Assembly (NCBI GenBank): GCA_016787485.1
Contig: JAEUUL010000041.1
Span: forward strand, 124,001 to 188,000
Direction of reading: 5' to 3'
DNA: 64,000 nucleotides
Source of the DNA: Bacteroidota bacterium
Lineage (GTDB): Bacteria; Bacteroidota; Bacteroidia; NS11-12g; UBA955
The notes under the pieces are model-generated. The model was given only the letters and a program-made list of their open reading frames with translations. It had not been told where the DNA came from and made no database searches. Of the stretch, positions 1 to 64,000 are shown piece by piece; the first letter of the stretch is position 1, and the number at the start of each line of letters is the position of its first letter. A program made the translations under genes and the position numbers.

Positions 1-1869
1 GCCGTCTTTTACCGTTATCGTTACCGGAATTTTACTACCCGGCAATGTGTCTGCGGGCAGCTTCATATGCACAGTAAGTGCATTGGACGGTGGTGTGGCA
101 TAGGCAACCGATGTGACGGTGTAACCCATATATTTTCCTATGACAAGCAGATTCACGGTTGCCTCCTTGTTCTGCACTGGTATCAGCATCCGGGTCTGGG
201 TCTCAGTGGCGGCAATCTGCCCCTGTTTCATCAGCTTTTTATTCTCAAAATAAAACCAGTCCGCCATGCCGCCTGTCTCATTGGAAACCACTACCCATGC
301 GGTATCCCTGTAACGACCCGTATAAGTAAACAATTTGTTCCATCGTCCACCCGATACCTGATATTCGTCTTCTACCTCACCCTTTATCTGCAGCTTTGCC
401 AGGTACATCCATGGCAGCCAGTGAAGTGTGTCCCGGTCTTTTACCAGCCGGTGAATCAGGGCTTTTGCATTTCTGCCATGCTCTGCAAATACATACAGGT
501 CATAGGTTTGTCCGGGCATACCTGAAACAATCAATACCGGCATTGGTTTGCTGCGGAAATGCAAATTGCCCCTTTGCTGCGTTTCTACCCTGCCCGAAAA
601 TTCACGGTTGTGCAATTCCCCATTCTGAGTGGTAAACTCCACTTTCAATTCATAATTGCACTCCGCATCAGGCCAGTTCAGATGACTGAATTTCAGCCAT
701 TGTCTCTTCTGCCCGTTCAGCCAGCCTTCAATCGCCCCAAGCGTGTCCGCCAGTTCTGTCAGCCAGGTCTTGCTTTCCAGCATATATGTACCCAGAAGCA
801 CAGCTTTATACCGCACTCCGGTTGCAGGATTTCCCAGCGCATCCGTTGCACTCAGGCCGAACAAAAGGCTGTCTCTGGCTACACCGGTTGCATCACCCGT
901 CACATCAAACCTGTACTGGTCCAGCGTATATTCTTCCGTGCGAAAGCTGATGGATGAACCCGGAAGCGTAACGTATTTCTGCAATCCGCCCCCGTCCCGT
1001 TTCTGCAAACTCAGATCATACCATGCGTCCTGCTCCATACTATCGGTATACAACCCGTTCCAGACATAACAACCCGGTGCTGACAGTGTGGCTGGATAAC
1101 GGGTACCTGTTTCGCTGTTCCTGTAGCTTTCCTTTTTAAACAGAATCCACAAATCGCCAGTGGCAGGATTTCCATCTTTGTCCCATAAAAAGGCTTTGTA
1201 ATGGATACTGTCTCCCGGCCTGTATTTGGGTTTATCCATTGCCACAAAACCGGTAGCACCCTTCGATGCGGAAAGCGGGGTGAATTGCAGTCCGGGTTTC
1301 TTGTGTTTGTATTTCCAGTGATTGCGTTTGTATACCGATTCTGATTCTGTCTCTGAACTTAAATCATACAGTTCCACCCCACCTTTATCGTCTTGTAATT
1401 CCAACAACCCTTTGCGGCTGGGGGGCAATACCCAAGCCTGTTTTTCTGCATTGTACAGGTAAACTTTTTTATTCAGCACAACCTTATATCCTGTGAGGCT
1501 TTCCCCTCCTTTTGAAAACAGACGCAGGTATAAATTCCCGGGCACATCCTGTATCTGGGGAATCGCGGGGAAATGACTCCAGGCTGATAATTTCAACCGT
1601 GTATGTGTGTAGCCGGCGATCAGATAATGGCCATATGGGAGTTCGGGTGCTTTCTCTTCCAACTCAGCCTCCGGCATATCCACACCGGGCTTTTGCAACC
1701 ACTTTTCTGCTTTTGTCTTATGTCTGCTCAATACAAATTGCCTGAATTCTTCAGCAGAAACAGCAATCACCCTTACTTTTCTATATTCTTTATCCAGCGG
1801 GTTTTGCGCAATCAAATGCGAAATATTAAAAAGCAGAATACCTAAAATTGATGTGATGATACGTGCCAT
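1..1869 (-). CDS. Alpha-2-macroglobulin-like protein, N-terminal part (partial at window edge)
   Basis: An uninterrupted minus-strand frame of exactly 623 codons begins at the ATG at 1869 and runs off the left edge, so the C-terminus lies outside. The first ~22 residues (MARIITSILGILLF then ISHLIAQ) form a signal peptide. Around residue 210 there is a typical macroglobulin MG2 signature, KPKYRPGDSIHYKAFLWD, and around residue 340 a following MG-like segment (ATDALGNPATGVRYKAV). Such proteins in this phylum are usually near 2000 residues and sit in the envelope, where they are thought to act as protease traps or structural proteins. The bait region and any thioester motif would lie outside the window. 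It is divergent from the methyltransferase at 1938. The family is inferred from the MG2 signature only. Confidence 0.75.
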   Translation of the reverse strand, partial: MARIITSILGILLFNISHLIAQNPLDKEYRKVRVIAVSAEEFRQFVLSRHKTKAEKWLQKPGVDMPEAELEEKAPELPYGHYLIAGYTHTRLKLSAWSHFPAIPQIQDVPGNLYLRLFSKGGESLTGYKVVLNKKVYLYNAEKQAWVLPPSRKGLLELQDDKGGVELYDLSSETESESVYKRNHWKYKHKKPGLQFTPLSASKGATGFVAMDKPKYRPGDSIHYKAFLWDKDGNPATGDLWILFKKESYRNSETGTRYPATLSAPGCYVWNGLYTDSMEQDAWYDLSLQKRDGGGLQKYVTLPGSSISFRTEEYTLDQYRFDVTGDATGVARDSLLFGLSATDALGNPATGVRYKAVLLGTYMLESKTWLTELADTLGAIEGWLNGQKRQWLKFSHLNWPDAECNYELKVEFTTQNGELHNREFSGRVETQQRGNLHFRSKPMPVLIVSGMPGQTYDLYVFAEHGRNAKALIHRLVKDRDTLHWLPWMYLAKLQIKGEVEDEYQVSGGRWNKLFTYTGRYRDTAWVVVSNETGGMADWFYFENKKLMKQGQIAATETQTRMLIPVQNKEATVNLLVIGKYMGYTVTSVAYATPPSNALTVHMKLPADTLPGSKIPVTITVKDG

Positions 1870-1937
1870 AAAAGATCTGATAAAAACGCAATATAATGCG
1901 AATTCATTTGAACCGCTGTAACTTCCCATCCATTTTT

Positions 1938-2741
1938 ATGAAACCTGAGCCCGATTATCTGTCAACAAACAAATCACTGTGGAACCAGCGAACACAGGTT
2001 CACGTAAAGTCAGATTTTTACGATATCCCCGGATTCCTGAACGGGAAAAAAGTACTGAACGAACCCGAACTTCAACTACTGGGTGATATTACAGGAAAAA
2101 AAATCATGCACCTTCAGTGTCATTTCGGGCAGGACAGTATTGAGCTGGCCCGCATGGGCGGAAGTGTTACAGGGATAGACTTGTCGGATGAAGCCATTCG
2201 CGAAGCCCGTGCACTGAATGAAAAAGCCGGCACATCGGTGCAGTTTATCTGCTGTGATTTATACGACACCCCCGTTGAATTGCATGAAACGTTTGATATG
2301 GTTTTCAGCAGCTATGGCACCATTGCATGGTTGCCCGATCTGGATAAATGGGCGTCGGTTATTGCAAAATGTCTGAAACCCGGGGGTGAATTTGTGTTTG
2401 CCGAATTTCACCCGGTGGTATGGATGTTTGATGATGATTTTAACAAAGTGGGATACAATTATTTCAATACCGGACCCATTCTTGAAAATTCAGAAGGGAC
2501 CTATACCGACCGGAATGCGGAAATTCATTCCCCCTATTATTGCTGGAACCACAGTTTGTCTGAAACCCTGCAAAGCCTTATAGACAATGGTTTGAACATA
2601 ATGCATTTCAGGGAATATGACTATTCTCCATACAATGTTTTCCGGCATTCGTATGAACCTGAACCCGGCAAATTCCGCATCGTACACATGGAAAATAAAA
2701 TCCCCATGATGTTTACTTTAAATGCAATTAAACCTGAATAA
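1938..2741 (+). CDS. Class I SAM-dependent methyltransferase
   Basis: 267 residues from the ATG at 1938; an upstream ATG at 1896 adds 14 residues with no family character, so the internal start is preferred. Rossmann-fold motifs are visible: motif I region LQCHFGQDSIELARMGG, an acidic motif II end GIDLSDEAI, CCDLYD, and post-motif LKPGGEFVFAEFHP. This is the Methyltransf_11/25 type that transfers a methyl group from S-adenosylmethionine; the substrate cannot be read from the sequence. The stop at 2739-2741 lies one base before the ATG of the next gene, suggesting co-transcription with the hydrolase-like lipoprotein. Confidence 0.85.
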   Translation: MKPEPDYLSTNKSLWNQRTQVHVKSDFYDIPGFLNGKKVLNEPELQLLGDITGKKIMHLQCHFGQDSIELARMGGSVTGIDLSDEAIREARALNEKAGTSVQFICCDLYDTPVELHETFDMVFSSYGTIAWLPDLDKWASVIAKCLKPGGEFVFAEFHPVVWMFDDDFNKVGYNYFNTGPILENSEGTYTDRNAEIHSPYYCWNHSLSETLQSLIDNGLNIMHFREYDYSPYNVFRHSYEPEPGKFRIVHMENKIPMMFTLNAIKPE

Positions 2742-2742
2742 A

Positions 2743-3390
2743 ATGCTTCGGAAAGCTACGGTTATATTGTTTTATTTGGTACTCTTTTCATCCTGTTCAG
2801 GACCAACAAATTCAGGCAATTCAAATAATAAATACATATTTTTTCTTCACAACAAATTCCTGGAATTGCATTCCGAAAAAGATTCACATCCCCAATTCGG
2901 CAAAGCAGAATATTCCCAAATTATCAATTATTTCCAAAAGGATTCCTTTCTTGTAATCAGTGAAAAAAGAAAACCGAACACCGACGCAATTGCTTACGCC
3001 CACCATGTGGCTCATCAGGCGGATAGTCTGCTGAAAGCCGGTATTGCCCCTGAAAATATTACCATCATAGGCACTTCAAAGGGAGGGTACATCGCCCAAT
3101 ATGTTTCCACCTTCATGCAAAACCCAAAAATGAATTATGTTTTTATAGGGTGTTTTATGCCCGGAGATACCTTTGATTTCCCTGAAATAAAACCTGCCGG
3201 AAGAATTTTGAACATATGGGAAACTTCAGATTCATTTGGCAATTCCATGCAGCACCTGAAGGGCCGGAAAAATGTACCAGACTATGCAGAAATAAAATTA
3301 AACACGCGCATGGGTCATGGTTTTTTGTATAAAGCCCGCAAGGAATGGCTCAAACCCGCGAGTCAATGGGCAAAAAGACAAAAAAGTTGA
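2743..3390 (+). CDS. Putative alpha/beta-hydrolase-like lipoprotein
   Basis: 215 residues from the ATG at 2743, one base after the methyltransferase stop; an in-frame upstream ATG at 2722 would overlap that gene. The N-terminus is a lipoprotein signal (VILFYLVLFSSC, Cys18). A nucleophile-elbow motif G-T-S-K-G (IIGTSKGGYIAQ, Ser112) follows a short strand, and a late RMGHGFLY could carry the catalytic His. The protein is short for an alpha/beta hydrolase and the acid residue is not obvious. It is probably anchored in the envelope as an esterase or peptidase-like enzyme; the substrate is unknown. Confidence 0.65.
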   Translation: MLRKATVILFYLVLFSSCSGPTNSGNSNNKYIFFLHNKFLELHSEKDSHPQFGKAEYSQIINYFQKDSFLVISEKRKPNTDAIAYAHHVAHQADSLLKAGIAPENITIIGTSKGGYIAQYVSTFMQNPKMNYVFIGCFMPGDTFDFPEIKPAGRILNIWETSDSFGNSMQHLKGRKNVPDYAEIKLNTRMGHGFLYKARKEWLKPASQWAKRQKS

Positions 3391-3436
3391 CCTGTTGCTG
3401 CTTTCCTGTTTATTTCGAATTTCAAGGACCCCTGCC

Positions 3437-5902
3437 ATGAACCCATTCTGTACCCGTTTTTTCGCAATTCTCCTCACCTCCACAGCAAGCCTTTGTCTGG
3501 CCCAAACACAAACCGTACGCGGTTTTGTGAGAGACAAAGAAAGTCAGCAACAGATTGTCCTGGCCAGCATAGTCCTGGTTACCAACAACAATACCCCGGT
3601 CTCTGCGGTCACCGACAGCGCAGGCCAGTTTATCCTCACCGGCATCCCGCTGGGAAGGCAGGATTTTGCAGTCTCTGCGCCGGGGTATCTGGGCACGGTG
3701 CTGCCAAACATTGTGGTTACCAGCGGCAAGGAAGTCATCCTGAACATAGAACTGGAAGCAGATTACCGCAAACTGGAGGAGGCCGTGGTAAAAGCCAAAA
3801 ACCAGCCCGGCAAGGTCATCAATGAAAATGCACTGGTGAGTGCCCGCCTGTTTACCGTGGATGAAACCGACCGGTTTGCGGGCAGCCGCGGAGACCCGGC
3901 CCGCATGGCCAGCAACTTTGCCGGTGTGCAGGGGGCCGACGACAGCCGCAATGACATTGTGGTGCGCGGCAACAGCCCCCAGGGTATTTTGTGGCGGCTG
4001 GAAGGCATAGACATTCCCAATCCCAACCATTTCTCCATACCCGGCACCAGTGGCGGGCCCGTGAGTATCATCAACAACAAGATCCTGGCCAACAGCGATT
4101 TCTTTACCGGCGCCTTTCCGGCAGAATACGGAAACAGCACGGCAGGGGTTTTTGATCTGCGCATGCGTAACGGAAACAATCGCCGGCATGAGTTCAGCAG
4201 CCAACTGGGCTTTCTGGGCTGGGATGCAATGGCAGAAGGTCCGTTCAGTAAAAAATCAAAAGCCAGCTACCTCTTCACTTACCGCTACAGCACCCTGGCC
4301 CTGTTCAGCGCGCTGAAAATCCCCATCGGAACCGATGCCGTGCCTCAGTATCAGGACGCATCCTTGAAAATCAATATCCCCATTGGAAAAAAAGCCAATC
4401 TTGCCTTTTTCGGGATTGGCGGAGGCAGCCGCATCGCCATTCTCATCAGCAAGCAAAAGGAAAGCAGTGCCAACCTTTACGGAGATCAGGACCGCGACCA
4501 GACATTCGGCTCAGGCATGGCGGTGGCAGGTACACATTTTACCTATAACATCAACAGCCGCAGTTATATCAAAGCCATTGCCGCATTCAGTCACCAGCAG
4601 GTAAATGCGCACCATGAACTGGTGTTCCGGCACATCACCGGCACCATTGCACGCAAAGGCGAAGTATTCAACCAATACGCACTGGATTCTCTGGTGCCAA
4701 ATCTGTACTATACGTTCCGCACAAATACCGCTGGTATCCATCTATTCTATAACACCCGCATTTCTGCCAGAACCAGCTTTCGTTGCGGTGTTCAGGCATC
4801 TGAGAGTTTCTATTCATTTCAGGACAGCAACCGCAATTTTGACTTTATTGACACGGCCAAATACTGGAAATGGTTCACACGCTGGAACAGCAAGGGAACA
4901 GGGCTGTTGATGCAACCTTATTTTCAATTCAGGTTCAGGCTTGCTCCCAAAGTAACCCTTAGTGCAGGTTATACCGGTATGGTTTTCGCGCTGGCAGACA
5001 ATCTGGAAAAGGGCAAATCCTATGTGAGCTGGGATGGTCTTATGCCACGCGCCGGACTTCGCTATCAGTTGAACCCAAAACATGCCATCAACCTGGGCCT
5101 GGGCAGGCACAGCCAAATCCAGCCCGCGTATACCTATTTTTATATTCTGCCCGGCAATACACGGCCGCACAATATGGGAATGGGAATGACCAAAAGCACA
5201 CATGCCATATTGGGTTGGGACTGGCAGATAAAAAAAGATTTGCGGTCCAAAATTGAAACCTATTATCAGTCACTGGACAATATTCCGGTAGAGCTTCATT
5301 CATCCAGTTTCAGCCTGGCCAACACAGGCAGCGGGTTCAGCCGTTTCTTCCCGGATTCACTGCAAAATACCGGTACAGGATTCAATTATGGCATTGAATT
5401 TACACTGGAGAAATTTTTCACACGGGGTTATTATTATTTAGCCACACTCAGCCTGTTTGATGCAAAATACAAAGGCAGTGACGGAGTTTCGCGCAGCACA
5501 GATTTCAACACCCGCTATGCCATGAATGCACTGGTTGCCAAAGAATGGAATTTCAACAAAAAAAATGCACTGAATGTGGGTGGAAAAATAACCCTGGCAG
5601 GTGCACGACTCACAAGCCCGATGGACACCCTGGCCTCACGCAGGGAAAGGGAATATGTGGGCATCGATGCACTCAAAAATTCCGTGCAGTTTGGAAGCAA
5701 TTATGCGCGCTTTGATATCCGGATTGCCTACCGCATCAATGGGAAAAAGGTGACCCACGAGCTGGCCCTGGATCTGGTGAACATCACCAACCGCAAAAAC
5801 ATTCTCAAATACAGCTATATCAGCGAGGCTCCTTACAACCGGCAAACCTACCAGCTGGGTTTCCTGCCCCTGTTTTACTACAAGCTGGATTTCGGGCTGT
5901 AA
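3437..5902 (+). CDS. TonB-dependent receptor with carboxypeptidase-regulatory-like domain
   Basis: 821 residues from the ATG at 3437, which begins a clear signal peptide (MNPFCTRFFAILLTSTASLC, cleavage near AQ); the longer frame from 3317 overlaps the previous gene and is rejected. Residues ~25-115 form a CarboxypepD_reg-like beta domain (VRGFVRDKESQQQIVLASI, SAGQFILTGIPLG). Then follows a plug domain (residues ~135-260, with IVVRGNSPQGILWRLEGIDI) and a 22-strand-type barrel ending in an aromatic-rich terminus. These are outer-membrane active transporters energised by TonB. No SusD partner or TonB genes are adjacent, so the substrate is unknown. Confidence 0.88.
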   Translation: MNPFCTRFFAILLTSTASLCLAQTQTVRGFVRDKESQQQIVLASIVLVTNNNTPVSAVTDSAGQFILTGIPLGRQDFAVSAPGYLGTVLPNIVVTSGKEVILNIELEADYRKLEEAVVKAKNQPGKVINENALVSARLFTVDETDRFAGSRGDPARMASNFAGVQGADDSRNDIVVRGNSPQGILWRLEGIDIPNPNHFSIPGTSGGPVSIINNKILANSDFFTGAFPAEYGNSTAGVFDLRMRNGNNRRHEFSSQLGFLGWDAMAEGPFSKKSKASYLFTYRYSTLALFSALKIPIGTDAVPQYQDASLKINIPIGKKANLAFFGIGGGSRIAILISKQKESSANLYGDQDRDQTFGSGMAVAGTHFTYNINSRSYIKAIAAFSHQQVNAHHELVFRHITGTIARKGEVFNQYALDSLVPNLYYTFRTNTAGIHLFYNTRISARTSFRCGVQASESFYSFQDSNRNFDFIDTAKYWKWFTRWNSKGTGLLMQPYFQFRFRLAPKVTLSAGYTGMVFALADNLEKGKSYVSWDGLMPRAGLRYQLNPKHAINLGLGRHSQIQPAYTYFYILPGNTRPHNMGMGMTKSTHAILGWDWQIKKDLRSKIETYYQSLDNIPVELHSSSFSLANTGSGFSRFFPDSLQNTGTGFNYGIEFTLEKFFTRGYYYLATLSLFDAKYKGSDGVSRSTDFNTRYAMNALVAKEWNFNKKNALNVGGKITLAGARLTSPMDTLASRREREYVGIDALKNSVQFGSNYARFDIRIAYRINGKKVTHELALDLVNITNRKNILKYSYISEAPYNRQTYQLGFLPLFYYKLDFGL

Positions 5903-5919
5903 AGTGCCTTACAATATCG

Positions 5920-5927
5920 TAAGTTTG
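5920..5927 (+). promoter_or_regulatory. Putative -7 element (TAAGTTTG)
   Basis: Exact match to the Bacteroidota -7 consensus TAnnTTTG, ending 4 bases before the ATG at 5932. No TTG was seen at the usual -33 spacing, so only the -7 half is supported. A start site at the usual distance would give a transcript with almost no leader. Confidence 0.4.
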
Positions 5928-5931
5928 AACG

Positions 5932-6312
5932 ATGAAACCCCTCCTTTATCTCGCAGCTATAGTGGTTGTATTCGCCTGTGGCGCACCGAAAAAAAGCGGC
6001 ACCTCTGCCGGCAATGCCTGCCGGGACACCACGGCCCCCGTGGTGTTTGTAAATACCCATAACTACAAAATGAAAGTGGATTTACTGAAGGTGTCTGTGT
6101 CTGTACAAGGCAAAACCATCACGGAAAGCTGGAATTCCACAGGAACACACCTCGTGCAGGGAAATGACAGCTTAACCCTTCAACTGAAAACTTCCGGCAG
6201 ATACAAAGCAGTCATATACGGGCCAACAAGCACCAACTTCAATGGAATGGGAGAAATTGACACCCGCGACATACCCGTAAAAGGATGTACCCGGTTCCGC
6301 AGTGAATTGTAA
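5932..6312 (+). CDS. Small predicted lipoprotein, unknown function
   Basis: 126 residues with a lipoprotein signal (LLYLAAIVVVFAC, Cys16) followed by a Lys/Ser/Gly-rich linker and a compact beta-type domain of about 95 residues containing two Cys (NACRD and KGCTR) that could form a disulfide. No family recognised. It lies 29 bases after the TonB-dependent receptor. It is probably exported and anchored to a membrane. Confidence 0.7.
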   Translation: MKPLLYLAAIVVVFACGAPKKSGTSAGNACRDTTAPVVFVNTHNYKMKVDLLKVSVSVQGKTITESWNSTGTHLVQGNDSLTLQLKTSGRYKAVIYGPTSTNFNGMGEIDTRDIPVKGCTRFRSEL

Positions 6313-6351
6313 ATTCAACACTCCTGTTTTTGGCGTGATTTTTGCTCCATA

Positions 6352-6693
6352 ATGGCCAGCATGAAAGGTGCCATAAAAAACAGATCCGTCCTGCTGGGGT
6401 TACTCTCCATGCTGGTGGCGGTGTTTTTTACCTTTACCATTCTCTCTGCTTCCGTAAGCAGATCCGGTGCAGTTTCCGGCTATGAACTCACCGAAGTGCA
6501 GGACCTGGATGAATCCAGCCCTGATCAGGGATTTGCAGTTGCCAGCCTTGTGCCCTTCTTGCAGGATTCTCTGCTAATATCACTGGCCGCAACCTTTATG
6601 GTCATTGCTGCCTGGCTGGTAGAACAATTTCTCATCCCTTATGCAGGTACACGCCGCTACCTGCTGTATCACAATCTGCGCATCGCGCATTAA
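6352..6693 (+). CDS. Small membrane protein upstream of dabA, unknown function
   Basis: 113 residues; an in-frame ATG at 6361 is an equally good start. Two predicted membrane segments (SVLLGLLSMLVAVFFTFTIL and SLLISLAATFMVIAAWLVEQF) are separated by an acidic periplasmic-type loop (ELTEVQDLDESSPDQGF), and the short C-terminal tail is basic (GTRRYLLYHNLRIAH). No family recognised. It lies 146 bases upstream of dabA in the same orientation, so a link to the carbon-uptake genes is possible but not shown. Confidence 0.6.
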   Translation: MASMKGAIKNRSVLLGLLSMLVAVFFTFTILSASVSRSGAVSGYELTEVQDLDESSPDQGFAVASLVPFLQDSLLISLAATFMVIAAWLVEQFLIPYAGTRRYLLYHNLRIAH

Positions 6694-6834
6694 CGGTTTT
6701 TTGTCAGGATAAGTGTGGCCCACCCTTTCGGGGGGGCTTGTCTTGTCTGCCTGCACGTAGGCACGTTGCTGTCCGTACCTGCAGGGTTCATCACACACAC
6801 CGGATGGATCTCCGGTACCAGAACCAAAAAACCG
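6694..6834 (+). promoter_or_regulatory. Highly structured leader in front of dabA (candidate cis-regulatory RNA or palindromic element)
   Basis: The gap between the small membrane gene and dabA is framed by a perfect 10-bp inverted repeat, CGGTTTTTTG at 6694-6703 and CAAAAAACCG at 6825-6834. Inside are three hairpins. One is at 6718-6737 (GCCCACCC/GGGGGGGC, one mismatch, TTTC loop). One is at 6750-6785 (CCTGCA-C-GTA pairing TAC-C-TGCAGG, one mismatch). One is at 6799-6816 (ACCGGA/TCCGGT, perfect). The closing stem ends 5 bases before the dabA ATG, so folding could affect translation. The first hairpin could instead be a terminator for the upstream gene, or the whole could be a dispersed palindromic repeat; only one copy was seen here. 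Confidence 0.45.
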
Positions 6835-6839
6835 AATCA

Positions 6840-9341
6840 ATGACAACCAAAAAAATAAACTTTTCAGAAGATGATGTGCTTCATCAGTTGAAGCATTACC
6901 TGCCTTCACAGGCACCCCTTAAAGATTTTATACACCACAACACCCTGCATGCCTTTCAGCACAAGCCTTTTCACAAAGCCCTGGCAGAAGCATCGGCCAT
7001 CTTTGGATACAAGGTACATCTGCAACTGGATGATTACAGACAGCTGTATTCCACTGGACAAATCCATCCGGAAATACTGGAAAAAATCATAAGGGAACGT
7101 CAGGGACATTCCATTCAACAATGGAAGCAAAAACTCATATATGAGCCTTTTCAAACCGGGGTTACACCGCGAATCGGAAGCCTGCGCAACAGCTGGAAAA
7201 CACAGTATAAAATAAACCTTGACAAAATGGTGCATCCCCTGCTGTTCCGCCTGCTGGGCGGTTTCCTGGACCAGGGGATTTCCATCCGCCAGTTTCCTGT
7301 GCAGCATAAGGGTTTTCTGGCATCGGTGCGCGAACTGGAACGTAACGCCTATACCGGCATATTCAAAACACCGCGGGCAAAACACCTGCTGTTGCACAGC
7401 CACAGCAAACTGGCCGACCTGCTGCACCTGCTGGTGGGTGATGAAACCCTGTATGCCCAGTACCTCTTCGACCAGCAGTTTGCCCACCCGGGTTGGTCCG
7501 GCATGGTATCTGTGCTGGAAGACGACCCCAGGGCTCTGCTGGACAAGCGGGAGATCAACCTGCACGACCTGCTGTTTGTGGAACTGCTGATGGAAATAGA
7601 TGCCCTGGATAACAAATTCGGAGAACGCTGGGCCCCACTGGCCACGCACCTGCAGGAAAAAATCCCTGCCCTGTTTGCCCCTGTACCCTGGACCGAACTG
7701 GATGAGGTATATGCCTTATGGCAGGAAGCCTATGAGTGGTCCTACTACGATCAGGTACTCAGCGGCATCCGGCAGGTTACCGGCGATGCGGCCGGTGAGA
7801 AGAAAAGCTTTGATGCCTTTTTCTGCATCGATGACCGCGAGTGTTCCCTGCGCCGGCATATAGAGCATTTTGACCCGCAGTGCCGCACCTGGGGCACACC
7901 CGGCTTCTTCAATGTGGAATTCTATTTTCAGCCGGAACACGGCAAGCTTTATACGAAAGTGTGTCCCGCACCGGTGCAACCCAAACACCTCATCCGGGAA
8001 ATCGGGAACAACGGCAAACGGGGTACCGATGCCCACTTCACCAAACATACCCATAGCCTCCTGTTCGGCTGGATGATATCCCAAACCCTGGGTTTCTGGT
8101 CGGCCCTGAAACTGTTTCTGAACATCTTCAGACCTTCCATCGGTCCGGCTACCTCCTACTCTTTCAGGCATATGTCCAAACAAGCCCGCCTGACCATAGA
8201 GCACCTGCACGACCGGGATCATGTGCATGGTCTGCAAATCGGGTTTACGGTGGAAGAAATGGCCGACCGGGTGGAAGGATTGCTGAAAAGCACAGGGCTC
8301 GTAAAGGATATGGCCGGCATTGTATACATGGTGGGCCACGGAGCCAGCAGCATCAACAACACGCACTATGCGGGCTATGACTGCGGGGCCTGCAGTGGCA
8401 GACCCGGCTCGGTAAACGCAAGGGTCATTTCGTTCATGGCCAACCATAAGGAAGTGCGCCGCATGCTTGCCCAAAGGGGCATACATATACCGGAGCAGAC
8501 CCAGTTTGTAGGAGCCATGCATGACACCACCCGGGATGAAATTGAGTACTACGACGAGGATGCCCTGACACCGGAAAACGCCGCTGCACATGAACGGAAC
8601 AAAAAAATAATGGAACGCGCGCTGGATGCAAATGCCAAAGAACGTTCGCGACGTTTTGTGCTGATTAACACACAGCAGTCACCCGAAAAAATTCACGAGA
8701 AGGTGAAACTCCGGTCCGTATCCCTGTTTGAACCCCGCCCGGAACTGAACCATGCCACCAATGCACTGTGCATTGTAGGCAGGCGCGACCTGACCCGGCA
8801 CCTGTATCTGGACCGCCGTTCCTTCATGAACTCTTACGATCCCCATGTGGATCCGCACGGAAAATACCTGTTCAACATACTGAAGGCTGCAGCCCCGGTG
8901 TGCGGAGGCATCAACCTGGAGTATTTCTTCAGCCGCACAGATTCCTACCGCCTGGGCGCCGGCACCAAACTGCCGCACAATGTAATGGGACTGGTGGGCG
9001 TGGCAAACGGAACCGACGGAGACCTGCGTCCGGGTCTTCCCTTTCAGATGGTGGAGGTGCATGACCCCGTGCGACTGCTCATTATTGTGGAGCAAAAACC
9101 CGATGTAGTGCTGAACACTATACAGAAAGCACCCGAAACCTATGAATGGTTTGAAAATGCCTGGGTGAATCTGGTAGCAGTGCACCCCGATACCCGCGCC
9201 CTGCATTTGTTCCGCGACGGGGCCTTCGTGAACTACAAACCCCTGACCCAAGCGATTCCCGAAACGTCCGATGTGATGGCACTGGTGGAAAGCAGTGGTG
9301 ACAATATTCCGGTTCACCTTTTAACGAAAATCGCCTCATGA
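6840..9341 (+). CDS. dabA: DabA, inorganic-carbon (bicarbonate) accumulation subunit, DUF2309/UPF0753
   Basis: 833 residues from the ATG at 6840; upstream in-frame sequence lies in the structured leader and has no family similarity. DabA is a cytoplasmic, beta-carbonic-anhydrase-like protein that works with the membrane subunit DabB to drive CO2 to bicarbonate in an energy-coupled way. The four zinc-site residues known from Halothiobacillus DabA (C351, D353, H524, C539) are present with identical spacing: C329 and D331 in FFCIDDRE, H500 in MVGHGAS and C515 in YDCGACSG. Family blocks near the N-terminus (FIHHNTLHAFQ) are also present. The stop overlaps the dabB ATG by 4 bases (ATGA), so the pair is translationally coupled. 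Confidence 0.93.
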   Translation: MTTKKINFSEDDVLHQLKHYLPSQAPLKDFIHHNTLHAFQHKPFHKALAEASAIFGYKVHLQLDDYRQLYSTGQIHPEILEKIIRERQGHSIQQWKQKLIYEPFQTGVTPRIGSLRNSWKTQYKINLDKMVHPLLFRLLGGFLDQGISIRQFPVQHKGFLASVRELERNAYTGIFKTPRAKHLLLHSHSKLADLLHLLVGDETLYAQYLFDQQFAHPGWSGMVSVLEDDPRALLDKREINLHDLLFVELLMEIDALDNKFGERWAPLATHLQEKIPALFAPVPWTELDEVYALWQEAYEWSYYDQVLSGIRQVTGDAAGEKKSFDAFFCIDDRECSLRRHIEHFDPQCRTWGTPGFFNVEFYFQPEHGKLYTKVCPAPVQPKHLIREIGNNGKRGTDAHFTKHTHSLLFGWMISQTLGFWSALKLFLNIFRPSIGPATSYSFRHMSKQARLTIEHLHDRDHVHGLQIGFTVEEMADRVEGLLKSTGLVKDMAGIVYMVGHGASSINNTHYAGYDCGACSGRPGSVNARVISFMANHKEVRRMLAQRGIHIPEQTQFVGAMHDTTRDEIEYYDEDALTPENAAAHERNKKIMERALDANAKERSRRFVLINTQQSPEKIHEKVKLRSVSLFEPRPELNHATNALCIVGRRDLTRHLYLDRRSFMNSYDPHVDPHGKYLFNILKAAAPVCGGINLEYFFSRTDSYRLGAGTKLPHNVMGLVGVANGTDGDLRPGLPFQMVEVHDPVRLLIIVEQKPDVVLNTIQKAPETYEWFENAWVNLVAVHPDTRALHLFRDGAFVNYKPLTQAIPETSDVMALVESSGDNIPVHLLTKIAS

Positions 9342-11215
9342 ACGCCAACTGGATTCTCAATGTACTTCTGCTGATTCCGGCCCTGGGCTTGATTTTCAGT
9401 CTCATCATACCCGGTAAAAAGGAAATTCTGATTTCACGCATTGCCTACACCACTGCGGGGTTCCATTTCTTTACCTTCATCACGTTTGTCATCTGGTGGC
9501 TTTTCAGCCATCACCAGACCCTCAATGTGCGGGAAGTGGTGATTTATGCAACCCATGGTTATGAATTTCTGGTCGATTTATACTTCGACAAGGTATCGGC
9601 TGCCTACATGTTTGTGGGCTCCATCCTCACCTTCCTCATCACCATTTACAGCCGGTATTACCTGCACCGGGAAAAAGGGTACAAACGATTCTTCAATACC
9701 ATTCTCTTCTTCTACCTGGGTTACACCCTCACCATCCTCTCCGGCAATTTCGAAACCCTTTTCATCGGCTGGGAAATCCTTGGGATATCGTCCTTCCTGC
9801 TCATTGCGTTTTACCGCGACCGGTACCTGCCGGTGCGCAATGCGGTAAAGGTTTTCAGCATCTACCGCATCGGAGATCTGGGCATCCTGCTGGCCATGTG
9901 GGCCAGTCACCACCTGTGGCATGAAAACATCACTTTTTTCAAGCTGCACAATTACCAACTGGTGCACGAGCATTTGCAAAACCACAGCATGGCCGGGGTA
10001 TTTATTTCCCTCATGCTGCTGCTGGCGGCTGCTGCCAAGTCAGCCCAACTGCCCTTCAGCAGCTGGCTGCCGCGCGCTATGGAAGGGCCCACGCCCTCCA
10101 GTGCCATTTTCTATGGTTCACTCAGTGTGCACTTTGGAGTATTTCTGCTGCTGCGTACGTTTCCCTTCTGGGAACAACAATGCTCTGTGCGCATCCTCAT
10201 TGCAGTGCTTGGACTGGCCACCAGTATCATTGCAACCCTCATTGCCCGCGTGCAGTCCAGCATCAAGGCACAAATTGCCTATGCATCCATTGCGCAAATC
10301 GGACTGATTTTTATTGAAATCGCTGCCGGACTGGAAAAAATTGCACTCGTTCACTTCGCCGGAAATGCCTTTCTGCGCACCTACCAGTTGCTGGTATCTC
10401 CCTCGGTGGTTAGTTATCTCATCCGGGAGCAGTTTTACAACTTCGTTCCCCACCGGGAAACCCTGGAAAATGCGCTGCCGAAAAAAATCCGCTACACCTT
10501 TTACCTCATGGGTTTAAAGGAGTGGAACCTTGACAAATTCATGAACCGGGTGATTTTTTATCCCCTGAAAAGAATTGGGCACCAGCTGGATTTCCTCACA
10601 TTCCGCAACGTGCTTTATTATTTCATTCCGGCCTATGCCACCGGGCTTTTTTTCCTCTTTCACGAAGACCGCATTCCTGAAAATGTATTGCACTGGCTCC
10701 CACTGGTATTTTCATTTTTCGGACTGCTCATGGTGCTGAAATCCTTCACCGAAAGAAAATCGCCTGTACTGGCCTGGCTGCTCATCATTATGAATTATTT
10801 CTGGATTGCACTGGCCGTTTCATTTAATGAACATTTTTCTCTGTGGCATTCCGTGATTTACTTGTCCGGCGCACTGATCGCAGGAATATTCGGATTGGTG
10901 AGCTTGCTGCGCCTGCTGAAAGAAGAACGCGGTCATTTCGATCTCAACCAGTATTATGGTCATGTGTATGAGCATCCACGGTTTGCCATCGTATTCCTCA
11001 TTGCCTGTCTGGGGTTGATGGGATTTCCCATTTCACCCACGTTTATTGGGGAAGATTTAATTTTCAGTCATATTCACGAAAACCAGTTTTTCCTGGCACT
11101 GTTCAATTCACTGGGTTACATCGTAGGCGGCATTGCCATTGTGCGTCTGTATGCCAGATTGTTTCTGGGTCCGCACATCAAAACCTACCATGAAACCCCC
11201 ATTAAATCCACTTAA
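9338..11215 (+). CDS. dabB: DabB, NuoL/proton-antiporter-like membrane subunit of the DAB system
   Basis: 625 residues with many membrane helices. It shows the antiporter-subunit motif FIGWEILGISSFLLIAF (Glu146) and the helix with Lys234 (AAAAKSAQLPFSSWLPRAM) followed by GPTPSSAIFYG. DabB is the ion-conducting partner that powers DabA with the proton or cation gradient. The usual His after GPTPVSAL is replaced here by Tyr/Gly (AIFYG). It overlaps dabA by 4 bases. It is not part of a respiratory complex I operon, as no other nuo gene is adjacent. Confidence 0.88.
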   Translation: MNANWILNVLLLIPALGLIFSLIIPGKKEILISRIAYTTAGFHFFTFITFVIWWLFSHHQTLNVREVVIYATHGYEFLVDLYFDKVSAAYMFVGSILTFLITIYSRYYLHREKGYKRFFNTILFFYLGYTLTILSGNFETLFIGWEILGISSFLLIAFYRDRYLPVRNAVKVFSIYRIGDLGILLAMWASHHLWHENITFFKLHNYQLVHEHLQNHSMAGVFISLMLLLAAAAKSAQLPFSSWLPRAMEGPTPSSAIFYGSLSVHFGVFLLLRTFPFWEQQCSVRILIAVLGLATSIIATLIARVQSSIKAQIAYASIAQIGLIFIEIAAGLEKIALVHFAGNAFLRTYQLLVSPSVVSYLIREQFYNFVPHRETLENALPKKIRYTFYLMGLKEWNLDKFMNRVIFYPLKRIGHQLDFLTFRNVLYYFIPAYATGLFFLFHEDRIPENVLHWLPLVFSFFGLLMVLKSFTERKSPVLAWLLIIMNYFWIALAVSFNEHFSLWHSVIYLSGALIAGIFGLVSLLRLLKEERGHFDLNQYYGHVYEHPRFAIVFLIACLGLMGFPISPTFIGEDLIFSHIHENQFFLALFNSLGYIVGGIAIVRLYARLFLGPHIKTYHETPIKST

Positions 11216-11219
11216 AAAA

Positions 11220-12566
11220 ATGAAAAATAAAATAAAATTCTGCATTGCCCTGTCCTGCATGGTCTGGGCAGGTGCGCAGGGACAAACCCCTGCCAGGGAC
11301 GCAATGATCCTTCCGCTGGATAACAGTGGTAAACATTACATTCAGGCCACCTTGTTGAATCAGGTATGGCTGCGTTATAACCAAAGCAATCCGGGCACAA
11401 CAGTGCAGGGAAAAGCCGCCGCAGAAACCCTGGACATAGGGCTGCGCCGCACCCGCATGCAACTCTTCGGGCAAATCAATGACCATGTTTTTGTTTATTT
11501 CCAGTTCGGACAAAACAATTTTAATGCACAGTCTAATTTTGGAAATAACCGGAAAATTGCAGCCTTTTTTCACGACGCTGTTTGCGAGTATAAAGTAACA
11601 CAAACCAATGCACTGAAACTGGGTGCCGGACTTAGCATCATCAATGGAGTGGGCCGCTTTTCACAACCCAGTATCGGCACAATTATGAGTCTGGATGTAC
11701 CTGTATTTGCACAAGCCACTGTAGACCAGACTGATTTATTCAACCGCCGTTTATCAGTGTATGCAAGGGGCCAGATTTCCCATCTGGATTACAGGTTTGC
11801 CCTTGCTGATCCTTTTCCGGTGAGCACCAACGGCCTCACCCAGGCCCCGCTGACCCAGAATGCAACCTTTGCACAAATCAGCAGAAACAAACAATACTCG
11901 GGCTATTTCATGTGGCAGTTTTTTGAACATGAAAACCACACCACGCCCTATATGACCGGCACCTATCTGGGCAAAAAGAAAATATTCAATCTGGCGGCTG
12001 GCATGGTATATCAAAACAATGCCATGTGGCGGAGATCCGGTGCCGATACGGTATACCAGCCCATGATGCTGGCCTGTGTGGAATCGTTTCTGGACATGCC
12101 CCTGAACAAGGAAAAAGGCACTGCGGTTTCTGCCTATGCCGGGTATTTCCGCACGAATTACGGGACCAACTATATCCGTTTCAATGGCCTCATGAATCCC
12201 GCCTCGGGCATGAGTTTCAGCGGGGTGGCAAAGGATGCGGGCACCCAATATGGCAATGCCCTGCCCATGTTTGGCACCGGCAGCGTGATTTATACCCAGG
12301 CCGGTGTGCTGATGCCTAAAAAATGGCTGGGCGAAAACGGTCAGCTGATGCCTTTTGCTTCTGCCACATTGGCTAAGTATGACCGGCTGAATGGCAAATA
12401 TGCGAACACCTACGATGTGGGTATCAACTGGCTGATTCAGGGGCACAAAGCCAAAATCAGCCTGGATTATCAGAACCGGCCCGGTTTTACGGTATTTGAA
12501 AACGGCAGCATTGCAGACAACGGCCGCCGCAGCTGTGCCATCCTTCAATACCAGATTTTCTTCTAA
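11220..12566 (+). CDS. Outer-membrane porin-like beta-barrel
   Basis: 448 residues from the ATG at 11220, 4 bases after the dabB stop; the longer frame from 11133 lies inside dabB. Signal peptide KIKFCIALSCMVWAGAQGQ, then an amphipathic barrel with a phosphate-selective-porin-like N-terminal block (LRRTRMQLFGQINDHVFVYFQFGQ) and a C-terminal aromatic end (ILQYQIFF). It probably forms an outer-membrane channel. Its position between dabB and the SulP transporter suggests it admits bicarbonate or another anion; that is inference from context. Confidence 0.75.
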   Translation: MKNKIKFCIALSCMVWAGAQGQTPARDAMILPLDNSGKHYIQATLLNQVWLRYNQSNPGTTVQGKAAAETLDIGLRRTRMQLFGQINDHVFVYFQFGQNNFNAQSNFGNNRKIAAFFHDAVCEYKVTQTNALKLGAGLSIINGVGRFSQPSIGTIMSLDVPVFAQATVDQTDLFNRRLSVYARGQISHLDYRFALADPFPVSTNGLTQAPLTQNATFAQISRNKQYSGYFMWQFFEHENHTTPYMTGTYLGKKKIFNLAAGMVYQNNAMWRRSGADTVYQPMMLACVESFLDMPLNKEKGTAVSAYAGYFRTNYGTNYIRFNGLMNPASGMSFSGVAKDAGTQYGNALPMFGTGSVIYTQAGVLMPKKWLGENGQLMPFASATLAKYDRLNGKYANTYDVGINWLIQGHKAKISLDYQNRPGFTVFENGSIADNGRRSCAILQYQIFF

Positions 12567-12587
12567 CCTTTAAAAATCAACCTAAAA

Positions 12588-14201
12588 ATGAAACAGATAA
12601 AAATGCAGATTCCCAAAGACGGAATCGCAGGACTGAAAGAGAATTTCAGTCAGGACGCCCTCAGCGGCTTCCTTGTATTTCTTCTTGCCCTGCCCCTGAG
12701 TTTGGGTATTGCAAAGGCCAGTGACTTCCCTCCCATCATGGGACTCATTACGGCAATGATTGGTGGTGTGGTTGTTGCCTTCATTGCCGGCTCACCGCTT
12801 ACCATCAAAGGACCGGCAGCCGGACTTATCGTCATTGTTGCAGGGGCGGTAGCCGAACTGGGCCATGGCAATACAGACCTTGGTTGGCAACTCGCACTGG
12901 GCGCCGTAGTGGTGGCTGGTTTTGTACAGATTTTGTTTGGATTGATACGCATGGGCTCCCTGGTGGATTTTTTCCCTCTGAGTGCGGTGCATGGCATGCT
13001 GGCCGCCATCGGTATCATCATCATGAGCAAACAGTTTCATATTCTGCTGGGTATCAACCCCAAAACCCCGGAGGGCAAACCGATGGTGGAACCGATGGAG
13101 CTGATGGGTAAAATTCCGCATACCCTTACCCACCCCGTGGCCAGTGCCGCCCTGGTGGGCATTGTTAGCCTGCTCATCGTTTTCCTCTGGCCCCGCATCA
13201 AACAACCCCTGTTGAAAAAAATTCCCGCACCCGTTGTTGTCCTGCTTGTTGCCATTCCATTGGCCAAAATGCTGGTTTTGGACAAATCCCAATTGGTGCA
13301 TTTCGACCACAACCTGGCCGAAACACTGGATATCGATGTGAAATTTGATGGAATCCATCAAACCGGAATCTTCATTAAGTATGTCATCATGTTTGCCCTA
13401 GTGGGCAGTCTGGAGGCTTTACTTACCGTGAAAGCCATAGACATGCTGGACCCATATAAGCGCAAAAGCAATGGCAACAGGGATTTGATTGCCATTGGTG
13501 CCGGGAATATGCTTGCCGGAACACTGGGTGGACTGCCCATGATATCGGAAGTGGCGCGAAGCAGCAGCAATGTGGCAAACGGTGCCAAAACACGCTGGGC
13601 CAACTTCTACCATGGAATCTTCATCCTCATTTTTCTCATGCTGGATTTGCAGTTCAGCGATCTGATCCCCACACCGGCACTTGCTGCAATGCTCATAGGT
13701 GTCGGATTTCGGCTGGCCAGTCCAAAAGAATTCGGCCGAATGGCCAAAATAGGAACAGAGCAACTCATCATTTTTACAGTGACTATTCTTGTCACTCTGT
13801 TTTCCGATTTGCTGCTGGGAATAGGCGCTGGAATTCTTACCAAGTTAATTACCCAACTTGTTTTTGGAGCTCCGTTATCTTCCATGTTCAAGGCCAGAAC
13901 GGAAACGGACGGGAATATCATCTACATCAAAAGTGCCGCAGTTTTTTCAAATTGGCTGGGAATAAAACGACCCATAAGCAAGTTTAAACCAAGCGACGTG
14001 CTTGTGCTGGATCTCAGCCAGTGCAACCTGGTCGATCATACGGTGATAGACAACCTGCATCACCTCAAACTCGATTTTGATAATGCTGGTGGTTCACTTA
14101 CCATTCGCGGTCTGGATGAATTCACACCGGTTACCCGCAGCAAACATGCCATGGCCGCGGTGCGCCGTCCCAAACACCATGCCCCCGGCCCACAAACATG
14201 A
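12588..14201 (+). CDS. SulP-family (SLC26) inorganic anion transporter
   Basis: 537 residues, starting 21 bases after the porin stop. The N-terminal signature is typical of SulP permeases (SQDALSGFLVFLLALPLSLG, then GSPLTIKGPAAGLIVIVAGA), with 10-14 membrane segments to about residue 425. A shortened STAS-like tail follows (residues ~435-510, VLVLDLSQCNLVDHTVIDNL). SulP members carry sulfate, bicarbonate or other anions; BicA is the bicarbonate example. Next to dabAB, bicarbonate is the most likely substrate, but sulfate cannot be excluded. The C-terminal tail is basic and Pro/His-rich. Confidence 0.88.
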   Translation: MKQIKMQIPKDGIAGLKENFSQDALSGFLVFLLALPLSLGIAKASDFPPIMGLITAMIGGVVVAFIAGSPLTIKGPAAGLIVIVAGAVAELGHGNTDLGWQLALGAVVVAGFVQILFGLIRMGSLVDFFPLSAVHGMLAAIGIIIMSKQFHILLGINPKTPEGKPMVEPMELMGKIPHTLTHPVASAALVGIVSLLIVFLWPRIKQPLLKKIPAPVVVLLVAIPLAKMLVLDKSQLVHFDHNLAETLDIDVKFDGIHQTGIFIKYVIMFALVGSLEALLTVKAIDMLDPYKRKSNGNRDLIAIGAGNMLAGTLGGLPMISEVARSSSNVANGAKTRWANFYHGIFILIFLMLDLQFSDLIPTPALAAMLIGVGFRLASPKEFGRMAKIGTEQLIIFTVTILVTLFSDLLLGIGAGILTKLITQLVFGAPLSSMFKARTETDGNIIYIKSAAVFSNWLGIKRPISKFKPSDVLVLDLSQCNLVDHTVIDNLHHLKLDFDNAGGSLTIRGLDEFTPVTRSKHAMAAVRRPKHHAPGPQT

Positions 14202-14388
14202 TGGCAATATAAAAATATTCATGCAACGGTGAGCAGGGTGCCCCTCATGGCTTGGGTTTGATCGTGTATTCCCTGGTAAGGAATAACACAGCATACGGAA
14301 CTTACCGTATGCCGGGCATCCTGCACCCCATTGCAGTCCGCAATCAGCGGTGAGCCCTGTCTATTGCAATAGGCATGTGCAAAATCAC

Positions 14389-14421
14389 AAAAATAGCCGG
14401 TATCAATATCGGCTATTTTTG
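14389..14421 (+). terminator. Rho-independent terminator-like hairpin before the OmpA-like gene
   Basis: Perfect 11-bp arms, AAAAATAGCCG (14389-14399) and CGGCTATTTTT (14410-14420), with a 10-base loop, ending in a T run. It would end transcripts from the SulP gene or from the RNA candidate. The T run overlaps the putative -7 element of the next gene. Confidence 0.65.
14414..14421 (+). promoter_or_regulatory. Putative -7 element (TATTTTTG)
   Basis: Exact TAnnTTTG match ending 4 bases before the ATG at 14426 and lying inside the 3' arm of the terminator hairpin. No -33 TTG at the usual distance was found. Confidence 0.35.
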
Positions 14422-14425
14422 TAGT

Positions 14426-15385
14426 ATGAAATGGTGGTGGATGATTCCTGCACTGAGCTTAGTTGCTTGTGTACCCGTTAAAAAATTCAAAGACCTGGAA
14501 GCCTCAAAAGCGGCACTGGAACAAAAACTCAATAAAAAAATAGACGATTGCGAAAGCCGCAACACTGACCTTACTGCTGAAATGCGTAATCTGGAAGGAC
14601 AGCGGACTGCCCTGGACAAACGAATTTCAATGCTTTACGACAGTTTGTCGGACTGCAGAAGTCAACTCGCAGAAAATCAGGCCTACATCAAAAGTCTCGG
14701 CGACAAACTGGATGAACAGAAAAAAAATCTGGCCGCCGAACTGGATGCAAAAAACAAGGCCATTCAACTGAAAGAAATTGAACTGAACAATGCACTTTCC
14801 AGAGCAGAAACCGAAAGAAATAAAATGATGGAAATGCAGGCCGAACTGGAAAAAACCAGTGCACGTGTGCGCACCCTGGAAGGTGAACTCAACCGCAAAG
14901 ACAGCGCAGTAAGAGCCCTGAAGGAAGAAATCAGCAAAGCGCTGGCAGGTTTTGATCAGTTGGATATAAAAGTGGAAAACCGCAATGGAAAAGTATATGT
15001 CAGTATGGCAGATAAATTATTGTTCAAAAGCGGCAGCACTGCGGTGGATGCCAAAGGAAAAGATGCCCTGCTGAAACTCGCCTCCGCCCTGAATAAAAAC
15101 CCTGATGTGCAGGTAACTGTAGAAGGTCATACAGACAACAAACCCATGAACTCAGAAAAAATTAAAGACAACTGGGATTTGAGTGTATTGCGTGCAACCA
15201 GTATTGTGCGTATTCTGAGTGTGGAAGGGAAAATGAGTGACAAGAGAATTACCGCCACAGGCCGCGGCGAAACCCAACCCATCGCTGACAATGGCAGTGC
15301 AGAGGGACGTGCGAAAAACCGCAGAACAGAAATTATTCTCAGTCCCAGACTGGATAAAATTCTGGATATTCTGAATACGAATTGA
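14426..15385 (+). CDS. OmpA-family lipoprotein with coiled coil
   Basis: 319 residues from the ATG at 14426. Lipoprotein signal MIPALSLVAC (Cys15); residues ~25-190 are a long charged coiled coil (many E/K/L heptads, for example LEQKLNKKIDDCESRN); residues ~205-310 are an OmpA C-terminal peptidoglycan-binding domain (LLFKSGSTAVDAKGKDAL, VEGHTDNKPM, ATGRGETQPI, GRAKNRRTEI). It probably tethers a membrane to the cell wall, like Pal or gliding-associated OmpA proteins. An upstream in-frame start at 14375 lies within the terminator region and is rejected. Confidence 0.88.
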   Translation: MKWWWMIPALSLVACVPVKKFKDLEASKAALEQKLNKKIDDCESRNTDLTAEMRNLEGQRTALDKRISMLYDSLSDCRSQLAENQAYIKSLGDKLDEQKKNLAAELDAKNKAIQLKEIELNNALSRAETERNKMMEMQAELEKTSARVRTLEGELNRKDSAVRALKEEISKALAGFDQLDIKVENRNGKVYVSMADKLLFKSGSTAVDAKGKDALLKLASALNKNPDVQVTVEGHTDNKPMNSEKIKDNWDLSVLRATSIVRILSVEGKMSDKRITATGRGETQPIADNGSAEGRAKNRRTEIILSPRLDKILDILNTN

Positions 15386-15475
15386 GCAAAGAAAAAGCTC
15401 AGAGTATCCGAAAACCACATTCATATTTTTGATATATTATAACCACACATTTTCACCGTGCAATCAATCTAGAAA

Positions 15476-17185
15476 CTATAATACTGTAATTATTCCGGAA
15501 AAATGAAGAACAGCATCACTGTTTTGGGCATATACCACAAGCTTATAAGCATAGTTGGAACCTGCTATAATTGCTTGCTCTGAGGGTTTCCATTCTGGAT
15601 TTTTGCTTGTTTCCCGGTAAACTAACTCTCCCCAGCGGTTGTAAATGCTCAACTCGGCCGATTTACAGTATAAAATGGACGGAGCAAAGGTCTTGTTGAT
15701 TGAGTTTTTACCCGTAGAATTGGGAATATAAACCACGGGTTTGCAATCCACAGCCGAATTCCAGAAAGTAGCTGACCGGCAACCAGCAGTATCCCTGGCA
15801 ACTACATAATACCTGCCTTGTTCCAATTGAAACGGACTGCTCTTAGCGGCACCATTCATTGTGTATATATAGGCTGGATTAAGGGGAATCTGTATTGCCT
15901 GCACACTCTGGGTTTCGTTGCATACGATCGTATCTATCGGTCGCAAATCGGGTGTGTCAATTATTTTCACCTCCCATGTATCACTAAAATTACAACCATA
16001 AACTGTGGATATTTGGGTGATATAACGTCCTTTACTGATATTGCATTGAATATTGCCTGTAATGTGGTTACTCCATTCTACGGTATACCCCGGTTTTGCA
16101 TTGTATCCTATACACTTAAATTCATTGGCACAATTTGTCTGAAACAGTGAATGGCTTTTGTTAGGGGGATTAAAAATAACGGGTATAATACTATCCACCC
16201 AACCAGCGCCAAAGGAATATAATCTTGTCCAGTTCTCTGTATCAAAAAAGACGGTATCTGCTGTAGTAAGCGTGTCTTTGCCACTTGCACTTAATGACCA
16301 GTACCTGGGGCCAGGTACTGTGGAAGTATAAGGTATTCTGCTTCCATAGCAAAGCGTATCAGGGCCTACTATGCAGGGATATGGTGTGATGCTTAAATCA
16401 TCTAAATAAATGGTTGATATAATCATGCAATAATTGCTTGAATCCTTCGAATAATCAATTCGCGGAATACGGCCAAAATATCCCATTGTTAAATATTGAT
16501 AATCTAGTGTTAATTTAATAATCGTATCAGTATGTACCCAAATACGATTGCTTTGAGGAATATTAGAAGGATAAAATAAATTATCAAATTCTACATTAGG
16601 GAAAACTTGATGTCTAAAATCCGTTCTCATCGAATCATCACTATTTAAATTAAGGTTCAATAATTTGTTCTTTGAAAAAAACATACCAAATGGACTAAAT
16701 TTACTGTATTGAAATTTAGGGTTAAATCGACTATAATAAAACGATATCTTATATTTAGAATTCTTCTCAATCTTATATAGAGGTGTTTCCAAATATTCCT
16801 TATAAAATCTGACCGGACTAAACTCATTTCCATTATACCAATAAAGGATACTAACAAAATTGGATCCGGATTTTGGTTGTAATATAAATTCATTAAAATT
16901 ACACGTTGATTTTTCACCACAACTGGATAAGTCCACATACGGCAATTTCAAAACACCATTTTTATAATGCAAACTTAACAGGTTTGGCCCTGAGGATCCA
17001 GCAGTGGGATCAAACCAATGTAAACTATATCTATTAAATGAATCTTTTCTGGCCAAGCATCCATCATACGGTATTTCTTTCAGCATTTCAAAACTGCTGT
17101 CTGGAACAATATTGCCCTGAGCCACAGCAATGCGCGGCCAGGACAATATTGTTAAAGTAATCGTGTAATAAAGAAGCCTGAACAA
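15476..17185 (-). CDS. Secreted protein with CHU-type (T9SS type B) C-terminal domain
   Basis: 569 residues. The best start is the TTG at 17185, which begins a signal peptide (FRLLYYTITLTILSWPRIAVAQ); no in-frame ATG is seen nearby. A jelly-roll-like N-terminal half (residues ~30-270) is followed by an Ig/PKD-like segment. The C-terminal ~85 residues form the gliding-motility-associated CHU_C domain (SAELSIYNRWGELVYRE, ending SGIITVL), which directs export by the type IX system. It starts 2 bases after the stop of the upstream T9SS gene, so the two are probably one operon. The binding target is unknown. Confidence 0.8.
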   Translation of the reverse strand: MFRLLYYTITLTILSWPRIAVAQGNIVPDSSFEMLKEIPYDGCLARKDSFNRYSLHWFDPTAGSSGPNLLSLHYKNGVLKLPYVDLSSCGEKSTCNFNEFILQPKSGSNFVSILYWYNGNEFSPVRFYKEYLETPLYKIEKNSKYKISFYYSRFNPKFQYSKFSPFGMFFSKNKLLNLNLNSDDSMRTDFRHQVFPNVEFDNLFYPSNIPQSNRIWVHTDTIIKLTLDYQYLTMGYFGRIPRIDYSKDSSNYCMIISTIYLDDLSITPYPCIVGPDTLCYGSRIPYTSTVPGPRYWSLSASGKDTLTTADTVFFDTENWTRLYSFGAGWVDSIIPVIFNPPNKSHSLFQTNCANEFKCIGYNAKPGYTVEWSNHITGNIQCNISKGRYITQISTVYGCNFSDTWEVKIIDTPDLRPIDTIVCNETQSVQAIQIPLNPAYIYTMNGAAKSSPFQLEQGRYYVVARDTAGCRSATFWNSAVDCKPVVYIPNSTGKNSINKTFAPSILYCKSAELSIYNRWGELVYRETSKNPEWKPSEQAIIAGSNYAYKLVVYAQNSDAVLHFSGIITVL

Positions 17186-17187
17186 TG

Positions 17188-19737
17188 CTATTGTTTGATC
17201 AGGTTTTTGGTTATACTTTGGCTGCCGGATTTAACCGTAATGGTATAAACTCCAGGGCTCAAACCCAGTAAATTCAATCGCTTATAGAGTGCATTTGATT
17301 TGTGCATGTCCATACGCTGCCTTTTCACTATTTTCCCCAAAGCATCCGTAAGAGTGACCTCAGCCTCCATATGATTCGAAAGGGTAATGTCTACAAAATC
17401 ATGTGATGGATTTGGAAAGATTAACAAATTATCATCAAGGTTGTATGGCGTTGTCGGAGTTTTAAGATTGCTTCTGGATTGAACGGATTTTTTATAGAGC
17501 ATATCCGTTCTATCTTTATAACTTATTTTTTCTCCTGATTCATTGTTTCTCATCATCGCAGCCTCTTCGGCCGGCATAACATGCCAATGGTAAATGATAT
17601 CACTGCCGCGATAGCTGGTAAAGCCGGGCATATTTTCCTGATACAGCGCATACCGGCAGGTAATGGTATCTGCTGCCGGCAGGCTGTCCTCATAGTAAAC
17701 AGCTCTTACACCTATTTGTTGCGAAAGAGAATCACCCAATGTAATACTGTCAAAACATACTTTGTCGTAATCTGTAACCCTGACAAGTGTGGAAGAGAGA
17801 ATTTCAAACCCACTTCCCTGTGCTCCATTAGCAAACCAATTGTTATACAGTGCATTAGTAAATCCGATATGCAGTTCACCATAACGGTCAAACGGTTCAT
17901 GAGCCGTATACCCCAGATTTAAATCCCGCAAACAGATTCTGATTGCATTTCCTGTCGGGTTGTTCACAATTGCCGTATGGAAGTCGCCTTCCCAGATACC
18001 GCCACCCTGATCAGTTGCGACCAACGGATTGAGCTCATTTACCAATTCCGTATTGCGGGTGGCCACATTGTTGTTCCATCTGATATAAGGGTCTATATCT
18101 GTATTTGACATGGATGATGCAGATACACCATAAATTATTGGGTCACTTCCGGAATTGTTTTCATTTACCCTGGTTAACATACAAATCACCGGCTTTGAGT
18201 GTCCGGTCATAGAACCATTCGTAACATCATACCAATCCGGTTTTGGCGGATACCAGGCCACACCCGCGGTTACCTTGGCTCCGGGCACGCCACCTGACGG
18301 ACCTGATATAGCGGACAGTGATACAGGCGAACTTGTGGTGTTATATGGGCTGCTTGATGTGGTACCAGACAAAGTAATTTCTGATCCGGCGGGAACATCG
18401 GGATAAGGGGCTTCAGCACTTTTAACTTTATTTCTGGTCAAATCATACAACCAATCCTGCGGCCATTTTTCGCCTGTCCGAGCCCCGGTCCAGAACATAC
18501 GCACCGTAACATCACCCGATGCGAGATTCGGGCATTGGCGGTTGTTTACCGTTGTGTAAGCGTAGTTGGCATTGCTGCTTCCCGGAATGATATAGTCAGG
18601 GTTGCGATGGTCTGTTAATCCGTACGGGAAAAATGTGTTGGAATAACTTGAGCTGCTATAGGTATTCCATAAATCTGGTGATTCATATAGTGAAATTCTG
18701 TGCTCCACACAATTAGGCACTTTCACATCCTCATAACGGTTTTGTTCAAATCCCAGATCATTTTCTGCATAAGCAAGATATCTGCTGCTCTGGCTGAATC
18801 CGGAGGAAACGAAATCTGCGTAATCACGCACATATGTTTCCTGGCTGGTTTTATTGCTCAGCCAGATTGCGGCATCGGCCCAAACACCGCCTCCACTTGC
18901 CACCATATACACATTATATAAAGTGTTATCTGTCCATGTACCTCCTAATCCAGAGTACCATGTTTTCAGATTAAACGTTCCATTTTTTAATGCGAATACA
19001 TCACCAGCCGAAAGAGTTGCACTGTAGGTTGTAAAAGGTATGGTCGCATACGTTCCAATTGTAGCTTTGTTTACAGAAAGCACCCATGTGAGGGCGAGGC
19101 TTGAGGAGCAAGTATACTGATTGGCTTTCAGTGTTAATCCTGCGCAGCCTGAAGATGTAGAAGATGTTTCTACAATTCCGTCCACATCGCGCTGCCCATT
19201 CAGGAAAAGTTGAATTTTATCATTGGCAAGCACATAGGTTTTAGTCGAATTTACCGAGCTTGAATTCGCCAGAAAGACTGCCTCAAAACTATAGATGCCG
19301 CCTTTGATCCTGATCAGGCCATCCAGGTCCACATTGTAATTATGCACGGCATTGTCATCAGGAACGCTGTTTAAAATAAAGCGCTGATAGCTGCCAAGAC
19401 CATCTTTGATAAAAACCCATACATCACTGGTTGTTCCACAATCATTCTCAACCTGCAATGTAATTGTGAAATCGCAGGTTTGACCAGAACCCATGCAAAC
19501 TGTAACAGTGCTGCCGGAGGTACTTGTAGAAGCTGCATCTGGCCATGTTGCTTCTACCGAACTGGCTGCATTCAGTGATACAGTTTTTGTAAAAAACAGC
19601 AATGACACTAACATGACAAATGAAAGGTTTTTAATTGATGATAAAGCCGTGAGAATTACATTCCCGCGCCGAAATTTTGAGTTTTGTAAAAATAATTGGC
19701 GGGGAAGTGGGGGGGAGGGGGGTAAAAAGTTTTCCAT
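17188..19737 (-). CDS. Large secreted protein with T9SS type A sorting domain
   Basis: 849 residues from the ATG at 19737. The N-terminal region is odd: a Pro-rich stretch (FLPPSPPLPRQLF) encoded by C-runs precedes the hydrophobic signal (LSFVMLVSLLFFTKTVSLNAA), so the real start could be further in. The body (residues ~60-750) is Ser/Thr/Asn-rich with Cys-containing beta domains and repeated quality typical of adhesin or matrix proteins; no catalytic motif was recognised. The last ~75 residues are a type A sorting domain (LLIFPNPSHDFVDITL, LGLSPGVYTITV, ending NLIKQ). It is followed directly by the CHU-type gene. Confidence 0.8.
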   Translation of the reverse strand: MENFLPPSPPLPRQLFLQNSKFRRGNVILTALSSIKNLSFVMLVSLLFFTKTVSLNAASSVEATWPDAASTSTSGSTVTVCMGSGQTCDFTITLQVENDCGTTSDVWVFIKDGLGSYQRFILNSVPDDNAVHNYNVDLDGLIRIKGGIYSFEAVFLANSSSVNSTKTYVLANDKIQLFLNGQRDVDGIVETSSTSSGCAGLTLKANQYTCSSSLALTWVLSVNKATIGTYATIPFTTYSATLSAGDVFALKNGTFNLKTWYSGLGGTWTDNTLYNVYMVASGGGVWADAAIWLSNKTSQETYVRDYADFVSSGFSQSSRYLAYAENDLGFEQNRYEDVKVPNCVEHRISLYESPDLWNTYSSSSYSNTFFPYGLTDHRNPDYIIPGSSNANYAYTTVNNRQCPNLASGDVTVRMFWTGARTGEKWPQDWLYDLTRNKVKSAEAPYPDVPAGSEITLSGTTSSSPYNTTSSPVSLSAISGPSGGVPGAKVTAGVAWYPPKPDWYDVTNGSMTGHSKPVICMLTRVNENNSGSDPIIYGVSASSMSNTDIDPYIRWNNNVATRNTELVNELNPLVATDQGGGIWEGDFHTAIVNNPTGNAIRICLRDLNLGYTAHEPFDRYGELHIGFTNALYNNWFANGAQGSGFEILSSTLVRVTDYDKVCFDSITLGDSLSQQIGVRAVYYEDSLPAADTITCRYALYQENMPGFTSYRGSDIIYHWHVMPAEEAAMMRNNESGEKISYKDRTDMLYKKSVQSRSNLKTPTTPYNLDDNLLIFPNPSHDFVDITLSNHMEAEVTLTDALGKIVKRQRMDMHKSNALYKRLNLLGLSPGVYTITVKSGSQSITKNLIKQ
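19701..19722. repeat. G-rich homopolymer tracts (G4-AAGT-G7-A-G6)
   Basis: On the plus strand, runs of 4, 7 and 6 G lie inside the first codons of the minus-strand T9SS gene, where they appear as C runs encoding the Pro-rich segment. Such runs can slip during replication or fold as a G-quadruplex. Confidence 0.6.
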
Positions 19738-20048
19738 TTTGTTGAATACTAAAAATGTGAATTTGCTACATGTTGTTTTTACAAAGATTACGACAATATT
19801 GTCATATTCCAAACCATCAAGTAAGTATATTGTATGAATTCCATAATACTTTATATACGTATACAAGGCATGCACTCATTCCAGAATTTTTGGATGCACT
19901 TAGCATCTTTCGCTTCAATGTTGCATGCCTGTTCCTGGTGATAACGCCGACTTCAAACACATTTCTGTAAGAAAAAGATGCAGACCCGAATTCCTTCCCT
20001 GCATAAAGTGTGTTGACGGTTGCAGAAACCCTCATTTACTTTGCCCTT
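19738..20048. other. Divergent intergenic region between a T9SS gene and rlmH
   Basis: No gene seen. It holds a perfect 9-bp inverted repeat, AGGCATGCA at 19866-19874 and TGCATGCCT at 19922-19930, enclosing a small hairpin GATGC/GCATC (19893-19907). There is also a palindromic TATACGTATA near 19853-19862. A near-consensus -7 element (TTACTTTG) lies just before the rlmH ATG. The segment must carry both divergent promoters. Confidence 0.5.
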
Positions 20049-20510
20049 ATGTCTCTGCTCATACTTGCCATAGAAAATCACCGGGATAATGAAATTGATA
20101 TCCTGTGCGAAAAGTTCATCAAACGCATGCAGGGAAATATGTCTGCCAGCCTGGAATTGCTGCCTGCTGCGCGGGTAAAAATTCCAGAGGAACAAAAAAT
20201 AAAAGAATCCGAAACCATTCTGAAATACTGTAAACCAGGCGACCAGTTGATACTGTGCGATGAACGCGGAAAAACATTTACCAGTAAAGAATTTGCGACC
20301 TATATAGATAACAGTTTGTCTCAATCCAGAGGCAGATTGATTTTCGCGATTGGTGGTGCATACGGATTCACAGAGGACTTGTTAAAATCCAATCTTTCTA
20401 TCCGGTTATCAGATTTCACTTTTCCGCACCACTTGGCCAGACTGGTGCTGTGCGAGCAATTATACCGGGCTTTTACCATCCTTAAAGGAACAGGATACCA
20501 CCACGGTTAA
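20049..20510 (+). CDS. rlmH: 23S rRNA (pseudouridine1915-N3)-methyltransferase RlmH
   Basis: 153 residues from the ATG at 20049, matching the usual RlmH length (~155); the upstream 13 residues of the open frame are not family-like. SPOUT methyltransferase with the trefoil-knot SAM site IFAIGGAYGF and the strongly conserved C-terminus (LSDFTFPHHLARLVLCEQLY, ending GTGYHHG). It methylates pseudouridine 1915 in helix 69 of 23S rRNA using S-adenosylmethionine on the assembled ribosome. Confidence 0.95.
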   Translation: MSLLILAIENHRDNEIDILCEKFIKRMQGNMSASLELLPAARVKIPEEQKIKESETILKYCKPGDQLILCDERGKTFTSKEFATYIDNSLSQSRGRLIFAIGGAYGFTEDLLKSNLSIRLSDFTFPHHLARLVLCEQLYRAFTILKGTGYHHG

Positions 20511-20547
20511 TATGGGATTGTAGTTGTGAATTCGTACATTCGAATTC

Positions 20548-20952
20548 ATGAAAACCACTACCATTGAGCAAACAATACACTTTGCTGCCAGCCGTGAAGA
20601 GGTGTACAACGCCCTGATGAACAGTGCGGTTCACAGCGAATTTACAGGGGCAACAGCAGTTATCGGCAGCAAACCCGGCGATACTTACTCTGCCTATGAT
20701 GGATATATTGAGGGTGAAATTCTGGAACTGGAACCGCCCCATAAAATTGTAAAGACCTGGTCGGCTTATGAAGATGGCTGGCCCGAAGGCCATTGGTCTA
20801 AGGTTACTTTTACCATGACCCCGGAAGCCGAAGGTACGGCCCTGCATTTCCTGCATGAAGGGGTTCCCGCAGAAATGGAAGAAACCTTTCGCCGGGGATG
20901 GGAAGACTATTACTGGAATCCCATGAAAGCGATGTTTGGCTCGCAGGATTGA
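20548..20952 (+). CDS. SRPBCC (AHSA1/START-like) domain protein
   Basis: 134 residues. The whole protein is one SRPBCC domain: N-terminal IEQTIHFAASREEVYNALMN, central GYIEGEILELEPPHKIVKTW, and a C-terminal helix (MEETFRRGWEDYYWNPMKAM). These small cytoplasmic proteins have a hydrophobic ligand pocket; the AHSA1 branch is named after the Hsp90 activator but bacterial members mostly have unknown ligands. A TAnnTTCG element (TACATTCG, 20535-20542) precedes the start by 5 bases. Confidence 0.85.
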   Translation: MKTTTIEQTIHFAASREEVYNALMNSAVHSEFTGATAVIGSKPGDTYSAYDGYIEGEILELEPPHKIVKTWSAYEDGWPEGHWSKVTFTMTPEAEGTALHFLHEGVPAEMEETFRRGWEDYYWNPMKAMFGSQD

Positions 20953-20967
20953 TTTAAAATTTATCCA

Positions 20968-23481
20968 ATGAAAAAAATTTACCTGTACTCACTTCTGGTT
21001 TTTTTGCCATTTATCCTTCTTCAGGCCCAGCCCACGCAATGGGAATCGCGGGGAATTGGCGGAGGCGGTGCCTTGTTCAGCCCCTCGTTCAATCCGGCCA
21101 ATCAAGGCGAATTGTATGTGAGTTGCGATATGTCACAACTGTTTCATAGTAAAAACAAAGGACGAAACTGGACCGAAATTCCCTTTACCTCCATTCAGGG
21201 CGGACATGACAGTTATGTGTCCTTTACAAACAACCCTCTTATACGATATACTGTAGACTACGAAAGCGTAAACGGCAATGACCATATACGGCCCATGAAA
21301 AGTACGGATGGAGGGGCCACATGGGCTGTCTTGTCAGGAAATCCATACCCACTGTCTCCCAATGGGTCTGTATTGAGATTATTTGCGGATTACAACAATC
21401 CAAACAATCTGATTCTTGCTGATTATGGTACCATATACTTCAGCAACAGCGGAGGCAGTAGTTTTACCCAAATCCATACCAACATCAGCAGCGGCGCCGG
21501 GAACCACATTGCCGGAGTATTTTTCGACGGCACAAACATTTATGTGGGAACCAATGACGGGCTCATTTACAGCACAAACAGCGGCAGCAGTTTTAGCACC
21601 ATGTCCGTTTCAGGCATGGGCAGCGGAGAATACATGCTCAGTTTTGCCGGTGCTCGAAAAGGAGGAACCGTAAGGTTTTTGTGCCTGACGAGTACAAGTG
21701 TCTGGTCCGGATACCAGTATGGCAGCAATTACAACGGCGCGATGAAAGCAGTGTACACCATGGACAATGCAAACGGAACATGGGTATCCAAAACAACAGG
21801 AATTGCCATAGGTACCGATTTCCCTGTCTTTACCGGAATGGCGCAGAACTGCACGGATACGATGTATCTGTCGGGTGGCAGTTCGGGAAGCCGGCCCATC
21901 GTGTTGCGTTCGGTGAACGGAGGCAACTGGACCCATGTGTTTACTGCAGTAAACAATGTAAATATTGCCACAGGCTGGGCCGGACAAAACGGAGACAAGG
22001 CCTGGAGTTTTCCGGAAGCCCCCTTTGGCTTTACGGTGGATCCGCTGCACGCAAACCGGCTTATGCTGACCGACTATAGCTGTGTGCACCTGACCGAAGA
22101 TTACGGCAATCAATGGCAACAGCGGTACCTCGACAGCAACTATCAAAATCCGGCAGGTGCCAATACCCCCAAAGACAAATTCTATAAGAGCTGCGGACTG
22201 GAAAACACCACAAACTGGCAAATCCTGTGGACCGACAGCAATGTCATGTTTTCCGCTTTCAGTGACATCAATGGGGTGGTAAGTGTGGACAAGGGAAAAA
22301 CCTGGAAATTCATTCCCAATCTGACCCAAAACAGTGTTTACCGGATTGTAAGACACAGCGATGGATATCTGTATGCTGCCACAAGCAACATTCATGACAT
22401 GTACCAAACCACCCGTATATACGATGCACAAATCAATTCAGGTAAAGGCGGTGTCTGGATTTCAAAGAATAACGGTGGCTTGTTTCAACTCCTGCACGAC
22501 TTCGGGCACCCTGTGGTATGGATAGCAGGAGACCCCACCAATGCCAACAGAATGTATGCAGCCGTATTGCACAGCAACAAAGTGAGTACAGGTGGTATCT
22601 GGGTAACCAACAACCTCAATGCCGGTGCAGCCAGTACCTGGACCAAAATGCCCAATCCCCCCCGCAGCAATGGCCATCCGTATAACATAAACGTGCTGAA
22701 AAACGGAGATCTCATTGTAAGCTACAGTGCCAGAAAACCCACATCAGGCACACAGTTTACCGACAGCAGCGGAGTCAGTTACTACGACCTGGCCAATTCT
22801 ACCTGGTATGACCGCAGCCATGCCAATATGAAATGGTATACCAAGGATGTTGTGCCAGACCCGAACGATACCAGCGGAAAAACATGGTATGCCTGTGTAT
22901 TCAGCGGCTGGGGCAGTGCCGTACCTGCCAATACAGGCGGATTGTACAAAACCACAGACAAAGGGCTGAACTGGACAAAAATTGTCAATTCCTACCGCGT
23001 GGACGGGGTAACCATCTTGCCAGGCAAACCGGATGAAGTCTATTTTACCACAGAAACCGATGGTTTATGGCACAGCAGCAATGCCAGCAATCCCACACCC
23101 ACCTTCAACAGGGTGAATTCCTACCCTTTCCGCCATCCCATGCGCGTGTTTCCCAATCCCTGGAGACCGGGAGAAATCTGGGTGAGTTCCTTTGGCAATG
23201 GCATGAAAGTGGGCACTGCGGGTAGTGCTGTAAATACCACAATACCGAATGAACATTCGTTCGGTATGGTGATGTATCCCAATCCGGCCGGAGATGAAAT
23301 ACACCTGATATCCGGCAAAGGCGGAATGATCGGAAACTATACCCTGACCGATGCAGCAGGCCGGATGATTCTGCGTGGAACCGCGGTGGCGGAAAGTGCT
23401 GTTATTTCACTGGTGAACATCCCGGCCGGAATGTACTTCATCAATACAAACACCGGCAGCTCTGTGTTTTTACGCAAATGA
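20968..23481 (+). CDS. Secreted BNR/Asp-box (sialidase- or GH74-like beta-propeller) protein with T9SS type A domain
   Basis: 837 residues, starting 15 bases after the SRPBCC stop. Signal peptide KKIYLYSLLVFLPFILLQAQ. The body is a beta-propeller with repeated Asp-box-like turns (SKNKGRNWTE, STDGGATWAV, SVNGGNWTH, TTDKGLNWTK) and resembles oligoxyloglucan-active GH74-type or sortilin-like propellers. The last ~75 residues are a type A sorting domain (VMYPNPAGDEIHLI, NIPAGMYFINT, ending SVFLRK). It acts outside the cell; a glycan-hydrolase role is possible, but catalytic acids cannot be assigned here. Confidence 0.82.
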   Translation: MKKIYLYSLLVFLPFILLQAQPTQWESRGIGGGGALFSPSFNPANQGELYVSCDMSQLFHSKNKGRNWTEIPFTSIQGGHDSYVSFTNNPLIRYTVDYESVNGNDHIRPMKSTDGGATWAVLSGNPYPLSPNGSVLRLFADYNNPNNLILADYGTIYFSNSGGSSFTQIHTNISSGAGNHIAGVFFDGTNIYVGTNDGLIYSTNSGSSFSTMSVSGMGSGEYMLSFAGARKGGTVRFLCLTSTSVWSGYQYGSNYNGAMKAVYTMDNANGTWVSKTTGIAIGTDFPVFTGMAQNCTDTMYLSGGSSGSRPIVLRSVNGGNWTHVFTAVNNVNIATGWAGQNGDKAWSFPEAPFGFTVDPLHANRLMLTDYSCVHLTEDYGNQWQQRYLDSNYQNPAGANTPKDKFYKSCGLENTTNWQILWTDSNVMFSAFSDINGVVSVDKGKTWKFIPNLTQNSVYRIVRHSDGYLYAATSNIHDMYQTTRIYDAQINSGKGGVWISKNNGGLFQLLHDFGHPVVWIAGDPTNANRMYAAVLHSNKVSTGGIWVTNNLNAGAASTWTKMPNPPRSNGHPYNINVLKNGDLIVSYSARKPTSGTQFTDSSGVSYYDLANSTWYDRSHANMKWYTKDVVPDPNDTSGKTWYACVFSGWGSAVPANTGGLYKTTDKGLNWTKIVNSYRVDGVTILPGKPDEVYFTTETDGLWHSSNASNPTPTFNRVNSYPFRHPMRVFPNPWRPGEIWVSSFGNGMKVGTAGSAVNTTIPNEHSFGMVMYPNPAGDEIHLISGKGGMIGNYTLTDAAGRMILRGTAVAESAVISLVNIPAGMYFINTNTGSSVFLRK

Positions 23482-23496
23482 CCCGGGCGGTATCAG

Positions 23497-23524
23497 ACTC
23501 CGGGTTGCCGGCAGCAACCGGAGT
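23497..23524 (+). terminator. Strong stem-loop after the BNR gene, without T run
   Basis: ACTCCGG-G-TTGC pairs GCAACCGGAGT (11 bp, one bulged G) around a CGGCA loop, 16 bases after the stop at 23481. No T run follows, so it may be a 3'-end-protecting or factor-assisted termination hairpin rather than a classical terminator. Confidence 0.45.
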
Positions 23525-23574
23525 AACTGCCAAAGTCTTCTGCCCATTGCCCCTTCCAAATGCTTATTTTACGG

Positions 23575-23582
23575 TAATTTCG
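23575..23582 (+). promoter_or_regulatory. Putative -7 element, TTCG variant (TAATTTCG)
   Basis: One mismatch from TAnnTTTG and 7 bases before the argS ATG. A TTG at 23547-23549 lies 25 bases upstream, slightly longer than the usual 17-23 spacing. Confidence 0.35.
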
Positions 23583-23589
23583 CGGCTGA

Positions 23590-25470
23590 ATGAAGATTGA
23601 ACAGGCACTGAAGGAGAAAATCGCATCTGCGCTGCTGGAATTATACCAAACCAGTCTGCCGGTGGTGAAACTGGAAAAAACCAACGCCGATTTTGAAGGA
23701 GATTACACTTTTGTGGTTTTCCCATTGTTGCGTGCAAGTCGGAAAAATCCGGAACAAACCGCTGCTGAAATTGGGGAGAAACTGGCTCTTTCTGCCGAAC
23801 TGGTGCATTCATTTAATGTCGTAAAAGGGTTTTTAAATATCGTTATTCGCGAAAATATCTGGAGTGAATTTCTTCAAAAAGAATGGAACAATCCGGCATA
23901 TGCCCTTTCACCCGGTACCGGTAAAAAGGTGATGGTGGAATACTCCTCACCGAATACAAACAAACCCCTGCACCTGGGGCACATAAGAAACATTCTGCTA
24001 GGATACAGCGTAGCTGAAATCATGAAAGCCACCGGATATGCCGTAACCAAAGCGAATCTGGTCAATGACCGCGGTATACATATCTGCAAAAGCATGCTGG
24101 CCTGGCAAAGATTTGGCAACGGTGAAACCCCGGAAAATGGTATCAAAGGCGACCATCTGGCAGGTAAATATTATGTTATTTTTGAAAATGCGCTGCGTGC
24201 TGAAACAGAGGAAGTGATCAAAGCGGCGCTATCCGGAGACTTTACCGGCACCGATGCAGCCATTCAACCCAAGCTGGCTGAATTATACGCCATACTTTCA
24301 AACCCGGAAAATAAAGAAGAGAAAAAGGAAAAAGCCCGGGATGAAATAAAGGAAACCATCCGCAACCACAGCCCGCTGATGCAGGAATGTCAGGAAATGC
24401 TGCGTCAGTGGGAAGCAGGAAATCCAGATGTGCTTCATCTCTGGAAAACCATGAATGGGTGGGTGTATGATGGATTTGATGTAACCTATAAACGTCTGGG
24501 AGTAGACTTTGATAAATGGTATTATGAAAGCAATACCTATACCCTGGGTAAAGACATCATTGAAGAAGGATTATCCGCCGGGGTTTTTTACCGGCGCGAT
24601 GACGGCAGCGTATGGATAGACCTTACGGCAGAAGGCCTGGACCATAAACTGGTCCTTCGCAAAGACGGCACTTCCGTTTACATCACCCAGGATATTGGAA
24701 CCGCTGAATTGAAATACCGGGATTATGGACTGGACCAGAGCATTTATGTGGTAGGCAATGAACAGGATTACCATTTCAAAGTACTTTTCCAGATCATGCG
24801 CAGGTTGGGACGGCCCTATGCTGAAGGAATGCACCATCTCAGTTATGGCATGGTAGACCTGCCCAGCGGAAAGATGAAGAGCCGGGAAGGCACAGTGGTA
24901 GATGCCGATGACCTGCTCGATGAAATGCATGCCACTGCGCGTGAAAAAACCATTGAGTTGGGCAAAACCGAAGGTCTGGAAGAGGCCGCGTTGAATGAAC
25001 TGTTTGAGAAACTGGGCCTTGCCGCCCTCAAATTCTTCATCCTGAAAGTTGACCCCAAAAAACGCATGTTGTTCAATCCCTCGGAAAGCATAGATTTTCA
25101 GGGAGACACCGGTCCGTTTGTGATGTATACCTATGCCCGCATTCAAAGTGTGCTAAGGCAAGCCGGAGAAGGCTGGCAATCTGCTCCGGTCGCAGGTGAA
25201 CTTCATACCACCGAAAAGGAAACCCTGGAATGTCTGTATGCCTTTCCCGAAGTTCTGCACAATGCGGCCAGAGACCTTTCACCAGCCTTGATTTGTCAGT
25301 ATGCGCTGGATCTGGCCAAAGCGTTCAACCGCATTTACAGCGAACTCTCATTGTTGCATGAAACTGACCCGGCGCGCAGGGCCACCCGCTTGAAAATAGC
25401 CTCCTTTACAGCCCAAAGCCTGAAAATGTCCATGAACCTTCTGGGCATAAAGGAAGTGGAACGGATGTGA
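23590..25470 (+). CDS. argS: Arginyl-tRNA synthetase
   Basis: 626 residues; a class I aminoacyl-tRNA synthetase that attaches arginine to tRNA-Arg in the cytoplasm. The N-terminal Arg-tRNA-synthetase domain (residues ~1-90) is followed by the HIGH motif as HLGH (residues 128-131, NKPLHLGHIRN), an extended bacterial insertion around residues 200-260 rich in E/K, a KMSKS-like site (GKMKSREGT), and the C-terminal DALR anticodon-binding domain (LICQYALDLAKAFNRIYSE, ending near MNLLGIKEVERM). Complete, single gene. Confidence 0.96.
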   Translation: MKIEQALKEKIASALLELYQTSLPVVKLEKTNADFEGDYTFVVFPLLRASRKNPEQTAAEIGEKLALSAELVHSFNVVKGFLNIVIRENIWSEFLQKEWNNPAYALSPGTGKKVMVEYSSPNTNKPLHLGHIRNILLGYSVAEIMKATGYAVTKANLVNDRGIHICKSMLAWQRFGNGETPENGIKGDHLAGKYYVIFENALRAETEEVIKAALSGDFTGTDAAIQPKLAELYAILSNPENKEEKKEKARDEIKETIRNHSPLMQECQEMLRQWEAGNPDVLHLWKTMNGWVYDGFDVTYKRLGVDFDKWYYESNTYTLGKDIIEEGLSAGVFYRRDDGSVWIDLTAEGLDHKLVLRKDGTSVYITQDIGTAELKYRDYGLDQSIYVVGNEQDYHFKVLFQIMRRLGRPYAEGMHHLSYGMVDLPSGKMKSREGTVVDADDLLDEMHATAREKTIELGKTEGLEEAALNELFEKLGLAALKFFILKVDPKKRMLFNPSESIDFQGDTGPFVMYTYARIQSVLRQAGEGWQSAPVAGELHTTEKETLECLYAFPEVLHNAARDLSPALICQYALDLAKAFNRIYSELSLLHETDPARRATRLKIASFTAQSLKMSMNLLGIKEVERM

Positions 25471-25521
25471 TTTTCCGGCTCATGCAACTTTTTCTGGGTT
25501 TCAATTGTCAAAGGGATAAAT

Positions 25522-25529
25522 TACCTTTG
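25522..25529 (+). promoter_or_regulatory. Putative -7 element (TACCTTTG)
   Basis: Exact TAnnTTTG match 13 bases before the ATG of the M4 metalloprotease gene. TTG at 25505-25507 is only 14 bases upstream, shorter than the usual spacer. Confidence 0.4.
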
Positions 25530-25542
25530 ATTCGGAAGGCCT

Positions 25543-28500
25543 ATGAAAAAACTGATACCTTTCGTACTGTTCCTTTGCGCCGGCAATCTCGCTGCACAAT
25601 CCATACACTGGTTCAATGTGAGTTACAGCGAACAAACGGGACTTCCGCGCTGGGCTGAAACCCAAACAGAAAACCAGATTACAGAAGACGCTTTTTTTCA
25701 ATGGCTCACCCGTGAATATGTGCTGCCACCAGAATCCGAATTCAGGCTGCTGCGCAGTGATGCCGATGAACTTGGATTTGTCCACAAACGGTTTGTTCAG
25801 TATTACAAAGCCAAGCCGGTTCAGAGCAGTATGCTCATTCTGCACCTGCGCGATGGCTGGGTAGAATCGTTTAACGGGGATTTCTACAATCAGTTTGCAA
25901 ACAATTTCGCCGGGATGTCGGCCAGTGCCGCACGGGACCGGCTTCTGGCACAATACGGCAATGTGACTTTCCGCTGGCAGGTTCCTGCTGAAGAAGCCAT
26001 GCTCAAATCCATTACAGGAAACCCTGCAGCCACCTGGTATCCTGCTAGTGTTCCTGTGGTCTGGTACGCCGCGGAAGGCAATAAAGCCATTCCATGTTAT
26101 GCTGTGCATGTTGCCATTGCAAATCCCCGGCAGGATGAAACCGTGATGCTGGATATACGAAACGGAACAGTGGCCGGTAATTTTCCTATGGAGGTGCATA
26201 GCGACAGTGCCGGAAAAGCCAATACCTGGTATGAAGGGGTGCAGAATATTACTGCAGATTTTGTGGCCAAAGACAGTTTCAGGCTCCGGGAATCTGGCAA
26301 ACGCAATGTAAATACCTACAAAACCTCTTTAAACAACGACTACTTCGACAAAGACAATTACTGGAATACAACCGGAGACCGGATTGCCGGAGATGTGCAC
26401 TGGGGCGGGGAACTGGTTTCTGATTTTATGAAGAAATTCTTCAATAAGAACAGTTATGATGGGAAGGGCGGGGCAATCAATCTCGTGACCTCATCGGGCA
26501 GCGGAAATGCATTCTGGAATCTGGGTTCAAATTATGCTACTTTTCTGGTGGGCAGCAGTGGATCGGTAGGTCCGTGCGCAGCGCTGGATGTGGTGGGGCA
26601 TGAGATGGGTCATGGCATTGCCGATGAAATATCCGGCCTGCTGTACAGTGGAGAAGCCTGCGCCCTGCACGAAAGCTTTGCAGACATAAACGGTCATATG
26701 ACTGAATTTATGGCAGATTCTGCAAAAGCCAACTGGTGGCTGGGCGAAAAAGTATGGAGCAGCACAAAAGGCATTCGCTACATGCGTGATCCCTGGCAGT
26801 TTAAAAATCCAAAAGCCTATGGAGGACAATACTGGCCAAATGGTTGTCATGGAAGCGGCGGTGTGCAGAATTACTGGTATTATCTGATGACAGTGGGTGA
26901 TACCGGCACCAATGAATTCGGTTACAACTATAAATTAAGCGGTCTGGGTCATTGGAAAGCTGCACAGATTACCTACCGTGGTTACTTTTACTATATGGTT
27001 CCGGCAGCTACATTTAAAGATGCCTGCAAAGTAAGTATCAAGGCTGCCAAAGACCTGTACGGCGGTTGTTCAAATGAAATCAACTATGTTTTTGCTGCAT
27101 GGAAAGCAGTAAATGTGGAGGACACTTCTATCAAAGCAGTAGACCTTACACATGGCATCAACACAGCCAGTCTGCTTTGTAACGGAACCCCTGTAAAATC
27201 CAGCATCGGCTCATTCGGCGACATGAGCAGGAAAGTTTCCTGGCTGGTGGACAAAAAAGATACTTCTACCCAGAAATCATTCAGTTATACATTTCATTCC
27301 ACAGGCGTTCATACCGTTCATTTAACCACGAATACCTGCGGAAAAATATTTTATGACAGTGCGCGGATTGTGGTGAATTACCGGCCTGTACCTGCATTTA
27401 CAAAACCCTTTGATACCACATGCGCCGGCACAGAAAAATGGACGTTTACAAACACCACTGTAAATGCCGATAAAAATATTCCGTTGAAATTTTACTGGTA
27501 TATCAATCCCGGCGGAAACTGGGATACAAGCACCCATTTGAAAACGAATTTCCCACTAGGCCTGGATTATGAGATAGAATTGAAAGCCTATTATCCTGCC
27601 GGTTGCTGGGCCACCACCAAGACCAGGATTACCTCTTTGGAGAAGCCCCACCCCTCTTTCAGTATTCAGAAAAATGTTTGCCAGAACCGGCCATTGAAAT
27701 TCACAAATACATCCGATACCAGTACCAAACCCACATTCAAATGGTATTTTCCGGATACTACAATTTTTTCAGGTTTTGTCCCACCGGCCAAATCATTGAA
27801 AAAAGCCGGCACAGCAAACATTGTCCTTGAAGCTGTGTATCTGGGAGGCAAGTGCACAGATACTGCACAACGCACTGTTCTTATCTACCAGAATCCCAAA
27901 CCTGATTTTTACTACTCAAACAATTGCAGGAATAAAACCATGACTCTCATGGGAACCGGAACATTCTACAGTGCCAAACAATGGAATCAGTGGCATTTCG
28001 GGCATTCCAATCCCATCATGAAAGATACTTTTCTTTTAAAACTGGAAGACAGCTCAGCACGGACTATAGGATATACCGCAGGTGATGCCAACGGCTGTCA
28101 GGCCACAGTGTATAAAACCATTCCGCTTGGCCTGGCCAAAGCAGCGGGCAGCGTTACGGATGCCTGCGCAGGGGATAAGACCATTTACACCAACAACAGT
28201 ACAGGGGACCCGGACATGGTTTCAGACTGGCTGATGGGCGACGGAATGCTTACAGGGGGCGGGCAGAAATTCTATACTTATCCCACTGCCGGGGTATGGA
28301 CTTCCTCATTGATTGTCATTTCGGGCATTTGTACAGATACATTGCGCATCAAACACCGTGTCTACCCAAGCCCGTCTCCGGAATTTACTGCACCCACCGT
28401 TTGCGCAGATCAGCCCACGCCATTTCAGAACAATACACCCGGAAAAGACAGCCTGAAACACAAATGGTATTTTGCAGATGGTGACTCGTCGGAAAAGACT

Positions 28501-29115
28501 CATCCATTGCATCAGTACAATGTCTCCAAAACCACAACCTATGCCGTTCAACTCCAGAGCCTCAACTCATTTGGCTGTTCAAAAAGTATAACCAAGCAGG
28601 TCAATGTGGTGGAGCTGCCCATTTGTGGATTTACTGCTTCGGTTGACCCATTAAACCCGGCCACAATTCAATTCAGTCCTGCGCAGTCCGGCACAGTTAC
28701 TTCTCTCTGGCACTTTGGAGATGGAGACAGTTCCATACAATCCGGCACATTAAAACATACCTATAAAAATCCGGGTAAATTCACAGCCAGATTAAAACTG
28801 ACAAATCCCGCAGGCTGCAGTTGCACTGAAAGCCGGGAAATCAATGCCGGTGTAAACCAAACAACGGAAATCACGGCAAAATACCTGCGTGTTTATCCCA
28901 ATCCTGCTCACGGTTATTTTATATTAAACAATACCGGAAACGAAACCATTTCTGTGCATTTGTACGATTCAAAATCAGCATTGGCCGGAAGTGGCAAACT
29001 GATGCCAAACTCCATTCAGAATTGGGATGTACAGCATCTGACTCAGGGTATTTACTGGCTGATCGTGGATCGGGATGAATCCCGGCAAACCATTAAACTG
29101 GTTATTCAAAAATAA
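25543..29115 (+). CDS. Secreted M4 (thermolysin-like) metalloprotease with PKD-type repeats and T9SS type A domain
   Basis: 1190 residues. Signal peptide KKLIPFVLFLCAGNLAAQ; FTP/PepSY-type propeptide to about residue 220; M4 catalytic domain ~230-560 with the zinc motif HEMGH (residues 353-357) and the third ligand Glu377 in HESFADI. Thereafter come several Ig/PKD-like modules with Cys pairs, one clearly PKD (SLWHFGDGDSSIQSG), and a C-terminal sorting domain (RVYPNPAHGYFILN, LTQGIYWLIV, ending KLVIQK). It is a T9SS-exported zinc endopeptidase, probably active in extracellular protein digestion. Both zinc ligands and the catalytic Glu354 are intact. Confidence 0.92.
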   Translation: MKKLIPFVLFLCAGNLAAQSIHWFNVSYSEQTGLPRWAETQTENQITEDAFFQWLTREYVLPPESEFRLLRSDADELGFVHKRFVQYYKAKPVQSSMLILHLRDGWVESFNGDFYNQFANNFAGMSASAARDRLLAQYGNVTFRWQVPAEEAMLKSITGNPAATWYPASVPVVWYAAEGNKAIPCYAVHVAIANPRQDETVMLDIRNGTVAGNFPMEVHSDSAGKANTWYEGVQNITADFVAKDSFRLRESGKRNVNTYKTSLNNDYFDKDNYWNTTGDRIAGDVHWGGELVSDFMKKFFNKNSYDGKGGAINLVTSSGSGNAFWNLGSNYATFLVGSSGSVGPCAALDVVGHEMGHGIADEISGLLYSGEACALHESFADINGHMTEFMADSAKANWWLGEKVWSSTKGIRYMRDPWQFKNPKAYGGQYWPNGCHGSGGVQNYWYYLMTVGDTGTNEFGYNYKLSGLGHWKAAQITYRGYFYYMVPAATFKDACKVSIKAAKDLYGGCSNEINYVFAAWKAVNVEDTSIKAVDLTHGINTASLLCNGTPVKSSIGSFGDMSRKVSWLVDKKDTSTQKSFSYTFHSTGVHTVHLTTNTCGKIFYDSARIVVNYRPVPAFTKPFDTTCAGTEKWTFTNTTVNADKNIPLKFYWYINPGGNWDTSTHLKTNFPLGLDYEIELKAYYPAGCWATTKTRITSLEKPHPSFSIQKNVCQNRPLKFTNTSDTSTKPTFKWYFPDTTIFSGFVPPAKSLKKAGTANIVLEAVYLGGKCTDTAQRTVLIYQNPKPDFYYSNNCRNKTMTLMGTGTFYSAKQWNQWHFGHSNPIMKDTFLLKLEDSSARTIGYTAGDANGCQATVYKTIPLGLAKAAGSVTDACAGDKTIYTNNSTGDPDMVSDWLMGDGMLTGGGQKFYTYPTAGVWTSSLIVISGICTDTLRIKHRVYPSPSPEFTAPTVCADQPTPFQNNTPGKDSLKHKWYFADGDSSEKTHPLHQYNVSKTTTYAVQLQSLNSFGCSKSITKQVNVVELPICGFTASVDPLNPATIQFSPAQSGTVTSLWHFGDGDSSIQSGTLKHTYKNPGKFTARLKLTNPAGCSCTESREINAGVNQTTEITAKYLRVYPNPAHGYFILNNTGNETISVHLYDSKSALAGSGKLMPNSIQNWDVQHLTQGIYWLIVDRDESRQTIKLVIQK

Positions 29116-29130
29116 TGTGAAATTATTTTT
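29108..29130. terminator. Bidirectional terminator-like hairpin shared by the protease gene and ruvC
   Basis: Perfect 9-bp A/T-only arms (AAAAATAAT at 29108-29116, ATTATTTTT at 29122-29130) with a 5-base loop. The TAA of the protease gene (29113-29115) is in the left arm and the TAA of ruvC (complement of 29123-29125) in the right arm. T runs follow on both strands. The stem is weak because it has no G-C pairs. Confidence 0.5.
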
Positions 29131-29710
29131 TTAACCGATCCGGATTTTCTGACAGGAATTGTTTCCAGTTTCCCGGTTTCCCTTTTGATGTTTTGCTTCC
29201 TGTTTGACCAAAACTGCGGGGACTGAACTGAAAGAAGTGGCAAACTGCGGCGGCAAGGCCATCGGTAGCATCCAGGCTTTCAGGCAATTGGTCAAACACA
29301 AGCAGCGACTGCAACATGGCAGAAACCTGCTCCTTGCTCGCATTTCCATTACCCGTTATGCTTTGTTTGATTTTCCTGGGCACATACTCATACACTTCAA
29401 GATTGCGGCTGATGGCAGCGGCTATCGCCACCCCCTGTGCACGACCCAGTTTGAGCATACTTTGCACATTCTTGCCATAAAACGGGGCTTCAATCGCAAC
29501 CTCCGTAATCTGAAATCCATCAATCAGACCGGCGATTTTCTCATAGATGTGAAACAGCTTTTTACCGTGATCACTGTATTTGTCCAGTCTTACTACCCCG
29601 GTGCCCTTCAATGCCATTCCATTTCCAAGGGTTTCAATGATTCCGTATCCCAACAGATTTGTACCCGGATCTATGCCCAGAATGATGCGGGGTTTTTCTG
29701 TTTCTTTCAT
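29123..29710 (-). CDS. ruvC: Holliday junction endonuclease RuvC
   Basis: 195 residues from the ATG at 29710; the open frame upstream to 29761 contains the promoter and part of the terminator and is not coding. RNase-H-fold resolvase acting with RuvAB in recombination. Catalytic acids are all present: Asp14 (LGIDPGT), Glu74 (IEAPF), Asp147 and Asp150 (DATDGLAAAVCH). The C-terminal ~35 residues after the core are a basic extension (KTSKGKPGNWKQF). It is convergent with the M4 protease gene with only 7 bases between stops. Confidence 0.95.
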   Translation of the reverse strand: MKETEKPRIILGIDPGTNLLGYGIIETLGNGMALKGTGVVRLDKYSDHGKKLFHIYEKIAGLIDGFQITEVAIEAPFYGKNVQSMLKLGRAQGVAIAAAISRNLEVYEYVPRKIKQSITGNGNASKEQVSAMLQSLLVFDQLPESLDATDGLAAAVCHFFQFSPRSFGQTGSKTSKGKPGNWKQFLSENPDRLKK

Positions 29711-29735
29711 ACCAAAGCCGGAACAATCCGGCGAA

Positions 29736-29743
29736 CAAAGGTA
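29736..29743 (-). promoter_or_regulatory. Putative -7 element of ruvC (TACCTTTG)
   Basis: Exact TAnnTTTG on the minus strand, 25 bases before the ruvC ATG and immediately after the terminator of the upstream gene. A 6-bp hairpin (GCCGGA/TCCGGC, 29717-29732) lies between it and the start codon. Confidence 0.45.
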
Positions 29744-29745
29744 AA

Positions 29746-29777
29746 ATGAAAAGGGCCGCACATGCGGCCCTTTTCAT
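29746..29777 (-). terminator. Rho-independent terminator of the giant T9SS gene
   Basis: Perfect 15-bp arms (29746-29760 and 29763-29777, core AGGGCCGCA/TGCGGCCCT) with a 2-base centre. Read on the minus strand the stem ends in TTTTCATTTT. It lies 16 bases after the stop of the 29794-36909 gene. Confidence 0.85.
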
Positions 29778-29793
29778 GAATTCGATTCAACCT

Positions 29794-32700
29794 TTATTTC
29801 TTGATGAGCTTGGTTGAATACGTTTTGCTGTTTTCAATATCTGTTACACGAACGATATACATTCCGGGAGACAGATGCCTCAGGTCAAACCGGTAGCGGC
29901 CTTCTGACAGACCGAGTGCTTTAGCCTGTGTCAATTGTCCATGGATATCGTACAATTCAACATTGGCTTTGAATCCGGCTATGGCAAATTCCACATCCAC
30001 CTCATTCTGTGCCGGATTCGGAATCAGTTTCACGAATTGTGACCCATTCAGCTTGCCGGCATTTGCATCTTCATCACCCAGACTATATGCACCGAAAATG
30101 TAATCCTGATTACCCTGATAACTGTGCAGCACATCCCGGGCAATAGAAGACACCGGATTGGCAGCATTGTCAATGGCTTTCAATGCATGTTGATCATTTG
30201 TACTCAGTTCAGAGCCTGCAGAGTTCCATACAATGGCGGTTACGGTTTGCAATGCCAGCTCCTGATCCGTTTCGGGATTCAGCGCTTTTATAGCAGCTAT
30301 GGCAGCTGCTGCATCGCCACGCTTATACAGCCAGCGTGCCTCCATATAACCCAGGGTGAATGGCGAAAGGACCGCAGCCTGACGCGCCAGATTCATGGCT
30401 TTGTCAAAGTCTGTCCTGTTTCCAAGGTCGGCCAGAATCAGCAGCATAGCGGTCTGGTCGTCCGGTGCCACAGGGGTAAGATTGACAGGGTTGCCCTTGA
30501 TTACATCTATTCCTATTCCTCCTGTTCCGCTGGTACCACCTGCGTCTATCAGATCTGATTTTCCACGGTAATTGTCGCATATATCCCAATGGTTCAGTTT
30601 GTACCATTTGTTGTTCACAATACGCTGTCCGCATGCCGCAGTGCTGCTGTACATGCTGTTTCCGGGACAGGCATTGTTCACCACATTCCATGTTACCGCA
30701 GCACCATCATTGCATTCCTGAATGATGAGGCCTGCACCCAGATTACGGATGTCGTATGCACCTCCGAAATAATTGTTGCATACAAACGTATTCCGCCCCG
30801 GATTGCCTGAATTGCCTATGGTTCCGCTGTGATTCTGAACCTGAATACCTGCAATTTGAAAATTGTACATGTAATTGTTGAATATCTGTGGAATGGTGAC
30901 GAACGGAGTGGTATGTCTCACATAAATGGCATAACGGGTATCAAAAATGCAATTGGTATAAATCCGGTTTCCGCTATTGCCCTGGAACATATAAATACCC
31001 ACTGAATGAACGCCTGTTCCCTGATAGTCTTTCATGCGCACGATGTTGCAGGAAATATCATGGCCCTGGGAGGCTGAATCCAGTATGCCCACATCACCTG
31101 TCAAATCAATATCATTCTCATTCACAAGCGATTTGGTGCACAATCTGGTCCAGATTCCGGTTTTGAACCCTTTGATATTATTGTCGCGGATATTGAGCAA
31201 ATAACAGCGGTGGGCAAAAATGGCAGTATTCAGTTTGTCAGCATTGTCGGAGTTACGCAGGTTGTTGGCAAACACCAGACAAGCCCTGTCCAGATTGCTC
31301 AGGCGTATTTGTACTTCCGCAGGGAAAACACCAGCCAGGGTTTGTTCCATGGTGTTGTTTTCTATGGTTACCACACCGTTGTTGCCTGCCACATCTATGC
31401 TGCGATACATATTGGTAAATGTATTCGAACTCATAGTACCCGATGAATTCTGCATGTAAATACCGAAATAGCGGTTGGGTTGCTTGCTGCGGTCACTGTT
31501 GCGGAAGAAGTTCTGCGAAACCATTTCCTCCATGCTTGTATTCAGCAGTTTTATACCCCAGAAATCATTGGTACCGTATAAGCCGGGCACATTGAAATTG
31601 GTGTTTTCAATCACAAACGTATTGTCTGTAATACCTTCTCTGTATGCATTTCCGGATTTATTGATCTGAATACCCACATTGCAATTGCTGAATGTATTAT
31701 CCGTGATTCTTACACTATAATTTTTGGTATTCCGTATATCCACAGCATGCCGTGCATTTTTGTACAGCGAAGTGTGAATGAGTCCCTGAGATTTGTCTTT
31801 GAAAGTAAACCCTACCCAGATATCATTCATATCGCAGGGGCGGAATACGCTGTTGTTGGCACGGATAATGGTGCTGTCTTCAAAAATAATTTCACCGTCA
31901 CGGTCAAATACGCAATCCACTTCGGTAAGATCCAGGATGGCGGTTTGCCTCACATAGACCCTGCCGGCGATGTAATATTTGCCATTCCATACGGTGGATG
32001 TACTAATAACTGTGCTGTCCTGCACAAGGGTATAAACCGTACCTGGCGGGAAACAACAATCCCCTGTGTCTATTTTCAGAGTATCCCAGCTTTCACAACA
32101 ATGGCTGTAGAATGCATGCAATACATAGGTGCCCGGTTGTGTGGCGGTATAACAATTTCCGGTAGCAAGCCAGTTCGGGGGCTGCAGCAGTGTCCAGGTA
32201 TAAATCACCCCGGGTTGCGGATTCTGGGCACACATGACTATGCCTCCGGGAGAATTCACACAAATAACCGGATTGGGTGAATTGGTAAGGATTTTAGCAA
32301 CCGGCCCGGCTACAAATTGCACATTGAATACCTCAGAGGTTGATGCACAGCCTGTGGTTGCATCCACACAAACCAGGTAATAATTTCCCGGACTTGTAAT
32401 GCTGATGTTCTGTGTGGTGGCATATAGGTTATTGTTCAGGAACCACTGGTATTGCAGCACCTGAGTTCCCACTGGGTATGGCCCGCAAAGGGTTATCGGA
32501 TTTGCAGATTTGCAAACCCTGTAACACCCTTTGGGCACATTGCTCAAATCGGGTCTGGGCACAAAATTGTTGACATAATACGTACTCACCTCAGAACAAC
32601 CGCTGGCATTGGTAACCGTGCAGGTATAGACTCCATTGCCAAAGATCCTGATGGAAAGAACGCCGGTTTGTCCTGTGCTCCACACAACGCTTGTATATGA

Positions 32701-35700
32701 ACCGGTAATGGTCGCTGTGAGTGTGGCAGAGTCACCCTGACAAATGTAACCGGTATTGCTCAGGGAAAGACTGACCTGCGGGGCCGGCAAACTCACAAGT
32801 GTGGCGGTATCCCATGCAATACAGCCTGCAGCACTGGTCACCTGCAGATACACCGTATTCGTACCTATCATGCCAAACCAATAGGCCGTGGAACCCGTTC
32901 CGGTAAGCCCTGCTGGATTGCTGCTCCAATTATACTGATAACCTGCACCCTGCAGTGCCTGCAAGGGGGAGAATGTATTGCTGCACACAGAATCAGGTGC
33001 GAGAATTGTGGCGTTGGGTTTCGGATTTACAATCAACTGGAATGGGCCCAGTGTATCGGTGCATCCGTTGCCATTGGAAATAACCACCCAGTACAACCCA
33101 CTTTGCGTAAGTGTGTCGTTTTTCGAGCTCACACCATTGTTCCAGGAATATGTCCAACCGGCACCTACAGGCGCAGCAGCTACAAATTTCTGCCCTTCGC
33201 AAATCTGATACACTCCGGGAGATACCGGGATGGCAGCAATGTTGTTTATGGTATACGTAAGTGCCCCTGCATTGAAAATGCTGGTGGTGATTGAATACGT
33301 CTGTGAGTCTTTACATCCCTGTTGATTGGTAATTACCAGTTTCGGATTAAAGGTATTCACAGTGTTATAAATATGAAATGGACTCTGCAAATTGGATCCG
33401 GTCAGATCCCCGAAGGTCCATGCCCACTGCACAATGGGCACCGGACTGCTGCTGATGTCTACAAATTGCATGGACTGACCGACACAAGCGCCACACATTG
33501 TAAAGTCGGCATCAAAATATTTCAGTTTCACTGTATCCTTTACCACTTTGGTGCAAGAAGGATTGGGAGCTGTAACGGTATAAGTGATGATAAACGTGGT
33601 ATCGGTAGTGTAATTGTAAGTGTGGTTTACGGGCAGACTTCCTGCATACAGGCCGGACCCGTCTCCCCAGTCTACGTTCCAGGATACCCCGGTGCCGGTT
33701 ACGACAGAAGTGGGTGTATAGGCAAGTTGTATGGTTTTATAGTTACAATTGATGGGGAATGTATGCTTGATTTTCGGACGAAGTATATAAGGCACATTTA
33801 CCGTCATTTTGATGGTCACCCAGGTACAGTTGCAGAAGTAATTGAACAGCACGGTATAGGTTCCGGTGTTGTAGTACCAGTGCTGCGGATTCTGCAGATT
33901 GCTGTAGTATCCGTCGCCAAAATCCCAGTAATAGGCAATGGGTGAGCCACTGGTAACCGTAGCCGTAAACTGTCCGTTACAGGGGTCGTATGAGGGGTTT
34001 ACCACGGCATTGCATGGAGTAGAACAGGGAGTACAGGGAGGATTGGGGCAGGGCTGGGTTGTGGTGCAACTGGCCGATAGTGTAACCGATGCTGTGTCTT
34101 TGCATCCATACTCATTGGTAACAATTACGGTATGTGTGCTGTTCTGCACTGTGGAGTAATGTTGGTAAATGGTATCCGAAGCTGCCGGAATCGCTGTCTG
34201 CGGGCTCCATGCATAGTACCAGGCCGCATTGTAAGTGGCTGTCATCTGATAGGGCAGCGGAAGACTCGGACCCACCATGCAATTGTAACTCACATTCACA
34301 TTGGGCTTTGGCAGCTTTGGAACCGGACTCACAATCTGGGTAAGGACCGCTGTACAGCCACCTGGGCCTGTAATTGTGCAGGTATACGTTCCGGTGGAAT
34401 TGACCACAATGCTGCGCGTTGTAGCACCGCCCGGACTCCAGGAATACTGTAAGTAGCCCGGAGGGGCTGTCAGCCGCACAGTATCGCCTTTGCAACTGCC
34501 CTTACCTACCGTAATGGTACCTGTTGGGATGGCAAAAATATTTACCTTCTTCACACACATTTTAGGACAAACCTTGTTTTGCAAAGTGATTTGTCCCTGG
34601 TTGATATTGCCCCAGGTCACCGTGATGCTGGTGGAAGTAAGCAGAACGATGTTTCCCCCTATGGCATTCAACTGCCAGGCATTACCCGGATTGGATGGAA
34701 TGGTGTAGGTATACGTCTGTCCGATACAGGCATTGGGACTGCCGGTTATGGTCATGCACGCAGTATCCACCACACTGACCTGCAATGTGGAGGTGGAAGT
34801 ACAGAAATAGGGTGCCTGACCTGTGTAGGTTACGGTGATGGTATATGTGCCTACCGTATTCCATTTGATGGATTTAGACTTAACCGGGGCTGCATTGTAT
34901 GCCGCACCTGCCGGGGTTACAGACCAACTGCAGGCAGAGATAGAAGGCAGTGAATCGAAACTGTAGATAAATGTGCTTCCCTTGCAAACCACATTCGGAC
35001 CATTGATGGCCGGATTCGGCGGGCGGGGAATCAGTGTTACCTGAAAGGATGCGTCATTGTCGCAGACCAGATTGGGGTTAATTGCTGTGCAATGAATGGT
35101 TCCGCTGGTGGCGCTGCCCCAGGCAATGGTTACAGAGGTAGGACTGCTGGCCATAATGGTGCCATTCCCCATTGGCCCCCAAACCACCGGCACATTGCTG
35201 GTGTAGGTCTGGGTGGTGTATTCGCACACGTTGTTGATATTAAAAACCTGAATAGGCCCCTGTGCCACAATCTGTCGGGTGGCCCTGCCTTTGCAACAGG
35301 TTAAGGGATTATCCATAGACAATGTGATGGTATAAATGCCGGGCTGATTGATGACCCCGCCTATTGTATTGCCGGGATTGGTTGTAGGATTCACAGCAGT
35401 GGTAACTCCGCCGGGTGTGGTTACTGTCCAGTTGTAACAGCTGCCGGGAATCAGATGGGTGCTGAAAGTAGCCCATGATCCCACACATACAGTATCCTGT
35501 CCCAGTATTTTTATTGTATCGGGGAAAATGGGAATATCTATGGTATTTTTCCCACAGAGGTAAGGTCCGCCTATTACTTCCACCGATACAGTGCCTATAG
35601 GTCCACTACCCCAGTTTACGCAGAAACTATCACCCTGTACCGATGGAGTACCCACCCCGCCGGTAGCAGACCAAATGTAAGTGGCGCCGGCAAAATATGG

Positions 35701-36909
35701 TGTATGATAACATCTCTGACTATGATGACACACCGTTCCTTTGCAGTCAATCGGAGGCGCATCGCCGGGTTTTACCAGCACCCATACCACCGTGTCATCA
35801 GAGCAACGTGCTTTGTTAAAGACCGTGAGTTTAACAGGATGTAATCCGGGAGTAAGAAAAGTATATGAAACCAACGGGCCGTTTGTACTGATCACATTGC
35901 CGCTGCCAAAATCCCAGACAAATGAATCTATATTGGCCAGTACGGTAGAAGCCGATGCATTCAAATGGCTGGCTCCCGTCAGACAGGCTGTATCTGCTTT
36001 AAATGAAGCTTTGGGAGAAGGACATACATCGTAAATGCAAGTTTGGGTATCTGTGCAACCAAACGGGTTGGAAGCAATGATGGTGACTGTCATGGTAGGA
36101 CCAGCGCCTACCTGAATGCTGGCAGTGTTTGTACCCTGACCTGACACCACTGTGCCGCCCGTAACTATCCACTGAAAAGTGTAAATGCTGTTGCTGAGTA
36201 ATTGGGAATTTGGATCCAGCGCCTGCATCACTTTTGTGCTCCACTGGCAAAGGCATGCCAATTGCGAGGGCTTGTCAGGATTGCCTTGATGAGTGCCCTT
36301 CCTGTCGGCACAAATATCTCCGAGTCTGGGTTGGTTGGCTACCAGGATTTTTATAGTTCTTGTGCGGCTGCAGCCAAATGTATTGGTTTCCGTGAGGTTC
36401 AGTTGCTGAACTCCGGGTGTGGGCCATGATACAGATACCGAACTGCCGGTGGCTGAACCATTGATGGTACCACCAATGGCAGACCAGAGCCAGGTGCTGC
36501 CCGGAGTTCCTGAAGCAGTGTAGGTATGGGTACTTCCATCGCATACCGTGTCTTGTCCGGATATTCCCGGGTTTGGCCTGGGATTTACCACCACGTTGTG
36601 GGTTATGGTAAATGTACCAGCTCCGGAAACATAGGTAAGGGTAACGGTGTAGGTTCCCGGGTTCTGAAAAGTATGGACCGGGCTGCACTGGTTCAATGCA
36701 ATGTTTTGGGTTCCGCTGAGAGGATCGCCAAAATTCCAGTTGTAAACGCCGGGGCCCCCGATACTGGAATTGTAAAACGTAACAGTTAGCGGCGCGCAAC
36801 CGCTGAATGCACTTGCATTGAATTGCGCCGAGGGCGGTGACACTGATTTTGCATACAGTCCGTAAATGCTGCTTATCAGCATCAGAAGGGTGGTAATTTT
36901 CAGTTTCAT
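29794..36909 (-). CDS. Giant secreted multi-PKD/Ig, beta-helix protein with T9SS type A domain
   Basis: 2371 residues. Signal peptide KLKITTLLMLISSIYGLYA. Residues ~25-1630 are a long series of PKD and Ig-like modules; PKD cores are visible as YNWNFGDPLSG, AYYWDFGDGYYSN, NVDWGDGSGLY and WAWTFGDLTGS, and many modules end in a GCxDT-type turn. Residues ~1680-2090 form a right-handed parallel beta-helix (NTFSNCNVGIQI, NTFTNMYRSIDV, NNTMEQTLAG). A short helical TPR-like segment (~2170-2270, YMEARWLYKRGDAAAAIAA) precedes the type A sorting domain (LIPNPAQNEVDVEF, LSPGMYIVRV, ending KLIKK). It is probably a cell-surface adhesin or matrix protein; the beta-helix could bind or cleave polysaccharide, but no catalytic residues were identified. 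Confidence 0.85.
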   Translation of the reverse strand: MKLKITTLLMLISSIYGLYAKSVSPPSAQFNASAFSGCAPLTVTFYNSSIGGPGVYNWNFGDPLSGTQNIALNQCSPVHTFQNPGTYTVTLTYVSGAGTFTITHNVVVNPRPNPGISGQDTVCDGSTHTYTASGTPGSTWLWSAIGGTINGSATGSSVSVSWPTPGVQQLNLTETNTFGCSRTRTIKILVANQPRLGDICADRKGTHQGNPDKPSQLACLCQWSTKVMQALDPNSQLLSNSIYTFQWIVTGGTVVSGQGTNTASIQVGAGPTMTVTIIASNPFGCTDTQTCIYDVCPSPKASFKADTACLTGASHLNASASTVLANIDSFVWDFGSGNVISTNGPLVSYTFLTPGLHPVKLTVFNKARCSDDTVVWVLVKPGDAPPIDCKGTVCHHSQRCYHTPYFAGATYIWSATGGVGTPSVQGDSFCVNWGSGPIGTVSVEVIGGPYLCGKNTIDIPIFPDTIKILGQDTVCVGSWATFSTHLIPGSCYNWTVTTPGGVTTAVNPTTNPGNTIGGVINQPGIYTITLSMDNPLTCCKGRATRQIVAQGPIQVFNINNVCEYTTQTYTSNVPVVWGPMGNGTIMASSPTSVTIAWGSATSGTIHCTAINPNLVCDNDASFQVTLIPRPPNPAINGPNVVCKGSTFIYSFDSLPSISACSWSVTPAGAAYNAAPVKSKSIKWNTVGTYTITVTYTGQAPYFCTSTSTLQVSVVDTACMTITGSPNACIGQTYTYTIPSNPGNAWQLNAIGGNIVLLTSTSITVTWGNINQGQITLQNKVCPKMCVKKVNIFAIPTGTITVGKGSCKGDTVRLTAPPGYLQYSWSPGGATTRSIVVNSTGTYTCTITGPGGCTAVLTQIVSPVPKLPKPNVNVSYNCMVGPSLPLPYQMTATYNAAWYYAWSPQTAIPAASDTIYQHYSTVQNSTHTVIVTNEYGCKDTASVTLSASCTTTQPCPNPPCTPCSTPCNAVVNPSYDPCNGQFTATVTSGSPIAYYWDFGDGYYSNLQNPQHWYYNTGTYTVLFNYFCNCTWVTIKMTVNVPYILRPKIKHTFPINCNYKTIQLAYTPTSVVTGTGVSWNVDWGDGSGLYAGSLPVNHTYNYTTDTTFIITYTVTAPNPSCTKVVKDTVKLKYFDADFTMCGACVGQSMQFVDISSSPVPIVQWAWTFGDLTGSNLQSPFHIYNTVNTFNPKLVITNQQGCKDSQTYSITTSIFNAGALTYTINNIAAIPVSPGVYQICEGQKFVAAAPVGAGWTYSWNNGVSSKNDTLTQSGLYWVVISNGNGCTDTLGPFQLIVNPKPNATILAPDSVCSNTFSPLQALQGAGYQYNWSSNPAGLTGTGSTAYWFGMIGTNTVYLQVTSAAGCIAWDTATLVSLPAPQVSLSLSNTGYICQGDSATLTATITGSYTSVVWSTGQTGVLSIRIFGNGVYTCTVTNASGCSEVSTYYVNNFVPRPDLSNVPKGCYRVCKSANPITLCGPYPVGTQVLQYQWFLNNNLYATTQNISITSPGNYYLVCVDATTGCASTSEVFNVQFVAGPVAKILTNSPNPVICVNSPGGIVMCAQNPQPGVIYTWTLLQPPNWLATGNCYTATQPGTYVLHAFYSHCCESWDTLKIDTGDCCFPPGTVYTLVQDSTVISTSTVWNGKYYIAGRVYVRQTAILDLTEVDCVFDRDGEIIFEDSTIIRANNSVFRPCDMNDIWVGFTFKDKSQGLIHTSLYKNARHAVDIRNTKNYSVRITDNTFSNCNVGIQINKSGNAYREGITDNTFVIENTNFNVPGLYGTNDFWGIKLLNTSMEEMVSQNFFRNSDRSKQPNRYFGIYMQNSSGTMSSNTFTNMYRSIDVAGNNGVVTIENNTMEQTLAGVFPAEVQIRLSNLDRACLVFANNLRNSDNADKLNTAIFAHRCYLLNIRDNNIKGFKTGIWTRLCTKSLVNENDIDLTGDVGILDSASQGHDISCNIVRMKDYQGTGVHSVGIYMFQGNSGNRIYTNCIFDTRYAIYVRHTTPFVTIPQIFNNYMYNFQIAGIQVQNHSGTIGNSGNPGRNTFVCNNYFGGAYDIRNLGAGLIIQECNDGAAVTWNVVNNACPGNSMYSSTAACGQRIVNNKWYKLNHWDICDNYRGKSDLIDAGGTSGTGGIGIDVIKGNPVNLTPVAPDDQTAMLLILADLGNRTDFDKAMNLARQAAVLSPFTLGYMEARWLYKRGDAAAAIAAIKALNPETDQELALQTVTAIVWNSAGSELSTNDQHALKAIDNAANPVSSIARDVLHSYQGNQDYIFGAYSLGDEDANAGKLNGSQFVKLIPNPAQNEVDVEFAIAGFKANVELYDIHGQLTQAKALGLSEGRYRFDLRHLSPGMYIVRVTDIENSKTYSTKLIKK

Positions 36910-36972
36910 AGGCTTGGTGTTAGATTGTCAAAGCATACCCTTTAATCAGGTATATCCCTTAAATCAAGAAAT

Positions 36973-37003
36973 CAAACTTACAATTTACTGACAATAACAC
37001 CAA
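36973..37003 (-). promoter_or_regulatory. Complete Bacteroidota-type promoter of the giant T9SS gene
   Basis: On the minus strand TTG (complement of 37001-37003) is followed after 20 bases by TAAGTTTG (complement of 36973-36980). This matches the TTG-N17-23-TAnnTTTG consensus for the primary sigma factor. It predicts a leader of roughly 55-60 bases before the ATG at 36909. Confidence 0.65.
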
Positions 37004-37179
37004 ATAAAATTGTTGCCTGTTCATTTGGGATTTTGGCAATTGCATATATCGGCTGTTCTGCTGGCCGGGATATTTATCCGGCAATATCAAACCAACCAAA
37101 CCTTGATTTCAAGGGGTTATTTTTCTCCGAACCGTGGCATTTGCCCCAAAAAAATGCGAATTTCGCGCATCGATTCATC

Positions 37180-39444
37180 ATGGCTTTTGACCTTAACCTT
37201 ATAAAATCCGTATACGCAGCCCTGCCTGGCAGAGTAGTTGCGGCAAGACAAGCACTGGGACATCCCCTTACCCTCACTGAAAAAATCCTGTATTCACACC
37301 TGTGGGACAATGCAGAACCGGCCCGTTTTGAACGCGGAAAATCCTATGTGGACTTTGCACCAGACCGTGTAGCCATGCAGGATGCAACTGCACAAATGGC
37401 ACTTCTGCAGTTTATGCAAAGTGGCCGGCCAAAGGTAGCTGTGCCCAGCACGGTGCACTGCGACCACCTGATTCAGGCCAAAGTGGGTGCCACAGAAGAT
37501 CTGGCTACTGCGGTAGACAAAAACAGGGAAGTTTACGATTTCCTGGCCTCGGTATCCAACAAATACGGAATTGGTTTCTGGAAACCCGGCGCGGGTATTA
37601 TCCATCAGGTGGTTCTGGAAAACTATGCGTTTCCAGGTGGCATGATGATTGGTACTGACAGCCATACTGTAAATGCAGGCGGACTGGGCATGGTTGCCAT
37701 TGGAGTGGGTGGTGCCGACGCAAGTGATGTGATGGCAGGTTTCCCCTGGGAATTGCTATTCCCAAAACTGATTGGCGTGAAACTCACCGGCAAAATGAAT
37801 GGCTGGACCAGTGCAAAGGATGTAATACTGAAAGTGGCCGGTATCCTTACCGTAAAAGGCGGAACCAATAAAATTGTTGAATATTTCGGCCCGGGGGCGG
37901 AAAGCATCAGTTGTACCGGCAAGGGAACCATCTGCAACATGGGTGCAGAAATAGGTGCCACCACTTCCATCTTCGGTTACGATGAAAAAATGGCCGAATA
38001 CCTCACAGGAACGGGCCGCGCAGATGTAGCAGAACTTGCCAATGCGGTAAAAGAGCACCTGAACGGAGATCCTGAGGTGTATGCAAACCCTGAAAAATAT
38101 TTTGACGAAGTCATTGAAATCAACCTCAGTGAACTGGAACCCCATATCAACGGACCATTCACTCCGGATCTGGCATGGCCTCTGAGCAAATTTGCCGCTG
38201 CTGTGAAGGAAAACGGATGGCCGCAGGAATTGAGTGTAGGCCTTATCGGCAGTTGCACAAACAGTTCCTATGAAGACATCAGCCGCGCTGCATCTCTGGC
38301 AAGGCAGGCCACCGCAAAAGGCTTGAAAGCCAAAAGCGAATTTACAATCACCCCCGGAAGTGAGCAGGTGCGATTTACTGTGGAAAGAGACGGTTTTCTG
38401 GGCGATTTCGACCAGATTGGCGGACTTGTGCTGGCCAATGCCTGTGGACCCTGCATAGGCCAGTGGGCAAGACATGGTGCTGAAAAACAGGAAAAGAACA
38501 GCATCATCACTTCCTTCAACCGCAACTTCAGCAAGCGGGCCGACGGAAACCCCAACACCCACAGTTTTGTGGCCAGTCCTGAAATTGTGACTGCCATGGC
38601 CATTGCCGGTGACCTAACCTTCAACCCCATGACTGACTCTCTTGTGAACGACAAGGGGGAAAGTGTGAAGCTGGATGAACCCAGTGGATTTGAAATGCCG
38701 GCCCTTGGCTTTGCTGTGGAAGATGCCGGATATCAGGAACCCGCGGCTGATGGCAGCCAGGTGCAGGTTGTGGTAAGTCCCACAAGCGACCGTCTGCAAT
38801 TGCTCGAACCCTTCGCACCCTGGGAAGGCACCGACCTCAAAGGACTTCGTCTGCTCATCAAAGCCAAAGGCAAGTGTACGACAGACCATATCTCAATGGC
38901 CGGCCCATGGCTTAAATACAGGGGGCATCTGGACAATATCAGCAACAACATGCTCATTGGCGCAGTGAACGCATTTAATGAAAAAACCGACTCGGTACTG
39001 AATCAGCTCACAGGCGAATACGGCAGTGTGCCTGCGGTGCAGCGCATCTATAAAGGTGCTGGTGAATTCAGCATTGTTGTTGGAGAAGAGAACTATGGCG
39101 AAGGCAGCAGTCGCGAACATGCCGCCATGGAGCCACGCTTCCTCGGAGTGCGCGTTGTACTTACCAAATCCTTTGCCCGTATCCATGAAACCAATCTGAA
39201 AAAACAGGGCATGCTGGCAATCACTTTTGCAAACAAAGAAGACTACGATAAGATTCAGGAATGGGATACCATAGATATCAGCGGTCTGACCTCATTCGCC
39301 GAAGGCACGCCCCTTACACTTACACTGAATCATAAAGATGGCAGTTCCGAATCATTCCCTGTGGTGCACAGCTACAATGCACAACAGATTGAATGGTTCA
39401 GGGCCGGTGGAGCACTGAATCTGATCCGCAAAGGCCTGGCCTGA
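37180..39444 (+). CDS. acn: Aconitate hydratase
   Basis: 754 residues from the ATG at 37180; the longer frame from 37033 covers the divergent promoter region and is rejected. Converts citrate to isocitrate in the TCA cycle with a [4Fe-4S] cluster. The three cluster cysteines are visible in [10 protein letters not shown] and [10 protein letters not shown]. Family blocks [35 protein letters not shown] and [14 protein letters not shown] are intact. Length and blocks fit the mitochondrial-type aconitase common in Bacteroidota rather than AcnB. Monocistronic: divergent promoter upstream and a strong terminator downstream. Confidence 0.96.
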
Positions 39445-39470
39445 CAAAACGCATTCTGTTACACGCAACA

Positions 39471-39496
39471 GCCCCGGTTTATCCCGGGGCTTTTTT
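39471..39496 (+). terminator. Rho-independent terminator of acn
   Basis: GCCCCGG (39471-39477) pairs CCGGGGC (39484-39490) around a short loop and is followed by six T. It lies 27 bases after the acn stop. Confidence 0.88.
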
Positions 39497-39521
39497 GCTT
39501 CATTTGCCCCTTTGTATTCCC

Positions 39522-39614
39522 ATGAACCAGGGTATTTGCAGATTGTGTGAAAATACCCTTCCGCTTCGCAAAACGCCGTATTTCGAAGGTGAACCTGCGA
39601 TAAATACAGGGTAA
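39522..39614 (+). pseudogene. 30-codon frame resembling the start of a CRLC-type zinc/HNH protein (possible remnant)
   Basis: A short ATG frame between the acn terminator and the histidine kinase encodes NQGICRLCENTLPLRKTPYF then stops after 30 residues. The CRLC...LRK pattern resembles the N-terminus of small HNH-like proteins that begin CRLC...L.KSH. Nothing homologous-looking continues after the stop. It is either a decayed remnant or chance; the call is weak. Confidence 0.2.
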
Positions 39615-39617
39615 AAC

Positions 39618-41615
39618 ATGCCCGGTTTACCTTTTCATTTCAGCGGGTATCCTACATTTGTATTGCCTTTGCGCATTATCGTATCCATATTGGCCGCATT
39701 CCTTATCCCGTTCGGTCTCTGTGCCCAGCAGGCCGGAGGTGTGTCTGCCGCCCCTTCCAGCAACAAGGTAATTCCAGCAAGTCCGGCCAAATCCGGCAGT
39801 TCAGCCATTGTACTGATTAACAATGCAAATAAAAAAGCCCTGACTTCACCCGCAGAAAGTGCAACCGAAGCCACTCAGGCGCTGGAAGTGAGTATAAAAA
39901 CAGGCGACAAAACTGCAGAGGCCTACAGTTACCAAACACTGGGTACACTTATGTACAACAGCGGCAACTACGCCTCTGCCATTGGTTATTTCAACAAAGC
40001 CATTCCCCTTTTCCAAACCCTGAAAGACAACAAAGGGCTTACCACATCTCAAAAATACCTCTCACTCGCGCTGGAAAATTCGAATGAATACCGTCAGGCT
40101 GCAGAAGTAGAAAGCAAACTGATGGCGAAAAACACCACGAACAACGCCGACTACTATACAAGTGCAAAACGAAAAGCGCGCATGGATTATAAATCCGGCA
40201 GAAAAAAAGAAGCAATTGCTGAACTGGAAAGGGTTGTGGAAAAAGATGACAAAATCGGCACAACAGAGAAACTGGATTTATACAAGGAACTGGGTGAATT
40301 GTATCTGGAATCGAAAGATACAATCAAAGCCCTTTCCTGGATGTTTCATGCCGCCGCCGGATCTCTCAATGCAGAAAGCCCCGGAGCAACTGCAGCCACC
40401 CCCGACTATTACAATGACCTGAACAACACGCTGTTAGCCAGCGGTCATTATGAGGAAAACCTGAAACAGCAAACCCAATTGCTGGAATTGGGTCAGCGCC
40501 GCAACAATGCCGTATTGCAAACCAGCGCAAATTTGAACCTTGGCAGCACCTATCTGGCCAAAAAGCAATACAGCGATGCCATTCCCTATCTGGACAAAGG
40601 ACTGGCGCTGAGCAGAAAAACGGGCAATGTACAGCAGCAGGAAAAAGCCATCCGCGAATTGAGCACAGCTTACGAAAAAATGGGTGCTTTTGACAAAGCA
40701 CTGGAAACCTATAAGCAGTATGTGGGCCTTGTGGATTCCTTTAAGAATCTGCAAATCAAAGATGCCGTGGAAAAAGACGCACTCAACAGGCAATTCAGCC
40801 TGCAGGCAGATAAAATACGTCTGCTGGAACTGACCCAGAAAGACCGGGACGCCAGCCTGAAACGACAAAACCGTACCATTTGGTTTCTGGCTGTGGGCTT
40901 GCTTTTGCTTGGCGGCCTCATCTACTGGCTGTTCACCAATATCAGGCAGAAACAACGGGCCAACATGCTGATACGCCTGCAAAGTTTACGGGCCCAGATG
41001 AATCCGCATTTTATTTTCAATTCTCTGAACAGTGTAAATAATTTCATTGCAAAAAATGATGAAAGAAGTGCCAATAAATATTTAAGTGATTTCAGTAAAC
41101 TCATGCGCACCGTGTTGAAAAACAGCGATGAGAATTTCATACCTCTGCATACAGAAATAGAAACCCTCAAAATTTATTTAAATCTGGAACATTTCCGTTT
41201 TGGCGACAAATTCGATTTCACGCTGGAAGTGTCACCAGAGATAGACCAGGAGCACATCGCCATTCCTCCCATGCTGATACAGCCTTATATTGAAAATGCC
41301 ATTTGGCACGGACTCAGGTACAGGGAGGAAAAAGGGCATCTGGAAGTGAATTTTTATACAGAAAATGAAAAATTAATCTGTAAAGTAAAGGATAATGGAA
41401 TTGGCAGAAAAAAATCTGCAGCCCTGAAAACCGACCATCAGAAAACTTATCAAAGTACCGGAATCAGAAATACAAAAGAGAGAATAGACATTCTGAACAA
41501 GCTGCACAGCACCCAGTTGCAGATACAAATTACGGATCTTGAAGAACCGGGAGGGGCCTGCGGCACAGAAGTGCTGATTACATTGCCTTTTCTGGAAGAA
41601 TATGAAATGGCATGA
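39618..41615 (+). CDS. TPR-containing LytS-type sensor histidine kinase
   Basis: 665 residues from the ATG at 39618. An in-frame TTG at 39669, just after a TACATTTG element, gives a tidier signal peptide (RIIVSILAAFLIPFGLCAQ) and may be the real start. Residues ~75-410 are tetratricopeptide repeats predicted to be periplasmic (NSGNYASAIGYFNKAIPLF, KKQYSDAIPYLDKGLALS). One membrane helix follows (TIWFLAVGLLLLGGLIYWLF), then the His_kinase/HATPase pair with phospho-acceptor His464 in MNPHFIFNSLN and ATP-site blocks IPPMLIQPYIENAIWHGL and DNGIGR. It overlaps its LytTR regulator by 4 bases. Confidence 0.9.
   Translation: MPGLPFHFSGYPTFVLPLRIIVSILAAFLIPFGLCAQQAGGVSAAPSSNKVIPASPAKSGSSAIVLINNANKKALTSPAESATEATQALEVSIKTGDKTAEAYSYQTLGTLMYNSGNYASAIGYFNKAIPLFQTLKDNKGLTTSQKYLSLALENSNEYRQAAEVESKLMAKNTTNNADYYTSAKRKARMDYKSGRKKEAIAELERVVEKDDKIGTTEKLDLYKELGELYLESKDTIKALSWMFHAAAGSLNAESPGATAATPDYYNDLNNTLLASGHYEENLKQQTQLLELGQRRNNAVLQTSANLNLGSTYLAKKQYSDAIPYLDKGLALSRKTGNVQQQEKAIRELSTAYEKMGAFDKALETYKQYVGLVDSFKNLQIKDAVEKDALNRQFSLQADKIRLLELTQKDRDASLKRQNRTIWFLAVGLLLLGGLIYWLFTNIRQKQRANMLIRLQSLRAQMNPHFIFNSLNSVNNFIAKNDERSANKYLSDFSKLMRTVLKNSDENFIPLHTEIETLKIYLNLEHFRFGDKFDFTLEVSPEIDQEHIAIPPMLIQPYIENAIWHGLRYREEKGHLEVNFYTENEKLICKVKDNGIGRKKSAALKTDHQKTYQSTGIRNTKERIDILNKLHSTQLQIQITDLEEPGGACGTEVLITLPFLEEYEMA
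39653..39660 (+). promoter_or_regulatory. Putative -7 element (TACATTTG) inside the annotated kinase start
   Basis: Exact TAnnTTTG match 35 bases downstream of the first ATG and 2 or 8 bases upstream of in-frame TTG codons at 39663 and 39669. It argues that the protein may begin at one of those codons. Confidence 0.35.
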
Positions 41616-42355
41616 AAATACAAACCCTGATTATTGACGACGAAACTGCCTGCCGGGATACCCTCAGGAATTATCTGGAAAAATACTGCGCAGATGTGCA
41701 GATACTGGGAGAAGCACAGGATGTTCCCAGTGCCATAGAATTGATAAAATCCACCAAACCGGATTTGGTATTTTTGGATGTGGAAATGCCCTTCGGCAAT
41801 GCCTTTGATGTATTGGAGGCCACATCTGTGCAGGATTATGAGGCCATTTTCGTAACCGCATTCAGTGAATATGCCATCAAAGCACTCAATTTCAGTGCAT
41901 CGTACTATTTATTGAAACCGGTGGATATAGATGAATTGGTAAAAGCAGTGGATAAAGTAAAGCTACAAATGCTTCACCACCGCAGCCAGGGACCCACCCG
42001 ACTGCTCATGGACCACGTAAAGGCGGGAATGGCAGACCAAAAACTCGTGCTGCCCATGTCAAACGGGTTTGATGTGGTGACATTGAAAGATATTGTAAAT
42101 CTGGAAGGCGGAGGCAACTACACCGATATTTATTTGAAGGATAACCGCAAAAAAACTGTCACAAGGGTATTAAAACATTTTGAAGACATACTGGAAGGAA
42201 AAGGATTTATGCGGGTGCACAAAAGCCATATTGTAAACCTGGATTGTATAGCCAGTTATAACCGGGGCCGGGGTGGCAGCCTCATTCTTTCCAATGGCAG
42301 AGAGGTGGAAGTGTCTCCTGCAAAAAAAGAAGAACTCATGCATTTATTTCAATAA
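41612..42355 (+). CDS. LytTR-family response regulator
   Basis: 247 residues. Receiver domain 1-120 with phospho-acceptor Asp56 (DLVFLDVEMP) and the switch residues in IFVTAFSEYAIKAL and YLLKPVD; LytTR DNA-binding domain ~145-245 (VVTLKDIVNLEGGGNYTDIY, FMRVHKSHIVNLDCI). The ATG overlaps the kinase stop (ATGA), so the two form a two-component pair. Its target genes are not evident; no LytTR direct-repeat site was searched for systematically. Confidence 0.95.
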   Translation: MKIQTLIIDDETACRDTLRNYLEKYCADVQILGEAQDVPSAIELIKSTKPDLVFLDVEMPFGNAFDVLEATSVQDYEAIFVTAFSEYAIKALNFSASYYLLKPVDIDELVKAVDKVKLQMLHHRSQGPTRLLMDHVKAGMADQKLVLPMSNGFDVVTLKDIVNLEGGGNYTDIYLKDNRKKTVTRVLKHFEDILEGKGFMRVHKSHIVNLDCIASYNRGRGGSLILSNGREVEVSPAKKEELMHLFQ

Positions 42356-42356
42356 A

Positions 42357-43097
42357 TCAATCCACCAAAGCGGATTTGACAATAAGCGCCACACCACTCA
42401 TAAAAATCATAAGCAGAATAATCGCACTAAACCGTGCCTCGCTGATCCGATCCAGGACTTTCTTTCCCAGCCAGGAACCGGCAACCGCCACCAGTGCCAG
42501 AATAACCAGATAGGGCAAATCATAACTGTGCAGAAACCCATTCTTCCAGTAGATCACAGAACGGGTGGCATCTACGCCAAAATCAATGGCAGCGGAAGTT
42601 CCCACAAACGTATTTTTGGCAATGTGCATGGAGGAAAGGGCCATTCCCCTGATAGCGCCGCCAGTGCCCAGCAAACCTGCGAGAAAACCCGCACTGCTTC
42701 CAAGAAACAACTGATTGCGAATCGTACCATTCACTTCAAATTCAGGTTTGAAATAATAAAAAGTGGCAAACAAACATAAAAATATCCCAAGCGCAACATT
42801 CAGATAACGGGTGTCGTAAATCCCACTCAGCCATGCACCCAGTGCTACAAATACCACCCCGGGCAATCCCACCCACAGTATGATTTTCCAGTTGAAATGC
42901 TCCCGAAACAACCAGATTTTGGAAACATTGCTTACCACATGAAACACGGCTGTAATGCCCAAAACAGATTGGTAATCCATAAAAAAATTAGCCAGTGGCA
43001 CGAAAATAACAGACGAGCCAAACCCTCCCACAGTGCCCAAAATCTCTGCTATGAGCCCTGAGAGGGCGAAAAGAATGTAATGGATTAAATCCGGCAT
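42357..43097 (-). CDS. TauE/SafE-family membrane permease
   Basis: 246 residues with about eight membrane segments and the two family half-repeats (EILGTVGGFGSSVIFVPLA near the N-terminus and AGLLGTGGAIRGMALSSM in the middle). These proteins are thought to export sulfite, sulfoacetate or related organosulfur anions. The gene is convergent with the LytTR regulator (1 base between stops) and divergent from the GT-C-like gene at 43134. Substrate not assignable. Confidence 0.88.
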   Translation of the reverse strand: MPDLIHYILFALSGLIAEILGTVGGFGSSVIFVPLANFFMDYQSVLGITAVFHVVSNVSKIWLFREHFNWKIILWVGLPGVVFVALGAWLSGIYDTRYLNVALGIFLCLFATFYYFKPEFEVNGTIRNQLFLGSSAGFLAGLLGTGGAIRGMALSSMHIAKNTFVGTSAAIDFGVDATRSVIYWKNGFLHSYDLPYLVILALVAVAGSWLGKKVLDRISEARFSAIILLMIFMSGVALIVKSALVD

Positions 43098-43133
43098 AAC
43101 AACCGCCCGACAAAAAACGGTTATTTTGCAGCA

Positions 43134-44627
43134 ATGCCCATACGGCGAATCTATATTCTTTCACTTTTTCTGTATCTGTTATACAGCCTATGGTGCTTTA
43201 TTCATTTTGGACTGGAAATCACCGACAGTGACCAGAGTCTGATGTGGCAGGCGGCATTGGACATCAGTCAGGGAAAAGTGTATGTACCCCTCTTCTATGG
43301 TCAGGCCTACAACAGTATGGCAGAAGCATGGCTGGCCGCGCCGCTGGTATGGGCGGGAGTTCCGGCCTGCAGGGCTGTGCCTCTCATTACCTGGCTTATG
43401 GGAATTACCCCTGTACTTATTGCGCAATGGATGGCCGTGCGAAGAAGCAAATACGGCGCAGCGGTTTTTATTCTGTTATTCGCAGCTCTTCTGCCCGATA
43501 GTTTCGTACAAACCTGCCAGATGAGCCGGGGTTTTGTGCAGGGTGTTTTTTTTACTTCAATAGGTGCCGGCATTCTTCTTGCCGGCCGAAAGTCACACTG
43601 GATTGCCGGAACGGGTGTCTTTTTCATCCTGTTTGGCCTCGGACAAAATCCCAATGCAATATTCCTGCTGGCACCTGTGGTATTTAGTACCAACCTCCGG
43701 CGCATTTCATGGAAACAAGGTGTCGCCGGCATTTGTGGACTGTTGCTGGCTGTTTCTTTTTTTGTCTTTGCACAATATTGGTACCGTCTTCATCCCCAAA
43801 ATCTTATTCATGTGAAATCTGGTTTATTTGACTGGAGTGGACAAATTCTGATTAGTCAATTGCCGAAATCGAATGCGATTTTGCGTACTGTATTTCCTGG
43901 TGGAGTTTTCGGATTGGTTATTCTATTGGCCTTGTCTTTATGGTGGTTTGCAGGTCAACGCAGAACACAACTGGCATTTATTTTTCTCATCATTGCTGTG
44001 TTTTTCAGCATGGGTTCCACGAAAACCACAGAGGCCTCAGACAATGTTTTCTTCGGTTACAGCCGGTTTTACCTTGCCCTCCCCTTAGCCCTGCTTTTTC
44101 TGGTATCCGGTTCAAACCGCAGTATTAAAATCCCAAACATTCCATTTTATCTGCTTGCTTTACCTGTATTTTTATTCTTTGCATTCCGCAGCTTTCAGTT
44201 TCGCACACATAGCAACCTTCAGGAAATAAACAAAGCATATATTCCTTTAATGGTTGAAAAAATCAGTACAGTAAAATCTGATTGTGAAAAAGCGAAAGAT
44301 TCTGCGCAGAAATACGGTGCAAAAGGAATCGTAGTGGGTGGACATTATCTGCTGGAACTTTTCTCCTGCGGCTGCAATGCCCTGGTACCAGACTATCCGG
44401 CAGTGATGCGACCGTCTTATGAACGCCGGCCATGGCTATATAAAGATTATGAAAATCTCATACCCGGAAAAGTCATTTTTCTGGAATTGTGGCAAAAAGA
44501 TTCTGCTGTATTTAAAAAATTTACAGGGATAAAAAGAGACATCCGCGGAGCTGCATTTATACTGGAAACAGGTACACTTAATTTCCCAAAGGTTGCAGAC
44601 TCACTTGTGGGTAAAAAGGCGCACTGA
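43134..44627 (+). CDS. Multi-pass membrane protein, possible GT-C-fold glycosyltransferase
   Basis: 497 residues with 9-11 membrane helices. The first helix is followed by an acidic loop (GLEITDSDQSLMWQAALDI) and a YGQAYNSM segment, as in GT-C enzymes of the ArnT/PMT type that use polyprenyl-phosphate sugars; a soluble C-terminal domain of about 125 residues contains CEKAKD and SCGCNAL cysteines. The family match is by topology and the acidic loop only. Its 3' end overlaps the convergent serine hydrolase gene by 27 bases. A TTATTTTG element lies just before the start. Confidence 0.6.
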   Translation: MPIRRIYILSLFLYLLYSLWCFIHFGLEITDSDQSLMWQAALDISQGKVYVPLFYGQAYNSMAEAWLAAPLVWAGVPACRAVPLITWLMGITPVLIAQWMAVRRSKYGAAVFILLFAALLPDSFVQTCQMSRGFVQGVFFTSIGAGILLAGRKSHWIAGTGVFFILFGLGQNPNAIFLLAPVVFSTNLRRISWKQGVAGICGLLLAVSFFVFAQYWYRLHPQNLIHVKSGLFDWSGQILISQLPKSNAILRTVFPGGVFGLVILLALSLWWFAGQRRTQLAFIFLIIAVFFSMGSTKTTEASDNVFFGYSRFYLALPLALLFLVSGSNRSIKIPNIPFYLLALPVFLFFAFRSFQFRTHSNLQEINKAYIPLMVEKISTVKSDCEKAKDSAQKYGAKGIVVGGHYLLELFSCGCNALVPDYPAVMRPSYERRPWLYKDYENLIPGKVIFLELWQKDSAVFKKFTGIKRDIRGAAFILETGTLNFPKVADSLVGKKAH

Positions 44628-45731
44628 TTCATCCACATAAAACTGCAAATCGCTGTGCCCGCCTTTTATTTTTTTCTCCCATCCCTCGCCGGTTCGCACA
44701 ATCACCAAATGCTTGTCGGGCACCACAGCGATATACTGTCCCTGGATTCCCTGCAGATTGTAATACTTCATAGTGCCGGAGCTACCCAGCCAAAAAGCAT
44801 GACCGTAATTTTCTGATTTATATGGCTGTGTTGCCATTGCAATAAACGAGGAATCAATCAGTCCGCCTCCATTGTGCAACAACATCTGCCCGATTCGTGC
44901 AAAATCGCGGCTGCGGGCATTCAGACAGCAATACATCAATTCCGTGCCATCCTCTGCGTCCAGGTGCCAGCTGGCTTCACTTTCCATACCCAGCGGTTTC
45001 CATAACTTTTCCGACAGCCAGTTGCTTACCGGCATTTTCACTGCAGCCTGCAGGGCCATTCCCAGTAGTTGCGTATTTCCACTCTGATACCTGTACTCTG
45101 CTCCCGGCGATTGATTGATCTGTACGGTTTTCATGGCCGACAAAATATCATCGCTGTAATAGGCCCTTGCGGTAATTCCAAAGGGATTGTGATAACTCTC
45201 ATCCCAGTCTGAACCTGAAGTCATGGTGCTCAGATGCCGCAAGGTCAGGTCCTTTGCATATTCCCCTTTCAGCCAGGGCAGGAAATCAACCACCTTTTGA
45301 TCCCAGCTTTTGATTTTCCCGTCCTGTATGGCCAATTGCACCAGCAGGGTAATTACAGTTTTTACAGCACTGAAGGAATTGGTTCGGGTGGTGTCATTAA
45401 CCGGGTTAAAATATTTTTCTACCAGCAGACTGTCTTTGTATAAAACCAGAAAGGAACCGGAATGGTTTTGGCTCAACCTTGACAGCAACTCCGCAGACAG
45501 GGGAATGCGGTTGTATTTACTGCTGTGGGGGAGACTTACCATGCTGCCCGCATTTGGTACTGTTCTCTGCTTAAAGTAGGCTTTGTCCAGATAATGTGCA
45601 GAGCTTCTGCCACGCAGATATGTACTGGCCACTCCTTTGAACAAATACCGGTATGGGGTAAAATACAGGATTGCGCAAGCCAGAAGCAACAAAACGAATA
45701 ATATACGCAGAAATTTCAAAACAGATTTCAT
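44601..45731 (-). CDS. Serine hydrolase, beta-lactamase/class C PBP family
   Basis: 376 residues with an N-terminal membrane anchor (FLRILFVLLLLACAILYF). Catalytic SxxK motif Ser121-Ala-Val-Lys124 (NSFSAVKTV), a YxN-like second motif in YRYQSGNTQ, and a late IVRTGEGW in place of KTG. This fold includes esterases, DD-peptidases and beta-lactamases; the fold and anchor suggest a periplasmic hydrolase. Lies 39 bases downstream of the large T9SS gene on the same strand and overlaps the convergent GT-C-like gene. Confidence 0.88.
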   Translation of the reverse strand: MKSVLKFLRILFVLLLLACAILYFTPYRYLFKGVASTYLRGRSSAHYLDKAYFKQRTVPNAGSMVSLPHSSKYNRIPLSAELLSRLSQNHSGSFLVLYKDSLLVEKYFNPVNDTTRTNSFSAVKTVITLLVQLAIQDGKIKSWDQKVVDFLPWLKGEYAKDLTLRHLSTMTSGSDWDESYHNPFGITARAYYSDDILSAMKTVQINQSPGAEYRYQSGNTQLLGMALQAAVKMPVSNWLSEKLWKPLGMESEASWHLDAEDGTELMYCCLNARSRDFARIGQMLLHNGGGLIDSSFIAMATQPYKSENYGHAFWLGSSGTMKYYNLQGIQGQYIAVVPDKHLVIVRTGEGWEKKIKGGHSDLQFYVDESVRLFTHK

Positions 45732-45770
45732 GTGAATTCGGGTTCAATGATACGAAGACACATTGAATAT

Positions 45771-48700
45771 CTACCTGCTCAAAATCACCTTTTTACTCAT
45801 TACACCTTCAGCATGTCTGATTTCCACATAATACAGTCCGTCAGGAACATGCTGCCCGATATGAAGCGTAATTGTATTTCCGGAACCTACATCAAATGAT
45901 TCTTTCTGAATGCATTTGCCCTGCAGGTTATACACCGAAATCATTCCGTTACCCACTGGTTCCCTGTTCCATTGCAGGGTAAGCAATCCCTTTGTGGGAT
46001 TTGGGAAAAGACGCACAACATCCTCATTTTCCGCACCGTCAACTCCAGCCATCTGACTGCTGCATCCGGGTCCGGTGCGCACCAAAACGTCGCGTTCATA
46101 TTGTATGGTTTTACCACTGGAATAATTCAATTGATAACTGATTTTATAATCACCGGCTACCCAGATATTCACATTAGAAGCTGTAATTTTTACCTGACTG
46201 AGAAGAGCCTCCCCATCGAAATATTCATCTTCGACTTTGATTCCACTGTATGCCCAGAAACCCTGTCCCACACACACCCGCATAGGATTGCCGGTTATTC
46301 GAGGGAGTGAAGGATCGTAAACCCATACATACCTGACTTTTGAAGCTGTATTTCCGGATCCGTCTGTCGCCGTCCACACTTCAGAATAAAAACCGCGCTG
46401 CTGAGTGTTTACATATCCGGATTTTACCACCGATATCTGGTTCAATGCGTAAAAATTGTCTGAAATAAGCGGATTAACAGCCGTGTAAACCGAACCCAAT
46501 GCCACAAATACTGTGTCGTGTGTGGTGAATTGTATTTCCGGAGAGATAAAATCTTCCACACGGTACCATAGGGTATATCCATTTTCAACAGCTTTGTTGC
46601 CGGCATCATCACTTGCAGCATAAGATACCGGATAGATTCCCCGCAGCGAGGAATTTACCGGGCCATTATAGCCCGGCACGGCTTTCACAGGAATGACTCC
46701 GGTGCAACTGTCAACTGCCTGTACACTGTCTGTAAATACAGAACCTGCCTGTACTTTGATAACCGCATTGTTTTGCAGCCACTTACCTGAACGGGTGATA
46801 TGTGGCGCTACAGCATCCTGCTTGCGCACAATCCTGCGCACTTCGGTGTGGAATCCCGATGGAGAGGTAACGCTGTACACAAGGGTATCCGGTGTTAACC
46901 GGTCCATTTGCACCTGTCCGGAAACGGCAATCAGATGGCTCAGGTCCTGTCCTGTTTCGGCATCCAGGGCGGTTGCACCCGGGTCGGTGAAAACCGCGCA
47001 AAGCGGTAAATTCATCACAGAAGCACCTTTTAAAGTTAGCGCCGGCAGTGCAACCCAGGTATTGCGGGTGGTGCGGGTGCGCACCGGTAATTCATCGTCG
47101 AAATAAATGCTGGCAGAATTCTGAATTGTTGCATACGGTTTTAGCAAACCTGCAGGCTTAACCTTGTAATAAAACCAGCCCTGACTATTTGAAAAACTGC
47201 TGTGGCTGTCAGGCAGATAAATATTTATAAAATGAAAATAGAGATGGTTATTCCTTTGTTCCAGAACCATGGGGTGTGAGCTCAGACCCAGCTCAACAGA
47301 CGAATAATCGAGTTCGTTGCTTAATGTATCAGCAACGAGAACATCTATTGCCGGGGCCTCTCCTGTATTTTGAAAATGTACATAATATTCAAATTCCTGA
47401 TTTTTTGATATAAAGGTATCCTGCACTGAAACCTCTTTATAATTCGGATCATACGGTCTCCGGATTGTTTTGGTGAACCGGCCTTCATTATTTGAACTGT
47501 CTGTATCTGCAGTATCACCATAACAATGACAATGATATGCAATCTTTCCTGTATCCTTTTTACCCACAATGCCTCCAAATTTTATCAATCTGTAATCAAG
47601 TTCGGAAAGTGCATTGAATTCAAATTCAATACTTGTGTCAGTATGGTTTATGGGCGTATAATTTGCCTGCCAATTGTCAAGCTTCTTGCTGGATGAAATA
47701 TGACATTTGATCTTATTTTCCACACGGTTGCCTTTATTGGTGATTTGCAGATACAGTTTATCTCTTTGGGTACGAAATGAAGAATAACCATCTTCAGGAC
47801 CAAACAACACATCCACATCATGCGTAACCGACATTTTTGCAGTACCCTTTTTCAATCCAAAATGCATGTCGCGATTGCTTTGATAATCCCAGGTATCCTT
47901 CCCATTAACCGGACAGGTAAACGATAAATCCGGGGGCGGCAGTATTTCCACTTCTTGTTTTTGTGTGTCTGAAAAAATATAATAATTTCCGTTCATATCT
48001 GTTCTGGATTGCAAATGATTCATTGGCATCTGAACTTTTATTCCAAACAAGGGTAAATCTTTCCCTTTATAATTACAATTGGTATCCGCATCAAAATAAA
48101 CCGTTCCGCTGGAAAGACGGAATTTACGGAATATCCATCTTATTCTGAATCCGGAATCTGTGCCTGATCCGTTGCTGCGAAATCTTAGAAATGCATGCCC
48201 GCTGGTGCATCTTATTTTGCTATTGGATGAAACTAAACCATTGACCGTATATCCCGATCCGGGATGCATGGGTTTCCCATTCTCTGAAGGTCCGTCAAAT
48301 ATCTGCAGCAATTCTCCTGTATCTTTTAAATCCAGATAATCAATCTGAAGGTCAATGTAAAAACTATCCTCACTCTCTATCTGGAAATAATCATTGGAAT
48401 ATTTCCGGTTGTTGGAATAATCAAGATCCGGTCCGCCGTTGTCATAAATAATTCCTTCTTCCCAATTGGAGTATTTGTTTGCCCCCATGGTTTGAGACAA
48501 AGGAGGGTGACATAGAAGGTATTTGTATTTGCATGATTTCGAAGAACCCACAAGATTAGAAACTTCGAGACACACATCCCACCACCCGCTTTCATCAGCC
48601 ATAAATATTGGATTCTGCTGGTTTGACGTATAGACCTGATTGGCTGGGCTGGTTACCGTCCAGGACCAGGAGGTGGGCCCGTTGGATGAGGTATCAAACA

Positions 48701-49586
48701 ACTGCCATTGATAATAAATCTCCACCTTGGTGGGGTCTGCATAAAACCCGGCCACAGGCTTGGCCGTTGGTGCAATGACGGTGACAGATTTGGTCACAGA
48801 ATCGGCATATCCACAATAGGACACTTTGCATTTTACATCATAGGTACCAGGCGCATTCCATGCAGCCGTGCCCTGAAGACCCGCGGATTGTATCACTGAA
48901 GAAGCGAAAGAAAAACTCCATTGTACGGAATAATCAGGATTGTCGGTTTTGGTTGTGAAATTCTGCTTTGTACCGGTATACACCGTGCGCACAGGAAGGT
49001 TGAAATCTGCAGAAGGGTTTGGGAATTTTTTCAGGTTCACCTCCAGATCCAGAATATTTCCAAAGGTATTGATGGTACCACAGCCATCAGAATTCAGCAC
49101 AGTGAAAAAGCTGCTGCTGCCGCGCAGGCGCAGGTAGGATTTGCCGGTTTGGCTAAAACAGGGAATTGTGATTTTTACACCGCTGGTTGCCTCTTTCAAA
49201 CGCGACAGCGGGCCGCTTTGCGGATCGGCAATGCAATCCGCTGCCTCCAGTGTATCATTCCGGTTCATATCCAGCCATACCCCTGCCTGGGTGTACTTCA
49301 GCGGGTAGCTGTCTTTGCTGGTGAGATAAAATACCAGGGTCTGGCCTGCATACACGGTGATTGGATTTCCTGCATTGAGCACCGTGTTTTTGGATGTACT
49401 TCCGCTGCAGGAAATGGAAGGATTGGAATAAAGGGTATTTCCTGCAAGGTCTGTAATGAGCAGACTCCGGATGTCGCCCAAAGCAATGGAGCCGCATCCG
49501 TAAGCATTGGTGGCTGTGCAAACCTGTGCCTGAGTGCGAAAAAAAACAACAGAAAAAAGGGCGAAAAACAGATATTTTGTTTTCAT
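45771..49586 (-). CDS. Large secreted multi-domain protein (CUB-like, DUF11-like, Ig-like) with T9SS type A domain
   Basis: 1271 residues from the ATG at 49586, which starts a signal peptide (KTKYLFFALFSVVFFRTQAQ); the upstream extension to 49643 covers the promoter. Domains in order: a GEVED-like N-terminal domain (~20-185, AGVWLDMNRNDTLEAADCIA), PKD/Ig-like modules (~190-370), a CUB-like beta domain (~385-510, LLQIFDGPSENGKP), an SdrD-B-like fold (YFDADTNCNYKGKDLPL), a DUF11/conserved-repeat domain (FEYYVHFQNTGEAPAIDVLV), two or three DUF5011/HYR-like modules (YPVSYAASDDAGNKAVENGY), and the sorting domain (RLFPNPTKGLLTLQW, VPDGLYYVEI, ending KVILSR). Likely a surface adhesion or structural protein. 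Confidence 0.83.
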   Translation of the reverse strand: MKTKYLFFALFSVVFFRTQAQVCTATNAYGCGSIALGDIRSLLITDLAGNTLYSNPSISCSGSTSKNTVLNAGNPITVYAGQTLVFYLTSKDSYPLKYTQAGVWLDMNRNDTLEAADCIADPQSGPLSRLKEATSGVKITIPCFSQTGKSYLRLRGSSSFFTVLNSDGCGTINTFGNILDLEVNLKKFPNPSADFNLPVRTVYTGTKQNFTTKTDNPDYSVQWSFSFASSVIQSAGLQGTAAWNAPGTYDVKCKVSYCGYADSVTKSVTVIAPTAKPVAGFYADPTKVEIYYQWQLFDTSSNGPTSWSWTVTSPANQVYTSNQQNPIFMADESGWWDVCLEVSNLVGSSKSCKYKYLLCHPPLSQTMGANKYSNWEEGIIYDNGGPDLDYSNNRKYSNDYFQIESEDSFYIDLQIDYLDLKDTGELLQIFDGPSENGKPMHPGSGYTVNGLVSSNSKIRCTSGHAFLRFRSNGSGTDSGFRIRWIFRKFRLSSGTVYFDADTNCNYKGKDLPLFGIKVQMPMNHLQSRTDMNGNYYIFSDTQKQEVEILPPPDLSFTCPVNGKDTWDYQSNRDMHFGLKKGTAKMSVTHDVDVLFGPEDGYSSFRTQRDKLYLQITNKGNRVENKIKCHISSSKKLDNWQANYTPINHTDTSIEFEFNALSELDYRLIKFGGIVGKKDTGKIAYHCHCYGDTADTDSSNNEGRFTKTIRRPYDPNYKEVSVQDTFISKNQEFEYYVHFQNTGEAPAIDVLVADTLSNELDYSSVELGLSSHPMVLEQRNNHLYFHFINIYLPDSHSSFSNSQGWFYYKVKPAGLLKPYATIQNSASIYFDDELPVRTRTTRNTWVALPALTLKGASVMNLPLCAVFTDPGATALDAETGQDLSHLIAVSGQVQMDRLTPDTLVYSVTSPSGFHTEVRRIVRKQDAVAPHITRSGKWLQNNAVIKVQAGSVFTDSVQAVDSCTGVIPVKAVPGYNGPVNSSLRGIYPVSYAASDDAGNKAVENGYTLWYRVEDFISPEIQFTTHDTVFVALGSVYTAVNPLISDNFYALNQISVVKSGYVNTQQRGFYSEVWTATDGSGNTASKVRYVWVYDPSLPRITGNPMRVCVGQGFWAYSGIKVEDEYFDGEALLSQVKITASNVNIWVAGDYKISYQLNYSSGKTIQYERDVLVRTGPGCSSQMAGVDGAENEDVVRLFPNPTKGLLTLQWNREPVGNGMISVYNLQGKCIQKESFDVGSGNTITLHIGQHVPDGLYYVEIRHAEGVMSKKVILSR

Positions 49587-49949
49587 ATGAATGAATGAAA
49601 CTTTACAAAGATAATCCCCGCGGGATGAGCCGGAGTACTGCATAAACCCCGGCTGCCCGTGGGGAGGTTGTATAAGGGGATATTGGTTGCGGAAATAAAA
49701 TGTGACAAACAGGTAAAAAAACCGGTGTTACCCGGTAAACAAAACCAATGCTGTGCGGAGGTACATTCATTTCCTATCCCGTAATTGATGACGCAACCGG
49801 GTGGAATGGTTGCAGGTATTGCTCATTGCAAATTGTTCGTCATTATAAGGAGTGTTTTTTTCCCGTTTCCTGTAAGTACTGACACAGAACTGACATTTTA
49901 CCTGCAAAAAATTTACGGCTGTGAAACTTGTGACTGACCTTTGCATCCA
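49587..49949. other. Divergent intergenic region between two T9SS genes
   Basis: No gene seen. It contains a minus-strand -7 element TATCTTTG (complement of 49606-49613), an inverted repeat AGCCGG/CCGGCT at 49628-49654 just upstream of it, and a terminator-like hairpin in the minus direction at 49713-49736 (ACCGG/CCGGT followed by T on the minus strand). A GACCTTTG near-match precedes the plus-strand start at 49950. Confidence 0.5.
49606..49613 (-). promoter_or_regulatory. Putative -7 element (TATCTTTG)
   Basis: Exact TAnnTTTG match on the minus strand, 19 bases before the ATG at 49586. No TTG at the standard -33 position. Confidence 0.4.
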
Positions 49950-51539
49950 ATGATCATGGTAAGATTTACAGGATTTTTTCTTCTTCTCCTTTTTTCTGCG
50001 CGGGTGCATGCGCAAAATGCTTCACTGAGCAGCGGAACACTGATGGATGGCGAACCCAATCTGGCGATGAACCCGGCAAACCCCAAAAATCTGGTGGTGG
50101 CCTGGATGAATCTGGGACTGAGTGAAGGCAAAATCAAAATAACCATCAAGGTACGCAGCAGTTTTGACGGAGGAAAAACCTGGGGCGCAGCTATCAACAT
50201 GCCCCATATGGCAACCACCTATGGCAGTGCAGACCCAACGATGGTCTTTCACCGCAGCGGAAAATTGTTTCTTGGTTATCTGGATTACCGTAAATCGCCG
50301 GACAGCGGCGGTTTATATGTGTGCAACAGCATGGATGGCGGTAAAACTTTTTCAACCCCGTTAAAGGCATGGGATGCCCTGGAGGTGAGCAAACGGGCCA
50401 TAGACCGGCCGTGGCTGGCCATTGACAACAGCGGAACGAGCACAGACGGGACATTGTTCGTAACCACAAAGCCAGCGCCCTGGATTCCTGCGCCCAACCG
50501 GCCCTATCTCAAAGTTAGTACCGATGGCGCTATGTCGTGGGGCAACTGGAAATATCTGGATTCCACCGGATTTCTGGTGGGCAATGCCATACAAGCCCCC
50601 ATGGCTGCACCCAATGTGACCAAAAGTGGATTGTTTGTTGCCGCTTTTCCAAGTTATGTGGTTTCGCAGAATGTGTACCCCAGGTTTATACTGGCCACAT
50701 CGCGCACAGCCGGAGCCAAACTGAATTACATTCCCATGCAGGCGGCAAATGACGCTGTCTCGGACACCAACCTGAAACTGGGTTATTTTCTGGCCGCCGA
50801 TCCCAACAATACCAACCGCATGGCCCTGATCCGGGTGGCTAAATCAGGCAGCGGGGATGCAGATATTATGGTCATGCGAACCAATGACGAAGGCGAAACC
50901 TGGACTGCACAAGTGCGTGTAAATGACGACACATTGGGCAATGGGAAGTTGCAGGATATGCCATGGGCCTGTTACGGAAACAACGGAACCCTTGCCGCGG
51001 TGTGGCGTGACCGCAGGAACAGCCCGGGAACCGGCTTTTTCAATCAGGCAACAGACTGTTATTGTGCATTCAGCAAAGACAATGGTGCTACCTGGAGCAA
51101 AAATATCAAAATCAGCACCCAAACCGCAGGGTATGATGCCATACTAACCCAAAACGGAAATGATTTTCAGGGTTGCACACTGCACAATGACACGCTGTAC
51201 AGCACGTGGAGTGATACACGCAATGGCAAACTGGTGGTTTATTTTGCAATCACAGACCTGGAAAGCGGAACAACCACTATAAAAACACTGTTCTCAAACC
51301 CTACCCACATGCGCCTGAAAATCCGGAATACCAGCGAATGGAAACAGATTTCATGGCCACAGGATTGCGTTGCAAGTGAATTTCTGATTCTGGATGAAAC
51401 CGGTAAACAGGTTTTCCGAAAAACAGTATCAGACAAACCGGACAGCATTTCACTTCCGGATGATTTATTGCCAAAAGGCAATTACTTTTTGGTTGTAAAA
51501 GCCATACATGGTGTAATCACGCAAAAAGTATTCTGGTAA
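49950..51539 (+). CDS. Secreted BNR-repeat (sialidase-like) protein with T9SS type A domain
   Basis: 529 residues from the ATG at 49950 (a second ATG at 49956 is equally plausible; the TTG at 49941 is less likely). Signal peptide VRFTGFFLLLLFSARVHAQ. The body is a six-bladed sialidase-type propeller with Asp boxes (SFDGGKTWG, SMDGGKTFS, TNDEGETWT, SKDNGATWS). A short type A-like sorting domain closes it (LILDETGKQVFRK, LLPKGNYFLVV, ending QKVFW); the canonical PNP motif is not obvious, so the sorting domain is a weaker example. Substrate unknown; the Arg triad of true sialidases is not evident. Confidence 0.75.
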   Translation: MIMVRFTGFFLLLLFSARVHAQNASLSSGTLMDGEPNLAMNPANPKNLVVAWMNLGLSEGKIKITIKVRSSFDGGKTWGAAINMPHMATTYGSADPTMVFHRSGKLFLGYLDYRKSPDSGGLYVCNSMDGGKTFSTPLKAWDALEVSKRAIDRPWLAIDNSGTSTDGTLFVTTKPAPWIPAPNRPYLKVSTDGAMSWGNWKYLDSTGFLVGNAIQAPMAAPNVTKSGLFVAAFPSYVVSQNVYPRFILATSRTAGAKLNYIPMQAANDAVSDTNLKLGYFLAADPNNTNRMALIRVAKSGSGDADIMVMRTNDEGETWTAQVRVNDDTLGNGKLQDMPWACYGNNGTLAAVWRDRRNSPGTGFFNQATDCYCAFSKDNGATWSKNIKISTQTAGYDAILTQNGNDFQGCTLHNDTLYSTWSDTRNGKLVVYFAITDLESGTTTIKTLFSNPTHMRLKIRNTSEWKQISWPQDCVASEFLILDETGKQVFRKTVSDKPDSISLPDDLLPKGNYFLVVKAIHGVITQKVFW

Positions 51540-51726
51540 TGGATTCATTCAACTGAACCTCTGCACTGCTCCGGAATTGAAAAGGGCAGAAAATGCATAG
51601 GCAATGCATTCCGTTTGTAAATCAACGTATTCAGTATTCGTCTGATGGGTTGAACGCATTTATTCTTGTGCGACTGTTTGTTTTTACTAAAAATCCCTTT
51701 TTAATTAGCAAAAAACATTTCAGGTT

Positions 51727-53391
51727 ATGGCACAATTCAAAAAAGCTTCCCGTTCAGCCTTTCTGAACAGTATAAGAAAAGCGTTTGTTCTGCATAAGAT
51801 AAGCAGTCAGCCAGGCGCACCCTCTGCGGTTGAACTTCTGCAAATGAGCATGGAGGATGAGCATTCCCTGCCCAGGCGCAAATTCCTGAACGACATGGCA
51901 AAAGCCGGAATCATTATCGGGACGGCTGGTTTTCTGGAATCCTGCCGCAAGGTTGAAAGGTTTGCAGGTGTTAAGAAAGGCCAAAGCGGCAACTCCGTGA
52001 ATGAGAACTACCGTATAGCTATCATAGGAGCCGGTATTGCCGGGCTCAACTGCGCCTACCAGCTCAAAAAAGCAGGATATTACTCAACAGTATATGAAGC
52101 CTCCACCAGAACCGGAGGCCGCATGCTGTCCAAAAACAATTTTATTGGCAATGGTCTGAATGTGGAGCTGGGCGGTGAATTCATTGATTCAGGCCACAAA
52201 CACATGCTGGCCCTGGCTAAGGAATTCAACCTGAATCTGCTGGATACACAGGCAAAAAGTGAAAAAGGACTGGAAGACGATGTGTTTTATATCGCAGGTC
52301 AGTTTTATTCAGAAGCACAAATCGTTGCTGCCTTTGCACCCTATGCCAGTCAGATTGCCTCTGACCTGAAACTCATCCCGGACAATTTCGGTTTCAACAA
52401 TTTCACAGCAGATGTGCAGCGTTTCGATCAGATGAGCATAAGCGGTTATTTCGATACGTTGGGAATGCCATCCGGCAGTTTCCTGCGCAAAGGACTTGAA
52501 GAGGCCTACCTTACCGAATACGGTCGCGAGGTGAATGACCAGACCGCCATCAATTTTCTTTTTCTGTTCTCAATCAATCCGGCCAACAACCAGTATGAGA
52601 TATTCGGGGCAAGCGATGAGAGGTACAAAGTGGACGGAGGCAATCAGCGCATACCCGATGCCATTTATGATGAAATCGCGGACCAGGTTGAGTTGGGTGC
52701 GTCCCTGACCAAAATCACACAGAACAACAGTGGTGTATACAAACTCTTCTTTGCCAATGGCACCACTGTTTCAGCCGACATTGTAGTTGTAACCATACCC
52801 TTTACCATGTTGAAAGATGTGGATCTGAGCAGCCTGAATTTCCCAAGCTGGAAAACCAATGCCATACAAAATCTGGGCTATGGAACCAATGCAAAACTGC
52901 TGATGGGTTTCAACAAACGCACATGGCGCGACAAGGGTTATGCCGGGGGTGTCTTTACAACAGGAAGCACATCCGGAGCCACAACCTATATACAGACCGG
53001 GTGGGACAACAGCCGCATGCAAGGCGGCAACAAAGGTGGGTTTACCGTTTATCAGGGAGGAAATCAGGGGTTGAATCTCAGTCTTGCACAGTCAGGCATA
53101 TTTCTGAGCCAACTGGAAGCAATGTGGCAGGGCACAAGTGCGCAATACAACGGCACATCCAAACTGATTCACTGGCCTACGCATCCGTTTACAAAAGCAA
53201 GCTATGCCTGCTGGCGTGTGGGGCAGGTCACCACCATTTCAGGCGCAGAAATTCTACCCATAGACAATATCTATTTCGCCGGGGAACACACCAGCGCCTG
53301 GAATCAGGGGTACATGGAAGGTGGCGCCGAAACCGGTGCCAAAGCCGCAAAGGATATTGTGAAAGCACTGAAGGGAACCCAGGCCATTTAA
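51727..53391 (+). CDS. Flavin monoamine oxidase family protein with Tat-type signal
   Basis: 554 residues. After a 48-residue N-terminal stretch comes a twin-arginine motif RRKFL (residues 50-54), a hydrophobic segment (AGIIIGTAGFLESC) and a lipobox-like Cys73. The FAD-binding dinucleotide fold follows (IAIIGAGIAGLNCAYQL, Gly101/103/106; YEASTRTGGRM), then the amine oxidase domain, ending with the family FAD loop (IYFAGEHTSAWNQGYMEGG). It probably oxidises an amine or amino acid outside the cytoplasm after folding and cofactor loading inside. The long region before the RR motif is unusual and a later start is possible. Confidence 0.88.
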   Translation: MAQFKKASRSAFLNSIRKAFVLHKISSQPGAPSAVELLQMSMEDEHSLPRRKFLNDMAKAGIIIGTAGFLESCRKVERFAGVKKGQSGNSVNENYRIAIIGAGIAGLNCAYQLKKAGYYSTVYEASTRTGGRMLSKNNFIGNGLNVELGGEFIDSGHKHMLALAKEFNLNLLDTQAKSEKGLEDDVFYIAGQFYSEAQIVAAFAPYASQIASDLKLIPDNFGFNNFTADVQRFDQMSISGYFDTLGMPSGSFLRKGLEEAYLTEYGREVNDQTAINFLFLFSINPANNQYEIFGASDERYKVDGGNQRIPDAIYDEIADQVELGASLTKITQNNSGVYKLFFANGTTVSADIVVVTIPFTMLKDVDLSSLNFPSWKTNAIQNLGYGTNAKLLMGFNKRTWRDKGYAGGVFTTGSTSGATTYIQTGWDNSRMQGGNKGGFTVYQGGNQGLNLSLAQSGIFLSQLEAMWQGTSAQYNGTSKLIHWPTHPFTKASYACWRVGQVTTISGAEILPIDNIYFAGEHTSAWNQGYMEGGAETGAKAAKDIVKALKGTQAI

Positions 53392-53485
53392 GCAGTCTGA
53401 GCCCACGGTCTGAATAAACAACCCAACGGTCTCAGCGTTTTTTCCACATCCACAATAGCGGCGATCCTGACGCCGTTATGCAAGT

Positions 53486-53875
53486 ATGTATACGCGTTTT
53501 TTTTTCATTTTCATAGCAGTCTTTGGTATCACATCCTGCAGCAGGGGTGAAGAAAAAGGAGTGGTAAAAGCATGGGTATATACCCAGCGGACAGAAACAA
53601 CAGATTTGGTGTTGTACGTGAATGATACGGCCAGAGGTACAATACCCAAACTGGGCAGGGGTATTACCTGCAACGATGCAGACAGCATCAAATCCAAATC
53701 GCTGGGCATAGACCTGCGACCGGGGAAATTGCATATTCAGGTAAAAACAAATGCAGGCAAATTGGTTGCTTCGGGGCTTATGAATTTACAAGAAGAACAA
53801 ATGGATTTCAAAGGCGAATCTGGCGGAATGGATGCGCGGCAAACCGACAATTGTATGACCATAGAAGTGTTGTAA
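53486..53875 (+). CDS. Small predicted lipoprotein, unknown function
   Basis: 129 residues with a lipoprotein signal (RFFFIFIAVFGITSC, Cys18) and one small beta-rich domain (KAWVYTQRTETTDLVLYVND, GKLHIQVKTNAGKLVASGLM), ending in a conserved-looking Cys (TDNCMTIEVL). No family recognised. It lies 38 bases before the MBL-rhodanese gene in the same direction and may be co-transcribed with it. Confidence 0.7.
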   Translation: MYTRFFFIFIAVFGITSCSRGEEKGVVKAWVYTQRTETTDLVLYVNDTARGTIPKLGRGITCNDADSIKSKSLGIDLRPGKLHIQVKTNAGKLVASGLMNLQEEQMDFKGESGGMDARQTDNCMTIEVL

Positions 53876-53901
53876 AAACACAGATTATCACGCACAAGGG
53901 G

Positions 53902-53909
53902 TACTTTTG
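53902..53909 (+). promoter_or_regulatory. Putative -7 element (TACTTTTG)
   Basis: Exact TAnnTTTG match 4 bases before the GTG chosen as start of the MBL-rhodanese gene; it supports that start over the ATG at 53851. Confidence 0.4.
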
Positions 53910-53913
53910 CTGC

Positions 53914-55203
53914 GTGAAAATACACCCCGTTTATACTGCAGTATTCAATCATTATTCTTATTGCATTACCCATAACCATGAAGCCGTGGTCATAGACCCG
54001 GTGAGAGATACCGCCAGTTATTCAAGCATTGCAGATACAGATAAGTCCGAAATCAGAAATGTACTCGAAACGGCTTTGCACGATTTCTATGTAACGGGCA
54101 ACCGGGAATTGCAACGGCAATACGGGGCTCAGATTCATGTGCCGGAAGGCGCGTCCGTATCCGGAAAAAGCCACAATCCCGCATCAGGCGATTGCATCCG
54201 TCTGGGTGAATACATACTTGAATATGCAGCCCTTCCTGAAAGCGGGAAGTGCATTTATATTTTGAAAACCTCAGACTTACAACCATTGGGATTATTTACC
54301 GGCGAACATTTTCTGTCGGAAATCCTGCAGAAACAACTGGCCGAAATACCGCTTTACCCCGGATTGGGCGCAGGGAACAGCAGAAACTTCAGCCCTGGAA
54401 TGCCACTGAAGAATTACCCCATGAATGACGTGCATGAACAGCAAATACACAATCCGGTTCCTGACGATTATGCAGAGAACCTGATGGAAATGAACAGCAA
54501 AGGCCCCTCTGCGATCAGTGAGATTACCGGAAAAAGCAAAGCTTTTTCTGCCGATGAATTGGCTGAAGAAATCAAAAACGGAACTTTGGTCATTGACACC
54601 AGAGAACCGGAAAATTTCGGAACCTGTTTTATTCCCGGTTCATTGAGTTTGCCTTTGAATGGCAAACCCGGTCTGTGTATCCCTTTTTTGCTGGATGCAG
54701 ACAGGCGTGTAGCAATTGTTAGCGAGCCCGGCACAGAAATGTCCGGCATCAACATGTTGCTGAATGCCGGTGTTCAGCAAATAGCAGGATGGTTGCAGGG
54801 AGGAATGAATACCTGGACTGCTGCGGGCAAAAAAACGGACATGATCATTTGCATAGATGCAGAAGAATTTTTGCTCGACCACACCTACTCTTCTGCCAAA
54901 GCGATAGACGCACGCAATGCGGATCAATTTGCGAAAGGCAGTATACCTGATGCGGTAAATGTGCCATTGGCAATGCTTTCCGAAGCCCTTTCAAAGGCAG
55001 GAACAGAAGAGGAAATTCACGTATTCAGTCAAAGTGGCTGCAGAAGTATCACCCTTGCATCCTGGCTGAAAATGCGGGGATACCCGCTGGTGAAAAATGT
55101 TCTGGGCGGCTACGCTTCCATACTACAGATCCAAATGCCGGAAGTACTGCCTTACAAGGGTAGCGGGGATTCTGCTGCCGGAGAATTTGACTTATCTTTG
55201 TAG
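53914..55203 (+). CDS. Degenerate metallo-beta-lactamase/double rhodanese fusion (probable pseudoenzyme)
   Basis: 429 residues from GTG 53914; the homologues begin MKI...YSY, matched here by KIHPVYTAVFNHYSY, so the ATG at 53851 (inside the previous gene) is rejected. Architecture matches persulfide-dioxygenase-rhodanese proteins: MBL domain ~1-200, rhodanese ~207-305, rhodanese ~310-410. The catalytic residues are largely gone. The THxHADH motif reads T53-A-L-H-D-F-Y59 (only His56 kept). The TPGHT His is missing (AALPES), TGD is TGE131, and the YPAHGAG His is Leu151. In rhodanese 1 the loop is IVSEPGTE, with no Cys, as is common for this position. In rhodanese 2 it is FSQSGCRS, with Ser372 where the Cys should be and a Cys at 376. 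It probably has a binding or regulatory role rather than sulfur chemistry. The stop is 2 bases before the next gene. Confidence 0.85.
   Translation: MKIHPVYTAVFNHYSYCITHNHEAVVIDPVRDTASYSSIADTDKSEIRNVLETALHDFYVTGNRELQRQYGAQIHVPEGASVSGKSHNPASGDCIRLGEYILEYAALPESGKCIYILKTSDLQPLGLFTGEHFLSEILQKQLAEIPLYPGLGAGNSRNFSPGMPLKNYPMNDVHEQQIHNPVPDDYAENLMEMNSKGPSAISEITGKSKAFSADELAEEIKNGTLVIDTREPENFGTCFIPGSLSLPLNGKPGLCIPFLLDADRRVAIVSEPGTEMSGINMLLNAGVQQIAGWLQGGMNTWTAAGKKTDMIICIDAEEFLLDHTYSSAKAIDARNADQFAKGSIPDAVNVPLAMLSEALSKAGTEEEIHVFSQSGCRSITLASWLKMRGYPLVKNVLGGYASILQIQMPEVLPYKGSGDSAAGEFDLSL
55193..55200 (+). promoter_or_regulatory. Putative -7 element (TATCTTTG) at the end of the MBL-rhodanese gene
   Basis: Exact TAnnTTTG, 5 bases before the ATG at 55206, overlapping the last codons of the previous gene (encoding LSL). 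It may be an internal promoter of the operon. Confidence 0.3.
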
Positions 55204-55205
55204 GA

Positions 55206-57674
55206 ATGATTTTGAGGATTGCAAGGCCCGCACTGATAACTGTGCTTGTTACAGCCGGGGCGATTATTACAGGCAATTGCCTGCAGAATGTAAAGAATGG
55301 TGGAGGGGAAGAAGGTGATCATCCGGGGTATTTTCAACAGTGGTTCAATGAGAAGAAAGATGCCAATGGCAATATTCCACGGTGGCTGCAAGCCAGTTGG
55401 TCTGCCTGGGACAAATCGCAGATTAACCGCAGATCTGAACCGGTAATTGACAGTGTAATCCAGTTGGGACCGAAAGATGTGGGAGGCCGAACCCGTTCTG
55501 TATGGATAGACCCCAGAAATGAGAATATCATCCTGGCCGCAGCGATCAGTGGTGGCATGTGGCGCAGCGAAAATACAGGCAGCACATGGACACCCATCAA
55601 TGACCAGAATGCATCATTCATGTCCAGTTGCATTGTTTCCAATCCGTTCAATCACGACGAAGTGTATTACGGCACCGGTGAAGCCCGTGCAAACAGTGCA
55701 GATGTCAGTGGGAACGGCATATACAAATCAAATGATGGTGGAAAAACCTTCTCTGTGCTGAGCTCAACTGTAGGGAAAACCGGATTCGACGTGGTGTGGG
55801 ATATAGATCACAATCTGGATCAGGACGGCTTACTGTACGCGGCTACAGATGCAACAGGTCTTTGGCGCAGCCGTGATGCAGGAGCTACCTGGGAGGAAAG
55901 TTTTTTTGGCGGAAATAAAAAAGCGACTGACATTCTGGTACTTCCCAAAAACAGAGTACTGGTTTCTTTGCAGAGCAACGGCGTTTATGCCAGTGATAGT
56001 GCAGGCAAGAAGGGCACGTTTACCAAACTGACATTCCCGGGTTTGTCCTCATCTTATCTGAGAATACAACTGGCCAGTTGCAGAAAATACCCCAATGTGT
56101 GCTGGGCACTCGTAGAAAACACAAGTTTCAGCGGTACTCCGGTTGGATTTTACAAAAGCTCAAATGGCGGCCGTACCTGGGTTTCTAAAACGTTGCCCGA
56201 CAAAGCGGGCTCAGGCTATCAGGGGTATTGCGTAATGCTGGGTGCACATCCCACAGACAGCAACTCGGTGGTTGCAGGTGGCGTAAATATCGCACAAAGC
56301 ACAAACGGTGGGGCCACCTGGACCAGCAAAACCGTAGGGCATAGCGATAACCATGCATTTGCGCCATACATAGGAAAACCCGATGAATTTCTGGTAGGAA
56401 GTGATGGAGGGGTCCACAGGTTTAAATGGAGTGTAAACAGCGCCCCCCTCAGTTTAAACACAGGATACTATACCACCCAGTTCTATGCCGGCAATTTTGG
56501 TATGTCTGGACTTATTTCCATGTCAGGTGCGCAAGACAATGGCACGCATGTTGCCACCAATAAACTCACCAGCAAAAAGTTTTATGGCGCTGATGGAGCC
56601 TATGCGCATATTGGCTTGCAAGATGGTTCTGTAGCCTATATGAGTACCCAAAATGACGGTATCCGCAGGTTTGACAATTTCAACCCAACCAACCCGGCAG
56701 GTTTCAGTTCCGACATCAGCAATGGCGGCACATTTGCCGCAGACGGTGTAGACTTTATCAATGCCTACAACATGAACAAGGCCGATCAGAACATGTTGTT
56801 TTACCGCACGGCCAAAGGTTGGTACCGCAGCACAGACGGGGGTGAGTCCTGGACAAAACTGACCAGTTCTACCCGGGCGGGTATCAAAGCCATTGGCATT
56901 TCGAACGATGCAAACCCTGTGGTTTATTTCGGAGGCAGTGCCGCACAAATCTACAAAGTAGTCAATGCCGGCACTTCTGGTGTGGGACAAGAAGTGAATA
57001 TGAACTCCACCGTACCTGTTGCGGTAACCGATCAGTTTATCAGTGCAATCACAGTGCACCCGAAAGACAAGTACTGCATCTATTTCTCATTCAGCAACAA
57101 CGGCAGCTTTTCGCACGTTTGGCGCGCATCAGGAATGGATTCCTCCAAGCCTGTTTACAAAGACATCTCGGGCAATCTGCCTCCTACCCTACCTGTAAAT
57201 ATGGTGGCAGTTGATCCGGCATTTCCCGATAAAAATTTCTTTGCCGCCACAGATTTCGGCTTGTACTACAGCACAGATTCAGGAAAGACATGGACCAAAG
57301 AGACCAGGGTACCCAATGTGGCCATCCATGAAATAAAAATGCGCGATGACCGCACTTGTTTCCTGTATACACATGGTCGGGGAATGTGGGCCTTTACACT
57401 CATTCCTGTAAATGGAGTTACACGCCCGGAAAAACCAAGCCAACTCAGTGTGTTTCCCAATCCTGCCACCGGATATATTCAGGTCTCATTGCCTGTAATC
57501 CGTCAAAACTGCAGCTACGAGATTTACAATCCTGCAGGGCAGAAACTAGTGCAGGGGCAAATCTCACAGACAGAGAATAAAATTCAGATATCGCAATTGA
57601 CTCCCGGATATTACTTTCTGCGGGTAAAGGAAAACGGAAAATACAGTACTGCCAGATTTGCCATCAGGCGCTGA
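55206..57674 (+). CDS. Secreted BNR/Asp-box (VPS10/sortilin-like) propeller protein with T9SS type A domain
   Basis: 822 residues, starting 2 bases after the MBL-rhodanese stop. The N-terminus is a hydrophobic signal (LRIARPALITVLVTAGAIIT). The body has at least seven Asp-box-type turns (SENTGSTWTP, SNDGGKTFS, SRDAGATWEE, SSNGGRTWVS, STNGGATWTS, STDGGESWTK, STDSGKTWTK), giving a large beta-propeller. The final ~75 residues are a sorting domain (SVFPNPATGYIQVSLP, LTPGYYFLRV, ending RFAIRR). It is related in layout to the BNR protein at 20968 but clearly a different sequence. Substrate unknown; a glycan or protein-binding role is possible. Confidence 0.83.
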   Translation: MILRIARPALITVLVTAGAIITGNCLQNVKNGGGEEGDHPGYFQQWFNEKKDANGNIPRWLQASWSAWDKSQINRRSEPVIDSVIQLGPKDVGGRTRSVWIDPRNENIILAAAISGGMWRSENTGSTWTPINDQNASFMSSCIVSNPFNHDEVYYGTGEARANSADVSGNGIYKSNDGGKTFSVLSSTVGKTGFDVVWDIDHNLDQDGLLYAATDATGLWRSRDAGATWEESFFGGNKKATDILVLPKNRVLVSLQSNGVYASDSAGKKGTFTKLTFPGLSSSYLRIQLASCRKYPNVCWALVENTSFSGTPVGFYKSSNGGRTWVSKTLPDKAGSGYQGYCVMLGAHPTDSNSVVAGGVNIAQSTNGGATWTSKTVGHSDNHAFAPYIGKPDEFLVGSDGGVHRFKWSVNSAPLSLNTGYYTTQFYAGNFGMSGLISMSGAQDNGTHVATNKLTSKKFYGADGAYAHIGLQDGSVAYMSTQNDGIRRFDNFNPTNPAGFSSDISNGGTFAADGVDFINAYNMNKADQNMLFYRTAKGWYRSTDGGESWTKLTSSTRAGIKAIGISNDANPVVYFGGSAAQIYKVVNAGTSGVGQEVNMNSTVPVAVTDQFISAITVHPKDKYCIYFSFSNNGSFSHVWRASGMDSSKPVYKDISGNLPPTLPVNMVAVDPAFPDKNFFAATDFGLYYSTDSGKTWTKETRVPNVAIHEIKMRDDRTCFLYTHGRGMWAFTLIPVNGVTRPEKPSQLSVFPNPATGYIQVSLPVIRQNCSYEIYNPAGQKLVQGQISQTENKIQISQLTPGYYFLRVKENGKYSTARFAIRR

Positions 57675-57676
57675 AC

Positions 57677-58051
57677 ATGAAAGATCCTCTGGAAAAAGAA
57701 CTTGTGGCACTGGAAAAGCAGCTGGCCGCGCTGAGTGATGAGATGCTGGCCCTGAGCCGGGATATTGTATCAGGTAACTACAGCAAACACCCCATATTTG
57801 TCGCACATGAAGGACAGGTAGAACTGGGAGAATTGATACTGGACAGAACGGAATATCAGGTTCCCTACTCTGTGAATGTATCCTCTGCGGAGGAATTTGA
57901 GGAACTGGGACTGATAGAAGAAGGTAAGATGCCGGAATTTGAAAAAGCTTTCGGCGACCCGCTGAAAATGATGTGTGTGTTTTGGGTTCACGGAGAAATG
58001 GCAAGGTATATTTCCTATCCATTTGCCAAAAGAGACACCGATCCAAACTGA
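57677..58051 (+). CDS. Small acidic protein, unknown function
   Basis: 124 residues, starting 2 bases after the BNR gene and ending 1 base before the glycosyltransferase ATG. The first ~30 residues are a coiled-coil-like helix (KELVALEKQLAALSDEMLAL); the rest is a compact alpha/beta domain with many acidic residues (SSAEEFEELGLIEEGKMPEF) and no signal peptide, so it is probably cytoplasmic. No family recognised. The very tight spacing argues for a shared function or at least coupled expression. Confidence 0.7.
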   Translation: MKDPLEKELVALEKQLAALSDEMLALSRDIVSGNYSKHPIFVAHEGQVELGELILDRTEYQVPYSVNVSSAEEFEELGLIEEGKMPEFEKAFGDPLKMMCVFWVHGEMARYISYPFAKRDTDPN

Positions 58052-58052
58052 T

Positions 58053-59081
58053 ATGGGGGTTCGCACAGACATTGTTATCCTCAATTACAATACGAAGGGC
58101 TTGCTGGAGGCATTGCTGCCGCTGGTAAAAGCAAACACAAACCTGGACGGGGTGCAGATTGTGGTGGCAGACAATGCCAGCAGCGATGGCAGCGCAGAGT
58201 ATGTAAAACAATACCACCCGGATATTGAACTGGTAGAAATGAAGGAAAACCGGGGATATGCCGGTGGATACAATGCCTGCCTGAAAGGAAGGACCGCCGA
58301 CTACTTTGTTTTGCTGAACAGCGATGCAGAACCTGCTCCGGGGTGGTTGCCACCATTGATAGACCAGGCAGAAAATCATCCGGAATGTGCTGCTGTTCAG
58401 CCAGCCCTGCTCGATTTCTACAACCGCGAAAAATATGAATATGCGGGTGCAGCCGGTGGATTTTTAGATCATTATGGGTATCCGTTTTGCCGGGGACGCA
58501 TCTTTGGCAATCTGGAAAATGTGGAAGGGCAATACAGCGAACCTGAAGAAATATTCTGGGCCAGCGGAGCTGCGCTTTTTATGCGCCGCACTGCCTGGGA
58601 ACAAGCCGGAGGTCTTGATGAGACCTTCTTTGCGCATATGGAAGAAATAGATCTGTGCTGGCGTTTAAAAAACAAAGGCTGGGAAATATGGGCTTGTCCG
58701 GATAGTACCGTATACCATATGGGTGGTGCTACACTAAGCAATCAAAGTCCGCGAAAAACCTATCTGAATTTCAGAAACGGATTGCTTATGTTGTACAAAA
58801 ACCTGCATGAAAAAGAACTGAACCGTGTGATTTTCCGACGCAAATTGTTGGATGGTCTTGCAGCTGTTTTTTTTATGCTTCAGGGCAAATTCAATCACAT
58901 ACCACAAATCTGGAAAGCCCACCGTCATTTCGATAAAATGAAACGGAATTTTTCCCGTCCGGCGTCCAACAAACCTATGTCAGAACTGACGGGCGTGCTT
59001 AAAGGCAGTTTGGTTTTCCGTTATTTCCTTAAGGGCCAGAAAACAACGACTCAACTGAAACACATGATTACCAAAGGGTAA
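58053..59081 (+). CDS. GT2-family glycosyltransferase
   Basis: 342 residues from the ATG at 58053; the open frame upstream to 57975 lies in the previous gene. GT-A fold with N-terminal nucleotide-sugar motifs (TDIVILNYNTKGLL, VVADNASSDGSAEYV), a DxD-like VLLNSDAEP, and the acceptor-site ETFFAHMEEIDLCWRLK. Resembles rhamnosyl- or galactofuranosyl-type transferases. The C-terminal ~80 residues are basic and amphipathic and may contact the membrane. Likely adds a sugar to a surface glycan or glycoprotein. It overlaps the convergent gene at 59068 by 14 bases. Confidence 0.92.
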   Translation: MGVRTDIVILNYNTKGLLEALLPLVKANTNLDGVQIVVADNASSDGSAEYVKQYHPDIELVEMKENRGYAGGYNACLKGRTADYFVLLNSDAEPAPGWLPPLIDQAENHPECAAVQPALLDFYNREKYEYAGAAGGFLDHYGYPFCRGRIFGNLENVEGQYSEPEEIFWASGAALFMRRTAWEQAGGLDETFFAHMEEIDLCWRLKNKGWEIWACPDSTVYHMGGATLSNQSPRKTYLNFRNGLLMLYKNLHEKELNRVIFRRKLLDGLAAVFFMLQGKFNHIPQIWKAHRHFDKMKRNFSRPASNKPMSELTGVLKGSLVFRYFLKGQKTTTQLKHMITKG

Positions 59082-60432
59082 AGTGCAACTGTGCTGATGC
59101 GGAAGATCCGCTTGTTTTTTCGGTGTTTTTCAATCCGTAATTGTATCCTGCGGAAATATGCAATTGCACAAACCGTGAATTGACCACATGCAATCCCACA
59201 TAAGGCCGGAACATATACAGTCCGCTTTCATTGTGTCCCTTAACCAACGAAGTCTGCAGGCCAAAAGTAGGAATAAACACATTGCGCATGGGGTTTCGTT
59301 CCACTGAAAAATCCATACCAGTACTGAGGAACAAATACGGATGAGAAGACTTGCTGAAATTGCTCTGTCCTGCCTGCACATACCACCGGTAGTGACTCGG
59401 CCCTGGCTCCTGGGTTTGTGCTATCCGGTTGTAAATATTCCAGGCAAATCCCATTTGTGTGAAACTGCCCAATGAATCCGTTAATCCCCAATTGTTGATT
59501 TGATAAAAAACACCCGGCATGGAATACTGCCACAAATCCTCATCGATATGCACATAACTTTTAAATTCAAAGTCGCCCCGGCGCACCAGAACGGGAAACC
59601 TGTGGCTGGATTCCGAATCAAAAAACAGTGAATCTGTATGCCCGTTGATGAAATGGGCGCCATGGATATGAATTTTTTTATACCCGATGCAATCTGAGCT
59701 TAATAACAACTTTCCGGATGTTCCCAGATTCTGTGTTTCAAAATGAATTTTTTCGTCACAGGTCTTGCGGTTCATTCTCGCCAAACCATACATTTTGCCT
59801 TCAGGGGAAATACGGATTTTTTGTCTGCTTCTTCCGGTTATCGGGCTATAGACACCGCTTATCTGTTGCGACCAGATACTGTCCAGATAGCCGTGATTTC
59901 TTCCTTTTCCGTATCGGTAACTGGAACTTCCTTCAAAATCGTAGGCAGACTTCACATTTACAGAATGATAATTCAGAATGGTATTTTTCGGCCAGAGTGA
60001 GGAGGAATCTCCTCCAATACATTTCAAAAGCAACCCATCTCCGGAAGTATTTATCCAAATTTTAAAGCTGGCGTAATTAACCCATATGCGGGTATAACTC
60101 CCATCCGGTTTATATTGTGTGGTTGTGTACCCCCAGCGGAGTATAGCAGAATCACTTCCGGAGCCGCTGAAAACCGTATCCGGACGCACTGTGCTTTCTC
60201 CATAACGCGTGGTAGAAAGGATGTAGTCTCCGGTATGCATCCAACGGATTTGAATGACCTGCAAATGCCGTGTTAACCGGGCAGCTTTTTTTTCATCTTC
60301 ATTCAACCCCAGAATAGCCTTTTCTGTTAATAAATCCGACACATAAATACCTGCTTTCCATGCTGACTGCGCAAAAACATGCATGCATGTTATACATGCT
60401 AAAGCGGATATAATGATTTTTTTACGCATCAT
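59068..60432 (-). CDS. Hypothetical secreted or outer-membrane protein
   Basis: 454 residues with a signal peptide (KKIIISALACITCMHVFAQ). The middle has repeated short beta segments; the last ~150 residues alternate in a way that suggests outer-membrane strands and end with an aromatic residue (LHISAGYNYGL then QLHFTLW). No family recognised. Its ATG overlaps the stop of the upstream gene by one base (TAATG), so the two are one operon. Confidence 0.65.
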   Translation of the reverse strand: MMRKKIIISALACITCMHVFAQSAWKAGIYVSDLLTEKAILGLNEDEKKAARLTRHLQVIQIRWMHTGDYILSTTRYGESTVRPDTVFSGSGSDSAILRWGYTTTQYKPDGSYTRIWVNYASFKIWINTSGDGLLLKCIGGDSSSLWPKNTILNYHSVNVKSAYDFEGSSSYRYGKGRNHGYLDSIWSQQISGVYSPITGRSRQKIRISPEGKMYGLARMNRKTCDEKIHFETQNLGTSGKLLLSSDCIGYKKIHIHGAHFINGHTDSLFFDSESSHRFPVLVRRGDFEFKSYVHIDEDLWQYSMPGVFYQINNWGLTDSLGSFTQMGFAWNIYNRIAQTQEPGPSHYRWYVQAGQSNFSKSSHPYLFLSTGMDFSVERNPMRNVFIPTFGLQTSLVKGHNESGLYMFRPYVGLHVVNSRFVQLHISAGYNYGLKNTEKTSGSSASAQLHFTLW

Positions 60433-61055
60433 TACCAGGTAGAAAAATTAGCAGATAATGAAAATTGAAAACCCCTGTAATTTTCATAATTTCCCAGGGC
60501 AAATGGCATTCCTGCCAATGCGGTTACATAAAAATTCCGGGAATTAAATATCCGCATTCCCGCCAGCGGCGTAATGACAAAATCATTGCCGAGTTGCTTG
60601 TGACGAATAAATCCGGCTTCAATTCCAAACAAGGGAATGGCCCAATTCCTTTGCAATTGATTTTCAAAACTAAAATCAACACCGGCACCCATGGTGAACA
60701 ATTTATTTTGTCCTGCTTTGTCGCTGCCCAGCAATGCCAGTTTGCCGTAAAAGCGGTAAGAACCCGGACTCACTTCATCTTCTTCCCGCAAATAATCAAA
60801 ATATTTTGAGTTCCTGATTTCGTTCCGGTTATTGGCTACAAAGAGGTATTCTACCTGCAGTCCGTTGTAGTTGCCGAATTCTTTGCGGTAATTGGGTCTG
60901 AAGGTTGCAAATCCGAGTCCGGGCATCAGGTACTTCGGGTCATCATCATCGCTGTATCTCTGCGGGCTGTATTCCCTCTTCGGGCCTTTCAGCCCATGGC
61001 TGAACAGCGAAAGAGTACAAATACCAATGACCAGGGTTACAATCAGTTTGTGCAT
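60432..61055 (-). CDS. Hypothetical outer-membrane beta-barrel protein
   Basis: 207 residues from the ATG at 61055; the open frame extends to a TTG at 61073, which is less likely. Signal peptide HKLIVTLVIGICTLSLF. About eight amphipathic strands (LKGPKREYS then GLGFATFRPNY, LFTMGAGVDFSFENQL, FYVTALAGMPFALGNY) and a C-terminal aromatic strand (FQFSLSANFSTW) suggest a small barrel. Function unknown; it is followed with one-base overlap by the 59068 gene. Confidence 0.65.
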   Translation of the reverse strand: MHKLIVTLVIGICTLSLFSHGLKGPKREYSPQRYSDDDDPKYLMPGLGFATFRPNYRKEFGNYNGLQVEYLFVANNRNEIRNSKYFDYLREEDEVSPGSYRFYGKLALLGSDKAGQNKLFTMGAGVDFSFENQLQRNWAIPLFGIEAGFIRHKQLGNDFVITPLAGMRIFNSRNFYVTALAGMPFALGNYENYRGFQFSLSANFSTW

Positions 61056-61087
61056 GGCTGTAATAAAACGCAAGGTAAAGCTATTTG

Positions 61088-61996
61088 TTACTTGCTGCGG
61101 GGATGAAATTTTTCCAGTGTATCTGCCAGATAACCACGATCCAGATGGGTGTAGATTTCCGTTGTGGTAATGCTCTCGTGTCCCAGCATTTCCTGCACGG
61201 CACGCAGGTCGGCCCCGGCCTCTACCAGGTGTGTTGCAAAACTGTGCCTGAATGTGTGTGGTGAAATGGTTTTGTTGATACCCGCCAAAGCTGCCTGCCG
61301 TTTCACCATTTGAAACACGGCCTGCCTTGTCAATCCCTTGCCGCGCTGGTTCAGAAACACAATATCCCTTGAACCCGGCTCTACCTGTTGAATCCTGCGC
61401 ACTGTATCCAGATAAATCTGAATATGTTTCAATGCGCGTTTTCCTATGGGTACCAACCTTTCTTTGTTCCCCTTTCCCACCACCTGCACATAGCCTTCAT
61501 CCATGTGCAGTTTTGTGAGTTGCAGACCAATGATTTCACTCACCCGCAACCCGCAACTGTACATGGTTTCCAGAATGGCCACATCTCTTTCTCCGCCTGG
61601 TTTGCTGCGGTCAGTGGCAGCAATCATGGCATCAATTTCATTCAGGCTGAGAACCACTGGCAATTTGCGTCCGGTTTTGGGCGGCTCAATGAAATCAGCA
61701 GGACTTACAGGAATCCAGTCCTCCAGAACCATAAAATGGAAAAAACTGCGGATTCCGCTTAAAATGCGTGCCTGAGACACTGCTCCGAAACCAATTTCAG
61801 CCAACCAGGCTGAAAACTGCTCCAATTGTTGTCTTTGTATTTCTGCCGGCTTCAGCTGCGCGTGAAAGAGATCTGCCCATTCCTGCAACTTTTTTACATC
61901 GTGCCGATAGGCCTCTATGCTGTGTGGAGAAAGTGACCGTTCGAGGGTGAGGTATTGTTTATAAAAGCGAATGGCCTCGTCCCAGCCCGGGTTCAT
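61088..61996 (-). CDS. xerD: Tyrosine recombinase XerD
   Basis: 302 residues from the ATG at 61996 (the frame open to 62086 lies within the upstream gene). SAM-like N-terminal core-binding domain to ~105, then the catalytic domain with all six tyrosine-recombinase positions: Arg151 (CGLRVSE), Lys175 (VVGKGNKER), His247 and Arg250 (HTFRHSFATHL), His273 (LGHESITTTEIY) and Tyr282. Length and sequence fit XerC/XerD that resolves chromosome dimers at dif rather than a phage integrase. The start overlaps the Omp28-like gene by 4 bases (ATGA). No att site or integrated element is nearby. Confidence 0.93.
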   Translation of the reverse strand: MNPGWDEAIRFYKQYLTLERSLSPHSIEAYRHDVKKLQEWADLFHAQLKPAEIQRQQLEQFSAWLAEIGFGAVSQARILSGIRSFFHFMVLEDWIPVSPADFIEPPKTGRKLPVVLSLNEIDAMIAATDRSKPGGERDVAILETMYSCGLRVSEIIGLQLTKLHMDEGYVQVVGKGNKERLVPIGKRALKHIQIYLDTVRRIQQVEPGSRDIVFLNQRGKGLTRQAVFQMVKRQAALAGINKTISPHTFRHSFATHLVEAGADLRAVQEMLGHESITTTEIYTHLDRGYLADTLEKFHPRSK

Positions 61997-62865
61997 GGCT
62001 TCAGTTTCACTTCTTCGGCGTGCAGCACCTCTTTGGTCACCGCATCCACAATCCACACCTGGGCGTGCAGATTGTCGGGCCACCAATTGTAACGGGGTGT
62101 CACGTAGTAGTGTTTTTCAAATACACGGCCGGCGACAAGGGTATTGCTGAGGGTATCGCCGGTGGTGGAAGTGAGCAGTTTGCGCAGAATATGGCTGTGC
62201 GGATATCCATACCTGATTCCCCCGGCCGTGTCCTGATCTGATTGTATGCCTATGCGGTCTGATTCTGTAATACCAATAAATATCAGATGTTTATTGGTCT
62301 GTGCAGTGGCATATGTAGCCTTCACTTCCAGGCGCCCCCGGTTCTGAGCTGATAACCAGTTGCTTTTCAGATCGATCTGTACAGGGGTGGTAAGCGAAAG
62401 TCGGCCGGTAACAGCCCCGGCCCAGTTTGTAAAAGGCATGAAACGGGAACTGCCAAAGACAGCCTGATCGACCATACCCGTGGGCAGAGAAGAAATAGAG
62501 CCATTGGCAGTAACCAACGCTTCTGCATCAGCACTCGCCATGGTATCGGTGCCGGCCCAGGGGGTAATCAGCGGCCCACCGGTGGTGTTGGGGTATAAGG
62601 CAATTACCTGCACCCGTCCCGGATTGGCTGCGACAATATTTTCAGCAGCTTTCGCCGCTTTCGGACAATTGTTACAGCGCACGCCGGTAATGTCAAACAA
62701 CATAATTCTTTTGGGTTCTACAGCCGGAATGGAGCTGGTCATATAGCTGGTATCCAGCAGAGGTTTTTCGGGTTCGGTAAAAATAACCCCCGGAGCTTCT
62801 TCCTCACAGGAAGACAAAATCAGGGCAGATGCAGCCAAAACGGTGGCAAAAAGTGCGTAGCGCAT
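61993..62865 (-). CDS. Omp28-like lipoprotein with thioredoxin-type CxxC
   Basis: 290 residues. Lipoprotein signal (LFATVLAASALILSSC, Cys20) followed by an acidic linker and a thioredoxin-like segment with CNNC (FDITGVRCNNCPKAAKA), then a beta-rich C-terminal half. Omp28-related proteins are outer-membrane or surface lipoproteins of Bacteroidota; the CxxC resembles thiol-oxidoreductase sites but reactivity is not shown. It is the first gene of a minus-strand group that runs into xerD (4-base overlap). Confidence 0.8.
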   Translation of the reverse strand: MRYALFATVLAASALILSSCEEEAPGVIFTEPEKPLLDTSYMTSSIPAVEPKRIMLFDITGVRCNNCPKAAKAAENIVAANPGRVQVIALYPNTTGGPLITPWAGTDTMASADAEALVTANGSISSLPTGMVDQAVFGSSRFMPFTNWAGAVTGRLSLTTPVQIDLKSNWLSAQNRGRLEVKATYATAQTNKHLIFIGITESDRIGIQSDQDTAGGIRYGYPHSHILRKLLTSTTGDTLSNTLVAGRVFEKHYYVTPRYNWWPDNLHAQVWIVDAVTKEVLHAEEVKLKP

Positions 62866-62881
62866 AGAGATTGTGACAGCA

Positions 62882-62889
62882 CGAAATTA
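62882..62889 (-). promoter_or_regulatory. Putative -7 element, TTCG variant (TAATTTCG)
   Basis: On the minus strand, 16 bases before the ATG of the Omp28-like gene; one mismatch from TAnnTTTG. Confidence 0.35.
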
Positions 62890-62951
62890 ACATTTTCGCA
62901 CGTAACAGAAGTGTAAAAACCATAAACCCCCGAAATTTGTTACCTACTCAG

Positions 62952-63542
62952 ATGAAAAAAATTCTTTACGTCCTGTTCTCCGGTGCCTTCATTCTGGCCA
63001 TTAAATCCTGTGTATTTGGCAAAGCCAAACTGGCAGAACCCACCGCACTGGCATTCGCCGATTCCAGCATTTACTCCATACAACTGGCTACCCTGGACGG
63101 CAAAGGCCAGATTAACTGGGGGGATTACAAAGGCAAAAAAATCCTGATTGTAAACACTGCCAGCGAATGCGGCTATACACCCCAGTATGAAGGGTTGGAA
63201 AAACTTTACCAGAAATACAAGGAGAGCCTGGTGATTATTGGTTGCCCCTGCAATCAGTTTGGAGGTCAGGAGCCGGGAGACACCGCTGAGATCCGCAATT
63301 TTTGCAGCACCAAATACAATATCAGTTTTCCGCTTTCTGCAAAACTGGATGTGAAAGGGTCCAATCAGCACCCACTCTATGCATGGCTCACGCAAAAAGA
63401 CCTGAACAAGGTAATGGACGCCACGGTCAAGTGGAATTTCAACAAATTTCTGATTGATGAACAGGGAAGGCTGATTGCCTATTTCCCCAGCAGCACAAAA
63501 CCCGATGATGCAGGGCTGATTTCTGCTATCGAAAAGAAATGA
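62952..63542 (+). CDS. Glutathione peroxidase-family lipoprotein (thiol peroxidase)
   Basis: 196 residues from the ATG at 62952, with a lipoprotein signal (ILYVLFSGAFILAIKSC, Cys20). GPx fold with peroxidatic Cys73 (NTASECGYT), the catalytic Gln/Trp context (CPCNQFGGQEPG) and a second Cys in IRNFCSTKYNISFP that can act as resolving Cys; late WNFNKFL is also conserved. It reduces peroxides with thioredoxin-like donors; the signal suggests an envelope location. It is divergent from the Omp28-like gene. Confidence 0.93.
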   Translation: MKKILYVLFSGAFILAIKSCVFGKAKLAEPTALAFADSSIYSIQLATLDGKGQINWGDYKGKKILIVNTASECGYTPQYEGLEKLYQKYKESLVIIGCPCNQFGGQEPGDTAEIRNFCSTKYNISFPLSAKLDVKGSNQHPLYAWLTQKDLNKVMDATVKWNFNKFLIDEQGRLIAYFPSSTKPDDAGLISAIEKK

Positions 63543-63599
63543 TGGCATAAGTCTCTGCTGAATTTACTGCATACCCCCGGAAATGCTGGATTGAATTCG

Positions 63600-63607
63600 T
63601 ATTTTCG
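63600..63607 (+). promoter_or_regulatory. Putative -7 element, TTCG variant (TATTTTCG)
   Basis: 18 bases before the sucD ATG; same TTCG form as in front of argS and the Omp28-like gene. Confidence 0.35.
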
Positions 63608-63625
63608 CGGCACTTTTTGTAATCC

Positions 63626-64000
63626 ATGAGCATTCTTGTCAACAAAGATTCCCGCATAGTGGTGCAAGGTTTTACCGGAAATGAAGGAACCTTTCACGCC
63701 TCACAAATGATTGAATACGGCACCCGGGTTGTGGGTGGTGTTACCCCCGGCAAAGGTGGAAGCACCCATCTGGACCGTCCGGTGTTCAATACGGTTGCCG
63801 CCTCTGTAAAGGAAGCCGGAGCCGATGTAAGTATCATTTTTGTTCCTCCTGCATTTGCGGCTGATGCCATCATGGAAGCTGCCGATGCCGGAATTAAAGT
63901 CATTGTTGCCATTACCGAAGGCATACCTACCCGGGATATGGTGAAGGTAAAACATTATCTGGCCGACAAAAAGGCCAGACTGATAGGACCCAACTGCCCC
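63626..64000 (+). CDS. sucD: Succinate-CoA ligase, alpha subunit (partial at window edge)
   Basis: 125 codons are visible from the ATG at 63626 and run off the right edge. The CoA-binding N-terminal domain is clear: [28 protein letters not shown], the [18 protein letters not shown] segment and the start of the NCP block (LIGPNCP). It catalyses the ATP- or GTP-forming step from succinyl-CoA in the TCA cycle with SucB-type beta subunit; the beta gene is not adjacent on this side. The active-site His is outside the window. Confidence 0.95.

Follow-up and report, generated by a model that had tools for sequence, protein, structure and literature searches.

The gene studied here, Q, lies in a 64,000-nucleotide stretch of DNA (the window) and encodes a degenerate persulfide dioxygenase-double rhodanese (Table 1). 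Rather than being simply broken, the gene probably encodes a pseudoenzyme specific to its lineage. This reading, with descent from a Type III persulfide dioxygenase-rhodanese, is given a probability of about 0.65. The ancestry itself is Type III (CstB-like). Judged by alignment, Q has lost the residues that bind iron and transfer sulfur. If Q is still under selection, it would be a pseudoenzyme within the persulfide dioxygenase-rhodanese family. An open-access literature search found no paper on such a pseudoenzyme in this family, though one may have been described elsewhere.

Q begins with a metallo-beta-lactamase (MBL) domain, which is followed by two rhodanese domains. This is the whole-length layout of the family, as the initial annotation had recognised. 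The reading frame is intact, also as first described, with no stop or frameshift over 429 codons. Alignment supports the GTG start as the family start, with the MKI of Q opposite MxIEQIYT of relatives. In Pfam searches the Rhodanese model matches and the MBL domain has no Lactamase_B match. The AlphaFold2 model has a pLDDT of 84.2 and resembles 3TP9 with a Z of 35.6 over 402 residues, but this fold is not independent evidence because the alignment behind it was built from canonical relatives, which may impose it. In sequence searches Q also matches 3TP9, and L017, an intact homologue from genome G024 of the same family, matches it far more strongly. A promoter scan gave a chance-level, uninformative result.

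Table 1. Features of Q and of the genes downstream (positions in the window).
Feature	Position	Strand	Basis or remark
Q, degenerate persulfide dioxygenase-double rhodanese, 429 aa, GTG start	53914..55203	+	predicted fold compared with 3TP9
Q MBL (ETHE1-like) domain and linker, residues 1-184, shortened	53914..54465	+	32/90 conserved columns kept; deletions
Q residues 54-59, ALHDFY (HFHADF in relatives)	54073..54090	+	loss of first iron ligand and of second sphere; His56 retained
Q residues 108-109, Pro-Glu; Gly-His of TPGHT deleted (second iron ligand)	54235..54240	+	alignment
Q residues 131-132, Glu-His (Asp-Thr in relatives); third iron ligand, conservative change	54304..54309	+	alignment
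Q Leu151 (second-sphere His in relatives)	54364..54366	+	alignment
Q first rhodanese domain	54538..54834	+	Pfam, alignment; loop Cys absent in most relatives too
Q second rhodanese domain	54844..55155	+	Pfam Rhodanese, E 3.4e-20 for whole protein
Q active-site loop SQSGCRS; Ser372 for catalytic Cys, Cys376 for Tyr	55027..55047	+	
BNR/sortilin-like propeller with T9SS C-terminal tail	55206..57674	+	starts 2 bases after Q stop
Conserved 124-aa protein	57677..58051	+	no Pfam or NCBIfam match
GT2 glycosyltransferase	58053..59081	+	ATG start inside listed ORF 57975-59081

In persulfide dioxygenases, iron is bound by two His residues, one of them the first His of THxHAD, and by one Asp, that of GD (PMC6060420). 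The HAD Asp and the His corresponding to position 151 belong to the second sphere, and Type III enzymes usually carry Phe or Tyr as the third residue of the motif (PMC6060420). Conservation was counted in an alignment of 130 relatives, from which L132 was left out (it has a stop inside its range). The column of His54 is His in 128 of 130 relatives and Ala in Q, and that of Asp131 is Asp in every relative and Glu in Q. All 130 relatives contain the Gly-His-Thr of TPGHT; Q lacks the Gly and the His, and the Thr is replaced by Glu109. The second iron-ligand His is taken here to be this PGHT His, on the model of ETHE1. On this alignment, all three true iron ligands are altered in Q, one of them conservatively (Asp to Glu), and no 2-His-1-Asp site is present.

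The second sphere and the C-terminal rhodanese loop are altered as well. Asp58 (129/130 relatives) is Phe in Q and His151 (130/130) is Leu. In the loop, the catalytic Cys372 is present in every relative and is Ser in Q, and Tyr376 (129/130) is Cys. Q has thus lost all six key catalytic positions (His54, Asp58, the PGHT His, Asp131, His151 and Cys372); Thr53 and His56 are retained. In the first rhodanese loop, column 270 is Cys in only 23 of 130 relatives. Q keeps about half of the conserved, non-gap columns (63/120). Relative to L017 it has six missing stretches (2, 13, 16, 2, 7 and 6 residues), which include GDVGRPDL, and the MBL domain and linker have lost about 46 residues in total.

Most of the residue losses first reported from the sequence hold. 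The missing TPGHT His is borne out, as is the pair of Ser372 for Cys and a new Cys376. The five MBL metal ligands reported as lost are a mixture: Ala54 and Glu131 are ligand changes, Phe58 and Leu151 are second-sphere changes, and Tyr59 is not a loss because relatives have Phe there. Alignment with intact homologues did not restore any ligand; only Tyr59 leaves the list of losses.

Among characterised systems, Staphylococcus aureus CstB (Type III; solved relatives 3R2U and 3TP9) has the same MBL-rhodanese-rhodanese order as Q, and in CstB-type proteins the third motif position is likewise Phe or Tyr. Q differs from CstB-type proteins in that all three iron ligands, both second-sphere residues (Asp and His) and the rhodanese Cys are replaced, and in its six deletions across the MBL part and the linker. 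The MBL folds of BpPRF (5VE3-5VE5) and human ETHE1 (4CHL) are related to that of Q, but their 2-His-1-Asp iron site is intact and they contain one rhodanese domain or none.

Downstream, Q is tightly linked to a propeller, a small protein and a glycosyltransferase (Table 1). In G024, a gap of 5 bases separates the intact L017 from the propeller downstream of it, and a second propeller, the small protein and the glycosyltransferase come next. The other propeller-small protein-glycosyltransferase loci examined contain no MBL-rhodanese gene, and in most of them a divergent gene lies upstream. The order common to Q and L017 is therefore derived, and Q is probably the positional orthologue of this working enzyme. 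The linkage had been put forward as a sign of a new purpose. This is rejected, since the intact L017 is linked in the same way and the linkage thus predates the catalytic loss. Between the genome of Q (G000) and G024, identity is 55% for the propeller, 50% for the small protein and 63% for the glycosyltransferase. Identity between Q and L017, which has all motifs, is only 31%; for the other family and order copies of this type, identity to L017 is 54-62%. These values show a strong acceleration in Q.

The genome of Q contains two intact paralogues (L010 and L011), which makes Q a third copy. The branch of Q is the longest in the trees, which give it no firm placement. A sister grouping of Q and L017 is disfavoured (AU p 0.025), and the orthology of the two consequently rests on synteny; because the branch is very long, the tree is weak evidence on this pairing. 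No close homologue of Q is found in its own genome or in 70 family, 108 order and 395 class genomes (overlapping sets), in searches that listed only matches under set E-values. Exact peptide patterns gave none in the genome contigs. A further pattern scan included the intact motif ETHFHADF and is therefore biased against degenerate relatives. None is found in viral contigs, and a plasmid collection contains only relatives below 60% identity. No second genome among those searched has the degenerate form.

Simple neutral decay of Q is disfavoured. In neutral simulations under a simple mutation model, with L017 as stand-in ancestor, sequences that retain 50% identity acquire 11.8 stops on average and those that retain 40% acquire 13.6. 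Q contains no stop, and its six deletions leave no lasting frameshift. In a second set of simulations, again from L017, stops were forbidden and 300 runs were made at each of three divergence levels. Q keeps 80% of the conserved Gly residues, more than all 300 runs at each level. It keeps 84% of the MBL-core hydrophobic residues, a value reached in 0, 2 and 10 of 300 runs. The hydrophobic residues of the rhodanese half are unexceptional at the 50% level (90/300 runs). These computations support the view that Q was kept folded during most of its divergence; residues of the fold would have been kept by selection, and a long random decay is therefore unlikely.

The most probable course is that the two intact paralogues made Q redundant and so released it from catalytic constraint, and that its fold and frame were kept although catalysis was lost. 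Any action of Q would then be through binding, with neither persulfide oxidation nor sulfur transfer. The likeliest role would be that of a partner or binding protein, such as a non-catalytic subunit alongside the intact paralogues or a binder of thiols or persulfides, but this is a guess and more likely wrong than right. Also unlikely is that Q is maintained as a pseudo-persulfide-dioxygenase whose binding regulates the intact paralogues or sulfur metabolism, or which has a rebuilt metal or Cys site. Together, Q on one side and the intact G024 homologue and two intact paralogues on the other form a before-and-after pair that bears on the role of a protein after catalysis is lost.

The alternative that survives best, though unlikely, is that Q is decaying: it diverged fast under constraint, was then recently released from selection and is not yet broken. 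This agrees with the longest branch in the trees, the 32 of 90 conserved columns left in the MBL part, the lack of a second genome with the same form and the redundancy provided by the paralogues. It is opposed by the lack of any stop or frameshift and by the retention of Gly and MBL-core residues above neutral simulation. The simulations count against a long unconstrained history and not against recent loss. Random decay, which the initial annotation had named as a refutation, is thus improbable over the long term, and recent decay stays a rival.

It is doubtful that only the open frame of Q is kept, through coupling to the propeller, while the protein itself is inert. A stop inside Q would be polar on the downstream genes because the Q stop is 2 bases before the propeller start; the corresponding gap in G024 is similarly short, and the frame is intact despite rapid divergence. 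Against this, the stop-free simulation misses the observed Gly retention in 300 runs at every tested level, and in many relatives the propeller-small protein-glycosyltransferase genes occur without such a leader gene. A new activity at Cys376, which lies in the rhodanese loop beside the retained Arg377 and Ser378, or at a metal site rebuilt from His56, Asp57, Glu131 and His132 (the last two replacing Asp-Thr) is highly improbable, as the residues in question are common to no relative and the second iron ligand is deleted. The new chemistry at Cys376 proposed initially is accordingly unsupported: this Cys is found in no relative, and it is not special because other invariant columns have also become Cys (Cys255 replaces a Trp invariant in 130/130 relatives).

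Double rhodaneses that lack the MBL domain occur in the same family (L055, L058-L062 and L157). Their rhodanese didomain is related to that of Q, and their placement beside Q is weak (40/30). In two of them, L059 and L060 (two species of genus g8), the rhodanese Cys is Gly and pN is 0.23 against a saturated pS. At least once, therefore, related proteins have lost the catalytic Cys and stayed under constraint. Both genes adjoin a tsaB-like gene, and L059 also lies before an rsmI-like gene (names judged from N-terminal sequence).

The family of the 124-aa protein (L161-L169, L172-L177 and the window copy) is present in 86 of 107 order genomes. In the loci examined its gene immediately precedes a GT2 glycosyltransferase, and it often lies behind a T9SS-tailed propeller. 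In G024 the propeller (L053) forms a tandem pair behind the intact MBL-rhodanese gene. Within the window, a second BNR propeller (49941-51539), whose T9SS tail is weak, lies upstream of an amine oxidase gene. Between the amine oxidase gene and Q is a 129-aa probable lipoprotein (53486-53875), which has a relative in only one other order genome.
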